A stretch of 29,898 nucleotides of DNA, taken from positions 1 to 29,898 of IMG/VR virus record IMGVR_UViG_3300045965_000036. One strand, 5' to 3'. The notes under the pieces were generated by a model. It did no database searches. It saw only the letters and a list, made by a program, of their open reading frames with translations, and had not been told where the DNA came from. The stretch comes from a virus. This document shows positions 1 to 29,898 of the stretch, piece after piece (positions within the stretch are counted from its first letter, which is position 1; each line of letters begins with the position of its first letter). The position numbers were made by a program, and so were the translations under genes.

Positions 1-29
1 AGGCAGCTGAGAGGGGGAGGAAAAGGGCT

Positions 30-188
30 CTAGGTGTCCCCCTGAGGGCTCCTAGGATGCCTCAAAATAAGCCTAGGAGACCCCAGGAGCAGGTAAATAA
101 GCCCACTGAGGGCTAGAGTACTCCCCAGGATGACCAGGGTCTCTGGCCAACAGTAGACCCTATCATCCTGCCCCACTCCAGGGCTCAT
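30..188 (-). CDS. possible small single-span membrane protein
   Basis: A 52-residue reading frame with one hydrophobic segment at about residues 18-37 (LVILGSTLALSGLIYLLLGS), as in small holins or membrane peptides. The ATG at 188 is preferred because its context (TGTC-ATG-AG) resembles the starts at 7439 and 26321; a TTG at 227 would give 65 residues and overlap the preceding gene by 17 nt. No clear ribosome binding site is visible, and the 3' part runs through a strong hairpin (46-83), so this may be non-coding trailer. No function is assigned. Confidence 0.3.
   Translation of the reverse strand: MSPGVGQDDRVYCWPETLVILGSTLALSGLIYLLLGSPRLILRHPRSPQGDT
46..83. other. long inverted repeat (hairpin)
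   Basis: GGG-CTCCTAGG (46-56) pairs with CCTAGGAG-A-CCC (72-83), giving an 11-bp stem with one bulged base and a 15-nt loop. It lies at the end of the leftward tail-gene block, so it may terminate or protect that transcript. There is no T-run directly after the stem on the minus strand, so it is not a classical intrinsic terminator. Confidence 0.5.
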
Positions 189-210
189 GACATTGAGCCA
201 GCACCACGTT

Positions 211-507
211 CTACTGAACCACGTCAAAGCTTACCGAGCGGAAGACTGAGTCCCCCACCGCATCCGTAATCCTGATCTTGCTGGTCCAGCTCCCCACCTG
301 ACTCCCCTCAGGCAGCTCGTGGGTCAGGGTCCAGACCCCGATGGCAGCGTTGGTCATGGCCTGGTCGGTCATCTCTTCGGTACCGTCAGGCCGGAAGACC
401 GTCAGCCGCACATTGGAGGGGTTAGCCAGGATGTTATTCAAGGATGCGTCTCTCGTCTCCACCCTGAAGAAGAGCACATGGGGGGCGATGACTCTGAAGA
501 GTGCCAT
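211..507 (-). CDS. small tail-associated protein, Ig/BppU-like
   Basis: A 98-residue protein rich in beta-strand-like sequence (VRLTVFRPDGTEE, GVWTLTHELPEGSQVG). This resembles small Ig-like modules encoded next to phage tail fibres that describe a property and its value. The start is ATG at 507, preceded by a strong GGAGGTGAG ribosome binding site that overlaps the end of the fibre gene; only the TAG stop separates the two genes. The context suggests a fibre accessory or baseplate component. Family assignment rests on general resemblance only. Confidence 0.75.
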   Translation of the reverse strand: MALFRVIAPHVLFFRVETRDASLNNILANPSNVRLTVFRPDGTEEMTDQAMTNAAIGVWTLTHELPEGSQVGSWTSKIRITDAVGDSVFRSVSFDVVQ

Positions 508-3500
508 CTACTCACCTCCATTGGGGACGGTGAAGCCATACACGTCAAGGAATGCTCCCCCGGTGGCGACGGTTGCGCCCCCAGAGTCCAGCCGATAGAG
601 AATCTCTTGCTCTATGATGGCCCACTCCCCCACTGACCCCTCGACAAAGGTATTGGTGGTGTCAAGACACTGCACCCCAGCCGCCGCCATTTCCCCCAGC
701 CCTCCAGGGACTTGGAGCCTGATGAACAGCGGGGCTGGTGCTCCAGCATTGATCCTGGCGAACACCACCGCGAGCAGGTGGGCGCGTCGAGTGAAGGGGG
801 GCACCAAGCCAGAGAGATCAACAGCGGTGAAGGTCGTGGCGACCCCGTTCTCCAGGACTCTGAGGGAACTGGTAACGTTCGTCCCGTCATACATTCCCCT
901 GGAGCCGTAATAGTTCATCCGCATCAGGTTGCCGCTGTTGTTCTTGCGGACTGAGCAGGCATAGGTCCAGTAGGCGTACCCACTGGGAAGGTTGGGCCCA
1001 TCCTCGGGCTCATTCAGGCTAGAGATCGTAGCAAAGGTGTTGTCATCTTTCTGGATGTAATAGAAGTGAATCCAGGTGTTGTTGCCAAAGGCCCCTGATT
1101 GATCTCGCCCACCCGCAACAGGCCCCGATGTGTTGATGTTGTTGGTGTCAAAGAGGGTCGGGAATCCATGCAGGTCAATGACCTTGATGATCCCGTTGCT
1201 GGGGTTCCGGGTGACGATGTAGTCCGCTCGCAGGTCAAACTGAGAGTTGGGGGTGGTGGGGTTGTTCATGCCCACAAACCCTTGGACCCTCGGAGTGCCG
1301 ATCATTTCCACACTTCCTTCCAGTGAGGCAGCATTGCCGGTGAGGGTGTAGGTTCCAGGGTTGGCTGCCAGGATGTAGCCATGTCGCGTGGTGGCGGCCT
1401 GCCCGGTCAGGGTGTAGAGGTCGGGGTCAGCAGCCAGGCGACTGGTCTTCCTGAAGGTGGCCACGCTGCCGGTGATGTTGTAGGCCCCAGCGTCTGCCAG
1501 GAAGCCCTGGTTGGCGATCAAGCCAGCATCTCGACCCGTCAGGGTGTACAGGCCAGGGTCAGCCGTGAGCCGCTTGCCCTTGAGCAGGTTCGCCACACTT
1601 CCTGTGAGGCTGTAGGCTCCAGGGTCAGCAGCGATCCTGCGCGCTGGTCTCAGGGTCGCCACAGAACCTGTCAGGGCATACGTGCCAGGGTCAGCCACCA
1701 GCCTCTTGGCCTTGAGCAGGGTTGCGGGGCTACCGGTGACAGCGTAAACCCCACTCTCAGCCAGGAATCCAGAGTGCTCGAATAGGGCTGCATCGGCTCC
1801 GGTCAGAGTGTACAGGCCTGGGTCGACCAAGAACTTGGTGGCCTTCAACAGGTTAGCCACCACCCCGGTGAGCGTGTAGACCCCCGACACAGCAGCCAGC
1901 ACCCGCCCATGGATCAGGCTTGCTGGGCCCCCGGTGAGGCTGTAGGAGCCTGGGAGAGCCTCCACCGTGTTCCCTGATGGCCGGATGATGAGGCCCTGGT
2001 CGAAGGGCCCCAGCAGGTGCTGGATGGTCCAGCGGGGGGCCAGGCCATGAGCCAGCCGCCACTCAGGAACATAGGTCACGGAGTGGGTCAGGTCCCATCG
2101 AGACTCCACCCCGAAGGCCGAGAGGTGGGTGATCGAAGTCGTGACCAAGCCATGGGTCAGGTCTGCTGGGTAGCCGAAGAGGACATAGACCCCTGACTCA
2201 GCCAGCAGGACACGAGTCAGGGGGAAGAGGGCTGCTGCACCCGTGAGACTGTACACCCCTGGCTCTGCTGCAAGAGTAGAGGCCTTGGTCAGGGTTGCTG
2301 GAGAGCCGGTCAGAGCGTAGGTGCCAGGGTCAGCCGCGATGGTGAAGGCCCCGGGTTGGGTGTAGATCAGCTCAGCAGCACTGCCGGTCAGGGTGTACGA
2401 GCCAGGGTCAGCCGAGAGCCGGTAGCCAGCGAGCAGGTCAGCCGCTGTCCCGATCAGGTCATACGTACCAGGGTCAACCGAGAGGAGCCTGTCGGCTTCC
2501 AGCAGAGCGGCAGAGCCTGTGAGGGTGTAGGCTCCTGGGTCGGCTTCAATGGTGAAGGCCCCACCGTCCAGAGACTGCACATGAACGTGGGCAATGTACG
2601 AGAAGCTGGCTTCGGCATCCGGGGTGCCGATACACAGGACGAGATTGGTCGCAGTGAGTTCGACATCAACCGCAACATTCAGCGTGGGCCAGTCTGTCGT
2701 GGACCGAGACACGTCAGAGGCATCAAAGAACTCATCGGCACTGAACCCAGCAGGGCGGTCAATGGTGATGACAGGGGTCCCAGAATCCCCACCATCAAGA
2801 ATCTGGACGAATTGATAGGCAGAACCGAACTCTGCCGACCCAGCAGCAATCTTGATCCGATAGTTCCCAGGGGCTGGGACCGTGAGGGGGTAGAAGCCCT
2901 GCTCCCCAGTATTCTGAATCCAGCAGCTCCCAGCGAGACGGCGGTCAACGGTGTTGTCGCTATCACTGGCACCAACACTCGCGGTGCTCCAGAGACCCCC
3001 ACCCCCGACCTGAACCTCATCGCCTTGGTCTTCGACAAAGGGCTCTTCAGCCCGGAAGTTATAGCCTTTGGAGTAGCCCCCGACAGGCGTGTAGGTGAGA
3101 GTGGCAGCGACCCCAGTGAGGGTGTAGACCCCGGTGACGGCTGCCAGCAGAGAGGTCTTGAGGAGGGAGGCCACCGACCCCGTGAGGCTGTAGCTGCCGG
3201 GGTCAGCGTCCAGGGTGAAGGCTCCACCAGTGGCCTCGGCAATCTCCAAGCCGATCATGGCCCAGCGGGTGACCGAGCCCCACGAGGCACTGGCGTCGTC
3301 GTCCGCTTGCCGGTACTGGGTTTCTAGGGAGGTCGCGGGGGCGGAGCCAACAACATCATGAATCTCTGTCCAGTTGGTGCGGTGAGTGACAGCCTGGGCA
3401 TTGTTGAGGCCCACACCAGCCAGGGCCAGGTTGCCTGCACTGCTGAAGGCTGCAAGGGTGACCGACGCAGAGGTCTGAGTGGTGTCGTTGGCATTGGTGG

Positions 3501-3873
3501 GGCTCTGGACGATGGGGCTGGAAAGGTTGGCCCCCGTCACCTCGAACAGGGACCAGCTGACCCCCGTCATGGCCTGGCCAGCATGATCGATGCTGATGGC
3601 ACCAGCACCGGGGGAGGCCCCCGTGGCCCAGAAGACCGAGAGTTTGCGGTCGGGGGAGGCGATGGTGTTGTAGGTGGCGTTGGCAATAGGGGTCCATGTC
3701 AAGCCACTGCTAGTGATGGTGGGAGTGTTGGGGGCTGCTGCGGAGGTGGTGCTGACGACAAAGAGAAGCTGGAGGACATTGGCCGTGGGGGTGACCGATG
3801 CCGTCGTGTAGGCCGTGGACTGGTTGGCGGTGCTGGTCCCTGAGGTGAGGGATGTGGGGGTGCCGACAGCCAT
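508..3873 (-). CDS. tail fibre / receptor-binding protein with 22-residue repeats
   Basis: 1121 residues. The N-terminal region (about 1-215) is Ser/Thr/Ala-rich and beta-like. Eighteen copies of a 22-residue unit with consensus L-x-A-D-P-G-x-Y-x-L-T-G-x-x-A-x-L follow in three blocks: about 219-262 (2 copies), 440-577 (6) and 637-855 (10). A non-repeat domain at about 265-435 (aromatic, Gly-rich, with PAPGNYRIKIAAG) could be a carbohydrate-binding beta-sandwich. A Trp/His-containing insert lies at about 577-636. The C-terminal part (about 856-1121) has no repeats, is rich in Gly/Asn/aromatic residues and ends in a hydrophobic beta-like tail. Position among tail genes and the modular repeat build support a receptor-binding fibre; the receptor is unknown. 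The start is ATG at 3873. Confidence 0.8.
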   Translation of the reverse strand: MAVGTPTSLTSGTSTANQSTAYTTASVTPTANVLQLLFVVSTTSAAAPNTPTITSSGLTWTPIANATYNTIASPDRKLSVFWATGASPGAGAISIDHAGQAMTGVSWSLFEVTGANLSSPIVQSPTNANDTTQTSASVTLAAFSSAGNLALAGVGLNNAQAVTHRTNWTEIHDVVGSAPATSLETQYRQADDDASASWGSVTRWAMIGLEIAEATGGAFTLDADPGSYSLTGSVASLLKTSLLAAVTGVYTLTGVAATLTYTPVGGYSKGYNFRAEEPFVEDQGDEVQVGGGGLWSTASVGASDSDNTVDRRLAGSCWIQNTGEQGFYPLTVPAPGNYRIKIAAGSAEFGSAYQFVQILDGGDSGTPVITIDRPAGFSADEFFDASDVSRSTTDWPTLNVAVDVELTATNLVLCIGTPDAEASFSYIAHVHVQSLDGGAFTIEADPGAYTLTGSAALLEADRLLSVDPGTYDLIGTAADLLAGYRLSADPGSYTLTGSAAELIYTQPGAFTIAADPGTYALTGSPATLTKASTLAAEPGVYSLTGAAALFPLTRVLLAESGVYVLFGYPADLTHGLVTTSITHLSAFGVESRWDLTHSVTYVPEWRLAHGLAPRWTIQHLLGPFDQGLIIRPSGNTVEALPGSYSLTGGPASLIHGRVLAAVSGVYTLTGVVANLLKATKFLVDPGLYTLTGADAALFEHSGFLAESGVYAVTGSPATLLKAKRLVADPGTYALTGSVATLRPARRIAADPGAYSLTGSVANLLKGKRLTADPGLYTLTGRDAGLIANQGFLADAGAYNITGSVATFRKTSRLAADPDLYTLTGQAATTRHGYILAANPGTYTLTGNAASLEGSVEMIGTPRVQGFVGMNNPTTPNSQFDLRADYIVTRNPSNGIIKVIDLHGFPTLFDTNNINTSGPVAGGRDQSGAFGNNTWIHFYYIQKDDNTFATISSLNEPEDGPNLPSGYAYWTYACSVRKNNSGNLMRMNYYGSRGMYDGTNVTSSLRVLENGVATTFTAVDLSGLVPPFTRRAHLLAVVFARINAGAPAPLFIRLQVPGGLGEMAAAGVQCLDTTNTFVEGSVGEWAIIEQEILYRLDSGGATVATGGAFLDVYGFTVPNGGE
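1309..3219 (-). repeat. 66-bp coding repeats in the tail fibre gene (18 copies in 3 blocks)
   Basis: The 22-residue units are encoded by 66-bp repeats at about 3088-3219, 2143-2556 and 1309-1965. On the plus strand they are easily seen as recurring (C/G)AGGGTGTA(G/C)A(G/C) and CCAGGGTCAGC segments. Copies have diverged at DNA level while the Tyr-x-Leu-Thr-Gly core is kept, which indicates selection on the protein. Confidence 0.9.
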
Positions 3874-3916
3874 ACGTTACTCTGAGGGGATCACCCCCTG
3901 AGTTGATACCTCCGCG

Positions 3917-4102
3917 TTAGCCAAGCCTGAGCCCGATCTTCCCTGGCTCAGCGTTCAGGTGGAAGTGGCGGCAGCCACACCGGAGGCAGATGGATACCGA
4001 GTCGGCAATCCTCTCCGGTGCGCGCTGCCAGGGGCTGCGGTTGGCGGGGTTGGCGCAACAGGCCTTCATGAGGCCGATGTGGATGGGCTTCAGGGGCACC
4101 AT
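3917..4102 (-). CDS. small Cys/His-rich (zinc-ribbon-like) protein
   Basis: A 61-residue frame with CC at residues 15-16 and a C-L-R-C-G-C-R-H-F-H cluster at about 39-48, a plausible single zinc site. It lies between the 140-residue virion protein and the fibre and starts 3 nt after the former's stop; an internal ATG (residue 12) is an alternative start. There is no clear ribosome binding site, so translation would depend on coupling. Function is unknown, and the call rests mainly on the Cys/His pattern and on filling the gap between two real genes. Confidence 0.5.
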   Translation of the reverse strand: MVPLKPIHIGLMKACCANPANRSPWQRAPERIADSVSICLRCGCRHFHLNAEPGKIGLRLG

Positions 4103-4105
4103 GAG

Positions 4106-4528
4106 CTAGGCCAGGTCGAAGATTTTGTTGCTGCCGAAGTCGATGGTGAAGGTCTCACCACTGGCCAGGGTCAGAGCCGACCCGTAGTCCCACCAGTTTA
4201 TCAGGGGGTCAGCGGGCGAGGTGGGGGTGTCGTTGTAATCCACCACATACTGAAAGGGGCCCACCGACCCACCCGATGCGGTGATGACAATGTCCACCGC
4301 GTTCATGGTGGCGGTGCCGCCAGTCTCGCTGATGGTGTTCTGGGTGTCGTGCCCCCCAGCAGTGTAGCCGTTACCCCCAGAAATCTCTGCGAGATCAGCC
4401 TTCACCGCATCAGCGGAGGCACTGGGGACGGCGTTACTGAGGTAGGCCTTGACGAGTCCGGTGTGAAGGTTGTGGACCCCAACACAGAGGTCCTCTACGA
4501 ATTGCTGAAACTTATTGTATGCAGCCAA
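4106..4528 (-). CDS. virion structural protein (small tail/head protein)
   Basis: 140 residues. The N-terminus (AYNKFQQFVEDL-x-x-GVHNL) and the SGGNGYTAGG segment resemble a widespread family of small phage structural proteins that begin with a similar helix and continue as a beta-rich domain. The start is TTG at 4528, preceded by AAGGAG with an 11-nt spacer. No in-frame ATG is near, and the ATG directly after the AAGGAG is followed at once by TGA. It lies between the adaptor-like gene and the fibre gene. The exact role in the particle is unknown. Confidence 0.8.
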   Translation of the reverse strand: MAAYNKFQQFVEDLCVGVHNLHTGLVKAYLSNAVPSASADAVKADLAEISGGNGYTAGGHDTQNTISETGGTATMNAVDIVITASGGSVGPFQYVVDYNDTPTSPADPLINWWDYGSALTLASGETFTIDFGSNKIFDLA

Positions 4529-4546
4529 TTAGATCACATCTCCTTT

Positions 4547-5257
4547 TTATGGTCCTACGACAGTGGAACCGAGCCAGTCATAGGCACCCCCGGCATTGCG
4601 GGGGAATTGAATGGGGTCTAGGGGGAAGGTGTCGTGCTCTGGCTCACCGAAGAGCTGGGCACTTCTCAGTGTCGCAATAGCTTCATTCACATACTTCTGG
4701 GCGCTGCCTGGAGGGAGAGCCTTGATGTGCTCCATGCCCCTGAGACGGATGTATTCAATGAGGGTCCAGTCATCCGGGAAGTCTGGAACATCATTCTCAT
4801 CCAGCACAGCAGGCAGAGCGTAGTACCACAGGGTCGCCGTCACCGTGTCACTGGGGCGAGGGGTGAAGCGGATCACATTACCCTGTTTGGTGTAGTAGCA
4901 GGGCTCATTCGATCCAGTGATCCCTCTCAGGTCATAGTTCAACCACTCTTGGAATCCTTTCCGCAGCACCCGGACCTTGTGCTCAGGGATCAGAATGCCG
5001 TCCTTCACATCAATGATGAAGTCTGTCGGGAGTGTCAGTACCCCGGTACTCGTGAGGGTGATTGATTGACTGGTCAGCCTCCCGGCCATGGGGAAGATGC
5101 GGTGGAAGGTGTCGAGTCCATCCTGGAGCCAGGCGATGGTGAAGGCATTGGTGGCCAGCACTGAACCACCTGGCCGGTCATGGGCATCCAGAGCCACACT
5201 GTCGATCTCGTCCAGGGCTCTGGCGATCAGTTGGTCACGGTTCAGCCTATTACTCAC
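4547..5257 (-). CDS. head-tail adaptor-like protein
   Basis: 236 residues. It has a helical N-terminus (NRDQLIARALDEIDSVA) and a middle of the type LPTDFI...K..VRVLRKGFQEWLNYDLRG, then TKQGNVIRFTPRPSDTVTATLWYYALP and a C-terminal helical part. This order resembles adaptor/connector proteins of SU10-like and T7-like podoviruses, which sit below the portal and join it to the nozzle. The start is GTG at 5257, forced by an in-frame TGA just upstream; AAAGGAG lies 11 nt before it. The gene sits two genes after the nozzle-like gene, which is compatible with a short-tail assembly set. Confidence in the role is moderate. Confidence 0.7.
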   Translation of the reverse strand: MSNRLNRDQLIARALDEIDSVALDAHDRPGGSVLATNAFTIAWLQDGLDTFHRIFPMAGRLTSQSITLTSTGVLTLPTDFIIDVKDGILIPEHKVRVLRKGFQEWLNYDLRGITGSNEPCYYTKQGNVIRFTPRPSDTVTATLWYYALPAVLDENDVPDFPDDWTLIEYIRLRGMEHIKALPPGSAQKYVNEAIATLRSAQLFGEPEHDTFPLDPIQFPRNAGGAYDWLGSTVVGP

Positions 5258-5288
5258 TCATACATCATCTCCTTTGATGAGGGGGGTT

Positions 5289-5307
5289 CTAGGGGGCCTC
5301 CCCCTAG
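5289..5307. other. perfect 8-bp hairpin between genes
   Basis: CTAGGGGG (5289-5296), a CCT loop and CCCCCTAG (5300-5307) form a perfect GC-rich stem in the 63-nt gap between the FN3-like gene and the adaptor gene. On the minus strand it has no T-run, so it is more likely a processing, attenuation or mRNA-stability structure than a classical terminator. Confidence 0.55.
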
Positions 5308-5320
5308 CCTCAATCATTGT

Positions 5321-5866
5321 TCAGCTCCTTGCGGTGCGGAGGGCATCGGCCCATAGTTCGATCTGAGTGATCTGGAGCGCCTGGGCCGTGGTGGTGGCCG
5401 AGACGACGGTGCTGTACAGGCTCGTGGTGTCGTTGTTGCGGTAGGCCCGCACCCGGTAGAACTTGGTCACGCCAACCCCACCCAGCTTATTGTCCACGTA
5501 TTGGAAGCCCTGGGTGATGGTGAGCACTTGGTCATTCAGCAGGAAGCCAGCATCATCCGCCCTGCGAACCTCGTATCCCGTGATCGTTGGGTCTGCTACC
5601 AGGTCCCAGCAGACCCCGATCCCATCATAGAAGGGAATGGCTACAGGGGTGGTGGGGGCGGGGGGAGGGCCAAAGTTTACTGGAGGAATCAGGATGTCAT
5701 TGGCCGACACCCGCTCCCCACCGGCCCCAGCATTCAAGAGATCAGCCTGACTCGCCCCAGCCTCAACCAACATATCGGACAGCTGACCGATGTAGCTGTA
5801 CAGGGAATCCAGGTCTATCTTGGCATCCCCAGTACGACTGGGAAGCTGGAGCAGCGGCAAACTCAT
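5321..5866 (-). CDS. virion protein with fibronectin-III-like domain
   Basis: 181 residues. The first 55 or so are helical (SLYSYIGQLSDMLVEAGASQADLL) and could form a trimeric coiled coil. A proline-rich linker (NFGPPPAPTTP) leads to a beta domain with DGIGVCWDLVADPTITGYEVRRAD and TKFYRVRAYRNNDTTSLYS, which is the pattern of a fibronectin type III fold. Such domains decorate tail or fibre proteins. The start is ATG at 5866 with only a weak ribosome binding site; it lies just after a hairpin that begins in the previous gene's stop codon. Its place between nozzle and adaptor suggests a tail accessory protein. Confidence 0.7.
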   Translation of the reverse strand: MSLPLLQLPSRTGDAKIDLDSLYSYIGQLSDMLVEAGASQADLLNAGAGGERVSANDILIPPVNFGPPPAPTTPVAIPFYDGIGVCWDLVADPTITGYEVRRADDAGFLLNDQVLTITQGFQYVDNKLGGVGVTKFYRVRAYRNNDTTSLYSTVVSATTTAQALQITQIELWADALRTARS

Positions 5867-5887
5867 ACTTTGTCAGCTCGCTGCAAA

Positions 5888-5909
5888 GTTTGTGGCGAAG
5901 CCATCAAAC
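5888..5909 (-). other. stop-codon-overlapping bulged hairpin (copy 1)
   Basis: On the minus strand: GTTTG, bulged A, TGGC, loop TTC, GCCA, CAAAC, followed by TTTGC. The bulged A is the last base of the TGA stop of the nozzle-like gene. The same architecture (5 bp, bulged A, 4 bp, 3-nt loop) occurs at 16471-16492 with two changed but still paired positions. Confidence 0.55.
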
Positions 5910-7439
5910 CGGATGCCCACCCATCACGCCACCGTAGTACCTGACCGTGCTAGTGGAGACCCAGGAGAGCTTCATCCCCATGTACCGCCCCCTGGCATCC
6001 ACACCCTTCAAGTCATAGGTGGGAGCAGTGTTCAGATTGACAGTGGCTTCAGGAGACAGCACCGTCCCGCCTTCAACCTCCAGCACATTGCTGACCACAG
6101 CCTGCACCATGGCGGTGCCGAAGCCATTGAGCCTCTGGATCAGCAGCTCCAGAGAGTCCAGGCGATGGGTCTTGAGTCCCCCCATGGGATTGAGCGGAGT
6201 CTGAATGGAGGCGTTAAAGGCCTCATGTTCAGGGTGATCGATGTCCCAGCCCCTCACTCCATAGGAGGGAGTCACCTCGTCAGTGATTGCTGCAACCGGG
6301 TACGCCCTCTTCTCACTATCCCAGTATTGATAGGCAGCGGCTGCCGTCACCTCTAGCGCAAGATTCCCTAGCCAACAGGCAATCTTGGGAATGCCGTGGG
6401 CTGGATAGGGAAGGTTGACGACACAGAGACCCTTGTTCCTGATGACCCCACCCACGAGCTTGGGGTAGGCAAACACGACACTGTTGGTCCGGGGATCATG
6501 CCACGCGGTGAGCTTGTTCCTGCTGAGGGCCCCCTGCTGAATCTCAGCGTTGATCGCTGGCCACACACCATCCCCGATCCACTCATGCTGGTTGCCGCCG
6601 TCATAGCGGGCGATGCGACCAGAAGCGGTCATGTAGTAGTCCCACCCGTCTACGGTGACCCGGGCTCCGGGGCCAGCAGGCCCCTCAATGATTCCCTTAA
6701 GCACCCACTTGAAGATGCCAGCACTATTCTCCCGACCGCTGGGGACACCCAACCAGATGCTGTCTCTCCTGTACACAATGATCCCCGCATCCCCCCGCCC
6801 GCTGATCGCGACGACAGGTTCAGTGGTATCCCCAGCAGTGTCTGCAAGGATGCGTCGGTTCGCTGACGGCCACAGGCTCAGGGAGGCCTGCTCTCCCCAC
6901 TGGATCGTGTACGGGGGGATGATGCCGACGATGCGATCGGTGGCGGTGCAGATGTCAGTCCAGAGGGGGGCTCCGGCGATGTCACTCCAGACTCCTGTCC
7001 CTTGGTACTGCTTGGGTTGGTTGGTGCCGTTGGTGATGACCAGGGTCGGAGTGAGCCCCAACACGATTTGGGTGGTCCGGGGCAAGGGGGAGCTGACGGT
7101 CAACGAGCTGCCGGTGATGTCCTGCCAGCCCCCCGAGACGAAGGCAAACCCCTTGCTGGCGGTGATGACGAAGGGGATAGCCGAGTTGGCCTCCCCCAGC
7201 CCATCGATCACCAGGCTCCCAGTGGCCAAGGGCTCCTCGTTAGCAGCCCCGCTCAACACGAGCCCGCCACCAGCCTGCACGACCCCTGGGCGACTGGTCA
7301 GGGCCCCCTTGTACAGGATGACGTTGCTGGCGTTGTACATCGAGTCAGGGGGCAGCTGGTGGGCTGGGAGGGTGCGGATGACCCCAGTAACAGGCAGGGG
7401 CCACAGGGCGATGGGGTTGCTGATGGGGTTGCTGCTCAT
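5904..7439 (-). CDS. tail nozzle / packaged-DNA stabilisation-like protein
   Basis: 511 residues from the ATG at 7439. The N-terminal part (LPAHQLPPDSMYNASNVIL...GALTSRPGV) and the repeated beta-strand segments (FVITASKGFAFVSGGW; PTLVITNGTNQPKQY; DRIVGIIPPYTIQWGE; GIIVYRRDSIWLG) have the look of a beta-propeller virion protein. Such folds are found in P22 gp10-like stabilisation proteins and podovirus nozzles. Seven possible blades were not individually verified. A TTG at 7457 is an alternative start, but the TGTGTC-ATG-AG context is shared with the start at 26321 and argues for 7439. A 60-bp promoter-like element lies at 7460-7519. Confidence 0.7.
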   Translation of the reverse strand: MSSNPISNPIALWPLPVTGVIRTLPAHQLPPDSMYNASNVILYKGALTSRPGVVQAGGGLVLSGAANEEPLATGSLVIDGLGEANSAIPFVITASKGFAFVSGGWQDITGSSLTVSSPLPRTTQIVLGLTPTLVITNGTNQPKQYQGTGVWSDIAGAPLWTDICTATDRIVGIIPPYTIQWGEQASLSLWPSANRRILADTAGDTTEPVVAISGRGDAGIIVYRRDSIWLGVPSGRENSAGIFKWVLKGIIEGPAGPGARVTVDGWDYYMTASGRIARYDGGNQHEWIGDGVWPAINAEIQQGALSRNKLTAWHDPRTNSVVFAYPKLVGGVIRNKGLCVVNLPYPAHGIPKIACWLGNLALEVTAAAAYQYWDSEKRAYPVAAITDEVTPSYGVRGWDIDHPEHEAFNASIQTPLNPMGGLKTHRLDSLELLIQRLNGFGTAMVQAVVSNVLEVEGGTVLSPEATVNLNTAPTYDLKGVDARGRYMGMKLSWVSTSTVRYYGGVMGGHPV

Positions 7440-7459
7440 GACACAGCGACCCCGCAACT

Positions 7460-7519
7460 CGTATATTCAACCTTGGAACGTACAAGTATACGGACGAGTG
7501 AGACCCTCTCTTTATTCAC
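7460..7519 (-). promoter_or_regulatory. promoter/operator-like element, copy A
   Basis: On the plus strand it contains CGTATATTCA, then CGTACAAGTAT, GGAC and TTTATTCAC. Copy B at 26334-26393 has the same blocks with exactly the same spacing (about 42 of 60 bases identical by hand). Both copies stand upstream of a minus-strand start that reads CTGTGTC-ATG-AG. Copy A also has CGTATA/TATACG arms as an inverted repeat. The blocks do not fit sigma70 spacing well, so recognition by a phage RNA polymerase, sigma factor or repressor is inferred. Confidence 0.6.
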
Positions 7520-7890
7520 GGGCACCATGCACCAGCCAGCGCAGGCTCCTTTTCGATCTTCTGACGGATAGCCTTTCGCTCTTCAGGCGTGTACCAGGCT
7601 GAGCAGGCTACGATCTTCAGGCTGCTTGCGAGGGACAGATACTCCTTCTCCCGGGCGGCGCCCTGCTGCTGGAGGGTCGACATGACGAGATTCAAGATTT
7701 CCTGCCGAGCCACAGCAATATCTGACCCTGAGTTCCTGATCTGAGTCTCAATCCGGTCGCCGATGTAGAGCAGAAGCCACCCCAGCGAGATGGCCAGAGC
7801 CAACACCAGGACCACGATGACCACGAGGGCCCCCTTGGCACTGATCTCGACCCCGAAGCCCTTCCCATGGAACTCTTCACCGTTGGCCAC
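7516..7890 (-). CDS. membrane protein with one transmembrane helix
   Basis: 124 residues. A strong hydrophobic helix at about residues 20-42 (GALVVIVVLVLALAISLGWL) follows a short charged N-terminus. A long helical tail then contains Gln/Arg/Glu-rich sequence and two cysteines (IVACSAWYT and AWCP). It could be a holin-like or spanin-like protein, or a virion membrane-channel component, given its place directly after the internal-protein genes. The start is GTG at 7890, overlapping the previous stop by 14 nt, with GGGG just upstream. The function is not assigned. Confidence 0.7.
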   Translation of the reverse strand: MANGEEFHGKGFGVEISAKGALVVIVVLVLALAISLGWLLLYIGDRIETQIRNSGSDIAVARQEILNLVMSTLQQQGAAREKEYLSLASSLKIVACSAWYTPEERKAIRQKIEKEPALAGAWCP

Positions 7891-9274
7891 CCAACCCCTG
7901 CCCGCCCATCCGGGTCAAGATGGACCCGAGGAGGGCGTCAATGCCGGGGTCTCGCTTGGGCACAGCTTGCTGGCCCACGTACTTGGTGGCTGTGCCCAGG
8001 GGGACGCCAGCAGCAGCAGCCCCCACCCGAGCTGATCCAGCATCCTTGGCCCCCACAGTGCCGATGAGAGAAGGAAGACGGTAGGTCTTGGACACATCCC
8101 GCTCCCCGATGGCAGCTCCACGGGTGATGGCATCAAGGAGGTCTTTGTTGTCGCTGGCGGCCAGTCTCTCGGCCCATGCATCAGCAGACCCCTTGGGCTT
8201 GGCCATGAGCCGAGTCTGCATAGCCTCCATGTTGGGTGTGCCATCGGGATTCCACAGGGCCTTGTCCCCCAGGAACCCCTTGGAGGCTTTGTACTTGTTG
8301 TAATCCTTCAGCGCGGCTTGGTACTGAGCCGCAGCCTCAGGCCCTGCCTGCCCAGTCAGATAGCTCTCAATCTTCTCCACTTGCTCTCGGATGGCTCGAC
8401 CCCTCACAAGGTTACCGCCCCGCTCGACAGCTCTTGCTGCCTCCTTGCGGAGGCGCACCTGATCCATGAGGGTCTTGGGGTCCTCCACCTCCCCAAGGGC
8501 TTCCATGGCCTCCTTCATCAGTTGGCTACGCTGCTCAGGGGGCATGTCCGCTGCAAACAGTTGATCCATGAAGGCCACCGTGCGATCTCGGACCTCTTTG
8601 GAGATGCTCTTCTCGATTGCCTGGTCAGCAGCGTTCATGGCCTGCTTCTGGACACCTTTGGCGGTGGCGGCAAACACGTTGCTCGTGAGGCCCCGCAAAT
8701 CGTTGGCTGGGAGCACGTCACTGACAGCATTGATGAGGCTCTTCACATCAGCAGCCTTCTGAGCCGTGCCCATGAAGTTCTGCTGCACTGCACGCTTGGC
8801 TCCCCCAGTGGCCTGCCCCAGCATGCCGCCGATGCCAGTGGTGGCTCCGCTGATGGGGGCAGCGTCATCGTTACCAGTGACCATGTCGGTGACAGCAGCC
8901 GTCCCTCCACCCACCAGCCCACGCTTGGCGAGCTGAGCGGCTTTGGCAGCCATGCCCACCCCTTTACCAGCGGGGGTGGCCAGGAGGGCGGCCTCCCCAG
9001 TCACCTGCCCAGGGGTCTCTGGGATGATGGCTTCAGCAGCACGGCGGCCGATGTTCCCCAGCGTCCCTTCACGCTCTCCCCCTCGCTCAGGCCACAAGAA
9101 ATCGATGGCAGCCCGTCGGCCCTGCCTGTAGAGGTCTCCAACCTTCTCCAGGACATCAGGGCCATCGGTCTGCATGCGTTCAGCGATGCGGTCTAGCTCT
9201 TCGTCGCTGGGGCGGACAGAGAACTCCTTGGTGTAGGTGCCGCCGTCACGAGTGTCAAACTCAAACTTAGGCAT
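7877..9274 (-). CDS. internal virion / ejection protein candidate
   Basis: 465 residues. The N-terminus (MPKFEFDTRDGGTYTKEFS) begins like many phage internal proteins. Then come an Ala/Gly-rich, weakly hydrophobic stretch at about 80-165 (AALLATPAGKGVGMAAKAAQ and further), which could insert into or cross a membrane, and a long helical region with many Arg/Lys/Glu residues at about 170-345. The C-terminal part is again Ala/Gly-rich. Such a mix of helical and glycine-rich segments is usual for proteins injected with phage DNA. The ATG overlaps the previous TAA by one base (TAATG). Confidence 0.6.
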   Translation of the reverse strand: MPKFEFDTRDGGTYTKEFSVRPSDEELDRIAERMQTDGPDVLEKVGDLYRQGRRAAIDFLWPERGGEREGTLGNIGRRAAEAIIPETPGQVTGEAALLATPAGKGVGMAAKAAQLAKRGLVGGGTAAVTDMVTGNDDAAPISGATTGIGGMLGQATGGAKRAVQQNFMGTAQKAADVKSLINAVSDVLPANDLRGLTSNVFAATAKGVQKQAMNAADQAIEKSISKEVRDRTVAFMDQLFAADMPPEQRSQLMKEAMEALGEVEDPKTLMDQVRLRKEAARAVERGGNLVRGRAIREQVEKIESYLTGQAGPEAAAQYQAALKDYNKYKASKGFLGDKALWNPDGTPNMEAMQTRLMAKPKGSADAWAERLAASDNKDLLDAITRGAAIGERDVSKTYRLPSLIGTVGAKDAGSARVGAAAAGVPLGTATKYVGQQAVPKRDPGIDALLGSILTRMGGQGLGGQR

Positions 9275-10908
9275 TACTTCTCACGCCACCCTTTGCCGCT
9301 CTTCTTCTGCTTCTCTTTGTCCTCTCCAGGGGCCGTGACAGCGGGAGGCTTGGTCGGCACCCCGCGACCTTCAGCCACGCTCCTGAGGATTCTCTCGGCC
9401 TGGTTCAGGACCGCTTCAGCCGACTCCTGGGTGTCCCCAGTGGTGGCCATGAAGCTTTCCAGCAGCTCACGCTCTTTGACCGCGATGTTGGCCGTGTCAC
9501 CAGTGGCCCTGGCTTGAGTGGCCAGGGTGCCCTTGAGAGCTGAGAAGCGGCGAGCGTCAGGGTTACCGGCCTTCTCCAGCAGGAAGAGCTTGGCCCTGTT
9601 GCCTTGGACCGCATACAGGTCCTTGGCTGAGTCGCCAGTGCTCTTAGGCAGGAGCTTCTTGACCAAGGATCGGTACTCTTGGAGAGTCTCCAAGGCGGTC
9701 TTGGCAGAGGCAGCCGCATTCACCCCTGACTGGGTGACCGGGACAGCAATCTCCATGACCTCTCGCATGGGGGTCCTGGGGTCCACGGGGCCAGTACCGT
9801 CACGCTTCATCCAGAGGGCAGCGTCCTTGCCTACTGGCTCATTGCTCTTGGCTTCAGCACGCGCTTCTCGACCAGCAGCAGCCCCCGCCGCGATGGTGGC
9901 CCTGCGATCCAGCACAGCCTGCTGGCGATCCTCTCGCCGGTCTTCGAGGTTGCGCTGGTACCGTCGCTCTTCCTCAGTCATCTTCTCTTCACGGAGCTGC
10001 TTCTCTTTAGCTGTCTCAGGAAGCTCAGTGACCGAGGGGGCCTGCTGAGCTGGGAACTCAGACACCAGGCCTGCATAGGGGGCCTGACCAGGAGTGTCGA
10101 TCTGCCTCCCGGCCTCAATCGAGGTCTTGGGGGCCTGGGGACCCTTCAAGGCTCTAGCTGGCTGGGTAGGCTTGCCGGTGTAGGGGTCAATAGGCTCATA
10201 GACACCCTCATGCTGGCGGATGTCGACCTTGGGTGGATCAAGCCAGGGGACCAGCTTCTCCACAACCTTGGGGTCTCCACCCTTGCGAAGCATCTGGATG
10301 CCTGCCTCTACCCTCTGACGGACAGCTGGGTGGGTCTCAGCGTTCAGGGAGCCCTCCAGGGCCCCGATGTAGGCCTCAGCCTCTTGCTGCTTTGACTGGG
10401 CTTCCTGAGCCTGCTTGGCGCCAGCTTGCTGCTGACTGAGCTTCCCTCGCTCCTGCACCAGCCTCAGCTGATCAGCTACCCTGCGCTTCTGCTGTTCCTC
10501 TTCTTGCCTCCCAGCCATAATCTGCTGCAGCACTCCAGCACCACCCCCGCCACCACCACGAGGGTTGCCGTAACTCATGCCTTGGAGGCCGCCACCCAGT
10601 GCCATGAGGGCATTGCGCCAGTCGAAACCCTGACTTGGAGCCTGCTGAGGGGCCTGCTGGGGGGCCGTAGAGGGCCCCGAAATGGGGCTAGGAGGCCCCT
10701 GGGAGGGTCCAGATTGGCCAGAAGGGGCAAAGGGAGGGGTGGAGCTGGGAATGGGCCCCCTGCCCTCCTGCTGATAGATGCCCTGCGACATCTTCTGGAT
10801 GTACTCTTCGCGCTCGTCTTCGGTGTAGCCCCCAGCGTCAAAGAGTTCCTGGAGCTGCTGTACTCCCCGGGGGCCCAGCCTGCCGAACAGCTCTTGGGCT
10901 GAGGGCAC
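9274..10908 (-). CDS. large internal-protein candidate, Pro/Gln-rich and coiled-coil
   Basis: 544 residues. A short acidic helical N-terminus (1-45) is followed by a Pro/Ser/Gln-rich linker (about 50-97), the motif ALGGGLQGMSYG at about 103-114 with a glycine run, and charged coiled-coil stretches (QEEEQQKRRVADQLRLVQER; EKQLREEKMTEEERRYQR). A helical domain occupies about 370-520 and the tail is Lys-rich. The ALGxGLQxMSYG motif recurs in the protein encoded at 11342-11683. The start is GTG at 10908, 2 nt after the preceding stop, with AGGGATGTGATCTGA directly upstream. The role as an ejected or core protein is inferred from composition and context. Confidence 0.65.
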   Translation of the reverse strand: MPSAQELFGRLGPRGVQQLQELFDAGGYTEDEREEYIQKMSQGIYQQEGRGPIPSSTPPFAPSGQSGPSQGPPSPISGPSTAPQQAPQQAPSQGFDWRNALMALGGGLQGMSYGNPRGGGGGGAGVLQQIMAGRQEEEQQKRRVADQLRLVQERGKLSQQQAGAKQAQEAQSKQQEAEAYIGALEGSLNAETHPAVRQRVEAGIQMLRKGGDPKVVEKLVPWLDPPKVDIRQHEGVYEPIDPYTGKPTQPARALKGPQAPKTSIEAGRQIDTPGQAPYAGLVSEFPAQQAPSVTELPETAKEKQLREEKMTEEERRYQRNLEDRREDRQQAVLDRRATIAAGAAAGREARAEAKSNEPVGKDAALWMKRDGTGPVDPRTPMREVMEIAVPVTQSGVNAAASAKTALETLQEYRSLVKKLLPKSTGDSAKDLYAVQGNRAKLFLLEKAGNPDARRFSALKGTLATQARATGDTANIAVKERELLESFMATTGDTQESAEAVLNQAERILRSVAEGRGVPTKPPAVTAPGEDKEKQKKSGKGWREK

Positions 10909-10913
10909 TCAGA

Positions 10914-11312
10914 TCACATCCCTGTCGGGGGCCCTGGCTGGGGCCGCATGCGCTGCTGGATGCGCTGCATCAGTTCTGCTCTGGGGTCAGGAGGCCGCTG
11001 CCCCCCGCCACCCATCTCAAAGCGAGACGGCATCGGCATGCTGGGCCTCGGGGTCATGTCGGTGGGGGCTGGGCCACGCTGACCGAGGGCGGTAGGCATG
11101 CTGCCACCCCCGCTTGGAGGGGCCCCAGGAGGGGGGCCACCGGCAGCCATGCCCTGCATCATTTGCATGAGGCGGGGGTCTCTCTGGGCACCCTGAGGGC
11201 CACCCATGTTGCCACTCTGAAGGCCACGAGCAGCCCCGCCAAGGGCCCCCATGGCCCCGCCCGCTCCACCGCCCATCGCCGCGCCTGCTCCCGCTCCCGC
11301 TCCTGCTCCCAT
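10914..11312 (-). CDS. Gly/Met/Pro-rich low-complexity protein
   Basis: 132 residues, almost entirely Gly, Ala, Met, Pro, Gln and Arg. It starts with Gly-Ala repeats and has a segment GALGGAARGLQSGNMGG (about 22-38) that loosely matches the ALGxGLQxMSYG motif of its neighbours. The ATG at 11312 has a good ribosome binding site (AAGGGAG, 6-7 nt). It is probably intrinsically disordered and co-expressed with the other internal-protein candidates. Function is unknown. Confidence 0.65.
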   Translation of the reverse strand: MGAGAGAGAGAAMGGGAGGAMGALGGAARGLQSGNMGGPQGAQRDPRLMQMMQGMAAGGPPPGAPPSGGGSMPTALGQRGPAPTDMTPRPSMPMPSRFEMGGGGQRPPDPRAELMQRIQQRMRPQPGPPTGM

Positions 11313-11341
11313 CCTGATCTCCCTTTCCCTGTGAACGCCTT

Positions 11342-11683
11342 TTAGCGCCCTCTCAATAGCTGCATGACGCTGTTGGTATCAAGGTCACTGTTGACTCGCC
11401 GCACACCCATCTGAGGCATCTGGGGGCGCCTCGGGAGGGTCACTGAGGGGTTCTGGAGGAAGCCCTGCATCCGGCCACCAGGGTCCTGGGCCCCACCCCC
11501 GCCATAACTCATGTTCTGGAGACCGCTACCGAGAGCCATGGCGCCCCGGGTAAGGCGCTTCCCCCCAGTATCCTGGTTGCCAGAACCAGCCATCTGGAGC
11601 AACTGGGACCAGAGGTTGTACCCGCCACCTGTGGCTGAGATGTTGCCCAGTTCAGCGGCGCTACCAGTCTCAAGACCGTACAC
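11342..11683 (-). CDS. small protein sharing the ALGxGLQxMSYG motif
   Basis: 113 residues, Gly-rich, with MALGSGLQNMSYGGG at about residues 49-63, nearly the same motif as residues 103-114 of the 544-residue protein. A hydrophobic helix (NLWSQLLQMAG) precedes it and a basic C-terminus follows. The start is GTG at 11683, overlapping the upstream gene by 14 nt; AAGGGG lies 12 nt before it. It is likely a partner or a split relative of the neighbouring internal proteins. Confidence 0.6.
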   Translation of the reverse strand: MYGLETGSAAELGNISATGGGYNLWSQLLQMAGSGNQDTGGKRLTRGAMALGSGLQNMSYGGGGAQDPGGRMQGFLQNPSVTLPRRPQMPQMGVRRVNSDLDTNSVMQLLRGR

Positions 11684-11858
11684 TGTCGATCAGCCCCTTG
11701 AATCGTGTCAGTGCCATCTCTTTGGTGCCCACATCAGTTGGGTACTCAGCCAGTTGCGCGGCAAAGGCCTGGAGGGCAGCGTCATAGCGCCCAGCTTCCA
11801 GGTGAAGGCGGTAGGCTGATGGGCCCAAGAAGACTGCTCGCTTGAACTCTTCATCCAT
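11670..11858 (-). CDS. small helical protein
   Basis: 62 residues, helical. The segment AYRLHLEAGRYDAALQAFAAQLAEYP has the spacing of a single TPR-like helical hairpin. The ATG at 11858 follows the stop of the 1379-residue gene directly and is preceded by GGTGGGG. It probably acts in the same virion module. The family is not recognised. Confidence 0.65.
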   Translation of the reverse strand: MDEEFKRAVFLGPSAYRLHLEAGRYDAALQAFAAQLAEYPTDVGTKEMALTRFKGLIDSVRS

Positions 11859-14800
11859 TTACGTGACCCCACCTGCCACTGCTCCGATAACGGTGCCGAG
11901 CATCTGGCCACCAAACTGCGCCCAGTCACGCTCATTGCGGGTGGTCTGGTACATGCGAGCCTGGTTGCTGACGGGAAGGCCAGTGATGATGGACTGCACA
12001 TAATCACTCTCGCGCAGCAGGTTCTCCAGGTTCGACATCCTGCCCACTCCTGCAGCCTGGAGGGCAGCGTTGATGCGGTCCATCTCTCGGCCCTCCATCT
12101 GACCTCCAAAACCCATCCGCATAGCGGCTTGGTCATTGGCAGCACCAAGCATGCCGAGGTTGTTCTGCTGGAGACCGAGGCTGTAATCGAGGGCTCTGTC
12201 CTGCTGGAGGCCGAGCTGGTTCATCCAGTTCGACTCCCCAGCAGCCTGGGTGCCGTAGATGTCAGCCATGTTCCCCATCCACTGGTTGGCCCCACTCATG
12301 CCGATGTTGGCCAGGTCAGTCTGGGCACCAAGCTGACTGCCGTACATGCTGGCGAGGGCACTGAGCGCTGCATTCTGGTCCTGTTGACGGATGCCGAAGG
12401 CTTGGGTCTGGGCTCCGAGGGTGTCTCCAGCCAACCCGCCCAGGATGTTCTGGTTGGCGGTGTTCGCACCCATGAGGTTCTGGGCCATGTTCTGAGTGAA
12501 GTCTGTGCCCATCCCGATACCCTGGAGGCCTCCACCCATGAGGGCCTGAGCCATATTGGCGTTGATGCCTTGACCAGCGACCCCTGACTGCAACAGTTGG
12601 CCCAGCACATCGGCATTGATACCTTGACCCTGCACCCCTGACTGAAGGAGCTGGCCCAGCATGTCGCCCTGGAGACCAGCAACCTGAAGGCCAGAGTCTC
12701 TGAGACCTTGAGCCTGTTGGATGCCAGCTTGGCCAGCGGTCAACTGACCTTGCCTCTGTTGGTTAGCCATGTCACTGGTCAACTGGCCCTGGCCAAGGCC
12801 AAACTGGAGCAGTTGAGCCAAGAGTTGATTCTGAGCCTGCTGCCCCTGGATGCCAGCCTGACGCTGACCCATGGCCTGCTGAAGATTCGCCTGCCCAGCA
12901 GCCTGCTCAGAGGCCTGACGCTGAGCGTCCATCTGAGCGGTCAACTGTTGGCCCTGGAGCCCCTGTTGCATGAGTTGGCTCATGAAGTCGGCATTGAGGC
13001 CCTGAGACTGGATGCCTGCCTGCCTGAGATCAGCACCAGCCTGCACGCCGGTCTGGCCAGCCTGCAAGGCTGCCTGACGCTGGGCCTGGTTCAGTTGCTC
13101 ATTGATCTGCTGACTGCCAAGGCCTGTTTGCATCATCTGCTGAAGCATCTGAGCATCGATGCCGCCTGCCCTGAGGGCAGCGTCACGTTGCTGAGCACCA
13201 GCCTGCAACTGAGCCTGGCCAGCACCCAGGGCAGTGGCTTGGCGGGCTCGCTCAAGATCACCAGCAACCCCTTGGCCCTGTGTCCCCTGGGCCAGAAGCT
13301 GCTGCATCATGTCGGCCTGGATACCGGCTCCCTGAACGCCTGCTTGCCGGAGACCCTGACCGGCCTGGAGACCTGCCTGCCCTGCACCGAGGGCGGTGGC
13401 CTGACGGGCTCGCTCCAAGTCGCTGAGGATGCCTTGACCCTGGAGACCTTGCTGACCGAGTTGAGCGAGCAGATCGGCATTGATGCCGCCCGCCTGGATG
13501 CCTGCTGCACGCTGCTGAGCACCAGCCTGGAGACCTGCTTGGCCCTGAGCGGTCATGGCTTGGCGCTGAGCCTGGCTCATGGCGGCATCAAGCTGACCAC
13601 CAGCGATGCCACCTTGCATCAGTTGACTGATTAGGTCTGCTTGGATACCTGCGCCCTGGACGCCTGCTGCTCTTCGCTGGCCTTCAGCAGCGAGTCCAGC
13701 CTGTCCAGCCGCTGTCTGAGCCTGTCGAACATCACCCAGCATTCCAGCGCCAACCTGTCCAGCTCCCAATCCAGATTGGAGAAGTTGTCCAAGGAGGCCC
13801 TGTTCAATGCCTCCCGTCTGGACACCAGCCTGGCGTAGACCGGCTCCAGCCTGGAGACCTGCTTGCCCAGCCATGCCTTGAAGCTGTTGCGTGTTCTGGA
13901 GAATCGGGAGGATAAGATCAGCACCCGCTCTGGCAAGGTCCTCGCCATAGGCGCCGCTTCTAACCCCGCCCAATCCTCCCTGTTGAAGTCGGTTGGCAAG
14001 CTCTCCGCCAACAACCTGCTCAAGATATTGCTGGGCTGCATTGAGCTGTCCAGTAGGATCAGTAGCTCGGTCAAAATTCTGCTGTCCCCACTGCTCAAAG
14101 CCTGTGAGCCCCATGTTTTGCTGGAGTCTCTGCTGGATGGCGGCTGCATTCTGACCCCCTTGCTGATTCATCTGGGCCAACTGTTGATTGATCCCAGTCA
14201 TCCCTTGGTCAGCATAGGACTGGCCAAGGGCGGCCTGGGCCTGCAACTCTTGCGGTGTCAGGTTCTGGTTGGCGCCCAGTTGGGCCGCCACCCCTTGCCC
14301 TGCGGCAGAGGCCTGGCCGAGCTGATTCTGGAGCCGCTGGCTCGTCTGTGCAGCGCCCATATCACCGACAGACTGATTGAAGGCTTGCATGCCCATCTGT
14401 TCCATCTGATTGCCACCCATGGCGGCCTGAAGCTGCTGGGCGATCTGCTGGGCGCCTGCATTGCCGCTCTGAGCTAGGGCCTGAATCTGTTGCATGATCT
14501 GGGGGGTCATGCCAGCACTGAGAGCCTGGTTGAGCGCCCCTTGACCCTGCTGCTCGAACTGGTTCTGCTGCATGTTCTGGCCCAAGCCAGCCGTGATGCC
14601 TTGAGCCGTTTGCTGGCCCTGCTGCTGAAGCTGTTGGAGGGCTTGCATGATGGCTTGGGTGTTGCCCTGCTGCATTGCGGTGGCAAGGGCTTGCTGGCCA
14701 CCTTGCTCGAACTGATTGCCTCCCAGTGCCCCCTGCATCTGCTGGCTAATCTGGCCTGATTGCTGGGTGCCCTGCAGGTTGAGGGCCTGGAGAGCCTGAG

Positions 14801-15998
14801 AGATGTTGCCAGCGCCCATATCGCCTGAGGCCTGGCCCATGAGCCCCATGCCCTGCTGCTCGAAGGCGTTCTGGCCCATATTGGCTCCGAGATTGCCTTG
14901 AAGTTGGCCAGCAAACTGATTGCCCTGATTCTGGAGGCCTGAGAGCTGGGCCATGATGCCAGGGGTCATCCACTGGTTCGCGGCATTGTTCATGTAGTTG
15001 AAGCCGTGAGTCTCCAGCGGGTTCCACCCAGCGGCCTGGTTGATGGCTTGCTGGGAGCTGTCGAGACCTTGCTGACCCATCTGACCGTACTGACCCAGCT
15101 GCTGGTTGACTTGTCCCTGGGCCCCAGCACCAGCGCCCAGGTTCAGATAGTTCTGGGCGGTGGTGTCAAGCCCACTCCACCCAGCAGCCCGCCAAGCTGC
15201 ATCGCCGATGGCGCTCGACCAGTCAACCCCCATTTGCTGGTTGCCTTGGAGAGCGCTCTGGATACCCTGGGCCCCCTGTTGGCCTTGCTGCTGGAGGCCT
15301 GCAAGTTGGCTCTGGATGCCACTCGCGTTGTTGTAGGCGCCCCCCATGGTGTTCTGGACACCACCCCACAGGTTCTCAGCGCCCATCTGCCGGTAGGCTT
15401 CACCCAGTTGCTGGTTACTCAGGCCCATCTGAGCCAGCTGGTTGTATCGCTGGTCGCCTTGACCGAAGGCACCAGTGATCTGGGACTCCCCCAGAATCCC
15501 CTGCATCCCACGAAGCTGGTTGAAGGCGTCAAAGTAGGTCTGCTGGGTCTGTCCCACCTGGCCCTGGCCCTGGGCAAGGGCTTGCTGGCCCATTTGGAAG
15601 GCCCCTTGACCCTGTTGCTGGGCAGTCTGACCCATCTGCTGAAGCTGACCCGAAGAGCCCAGCATCCGGGCTTGGGCCTCGGCACCCTGCTGAAGACCAC
15701 CCTGCCAAGCCCCGCCGTACTGAGCCTGAGCCTGAGCGAGGGCGTTATCCATGTTCCCGAGAGCCTGGCTCTCGAAGGTGTTGACCAGGGGCTGCTGGGG
15801 GCGGCCCTGGATGGTGTTGAGGAGGTTCTGTTCGCCAGTAGAAGGCTGAACGAGGCTGCTGGGAAGGCGAAGATAATTCGCGAGCGTGCCCCCAGCAGCT
15901 TGCAGATCAGTCGTCTGCTGAGACCGCATCCGGTTCAGATGCTGAAGGTCAGGGTCCTGCTGGTTGGACATGGACGTCGTGCCGCCTGCGCTACCCAC
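11859..15998 (-). CDS. giant Gln/Gly/Ala-rich repeat protein (internal virion candidate)
   Basis: 1379 residues, dominated by Gln, Gly, Ala, Leu and Met. About 330-580 holds four tandem 51-residue units marked by a (Q/A)-(F/M)-E-Q-x-G motif. About 710-1141 holds seven full 54-residue units plus a partial one, marked by AGQAGLQAG, R-x-A-G-(V/I)-Q and a leucine-rich segment. The C-terminus (about 1290-1345) is charged and helical (GREMDRINAALQAAG; NLENLLRESDYVQSIITGLP) and ends in a hydrophobic Gly-rich tail (MLGTVIGAVAGGVT). Size, composition and position after the head genes suit a protein stored in the capsid and ejected to build a DNA conduit. The start is GTG at 15998 with AAGGAG 9 nt upstream. 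Confidence 0.75.
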   Translation of the reverse strand: MGSAGGTTSMSNQQDPDLQHLNRMRSQQTTDLQAAGGTLANYLRLPSSLVQPSTGEQNLLNTIQGRPQQPLVNTFESQALGNMDNALAQAQAQYGGAWQGGLQQGAEAQARMLGSSGQLQQMGQTAQQQGQGAFQMGQQALAQGQGQVGQTQQTYFDAFNQLRGMQGILGESQITGAFGQGDQRYNQLAQMGLSNQQLGEAYRQMGAENLWGGVQNTMGGAYNNASGIQSQLAGLQQQGQQGAQGIQSALQGNQQMGVDWSSAIGDAAWRAAGWSGLDTTAQNYLNLGAGAGAQGQVNQQLGQYGQMGQQGLDSSQQAINQAAGWNPLETHGFNYMNNAANQWMTPGIMAQLSGLQNQGNQFAGQLQGNLGANMGQNAFEQQGMGLMGQASGDMGAGNISQALQALNLQGTQQSGQISQQMQGALGGNQFEQGGQQALATAMQQGNTQAIMQALQQLQQQGQQTAQGITAGLGQNMQQNQFEQQGQGALNQALSAGMTPQIMQQIQALAQSGNAGAQQIAQQLQAAMGGNQMEQMGMQAFNQSVGDMGAAQTSQRLQNQLGQASAAGQGVAAQLGANQNLTPQELQAQAALGQSYADQGMTGINQQLAQMNQQGGQNAAAIQQRLQQNMGLTGFEQWGQQNFDRATDPTGQLNAAQQYLEQVVGGELANRLQQGGLGGVRSGAYGEDLARAGADLILPILQNTQQLQGMAGQAGLQAGAGLRQAGVQTGGIEQGLLGQLLQSGLGAGQVGAGMLGDVRQAQTAAGQAGLAAEGQRRAAGVQGAGIQADLISQLMQGGIAGGQLDAAMSQAQRQAMTAQGQAGLQAGAQQRAAGIQAGGINADLLAQLGQQGLQGQGILSDLERARQATALGAGQAGLQAGQGLRQAGVQGAGIQADMMQQLLAQGTQGQGVAGDLERARQATALGAGQAQLQAGAQQRDAALRAGGIDAQMLQQMMQTGLGSQQINEQLNQAQRQAALQAGQTGVQAGADLRQAGIQSQGLNADFMSQLMQQGLQGQQLTAQMDAQRQASEQAAGQANLQQAMGQRQAGIQGQQAQNQLLAQLLQFGLGQGQLTSDMANQQRQGQLTAGQAGIQQAQGLRDSGLQVAGLQGDMLGQLLQSGVQGQGINADVLGQLLQSGVAGQGINANMAQALMGGGLQGIGMGTDFTQNMAQNLMGANTANQNILGGLAGDTLGAQTQAFGIRQQDQNAALSALASMYGSQLGAQTDLANIGMSGANQWMGNMADIYGTQAAGESNWMNQLGLQQDRALDYSLGLQQNNLGMLGAANDQAAMRMGFGGQMEGREMDRINAALQAAGVGRMSNLENLLRESDYVQSIITGLPVSNQARMYQTTRNERDWAQFGGQMLGTVIGAVAGGVT
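12576..13871 (-). repeat. 162-bp tandem coding repeats (54-residue units)
   Basis: Seven consecutive units of exactly 54 residues plus a partial eighth, from about residue 710 to 1141 of the giant protein. Each begins with AGQAxLQAG-like sequence and ends with a charged or Gln-rich helix such as DLERARQATALG, which is identical in two neighbouring units. The exact length constancy without indels indicates structural constraint. Confidence 0.85.
14259..15011 (-). repeat. 153-bp tandem coding repeats (51-residue units)
   Basis: FEQ/MEQ motifs fall at residues 379, 430, 481 and 532 of the giant protein, exactly 51 apart, with a looser related segment before (FNY at 333) and an isolated FEQ at about 634. 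Each unit holds a Gln-rich helix and an L-G-x-N segment. Confidence 0.8.
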
Positions 15999-16503
15999 TC
16001 ACAACAGCTCCTTCAACAGGGATACGGTGCAATGTGGCACTAATCTGTGTGCCGAAGATTCGAGACATGGCCCTGGGGGACCGCTGACTGCCCCACAGGA
16101 TGTAACTGGCTCCAGTATCGCGGGCCCACTGCTTGAGGTCTTCGATGTAGTCCTTCGCTACCTGGGGAGTGCTGTCAGTGCTGTTGTAACCAACCTGACA
16201 GAAGACCCACCGGCTGCCGCCCTCAGACTCCAGAGTGGAGAGGGCGAGGGCCACCAGCACACCATCTCCATCAACCATCAGGGTCAGACGAATGTAGGGA
16301 TCATTGAAGATCACCCGAGCCAGGAGCCTGCGAAGCTGTTGGTGACCCCCGCGCTCGGGCCACTGGTCCTCGAAGCCACTCAGGAGGAAGCAGACCTGGG
16401 GCCATAGCTCTGTATGCTCCCGCAGAGTCAGATCAGGGTTAATGAGTAAGTTTGGGGGCCCTGCCACAAACTTTGCGGCGGAGCCGTCAAAGGTCAATGT
16501 CAC
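15991..16503 (-). CDS. GNAT-like acetyltransferase-fold protein (second of pair)
   Basis: About 170 residues. The central part (RLTLMVDGDGVLVALALSTL; WVFCQVGYN) is beta-like and the C-terminal part has YIEDLKQWARDTGASYILWGSQRSPRAMSRIFG. The pattern of helix-strand followed by a name-tag R-x-x-R-x-F-G resembles GNAT-fold proteins encoded among phage head genes. A canonical acetyl-CoA loop is not obvious. The start is uncertain: GTG at 16503 (used here), TTG at 16497, or ATG at 16542, all overlapping the upstream GNAT gene. The 3' end overlaps the giant gene by 8 nt. Confidence 0.6.
   Translation of the reverse strand: MTLTFDGSAAKFVAGPPNLLINPDLTLREHTELWPQVCFLLSGFEDQWPERGGHQQLRRLLARVIFNDPYIRLTLMVDGDGVLVALALSTLESEGGSRWVFCQVGYNSTDSTPQVAKDYIEDLKQWARDTGASYILWGSQRSPRAMSRIFGTQISATLHRIPVEGAVVSG
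16471..16492 (-). other. stop-codon-overlapping bulged hairpin (copy 2)
   Basis: On the minus strand: CTTTG, bulged A, CGGC, loop TCC, GCCG, CAAAG. The bulged A is the last base of the TGA stop of the first GNAT-like gene. It matches the hairpin at 5888-5909 with compensating changes at two base pairs. Confidence 0.55.
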
Positions 16504-16951
16504 AGACCTTGATCTGGCGATAGAGCTTGAAGCCAAACTCATCTTCCCAGCCCTTGTCTCCTTTACCAGTAATCAGCACGAGCTTCGTGGCCCCGTTCTT
16601 CTGAGCCCATGTCTGGATGGCTTCCATGGCCGTCTTCTGGCCATTGCCCACGCCAGGGTCAGCCTTGATCTGGAGCACGGTGGCCCAGCAGGAGGATTGG
16701 TCCATGCCAAGCTGCGCCACGGCATGACCCACCACCTGAGACTTGTCGTTGACGAGGGCCAGGACCAACTGGGTGGGGTCCCCTTGGTAGAGACGGGTCA
16801 TCACAGCCTTTGCGACGGCTTCGCTGCTGGTTTCAGGGCTCTGAGACTTAGCCGAGTCGAGCACCCGCTGGACGACGAAGGGCACCAGGAAGCCCGCTGA
16901 AGGGTCGTAGGGGTCGACCTTCGCGACAACAGCGTCGATAGGCTTAGCCAC
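16487..16951 (-). CDS. GNAT-family acetyltransferase-like protein (first of pair)
   Basis: 154 residues from GTG at 16951. A strand VVGHAVAQL is followed by ATVLQIKADPGVGNGQKTA, where the GVGNGQ segment sits where GNAT proteins have the Q/R-x-x-G-x-G/A acetyl-CoA loop. Then come helix EAIQTWAQKNGATK, strand LVLITGKG and a terminal FGFKLYR, which is typical of GNAT C-termini. The start is chosen because GGAGG lies just upstream and the overlap with the previous gene is only 8 nt; a longer frame up to 17008 has no such support. Similar GNAT-like proteins are often found near podovirus head genes; the substrate is unknown. Confidence 0.7.
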   Translation of the reverse strand: MAKPIDAVVAKVDPYDPSAGFLVPFVVQRVLDSAKSQSPETSSEAVAKAVMTRLYQGDPTQLVLALVNDKSQVVGHAVAQLGMDQSSCWATVLQIKADPGVGNGQKTAMEAIQTWAQKNGATKLVLITGKGDKGWEDEFGFKLYRQIKVCDIDL

Positions 16952-17276
16952 GCTTGCCTCCACGCCGCTCGCGGGATTCAGTGATGGCCCGCTGATCGGC
17001 CTCAGCACGCTGACGATAGGCGTCCTGAATCATCTCTTGCGTCATGGGGCGGTTGCCGAAAATCGTGTCCATCACCTCCCTCACAGCCATCGCCACTTCG
17101 GGGCCGTGGCGGCGCTCAATCTCTGTGGCAACGATGATGCGGTTGTTCATGTCGAGCATCCTCTGGTCCACGGTCTTGAACATCTCCAGGATGCTGATGT
17201 CATCATAGGATGAGCCCTCGGCCTCGGCGGTGATGACCTCGCCTGTGGCGCTCTGCTTTGACAGCGTAACCTTCAC
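16944..17276 (-). CDS. unknown helical head-region protein
   Basis: 110 residues. A short beta-like N-terminus (MKVTLSKQSATGEVITAEAE) is followed by charged helices (SYDDISILEMFKTVDQRMLDMN; EIERRHGPEVAMAVREVMDTIF) and a strongly basic, Arg-rich tail ending in RERRGGKRG. The start is GTG at 17276, overlapping the upstream stop as GTGA. It could be a head-completion or capsid-associated protein by position; I do not recognise the family. Confidence 0.7.
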   Translation of the reverse strand: MKVTLSKQSATGEVITAEAEGSSYDDISILEMFKTVDQRMLDMNNRIIVATEIERRHGPEVAMAVREVMDTIFGNRPMTQEMIQDAYRQRAEADQRAITESRERRGGKRG

Positions 17277-17686
17277 TGTTTCCCTCCAACCCGCACGCCT
17301 GGAGCTGCAGCCTCCAGAGAGCGGTCAAATGTTTCATAGGCGACTTGGTGCTTACTGTAGCTACCGGGGTGACCACCGATGATGAAGGCTCGACCGTTGC
17401 GGTCGTAGAAGTCGTTCTCCACTTCAGCAGCCTGGCTATCGTTGCCCGAAAGCTGGCGGGCCAGGTCACCACGGACCTTGATCACGCCAGGGCCATAGAC
17501 GATGCCGTTGATGTAGTGGCGGAAGCGGAGACGGATAGTGACGGGACGAGCCAGGTCCAAGGCTTCAAGACGCCTGGCCTCTTGCTCGGGGGTCAACGGC
17601 TTGACAACACGCTTGCGCTTCTTGAACTGGACAATCTCTCGCCCGCGTGCGTCGTACTTGATAACGGGTTCCTTTTTCTTTGCCAT
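17273..17686 (-). CDS. head-region protein with basic N-terminus
   Basis: 137 residues from ATG at 17686, which has AAGG seven bases upstream; a GTG at 17713 is possible but lies in a predicted hairpin. The first 40 residues are rich in Lys/Arg. The remainder, with RFRHYINGIVYGPG, VRGDLARQL and NGRAFIIGGHPGSYSKH, looks like a small mixed alpha/beta domain. Similar proteins directly follow the capsid gene in some podoviruses. The basic N-terminus could bind DNA or the capsid interior. Function not established. Confidence 0.7.
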   Translation of the reverse strand: MAKKKEPVIKYDARGREIVQFKKRKRVVKPLTPEQEARRLEALDLARPVTIRLRFRHYINGIVYGPGVIKVRGDLARQLSGNDSQAAEVENDFYDRNGRAFIIGGHPGSYSKHQVAYETFDRSLEAAAPGVRVGGKQ

Positions 17687-17699
17687 TGAGTAACCTTGT

Positions 17700-17744
17700 G
17701 CGGGGTCTTCCACAATGGGTGGGTGGACCCCGCGAGGGGTTTTT
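17700..17744. promoter_or_regulatory. two overlapping, mutually exclusive hairpins
   Basis: GCGGGGTC (17700-17707) can pair with GACCCCGC (17726-17733). ACCCC (17727-17731) can instead pair with GGGGT (17736-17740) around a GCGA loop. On the plus strand the second hairpin runs into five T residues (17740-17744), so it looks like an intrinsic terminator facing antisense to the genes. On the minus strand the structures lie between capsid and the next gene, close to its ribosome binding site. Confidence 0.5.
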
Positions 17745-17759
17745 GTGTACCTAAGAGGT

Positions 17760-17787
17760 CCTAAGGTACGAGAAGGTTGACCTTAGG
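17760..17787 (-). other. hairpin containing the capsid stop codon
   Basis: CCTAAGGT (17760-17767) and ACCTTAGG (17780-17787) form a perfect 8-bp inverted repeat with a 12-nt loop. The TAA stop of the capsid gene (17783-17785) is inside one arm. No T-run follows on the minus strand. It probably affects transcript end formation or stability at the end of the capsid gene. Confidence 0.55.
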
Positions 17788-19090
17788 CGGGGAGCATCGC
17801 GCTGTAGGCGCTGCCGGTCTCAATGCGAGCGAAAAACGTGTTGTCAAGAATCCACGATTTCCACATCACTTTGTGACCAACTTTGCGACCTTGCGCGAGA
17901 GGGTTACTCCAGGAGGAACCATCAGGAGTGATGTAGCTTTCCAGGCTCATCCCGTTCAGCTCAACACGCCCATGGCTATCCTTGCCGAAGACCCACGCGA
18001 TAAACACCTCGATCTGATCCGCCGGGGATGCCGGGGCGATGGCCTCTGTGCCCGTTGGCTCAGTCGTCTGCACCACGGTGGCGCCCGCTGCCTGGCCAGA
18101 CTTGACCAGGAAGAGGTTGCCGGTACCACCAGCAGCCGTCATGTAGATGTCATAACGGTAGTTGGTGGACGAGGGCATGACGAAGGTGAAGGACTCGTTA
18201 TTGCCGGTTGCCGCAGAGGCAATGTTGGCCGAGGGGACGCTGATCTTCCGCTGCTGGTTGGAGTTGACATCACGAGCCACGACCACAAACTTGAAGTTCG
18301 TGGCCGAGGTGATGCTGCCTCCACCATCGGTGGCGGTGATCTGTGTCTTCTCTGCCGTCGCTGCACCTGTGGTGACCGCTGGAACACCCTTGAAGACCGG
18401 GAGGAAGTTCCCCCGGAGCCATCGCACGCCCATCCACACACCAATCTCTGCCTGTTCCAGACGTCGGACATTGGCAAAGTTGCTGGCTTGCTGGAACGTG
18501 GTGTCAGTCCCCAGGACATCACCCTCTTGCTGCGGAGCCATAACCCCGCCATAGAGGCCGCCTTCAAAGGACGCTGCACCCTGAGAGCGGAGGGCGGTCG
18601 TGGTCTTGAGGATCACGGCCGTCGACAGCTTGTCAGTGGCCACGAGACCACTGCGAACAGTGACCGCAGCCGGGAAGAACACCTGGGTTCCTCCCAGCAA
18701 CATCGCACCCAGTTCCCGCTCAAACATTTCTGCCATCGCGAGACCAGACCGCTCGTTCGCGATCTGCAAGGCTGGGTGGACGGTGGTGATCTGCGCCACA
18801 TCGGTCAGCAGGACCACGAGGCCCCACTGCTCGACCGTCACGTCGACATTCTCAATCGACAGGGCTACCGCATCGGGGGGCGTCCCCTCAGTCAGGGTGG
18901 TCGTGGGCAGGGCGAGCCGCCGAGGCCTCGTCACCCGCAGAGTCTTGCTGGACCGCTGAGGGAGTTCAAAGCGGGTGGCGAACTTGCCGAGCACCATGTC
19001 GCGCTCTGCGAGTCGGTACACCTTCCGTGCGATGTGGACATTTGGAGCGTCGTTGGACAACGCTGCAAAATTTGTTACCGCATCAGGCAT
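17783..19090 (-). CDS. major capsid protein, N4-gp56 type
   Basis: 435 residues. The N-terminus (about 20-110) with LPTTTLTEGTPPDA, VTVEQWGLVVLLTDVAQ and a following helix, and the C-terminus (about 358-435) with VFIAWVFGKDSHG, NPLAQGRKVGHKVMW and FFARIETGSAY, match the layout of the N4-gp56 major capsid family, which builds the icosahedral head. About 236-358 looks like an inserted beta-sandwich (YRYDIYMTAAGGTGNLFLVK), possibly a surface-exposed decoration domain. The start is ATG at 19090 with GAGAGGTG 7 nt upstream. It lies downstream of scaffold and portal, as expected. Confidence 0.85.
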   Translation of the reverse strand: MPDAVTNFAALSNDAPNVHIARKVYRLAERDMVLGKFATRFELPQRSSKTLRVTRPRRLALPTTTLTEGTPPDAVALSIENVDVTVEQWGLVVLLTDVAQITTVHPALQIANERSGLAMAEMFERELGAMLLGGTQVFFPAAVTVRSGLVATDKLSTAVILKTTTALRSQGAASFEGGLYGGVMAPQQEGDVLGTDTTFQQASNFANVRRLEQAEIGVWMGVRWLRGNFLPVFKGVPAVTTGAATAEKTQITATDGGGSITSATNFKFVVVARDVNSNQQRKISVPSANIASAATGNNESFTFVMPSSTNYRYDIYMTAAGGTGNLFLVKSGQAAGATVVQTTEPTGTEAIAPASPADQIEVFIAWVFGKDSHGRVELNGMSLESYITPDGSSWSNPLAQGRKVGHKVMWKSWILDNTFFARIETGSAYSAMLPA

Positions 19091-19205
19091 TCATTTTCAC
19101 CTCTCTCTGTTGACAGTCTCAGGACTCAATCCCCATCATCCCTGTGGCCCATTGCCTAGGGGTGAGAGGGTCTGCTGACCGCTCAGCGTGTCACAGCCTT
19201 CACGG

Positions 19206-19346
19206 TCAAGGTGCTTGGTGCTCGTAGGAAGCAGGATGTGAGGACCCATGCATCTTCCAGCCTGCCTCCACTTCGATATGCCGGGCCTGGGAGCATCCAA
19301 CCAGGAGAAGCATCAGCAGAATCGCCACATGAATCAGTGCCCTCAC
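19206..19346 (-). CDS. tiny predicted lipoprotein
   Basis: A 46-codon frame in the 260-nt gap between the scaffold and capsid genes. From GTG at 19346 it reads (M)RALIHVAILLMLLLVGC, which is a positively charged start, a hydrophobic core and a lipobox LVGC with Cys at residue 18. A 28-residue mature remainder follows. The GTG lies 4 nt after the scaffold TAA; AAAGGA directly adjoins it, so initiation is either by coupling or at a second GTG (19328). It could be a superinfection-exclusion lipoprotein or an outer-membrane spanin-like peptide. It is recognised only from the lipobox pattern. Confidence 0.5.
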   Translation of the reverse strand: MRALIHVAILLMLLLVGCSQARHIEVEAGWKMHGSSHPASYEHQAP

Positions 19347-19350
19347 TCCT

Positions 19351-19929
19351 TTAGAAGGGGACGTTCTTCAGTGCATTCTCTAGCTCTTCGTCAGTGGCAT
19401 CGATAGCCGCCTTCATGGGCTGTCCAGGAGAACGGGTGAGGCCAGGACCCAGCATCGTGTTGTTCCGGGCTCTGGAGGCCGCGTCCTGGCGCTCCTTCAT
19501 GGTCTTCTCAAGCAACTGGTCAAACAGCTCGCTGCCCCGCAGGTAGCTCCAGGCCTGCTCACGAGTGATGGGGCGTCCCCGGTTGGCCTGATCCATGACT
19601 ACTTCCTCGATACGCTGGCGAAAGGGGGCGGCTTCAGGGCGGTTGGGGTAGAAGACTGCGGCATCAGCCGCCAGTTCAGCCTTGAGGTTGAGAAACTGGG
19701 CGATGGGAGCCAGGTACGGGGCCAAGACATCCCTGAGCGGGTCAGGCTGCGGCTGCTGCTGAGGCACTGGGACGTATTGGGGCTGGGGCCGGTACTGCTG
19801 AAGACCCTGCTGAACAGCCGTGGTGACGTGCTCTTGGAGAGCTTTCGGGTCATACTGCGGCTGCTGCGGTGCCTGAGCAGGCTGTTCAGCAGGCTGGTCT
19901 ACATCAGTTCCCTGAAATTCGTCAGACAT
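19351..19929 (-). CDS. scaffolding protein candidate
   Basis: 192 residues. The N-terminal third is Gln/Pro-rich (PAQAPQQPQYD; QYVPVPQQQPQPDP). The rest is helical and charged: LRDVLAPYLAPIAQFLNLKAELAA, FRQRIEEVVMDQANRG, LFDQLLEKTMKERQDAASRARN. It lies between portal and capsid, the usual position for the scaffold that directs procapsid assembly, and its Gln-rich, helical make-up fits. The start is ATG at 19929 with GAGGT about 9 nt upstream. Confidence 0.65.
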   Translation of the reverse strand: MSDEFQGTDVDQPAEQPAQAPQQPQYDPKALQEHVTTAVQQGLQQYRPQPQYVPVPQQQPQPDPLRDVLAPYLAPIAQFLNLKAELAADAAVFYPNRPEAAPFRQRIEEVVMDQANRGRPITREQAWSYLRGSELFDQLLEKTMKERQDAASRARNNTMLGPGLTRSPGQPMKAAIDATDEELENALKNVPF

Positions 19930-20018
19930 TCAAATGTGACCTCATAGTCCAAAATAGATACGAGGGGTCCCAGCAGTGCGGGCCCTCCAGCCTGTGTCGG
20001 GGCAAGCTGGACACCGGT

Positions 20019-20056
20019 GGGCCCCTCGCTGTCACGCGAGGCCCTTGGCGAGGGCC
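20019..20056. other. competing hairpins between portal-side gene and scaffold
   Basis: GGGCCCCTCGC (20019-20029) can pair with GCGAGGCCC (20036-20044) or with GCGAGGGCC (20048-20056), each with a small bulge, so only one can form. They lie in the 143-nt gap before the scaffold gene. There is no T-run on the minus strand. Possible processing or attenuation site. Confidence 0.45.
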
Positions 20057-20072
20057 TTAACTATGGATACTG

Positions 20073-20264
20073 CTATTCCTGGTCGGTATTGTCAAGAATG
20101 AGGGGGAGGCCTGGTAGCTCGTTCAAGAGAGCCCTGTAGACCTTGGCCTCAGCCTGCAAGCGATACAGTTGGGGGAGTTCAGCGTCCTCCATCTCGGTGT
20201 GGGCCACCATGAGACCCTTTTCGAGGCATTGCTTGATCTCTAGCCAGGTGGGATGCCTTGTCAC
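20073..20264 (-). CDS. small head-region protein
   Basis: 63 residues, helical and acidic: RHPTWLEIKQCLEKGL, LPQLYRLQAEAKVYRALLNELPGLP. Short proteins of this build often lie next to portal genes. The start is GTG at 20264, overlapping the portal stop as GTGA, which implies coupled translation. Function unknown. Confidence 0.7.
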   Translation of the reverse strand: MTRHPTWLEIKQCLEKGLMVAHTEMEDAELPQLYRLQAEAKVYRALLNELPGLPLILDNTDQE

Positions 20265-22132
20265 GGGCCTACCCTTTCCAAGTTAGCCCGGTTCATCCGC
20301 TGCTCAACCTGTGCCGCATTGGCCCCTGGGCCCGCTGGGGGTCCCGGAGGTCCTCCTGGGGGCGGGGGGCCAGCCTGATTGACCATCTGCTGGGCCTGGA
20401 CCTGCTGCATCTGGGGGGTCATGGGCATGATGATCTGCTCCACGCCGCGCTCGCCCATGCCGTCACGCCACATGCGCTTGATGAAGAGAGGCCAGTTAAT
20501 CATGACCCCCTGCTTATTAAGCAGGGGCTCCACTTTGGCGATGCCCTGGGCGGCAGCGTTCATCTGCTGGGCGAGGGCCTTCATCTCTTGGGCCTGCTGG
20601 CTGCCAACCCATACCAGGTCCCAGTTGCCCTCTAGCTCTCTAACGTCAATCGTCTTCGCTGGGTAATACTGGGTGCCTGGGATTCTCATGATCTGCACCG
20701 GGGGGATGAAGAGCACAGAGAGCCTGTGCAAGCGAGCCAGCAGAGGAGTCAGAATCTCTGTTTCGATGATCTCGCAGGCATCCTTGATGTCGGCGGCTGC
20801 CAAGGTGATGAGGCTGTTGACCGCTTGCGTGCCCCTGGGAAGCCCTCGGGTGGGCTGGCCTTCCAGCATCCTGGGGCTGGCACCCAGTACATCGATCATC
20901 TGGAGGGTGTTCCCTTGGGCCCTGAGGGAGCTGGTGTAGGTGTCGGGCAGCTCAATTGGAACCACGCTCTGTTTGGGGTTCTGGATGATCCACTTCTTCC
21001 GGTAGCCAAAGACAAACTGATCTGAGCGGTTTCCACCCATCGAGGGGTCGAGAGCGATCGGGGGGAAGGCGGTGGTGGCCCGGGCTTCCTCACCCTGGTT
21101 CACTTGGTCGTTATAGAGAATTTGGAGGGGCTCAAGGTCGCTCATGAGGCCCAAGGTGTACTGCTCGCCTGCCATCGGGGAGGCCTGGGCCAGGAAGTAA
21201 GGAATCTCGGGAAACTCACTCATGTTGACCCGGACACACAGGGGGCTCTTGGGGACGTTCCACACAAGCCACACTTGAACCAGTTGACCGGTTTCCATGT
21301 AGAACCAGACTTCAGTCAAGCTGATGAACTTCTGGGGGGCTGCGGTGGGGACAGGGGAGCCCTGGGTATCGATGGCCGCCCCGGTCATGCTCGAAGGGTT
21401 GGGGAAGCCTTGATACTGCATCCGCATGGTGATGTGGTGGGGCCAGACGGGGTTACCCACTTCATCCTGGGGGATAGGGTCACAGAGGCCGCTGACAGCC
21501 ATCGAGTTGTAGTGGTTGAGAGGCACCATGGAATCTTCGAACACCATGACCGCATCCTCAATATTGCTGACCGTCTCAGGCCACACGTAGAAGCTGAAGG
21601 GGTCCACGGTGCGGGCAGTGGGCCAAATCTCTTCCAGGGGGCCCTGGACACCGGCATAGTCGACCTGCTGCTGGGAGACCATGACACCGGCCTTCACGAT
21701 GCCTCGGCCGAAGATGCAGAAGGAGCGGCTGACTTCAGCCACCAGGCGCCTGATCTTGAGCCTCCGACGGAGGATATAGCTCATGTACGCCCGTACCGCG
21801 TCAGCCCGGAGACCTGCTTGGGGGTTGCCCTCATCGCCGGGGTAGCATTCGAAGAAATCGCTGGACGGGAGCATCATCTGGACCATCCGGTTGACGAATC
21901 GGTTGGTCGAGCGACGGGCGACAGGGATGTAGTAGTCAAAGGACTCGCTGCGGAACTTCTTGCGCTCTGGGCGCACCTCGGCCTTGTACGCGGCGTCACA
22001 GTAGAGCCATTTCTCTTCCAGCAGGCGCCTACGACTCCGAATGCTCACGATGGGCCCCGCCAGCCGCCTAGAAACCTCTTCCTTCTGTTCGGGGTTGAAG
22101 GGTTGGGGCAGCGAGGGGTCAATCAGGTTCAT
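20261..22132 (-). CDS. portal protein
   Basis: 623 residues. The N-terminal part (about 40-130) has RRRLLEEKWLYCDAAYK, FRSESFDYYIPVARRSTNRF and MLPSSDFFEC, and a helical core follows with FGRGIVKAGV, the layout of podovirus (N4/SU10-like) portals. The centre contains LMSDLEPLQILYNDQVNQGEE, a portal stem-like helix. The C-terminus (about 560-623) is Gln/Pro/Gly-rich and disordered. Portals form the dodecameric DNA gate at one capsid vertex. It lies directly after terminase, overlapping it by 4 nt (ATGA). Confidence 0.85.
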   Translation of the reverse strand: MNLIDPSLPQPFNPEQKEEVSRRLAGPIVSIRSRRRLLEEKWLYCDAAYKAEVRPERKKFRSESFDYYIPVARRSTNRFVNRMVQMMLPSSDFFECYPGDEGNPQAGLRADAVRAYMSYILRRRLKIRRLVAEVSRSFCIFGRGIVKAGVMVSQQQVDYAGVQGPLEEIWPTARTVDPFSFYVWPETVSNIEDAVMVFEDSMVPLNHYNSMAVSGLCDPIPQDEVGNPVWPHHITMRMQYQGFPNPSSMTGAAIDTQGSPVPTAAPQKFISLTEVWFYMETGQLVQVWLVWNVPKSPLCVRVNMSEFPEIPYFLAQASPMAGEQYTLGLMSDLEPLQILYNDQVNQGEEARATTAFPPIALDPSMGGNRSDQFVFGYRKKWIIQNPKQSVVPIELPDTYTSSLRAQGNTLQMIDVLGASPRMLEGQPTRGLPRGTQAVNSLITLAAADIKDACEIIETEILTPLLARLHRLSVLFIPPVQIMRIPGTQYYPAKTIDVRELEGNWDLVWVGSQQAQEMKALAQQMNAAAQGIAKVEPLLNKQGVMINWPLFIKRMWRDGMGERGVEQIIMPMTPQMQQVQAQQMVNQAGPPPPGGPPGPPAGPGANAAQVEQRMNRANLERVGP

Positions 22133-23619
22133 GCGGGAGTCATTCCCTTGATCTTCGAGATTTCGGCAATCATTTGGTCTTCAGAAGGGTAGGGGTCCAT
22201 CCATTCCCAGGGCTGGGCATGCCGATGAGAGGACGCTGGCGCGTACTCCCTGGCGTCGTCAAACCCCAAGACTTCTCGCCGCAGATAGTTCCAAATCGCA
22301 TAGCGGGCGCTGTCACAGATGTCGTCATAGAAGCCATCCTTCACCGGCTTGTCTGAGGGCCTGTTGGGAGGGCAGTGATAGCCCCCAAGCCATCCATCGA
22401 TCAGGTGACGGCACCTGCGGTGAACTGACACCAGATACTGACCACATTTGCACTTTGGCTTCTCCAGTTGAGTGCGGATGAAGTCCAGAGAGGGGTCAAT
22501 GTCGAAGAGTCGGGTGTAGCGCCAGCTATAGCCCCTGGAAAGGCCCAAGCGAAGGATGGGGCCCGGACCGCGCTCATTCACGGAGGCCCCAGCCCCGTCA
22601 CCGGCTTCCAGGATCATGTGTTTCTGAAAATCGGGAAAGAGTTGCCTCGTGAGCCCTTCGACCAGGTCTGCGAAGCCCTCGGTTTCGATTTCTTGGGCAT
22701 CCAGCTCGGCGTAGGTGAACCAGTGAGGCTCATTCTGTCGGCAGCGGACGATTTGGTGCCAAGTGACGGCAGGGTGGCGGAATCCGAAGTCCCAGCCTCG
22801 GATGAGGGGGACTCGCGGGTCAGGATCAGCAAAGCCAACATGATGCTCAGGCTTAAACTGAGGCATAACAGGAGGCCCATCAGAAATGAAGCCATAATCA
22901 CCATCCACGACACGTTTGGCCTCCGCTTTCGAGTGGGTGGCGACCAGATCGTCCAGGTAGCCAGAGGGAAGGTGCGGATTCTCCTTGGTGGCCGACTTGA
23001 TGAGGTGATAGGTCGACTTACCAAGGGTCTTGAAGCCCTCTTCCAGGCCAAAGAGCCTCGCAATCCAGTGGCGGTCGGTCGGGGGGTTGGTGGTCAAGAT
23101 TCCTTTGAGGTATCGGCCCGCGTGGGGCAGCCGCAGGCGGCTGACGAGGCCTTTGAAGGTCTGCTCAGGCTCCTCTTGAGCCTCATCCACGTAGAACCAG
23201 CCAAAGTCCTGCCCCAACCAGCGGCCCAGGTTTTGAGACTCTCGCGCCACAACTTCAGAGCCATTAGGGAAGACAAATTTATGCGGAAAACGGTCACGGT
23301 TTTCCAGGCCCGTGTACTCGACCTGTGCCCCATGCAGCATTTGCAGCCATTTATCCAGTGTGGAGTCATGCAGCTTAGGGTTAGAGCGGCGAACGATAAC
23401 CCCCCGGTTGTGAGGGATAGACAGAGTGAGGGCCAGAGCCAATGCACATGCCGGTACCGTCTTCCCTGACCCATATCCCCCGATGAGACAGACATACTTG
23501 GCAGAAGAATCGATGAGAGCCTGTTGATGACGGAGTACGTGCTTATGCTTGCCTCTCTGAGGGCAGGATTCAACCGTGCAGGTCGGAAAGAGGGCTTCAA
23601 CACCCAGGCTAGCCGCCAT
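22129..23619 (-). CDS. terL: terminase large subunit
   Basis: 496 residues. The ATPase domain has Walker A GGYGSGKT (47-54), Walker B WFYVDEAQE (141-149) and a coupling motif TTNPP (176-180). The nuclease domain has RGWDFG (Asp277), EAGDGAGA (Asp341) and YDDICDSARY (Asp432/Asp433) as candidate metal-binding acids. Two Cys/His groups stand out: C14/C19/H25/H27 at the N-terminus and C390, C392, H400, C403, H404, H415 and C416 inside the nuclease half. The enzyme pumps and cuts DNA at the portal. The start is ATG at 23619, overlapping the upstream gene by 11 nt. Confidence 0.93.
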   Translation of the reverse strand: MAASLGVEALFPTCTVESCPQRGKHKHVLRHQQALIDSSAKYVCLIGGYGSGKTVPACALALALTLSIPHNRGVIVRRSNPKLHDSTLDKWLQMLHGAQVEYTGLENRDRFPHKFVFPNGSEVVARESQNLGRWLGQDFGWFYVDEAQEEPEQTFKGLVSRLRLPHAGRYLKGILTTNPPTDRHWIARLFGLEEGFKTLGKSTYHLIKSATKENPHLPSGYLDDLVATHSKAEAKRVVDGDYGFISDGPPVMPQFKPEHHVGFADPDPRVPLIRGWDFGFRHPAVTWHQIVRCRQNEPHWFTYAELDAQEIETEGFADLVEGLTRQLFPDFQKHMILEAGDGAGASVNERGPGPILRLGLSRGYSWRYTRLFDIDPSLDFIRTQLEKPKCKCGQYLVSVHRRCRHLIDGWLGGYHCPPNRPSDKPVKDGFYDDICDSARYAIWNYLRREVLGFDDAREYAPASSHRHAQPWEWMDPYPSEDQMIAEISKIKGMTPA

Positions 23620-23923
23620 CGTTCACTTCGCGCCACTCAGCAAACTCAACAGGCAGCGCAATCTGCCCAACCTTGACCAGCTTCGAGACCATACCAGCAG
23701 GGAGGCTGCTGCGGAGGCGCGTGTCCCGATTGGCGAAGAATTCTCCAGCCACCTGAACCTGCTCATCGTCAGCCTTCTCTACGACGCCAAAGGTGACGGC
23801 GGGGATGGGGCTCAGGGGGCGCTTGGCTTCATCAGGGGTGGCGATGGCGTCAACCCAGAAGACGGCATAGATATCGATGCAGGGCTTACGGGGAGTCTTC
23901 TTCTTAGGCCTGCTCTTTGCCAT
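23609..23923 (-). CDS. unknown protein upstream of terminase
   Basis: 104 residues. A Lys/Arg-rich N-terminus (MAKSRPKKKTPRK) is followed by a compact domain with IYAVFWVDAIATPDE, VTFGVVEKADDEQVQVAGEFF and VGQIALPVEFAEW. It overlaps both neighbours (20 nt with the 81-residue gene, 11 nt with terminase). The basic tail could bind DNA. A role in packaging is suggested only by position. Confidence 0.65.
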   Translation of the reverse strand: MAKSRPKKKTPRKPCIDIYAVFWVDAIATPDEAKRPLSPIPAVTFGVVEKADDEQVQVAGEFFANRDTRLRSSLPAGMVSKLVKVGQIALPVEFAEWREVNDGG

Positions 23924-24149
23924 GAGTCTCTTGAAGAGTGAAATTCGTTAACGTGGGGGCTGGCGCACCCTTGGGAGGGCTGAAAGACGCCAGCCACTGG
24001 AAGAGGCGGATGCACTCGCCGTCCGTGAGCTTGATCTGGCGGCCATTGGGGAGGCTGGAGGCCCCTTCCTTCATGAGCGTTGAGAGATGCTCCCAGGCGT
24101 CCTTGACCAATGTTTGGCCATGCTCGTTATAGCGGCGCTCGACAGCCAC
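23904..24149 (-). CDS. small protein, possible small-terminase candidate
   Basis: 81 residues, helical at the N-terminus (QTLVKDAWEHLSTLMKEG) and then GRQIKLTDGECIRLFQWLASF. No recognised small-terminase gene is seen elsewhere, and this gene lies two upstream of the large subunit, so it is a weak candidate. It is shorter than typical TerS proteins and no helix-turn-helix could be verified. The start is GTG at 24149 directly after the previous TAA, with GGGGG upstream. Confidence 0.55.
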   Translation of the reverse strand: MAVERRYNEHGQTLVKDAWEHLSTLMKEGASSLPNGRQIKLTDGECIRLFQWLASFSPPKGAPAPTLTNFTLQETHGKEQA

Positions 24150-25202
24150 TTACGTGCCCCCGCATCCGGTTGGGTTGTTCAGCACTGAGCAGTCGGGGAA
24201 TCGAAGGATGCCTTTTACCGCATGGTCAAAATGCGCCCAGGCATCCCGCCCAATCACATCAGCATCAATGATGTGAGTCATCCAGGTGTCCTTGCGGCCT
24301 CGCTGGAAGAGCAGATCGCGCCAGGTGAAGCCCAAGAAGTGCTGCTGGAAGGGGACATTGGGGTAGGTGTGACTCCACCCCTCTTCCAGGGCCTTGAGCA
24401 CGTCGAAGAAGCGCACCCCGGGGTCAGCCCCCGGGACGGCGCCAGCGATAACACGCATGATCCATTGAGACTGTCGAGCAGAGACCAGGACATTGACGAA
24501 CGGGCGCCCATGGTTGGCGTAGTCGTTCCCTGGAACAGGGGCAGGCCCTACCCGGATGGCTTCTGAGAGGTGCCAGAGGACCCGACCCCAGTACACCCCG
24601 GAGCGCCAGAGTGTCCAGAGAGCTTCCTTCACGTCACCATGGGGGCCGATGACGCCATGGATGCCGTTCGGAAAGGGAGGCTGGGGGTAGGGGTCAGTAA
24701 ACAGGAGGCTCCGGTCCACAGCGTTGAGGGATCGAAGGGTCTCATCAAGGCTGTACTCGATACTGTTGAGCTGAGCAGCCAGAAACTCTGACGCACCGGG
24801 TCGGAGGAGCTGAGCATCAGCCTTGGCCCTGTTGGTGAACTCGACGGCATGTTCCAAGAAACTCATCCACAATGCCACTTGCTCAGAGCGAGGGAGGGCG
24901 TTCCAGGTGTCGTACTGGGGGGTGAACTGTGTCTCGGGGATGATCCCCAGCAGCCCACCCAGCACCCTATTGATGTGGGAGTGAGCATAGGAGATGTCTC
25001 GCACGAGATCAGCCACCCTGACGCGGTTCCCGGAGACCGTATGCACCTCCACCACCACAACCGTTGGGTAGATGGCGGCGGTGGTGAGGGCGGCTGAGGC
25101 CGCGTCAAGGTGGGCCAGGGCGGCCTTCTCCTGACTACTGAGGGCCCCGTAGGAGGTCACAGGGGCCAGGAGAAGGCATAGGGCGGCGATGAAACTTTTC
25201 AT
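24150..25202 (-). CDS. secreted protein of unknown function
   Basis: 350 residues. The first 20 (MKSFIAALCLLLAPVTSYGA) form a clear Sec-type signal peptide with a likely cleavage after YGA, and no lipobox. The mature part is rich in Trp, His and Tyr with helices (HLDAASAALTTAAIY; LWMSFLEHAVEFTNRAKADAQLL) and two Cys near the end (DCSVLNNPTGC), possibly a disulfide. No catalytic motif is recognised. A signal peptide is unusual for a gene inside a packaging module, so the product probably acts in the periplasm or outside. The start is ATG at 25202 with GAGG 9 nt upstream. Confidence 0.75.
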   Translation of the reverse strand: MKSFIAALCLLLAPVTSYGALSSQEKAALAHLDAASAALTTAAIYPTVVVVEVHTVSGNRVRVADLVRDISYAHSHINRVLGGLLGIIPETQFTPQYDTWNALPRSEQVALWMSFLEHAVEFTNRAKADAQLLRPGASEFLAAQLNSIEYSLDETLRSLNAVDRSLLFTDPYPQPPFPNGIHGVIGPHGDVKEALWTLWRSGVYWGRVLWHLSEAIRVGPAPVPGNDYANHGRPFVNVLVSARQSQWIMRVIAGAVPGADPGVRFFDVLKALEEGWSHTYPNVPFQQHFLGFTWRDLLFQRGRKDTWMTHIIDADVIGRDAWAHFDHAVKGILRFPDCSVLNNPTGCGGT

Positions 25203-25213
25203 TCAACCAAACC

Positions 25214-25570
25214 TCAACGTGGCTCAGGGTCACCAGCCGTCAGGGCCAGCTGGGTAGCCTGCCCATCCTTGAAGAGGGCGATAGCAGCATCGATATCAGC
25301 GTTGACGTCCTGGAGGTCATCGAAGGCGATGCCCAGGATTTCTCTGATATCCACTTCGGGATAGCCGTCAGCTTCGAGGTTATCCAGGGCCAAGAGGGCA
25401 GCGTCCATGAGGTCCATGCGCCTGCGGAACTGAGAGATGGAGAGTTGAACCTCTTCCATGGTCTGGGGCTTGAGGTCTAGGCGCGCTAGGCGCTCTAGAC
25501 CCTCAAGCTGTGGAGTCATGATGGCTCGGTGATCCATTACCTCTTCTTGGAGATCATCCAGAAGAGCCAT
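25214..25570 (-). CDS. unknown acidic helical protein
   Basis: 118 residues. Almost entirely helical and acidic: MALLDDLQEEVMDHRAIM, LSISQFRRRMDLMDAALLAL, DLQDVNADIDAAIALF. It has the look of a coiled-coil or scaffold-type protein. It starts 2 nt after the preceding stop without a strong ribosome binding site. Function unknown. Confidence 0.7.
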   Translation of the reverse strand: MALLDDLQEEVMDHRAIMTPQLEGLERLARLDLKPQTMEEVQLSISQFRRRMDLMDAALLALDNLEADGYPEVDIREILGIAFDDLQDVNADIDAAIALFKDGQATQLALTAGDPEPR

Positions 25571-25572
25571 GG

Positions 25573-25899
25573 TTACTTGGGCTCAGCAGGCCCCGCTGCC
25601 AGTCCGAAGGCGGCAGCCTGAGCACCCTGCACTTCGTAGGTGACGGTGTCCTGGATCAGAACTTCGCCTTCACCAAGGTCGGCGTCGGCCTCAATCAGGT
25701 ATTCGGTGGTACCGGGGTTGTCGCCAGAGACAGCCTTGAACATCAGAGGGGTGGCGGCGTCCTGCTCGACGGTACCGTCGCCAGAGACCACCGTGACCCT
25801 GAGCGCCCCCTCAATCTGGGCGGGGCGACCACTGGAAGTCATTGGACTGGCAGTAACAGGAACCTTCTGCTCGTTAGTGCTAGCGATGTTGAGAGGCAA
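25573..25899 (-). CDS. small Ig-like domain protein
   Basis: 108 residues. The N-terminus MPLNIASTNEQKVPVTASPMTSSG and a beta-rich body (LRVTVVSGDGTVEQD; GTTEYLIEADADLGEGE) resemble small Ig-like proteins common in phages and plasmids, which may decorate the particle. The start is TTG at 25899, with AAAGGA 11 nt upstream; no nearby in-frame ATG exists. Confidence 0.75.
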   Translation of the reverse strand: MPLNIASTNEQKVPVTASPMTSSGRPAQIEGALRVTVVSGDGTVEQDAATPLMFKAVSGDNPGTTEYLIEADADLGEGEVLIQDTVTYEVQGAQAAAFGLAAGPAEPK

Positions 25900-25949
25900 G
25901 TTCAGACCAATCCTTTCATGGGGTGAGGGGTGACTGAGAGAGTGTTGAT

Positions 25950-26029
25950 GTTGCCCCGCAACGTCTGGCAGGGGCCCCGTTAATCCCTCTATCGTTTAGA
26001 GGGCGGGTAACCTGAGTTCCCCTCTCAGG
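25950..26029 (-). promoter_or_regulatory. hairpin-rich leader before the Ig-like gene
   Basis: Three perfect short hairpins lie in the 239-nt gap 25900-26138: GTTGC/GCAAC (25950-25962, loop 3), CCCTCTA/TAGAGGG (25985-26003, loop 5) and CCTGAG/CTCAGG (26011-26029, loop 7). No T-run follows on the minus strand. The cluster could be a structured 5' leader or a mild attenuator for the packaging operon. Confidence 0.5.
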
Positions 26030-26114
26030 AGAGCTGGGACCGCTGGCGGCGCTAAGCCTTCATCATCAGAATAGGGTGGGGAGGTAGGCCGATGTGGGCC
26101 CCAGCTCTAGGAGC

Positions 26115-26142
26115 AGTCTAAAGGGAACTGAAGCAGGGTCAA
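26115..26142 (-). promoter_or_regulatory. weak sigma70-like promoter candidate
   Basis: On the minus strand TTGACC (26142-26137) and TAGACT (26120-26115) are separated by 16 nt. The -35 matches well and the -10 poorly. If used, it would transcribe the hairpin-rich leader and the leftward operon. Confidence 0.25.
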
Positions 26143-26321
26143 GGTTTGTAGACCTCAAACACCCAATCCATGTCTCCAATGTAAGCCTCGGCAGCCCTCT
26201 CAGCAGCCCGCTTACTGAAGAACTCGGTGGGGAGGGTCAGGGAGCCCCCTTCGAAGCAAGGCTCGTCAGAGCAGGCCTCGCAGAAGATGACCGCTCTCCA
26301 CATTCCAGCCTCCCGTCTCAT
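26139..26321 (-). CDS. small Cys-containing protein at operon start
   Basis: 60 residues from ATG at 26321: an N-terminal C-E-A-C-S-D-E-P-C cluster at about 14-22, then LTLPTEFFSKRAAERAAEAYIGDMDWVFEVY, which is helical and ends acidic. The longer frame to 26408 would run through the promoter-like element 26334-26393, so it is rejected. An ATG at 26303 has the better ribosome binding site (GGGAGG) and would give 54 residues; the ATG at 26321 shares CTGTGTC-ATG-AG with the gene after copy A. Function unknown. Confidence 0.6.
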   Translation of the reverse strand: MRREAGMWRAVIFCEACSDEPCFEGGSLTLPTEFFSKRAAERAAEAYIGDMDWVFEVYKP

Positions 26322-26333
26322 GACACAGATTCC

Positions 26334-26393
26334 CGTATATTCAGTTTGGGGACGTACAGGTATCTGGACTGTTCGAGCCGTCGATTTATTCAC
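26334..26393 (-). promoter_or_regulatory. promoter/operator-like element, copy B
   Basis: Contains CGTATATTCA, CGTACAGGTAT, GGAC and TTTATTCAC at the same spacings as the element at 7460-7519. It is the first conserved element upstream of the whole leftward gene block, so it is a candidate main promoter for packaging and head genes. It could equally be a repressor site. Confidence 0.6.
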
Positions 26394-26755
26394 CTGATTC
26401 GACCCCACCTCGAAAATAGTTCCATGAGCCCGCTAACTAGCTGATTTCCCTAGAGGGGGCCCCAGAGCCCGGTACGACTGATTCTAGCACCCTGGGCGAG
26501 GTGGAGGCGAGGGGGGCTATCTAGCTATGGTTTCAGGAAAATGGGGGCTCCAAGGCTCTCCTAGGCTCACGAAGGGGCATTGTACGGGGGCGCTGGGGGG
26601 CGGGGAAAAGGCTCCATCTGTGTGTATTTAGGTATGCCAGGCCATGCCCCAACCTACCCGGCCAGGGGGGCCCCACCACTCGGGATGGGGGCCAGCCAGG
26701 AGAGGGGCAGGGGATGGCTCATCGCTTGGGCATGCTCATGATATCAATCATTTGC
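26394..26755. other. non-coding part of the divergent control region
   Basis: No open frame with coding character was seen on either strand. It is GC-rich with many G and C runs (GGGGGCCCC near 26455, GGGGGGCGGGG near 26595, GGGGGGCCCC near 26666) and several CTAG/CCTAGG tetramers. It separates the leftward and rightward gene blocks and may contain a replication origin, but no iterons or DnaA boxes were identified. Confidence 0.6.
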
Positions 26756-26796
26756 GGGGTAGGGGTGGGGAGAGGGTGGGGAGGGGGTGAGGGTGG
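26756..26796 (+). other. G-quadruplex-capable G-run cluster
   Basis: Six or more runs of 3-5 G in about 40 nt on the plus strand, separated by 1-3 nt loops (GGGG-TA-GGGG-T-GGGG-AGA-GGG and onward). This satisfies the usual G-quadruplex pattern. It lies in the divergent control region. Confidence 0.6.
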
Positions 26797-26833
26797 CTGG
26801 TGGTCTGGAATAGGGGCAGAGCAGTGCGTCAAT

Positions 26834-26858
26834 GTGTGTATGACAAAGTGTGTGACAA
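26834..26858 (+). repeat. short direct repeat of GTGTGT-TGACAA
   Basis: GTGTGTATGACAA (26834-26846) and GTGTGTGACAA (26848-26858) are adjacent imperfect direct repeats just upstream of the rightward promoter candidate. They could be paired binding sites for a regulator. Confidence 0.4.
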
Positions 26859-26884
26859 GTGTAAGTGGCTGAGAAGTAAGGGAA

Positions 26885-26913
26885 GACTGTGTGTTATAAA
26901 ATCTTCAACAGTC
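26885..26913 (+). promoter_or_regulatory. extended -10 promoter within an operator-like dyad
   Basis: TGTTATAAAAT (26892-26902) fits an extended -10 (TG-n-TATAAA) without a good -35. GACTGT (26885-26890) and ACAGTC (26908-26913) form 6-bp dyad arms centred on it. This is the most AT-rich spot of the control region and the best candidate for the rightward promoter, probably controlled by a dimeric regulator. A TSS near 26908 would give a leader of about 258 nt. Confidence 0.45.
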
Positions 26914-26950
26914 AACCTGACAAAATGCCCGATTCATGATGCTACAACGC

Positions 26951-26988
26951 TAGCACGCTAACATGCTGACTTTGCAGCACTCGTGCTA
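26951..26988 (+). other. nested hairpin in the rightward leader
   Basis: TAGCACG (26951-26957) pairs with CGTGCTA (26982-26988), and inside it GCTG (26965-26968) pairs with CAGC (26975-26978). It lies about 180 nt before the first rightward gene and would be in its 5' leader. Confidence 0.5.
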
Positions 26989-27017
26989 TCAAGCCCGCCA
27001 TCCTGCCCGAGTGCCCC

Positions 27018-27035
27018 GCCCGCTGGGTAGCGGGC
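27018..27035 (+). terminator. GC-rich hairpin in the rightward leader
   Basis: GCCCGCT (27018-27024), loop GGGT, AGCGGGC (27029-27035), then ATTCTGTC. A strong 7-bp stem with a weakly T-containing tail; it could be an attenuator or imperfect terminator in the leader. Confidence 0.4.
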
Positions 27036-27039
27036 ATTC

Positions 27040-27139
27040 TGTCATGAGCCCAAGTATCCCGCCCGTCGAAGTCCTTGATTCGATTGCTCGTATCCCCCTG
27101 GTACGAAAGCGGCACGCAAGGTGCATTGTCATGAGCCCA
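27040..27139 (+). repeat. 13-bp direct repeat TGTCATGAGCCCA
   Basis: Identical copies at 27040-27052 and 27127-27139, 87 bp apart. The first 12 bases also occur on the minus strand at 181-192, and TGTCATGAG occurs at the starts at 7439 and 26321. The core TCATGA is palindromic, so it could be a protein-binding site. Confidence 0.5.
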
Positions 27140-27165
27140 GATCGCAGCACACAGGAGACAGGCGA

Positions 27166-27378
27166 ATGGACACACCGATGACTCGCAAAGACGCACTCGA
27201 AAGCCTGATCGATCAGAGCACCCTTCCTGAGGTCCTCGCCGATCTTGCCCATGTCTGCGGGGAGAAGGCCGAGCACCTCCGCGCCAATTGGCAGGACGAA
27301 GTGACGGCTAGGCAATGGGAGAAGGCAGCTGACTGCATTGACAAGGCAGCTGCTCGAATCATGGGCCTGGGGCTGTGA
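27166..27378 (+). CDS. small unknown protein, first rightward gene
   Basis: 70 residues from ATG at 27166, which is preceded by AGGAGA with a 7-nt spacer. Helical: RKDALESLIDQSTLPEVLADLA, CGEKAEHLRANWQDEV, WEKAADCIDKAAARIMGL. Similar small helical proteins are frequent in phage early regions. An upstream in-frame ATG at 27121 has no ribosome binding site. The function is unknown. Confidence 0.75.
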   Translation: MDTPMTRKDALESLIDQSTLPEVLADLAHVCGEKAEHLRANWQDEVTARQWEKAADCIDKAAARIMGLGL

Positions 27379-27494
27379 TTAGCTTCAAGTTTCGCATCTT
27401 CACAGCCAACGGCTACCTGTGGCTCGTCCTCCATCAACCCGTCTGCCGCGCTTGGGGGTTCAAGTGGGGGCAGACCGTGCGAGTAGTGGCATGA
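27375..27494 (+). CDS. 39-residue protein coupled to its neighbours
   Basis: Begins at GTG 27375, overlapping the preceding stop as GTGA, and ends in TGA overlapping the next ATG as ATGA. The product has aromatic/hydrophobic character (KFRIFTANGYLWLVLH, WGFKWGQTVRVV). The two perfect 4-nt overlaps are the main support for it being a gene. Function unknown. Confidence 0.55.
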   Translation: MISFKFRIFTANGYLWLVLHQPVCRAWGFKWGQTVRVVA

Positions 27495-27670
27495 GACCAC
27501 ATGGGGCCGGATGGAAGCTTCGATGGACGGTACGCAAGTGGGAAGGCAACAAGCCACTACGCATCTACATCCGCACCATGCCGAACGGGTCATGGGAGCG
27601 CTTCGCAATCTGCGAGGACGAGTGGGAGCATACCGACTCCCGCCATACCAGGCTCGGAGGCAGCGACTAG
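27491..27670 (+). CDS. 59-residue basic/aromatic protein
   Basis: Starts at ATG 27491 in a 4-nt ATGA overlap. Contains GWKLRWTVRKWEGNKPLRIYIRT and ERFAICEDEWEHTDSRHTR; Trp-, Arg- and acidic-rich with a beta-like start. Its TAG stop is followed at once by the first structured leader element (27671). Function unknown. Confidence 0.65.
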   Translation: MRPHGAGWKLRWTVRKWEGNKPLRIYIRTMPNGSWERFAICEDEWEHTDSRHTRLGGSD

Positions 27671-27732
27671 ATTGCAGACTCGGGGCGCATCTAGCCATAC
27701 CGCGCCCCCACCGCTCTAGCAGCACCAAATCA
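27671..27732 (+). promoter_or_regulatory. structured leader element, copy 1
   Basis: ATTGCAGACTC, stem GGGGCGC (27682-27688), 13-nt loop ATCTAGCCATACC, stem GCGCCCC (27702-27708), then CACCGC...AGCACCA. Copy 2 at 29061 shares flanks and loop, but the stem is replaced by a different perfectly paired one. Covariation of this kind points to a conserved RNA structure in the 5' leader of the DUF932 gene. Confidence 0.65.
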
Positions 27733-27755
27733 GAGAGCGCACAGGAGAGACACAC

Positions 27756-28754
27756 ATGGCCCACGATCTGAGCATCCAGAACGGCAAGGTTGAGATGGCC
27801 TACAGCGGGGACACTCCCTGGCACTCACTCGGCACCCGGGTAGACGGTCTCCAGACACCTCAGGACATGGTGAGGGTGGCTATCCCCTTCACTGTGGGAC
27901 TGCGCGAGGTGTACCAGCAGGTAGATGGCCAGCCGAGCCTGATCCAGGGGCACCGGGCCATCGTCCGAGAGGATACCAATGTGGTTCTGGGCATGGCCAG
28001 TAAGAATTACAAGCCAGTCCAGAACCTCCAGGTTGCCGAGATCATGGACGCCATCGTCAGTGAGGGCAACGCCACGGTCGAAGTCTGTGGCGCCCTTGGC
28101 AATGGCGGAGAGTGCTGGATGCTCTCCCGTATCCCTGACACCTTCGAGGTCACCCGGGGCGATCAGATCAACAACTATGTCCTGCTGGCATGGGGCCATG
28201 ACGGCAAGCATGGGATCGCGGGCAAGGTCACTCCCACCCGAGTGGTCTGCCGCAACACCCTGAGGGCAGCTGGCTTCGGCAAGGGCAAGTGGAGCACGAG
28301 TGCCGATCTGTACCTCAAGCATTACGGGGACATGAGAGTCAGGATCGCTGAGGCACGGGATGCTCTTGGCTTGATCCACAAGCAGGTGGAGACCACGCAA
28401 GAGGCCTACAAGGCTCTCGCCGCTCACCAGGTGACCACCGAAGAGGTCCGCGCCTACTTCAAGACTCTCTTCCCCGAGCCCGTCAAGCCTGAGACCCCTA
28501 CCAGTGCCTACAAGGAGCAGGTGAACCATTGGCTTGACCGCTACTCAGAGCTTATCAGCGCCTATGAGAGTGCTCCCGGGGCCACTCCAGGGACAGCGTG
28601 GGGCGCCTACAACGCCGTGACCTACTACACCGATCATCGCTACCCGATCCTGAGCAATGGCCAGTGGTCGCAGTCTCGGGTGCAAACGGTTGCAGCTGGC
28701 AGCATGGCCACGGTCAAAGACAAGGCACTCACGGAAGCTCTGGCCCTGCTGTAA
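27756..28754 (+). CDS. DUF932-type phage/plasmid protein
   Basis: 332 residues. N-terminal MAHDLSIQNGKVEMAYSG-D-TPWHSLGTRV, then YQQVDGQPSLI, VLGMASKNYKPVQN, VCGALGNGGECWML, NNYVLLAWGHDGKHG and TRVVCRNTL match the DUF932 family (TIGR03299-type) found in phages, plasmids and their hosts; its biochemical role is not known. The C-terminal half is helical and ends in WGAYNAVTYYTDH. The start is ATG 27756 with AGGAG 8 nt upstream. It is bracketed by a structured leader and, directly after its stop, a predicted hammerhead ribozyme. Confidence 0.9.
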   Translation: MAHDLSIQNGKVEMAYSGDTPWHSLGTRVDGLQTPQDMVRVAIPFTVGLREVYQQVDGQPSLIQGHRAIVREDTNVVLGMASKNYKPVQNLQVAEIMDAIVSEGNATVEVCGALGNGGECWMLSRIPDTFEVTRGDQINNYVLLAWGHDGKHGIAGKVTPTRVVCRNTLRAAGFGKGKWSTSADLYLKHYGDMRVRIAEARDALGLIHKQVETTQEAYKALAAHQVTTEEVRAYFKTLFPEPVKPETPTSAYKEQVNHWLDRYSELISAYESAPGATPGTAWGAYNAVTYYTDHRYPILSNGQWSQSRVQTVAAGSMATVKDKALTEALALL

Positions 28755-28757
28755 GCA

Positions 28758-28822
28758 AGGCGAAACCTAGGGGCCAGCAATGGCCCCGATGGTCTCCAGG
28801 TATCACCTGGACTGATGAGCCT
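28758..28822 (+). ncRNA. type II hammerhead ribozyme
   Basis: In order: stem II 3' strand AGGC (28758-28761); core GAAA (28762-28765); stem III ACC (28765-28767) and GGGGCC (28770-28775), loop AGCAAT, GGCCCC (28782-28787) and GGT (28791-28793); cleavage-site C17 (28794); stem I TCCAGGT (28795-28801), loop ATC, ACCTGGA (28805-28811); core CTGATGA (28812-28818); stem II 5' strand GCCT (28819-28822). The 10.1-11.1 G-C pair, the A15.1-U16.1 pair and the GTC triplet are all present. Cleavage is predicted between 28794 and 28795, 40 nt after the DUF932 stop codon. Confidence 0.88.
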
Positions 28823-28860
28823 GAGAGGGGCCATACGCATCGTAGCCTGAGGAGGCACAC

Positions 28861-29055
28861 ATGCAGATTCAATGTGAGAAGTGTGGGTGTATCGGGATCA
28901 ATTTTCCTCGGAAGTGGGCGCATGAGGAAGCTAAACAGCACCGAGCCAAGCATAGGGCCCTAGGCGTGAACGGGCACCATGGCGATGTCCGGGTGAAGGT
29001 CGAGAAGGATGGAGACATAGGGGCGCTTGCGATGTTCACGCTACCCCGACGCTAG
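28861..29055 (+). CDS. small zinc-finger-like protein
   Basis: 64 residues. C5-x2-C8 near the N-terminus and H21, H27 and H31 further on (CEKCGCIG; KWAHEEAKQHRAKH) form a C2H2-like set, with GHH further on. A beta-like VRVKVEKDGDIGALAMFTL tail follows. The start is ATG 28861 with GGAGG 5 nt upstream. It lies just downstream of the ribozyme. A DNA- or RNA-binding role is possible but unproven. Confidence 0.75.
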   Translation: MQIQCEKCGCIGINFPRKWAHEEAKQHRAKHRALGVNGHHGDVRVKVEKDGDIGALAMFTLPRR

Positions 29056-29060
29056 CCCAT

Positions 29061-29110
29061 ATTGCAGACTTGGCCCCCATCTGCCGCACCGGGGGGCCGA
29101 CCGCAGCACC
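29061..29110 (+). promoter_or_regulatory. structured leader element, copy 2
   Basis: ATTGCAGACTT, stem GGCCCCC (29072-29078), loop ATCTGCCGCACC plus G, stem GGGGGCC (29092-29098), then GACCGCAGCACCA. Shares all unpaired blocks with copy 1 at 27671 while the stem sequence differs at several pairs. It begins 5 nt after the stop of the preceding gene and precedes the gene at 29132. Confidence 0.65.
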
Positions 29111-29131
29111 ATCAATGCAGAGGGGGAGAGC

Positions 29132-29470
29132 ATGAGCACCTATCCGACGCCGGGACCATGGTTCGTGAGGGAGAGTACGTGCAAGCGGCACTCGCCCGGA
29201 GACCCAGAGTGCAGGATCGGGCCAGATGTCATGGTCCGCACGGGGGAGGATTTGCCCGTGGCACAGTGTTACGGGTCGCCCCACCGGAGCCTGAATCAGG
29301 CGAAGGATAACGCTCGCCTGATCGCCGCGGCGCCGGAGATGTTGGCATTCCTGAAGCTTGTGGCCGACTACCAGCACGCCGCATGGTCGGATGACGCTGA
29401 AGAGCAGCGGTCAGCCTTTGCCATGAGTGCATGGGAGATCATCGCCAAGATCGAAGGGAGGGAGGCATGA
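29132..29470 (+). CDS. small phage protein with NARLIAAAPE motif
   Basis: 112 residues from ATG 29132, with GGGGGAGAG just upstream. Begins MSTYPTPGPWFV, has three Cys (CKRHSPGDPEC, QCYG), then AKDNARLIAAAPEMLAFLKLVADYQ, a motif common to a widespread family of small phage proteins of unknown function. The C-terminal half is helical. It follows structured leader copy 2. A longer frame from 29027 is rejected because it would read through that element. Confidence 0.85.
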   Translation: MSTYPTPGPWFVRESTCKRHSPGDPECRIGPDVMVRTGEDLPVAQCYGSPHRSLNQAKDNARLIAAAPEMLAFLKLVADYQHAAWSDDAEEQRSAFAMSAWEIIAKIEGREA

Positions 29471-29703
29471 GCACCCTGCGACCAAAGCACAGGGCTAGAA
29501 CCTATGGAGACTTGCCCAGAACCCCCTCACATGGGGTGCTCCTAGGGTGCTTGATCGAAGGGCATGACGAGTATTCAGCCTCTAGGGGTGACTACTTTCT
29601 TATTCCGGACGAAGCGAAGCTTCCAGAGTGCTCGACTTGTGGGTCAAGGTGCCAACTAATTCGGAAAAGGGTTGTCAGGTCAGCAGTGGGGGTGGAGCCT
29701 TGA
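29467..29703 (+). CDS. small Cys-rich protein
   Basis: 78 residues from ATG 29467, in a 4-nt ATGA overlap with the preceding gene and with GGGAGG upstream. Contains a LLGCLIEGHDEYS segment and a C-x2-C-x3-C cluster (CSTCGSRC) that looks zinc-binding. The function is unknown. Confidence 0.7.
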   Translation: MSTLRPKHRARTYGDLPRTPSHGVLLGCLIEGHDEYSASRGDYFLIPDEAKLPECSTCGSRCQLIRKRVVRSAVGVEP

Positions 29704-29898
29704 CCACCACCACCACTTACCAGAACCTCACCCGGATAGCCGGGTGGGGGTGTCCGGTCCTGGTCGAGTCGAGCCTGTACCACGCGAAGCTCGCCCGCTG
29801 GCCCGAGCCCTTGCAGGGGGCCAAGATCGACAGCTGGCTGTACGCGGCGGCCATGGGGCAGGAGCACAGTGATAAGGTGACGTGTTGGAGTGAGGGAG
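29700..29898 (+). CDS. partial protein running off the right edge
   Basis: An open frame starting at TTG 29700 in a 4-nt TTGA overlap with the previous stop, open for 66 codons to the window end. It reads TYQNLTRIAGWGCPVLVESS, then LYHAKLARWPEPLQGAKIDSW and LYAAAMGQEHSDKVTCW, which has normal coding character. GGTGGAG lies just upstream. Too short to assign a family; its C-terminus is outside the window. Confidence 0.6.
   Translation, partial: MTTTTTYQNLTRIAGWGCPVLVESSLYHAKLARWPEPLQGAKIDSWLYAAAMGQEHSDKVTCWSEG

Follow-up and report, generated by a model that had tools for sequence, protein, structure and literature searches.

What would a hammerhead ribozyme do between two genes of a phage? 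The question is raised by IMG/VR record IMGVR_UViG_3300045965_000036, which was analyzed in its entirety (29,898 bases, hereafter the window) and comes from a phage whose capsid and portal proteins have remote relatives only. On its plus strand lies a DUF932 gene and, shortly after it, a motif of 65 nt (28758–28822) with the features of a type II hammerhead. Judged from its sequence, this motif is quite probably a genuine type II hammerhead that cuts a polycistronic phage mRNA co-transcriptionally between positions 28794 and 28795, separating the DUF932 message from the downstream one. The preliminary description of the locus took such a role to be new, but hammerheads as cutters of long phage transcripts into gene-length messages were proposed in 2011, on the basis of prophages (Perreault et al., PMC3088659), and the hammerhead in the window may plausibly act between its two genes in this way as well. 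Cleavage by phage and prophage hammerheads has been observed in three arrays in vitro and, for one array, in E. coli cells (PMC3088659), and the roles of prokaryotic hammerheads were listed as an open question of the field in a 2017 review (PMC6155905).

The motif follows the type II circular order, stem II being its open stem and the other two being closed, and every core element that had been reported was found in its place, with a predicted fold that agrees. Stem II has four base pairs, as described, between AGGC (28758–28761) and GCCU (28819–28822; GCCT in the DNA). The 5' strand is followed by the core residues G12, A13 and A14 (GAA, 28762–28764), and A15.1 at 28765 opens stem III (28765–28793), in which ACC and GGT (28791–28793) pair next to the core. 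The stem III hairpin does end in GGT followed by C17, as had been noted, but it is not a plain hairpin: it is interrupted by a 2 × 3 internal loop, UA (28768–28769) on the 5' side and GAU (28788–28790) on the 3' side, beyond which a 7-bp helix (GGGGCCA/UGGCCCC, 28770–28776 with 28781–28787) is capped by a GCAA tetraloop (28777–28780). From its position within the motif, cleavage is predicted between C17 (28794) and U1.1 (28795), directly after a cleavage triplet of the NUH type, GUC (28792–28794). Stem I (28795–28811), previously credited with seven base pairs, has six canonical ones (UCCAGG/CCUGGA, in the strands 28795–28801 and 28805–28811), the seventh being a U-A pair that closes the triloop AUC (28802–28804). 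The core sequence CUGAUGA (28812–28818) leads into the 3' strand of stem II; like GAA, it is invariant across the hammerhead alignment A2. The elements of the hammerhead core (CUGANGA, GAAA and the A15.1-U16.1 and G10.1-C11.1 pairs) are all present in the window, and the minimum free energy structure of the isolated motif is the exact hammerhead secondary structure (−32.7 kcal/mol, z −2.3). The motif has the triloop AUC and a tail without complementarity to it, and a pseudoknot joining loop I to the 3' tail was not seen.

How far does the motif stand apart from chance? A relaxed hammerhead descriptor, scanned over both strands of the window, gave this single match, and in a control of 20 Mb of simulated, window-like Markov sequence it gave eight relaxed matches, none of them with stems as good as those of the window motif. 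The motif also has features that the search did not require, including the 4-bp stem II followed by a mismatch, the 6-bp stem I with its U-NNN-A loop, an A before stem II, and the UA/GAN module of stem III with a G-C closing pair. The Rfam model RF02276, for which a score above the gathering threshold had been suggested as a check, matches the motif from end to end (E 3e-4 for this genome) but gives it 23.2 bits, under the cut-off of 37, a gathering score being a matter of curation and not a defining feature of the structure. A covariance model (R1) was built from 36 other phage hammerheads of the same group (group (b), described below), leaving the window out, and the window ribozyme is its sole match in the window, at 44.6 bits (E 7.7e-12, a rough value from a short calibration). 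In the alignment of these 36 relatives 98.2% of the cells are paired, against 31–43% in slid controls, and both sides have changed at 13 of the 17 pairs. At the locus itself there is no covariation, since the sole relative there, a contig of 45.6 kb (L002) that is 98.6% identical over 5.1 kb, has an identical ribozyme. Viral contigs searched with the DUF932 protein and with the downstream open reading frame (ORF) returned that contig as the only close relative each time, and a DNA search of a phage collection with the locus found nothing usable beyond a short match leading to phage Pablito. By all of the sequence and structure tests run, except the Rfam cut-off, the motif at 28758–28822 is supported as a type II hammerhead.

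The low Rfam score likely has its reason in the kind of hammerhead that the model rates well. A pattern scan of viral contigs yielded at least 120 stretches, and the descriptor drew at least 187 distinct type II hammerheads from the matches listed, the sample being the first 120 contigs listed for one pattern. Two groups can be told apart among these matches. Group (a) has a stem I hairpin of 21–25 nt, a stem II of 3 bp, and tails that could form the pseudoknot with loop I described by Perreault et al. (PMC3088659). Group (b), to which the window hammerhead belongs, has a stem I hairpin of 16–19 nt, with six pairs and usually U-NNN-G/A, and a 4-bp stem II followed by a mismatch. RF02276 gives most of group (a) about 36–59 bits and group (b) about 24–33 bits; it is likely that the model favors pseudoknotted hammerheads and underscores the class without the pseudoknot, members of which will then be missed in annotation. 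The type II hammerhead of RF02276 (Perreault et al. 2011, PMC3088659) shares with the window motif the circular order, the invariant core, the closed stems I and III, the open stem II, and an intergenic setting in phages or prophages; in addition to its lower score, the window motif differs in lacking a pseudoknot of loop I with the 3' tail, in its 4-bp stem II and U-NNN-A triloop on stem I, and in the UA/GAU internal loop of stem III. The pseudoknot is present in about 40% of all hammerheads and in the majority of those of type II, and it is not obligatory (PMC3088659). A strict group (b) pattern had seven matches in 84,980 prokaryote genomes and occurred in 38 of the 120 listed viral contigs, which were chosen for their hammerheads, so that the two counts are not comparable as rates. 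Bacterial contigs from Inquilinus limosus (L217), Microvirga lupini (L221) and a Hyphomicrobiaceae MAG (L223) have two or three type II hammerheads within a few kb, and are possibly prophages.

The gene upstream of the ribozyme (27756–28754, plus strand, with the stop codon TAA at 28752–28754) encodes a DUF932/TIGR03299 phage-plasmid-like protein of 332 aa that matches PF06067 (E 9.1e-46), phrog_1221 (E 1.7e-66) and TIGR03299 (E 3.4e-59). This bears out the earlier assignment of the gene; the ribozyme, on the other hand, is not in the 3' region of the gene itself, but in the intercistronic gap of 106 nt that follows, beginning 3 nt past the TAA and leaving 38 nt between its end and the next start codon. 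The downstream ORF (28861–29055, plus strand, 64 aa) had been called a small zinc-finger-like gene, and it does have a CxxC near its N-terminus, but it has no match in Pfam, PHROGs or NCBIfam, and it is conserved solely in the 98.6% identical contig. It is preceded by a Shine-Dalgarno (SD)-like GAGGAGG (28849–28855), recognized from the sequence and the folds, which sits inside a small hairpin, GCCU-GAGG-AGGC (28845–28856), whose GCCU and AGGC arms repeat both strands of stem II.

This position is typical of phage hammerheads. When the stop and start positions around 185 listed phage hammerheads were compared with random positions, 64% had an ORF of 60 aa or more whose end lay no farther than 25 nt from the ribozyme's 5' end (15% at random), and an SD-like site with a start codon followed within 80 nt downstream in 76% (24% at random), at a median of 26 nt, crude gene calling being unreliable in GC-rich contigs. 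The upstream stop codon most commonly lies 0–5 nt before these hammerheads. Phage type II hammerheads thus occupy a fixed slot, just past a stop codon, with the next start about 26 nt further on, and the window ribozyme, lying between two same-strand genes at offsets of −4 (stop) and +39 (start), fits this slot. Is there also a link to DUF932? Hammerheads directly flank DUF932 genes in several other, independent phages, just 3' of the stop codon (L142), just 5' of the start (L166, L033), on both sides (L050), or upstream (L065). A specific link was dropped, however, with a hammerhead directly adjacent in 2 of 80 DUF932 loci fetched irrespective of hammerheads, and a DUF932 gene present in about 8 of the 120 listed hammerhead contigs. 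Because of the low count in the unselected loci, DUF932 looks like one among many genes in hammerhead operons.

The same slot is filled again and again in cultured phages. Streptomyces phage Pablito had seven matches to the covariance model, and in the annotated right-hand ~10 kb of the Janusviruses Pablito, Janus, GirlDinner and Triumph (L250–L253), 37 of the 39 intergenic gaps longer than 60 nt hold a hammerhead, counted with the CUGANGA core, although these phages are related and the 37 occupied gaps are not independent events. The two remaining gaps resemble coding sequence or unannotated genes. No hammerhead was found on the opposite strand of the ~10-kb regions, and 3 Mb of simulated Janus-like sequence had none. 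Several of the Janusvirus hammerheads are altered at core position 7 (CUGACGA), and at an orthologous junction both sides of stem III have changed, reading ACCUCC/GGAGGU in Pablito and ACCACC/GGUGGU in Triumph. Like the window, the Janusvirus arrays place type II hammerheads right after stop codons and mostly about 20–30 nt before start codons. They differ in being mostly of the long-stem-I class, in having 9–11 copies per ~10-kb region, and in the UA/GAN module, which was not seen in the four phages but is present in Streptomyces phage Yara. With hammerheads in nearly all of their gaps, these cultured phages make the role of phage hammerheads directly testable. The clustered prophage hammerheads described earlier (the A. 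tumefaciens ardA array, C. scindens and A. caulinodans) also lie at gene junctions, and for them cleavage in vitro was reported and processing of transcripts to gene-length mRNAs proposed (PMC3088659). The window, by contrast, has a single copy, beside DUF932, known here from sequence and with the near-identical L002 as the only close sequenced relative.

How might such a cut serve the phage? After RNA polymerase had passed position 28822, the nascent RNA would fold and cut itself. Of the two products, the upstream one would have at its 3' end the stem III hairpin (−18.2 kcal/mol) and a 2',3'-cyclic phosphate. The downstream one would start at 28795, with a 5'-OH on a stem I hairpin of −9.0 kcal/mol, and would retain the SD; the downstream ORF would be translated from this RNA, behind a leader of 66 nt. 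Since the type II permutation closes stems III and I, both new RNA ends would be capped by hairpins. Presumably, these capped ends would stabilize each message, and the decay and translation of the adjacent genes would be uncoupled.

The internal loop of stem III recurs in other hammerheads. It lies 3 bp from the core, and reads in full ACC-UA-G...C-GAU-GGU in the window, which conforms to the definition used for the set, ACC-UA-(helix)-GAN-GGU with a distal G-C pair. Among 173 listed hammerheads unselected for the module, UA/GAY was the sole recurring internal loop of 2 × 2 or larger, with five occurrences, each at a distance of 3 bp from the core, and a UA/GAA variant was seen once (L065). 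In directed scans, GAU was returned in 20 stretches and GAC in 13, and the UA/GAN total is 33 distinct hammerheads on 28 contigs, with variable outer stems and with carriers that include genomes of Inquilinus limosus and Microvirga lupini as well as the cultured phage Yara. The pair distal to the loop, which was left unfixed in the search patterns, is G-C in 32 of the 33, against 57 of 162 (35%) of the other hammerheads listed. The module accompanies both types of stem I, and we take it, from these sequences, to be a specific structural element. The UAA/GAN internal loop and the 11-nt GAAA tetraloop receptor (CCUAAG/UAUGG) are likewise small and asymmetric, and contain U, A and G-A elements; the likeness is a lead only, the loop here being 2 × 3 (CCUAG/CGAUGG) and set within stem III of a ribozyme. 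The idea that a GNRA tetraloop pairs with a receptor in stem III of its own RNA was considered and dropped, GNRA loops occurring with the module in 12 of 33 and without it in 44 of 162, no clear enrichment. The module is recurrent and apparently undescribed: no description was found in the literature searched, the supplementary alignments of PMC3088659 lying outside that search.

Could the motif be something other than a cutter? It is unlikely to be a hammerhead-like relic or a chance fold that does not cut at a useful speed in the cell. The Rfam score under the cut-off would suit such a reading, as would the finding that, of 18 hammerheads conforming to the consensus, 4 showed no activity in vitro (PMC3088659) and the opening of stem II in longer folds: with longer flanks, an open stem II is preferred (stem II probability 0.05) by energy models that leave out tertiary contacts and co-transcriptional order, and the stem II/core strand forms a hairpin with the tail GGGGCCAU (28827–28834). 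A relic, however, would be expected to have lost some of the core bases or of the features not searched for, and all of these are intact. Even less probable is that the hairpins are what matters, in which case stems III and I would stabilize mRNA ends or weakly terminate or attenuate transcription, with cleavage being secondary. Stem III is indeed stable, compared with a class median of −11.4 kcal/mol, and both hairpins flank the cut, but the plus strand at the locus has neither a U-run nor a predicted terminator, and the conservation of the catalytic core in many unrelated copies would be left unexplained. Cleavage could also serve the circularization or ligation of genes between two hammerheads, via the 5'-OH, the 2',3'-cyclic phosphate and a ligase, and some DUF932 genes do have hammerheads on both sides (L050). 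A circular RNA is very improbable here, the window contig and its 45.6-kb relative having a single hammerhead each, and spliced or circular products were sought but not detected in other phage arrays (PMC3088659).

A cutter that is regulated is a somewhat different matter. The opening of stem II in the long-flank folds could slow or regulate cleavage, or it could be an artefact of the energy models. The tail is a repeat of the 5' arm of stem III, and GGGGCCAU is able to pair with AUGGCCCC of stem III (28780–28787) or with the stem II/core strand, either of which would rival the active fold. Cleavage switched by such pairing of the tail, or by the UA/GAN loop, is a doubtful proposition. It draws on the competition by the tail that appears in the folds and on the module, fixed at 3 bp from the core in all 33 carriers and nearly always closed by G-C. 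Against it, there is no known ligand, protein or docking partner, the GNRA loops are not clearly enriched, and the module could be a structural stabilizer. That the UA/GAN loop is conserved for docking or binding, and makes these phage hammerheads conditional on an RNA contact, a protein or a small molecule, is accordingly put forward as a rather improbable idea; if true, these would be natural regulated hammerheads setting the gene-by-gene processing of mRNA during phage infection. The recurrent stem III module also offers a mutable handle on the roles of prokaryotic hammerheads.

The same phage has a second kind of structured intergenic element, of which there are two copies in the window (27671–27755 and 29061–29132). 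These share the layout ATTGCAGACTyGG, a hairpin with the loop ATCTnGCCnyACC, and then ACCGC...AGCACCA, and the arms of the hairpin differ between the copies yet stay complementary. They start 0–5 nt past a stop codon and end shortly before a start codon, which is the slot of the hammerhead. The element had no match in Rfam, and a pattern search found no relatives outside this phage; it is possibly another processing or regulatory RNA. Finally, tandem paralogous small genes of the same operon, about 74% identical over 200 nt, are found in L002 (4946–5992) and L204 (5676–6740); their products start with MTTTTTT, a poly-threonine stretch encoded by ACC repeats.
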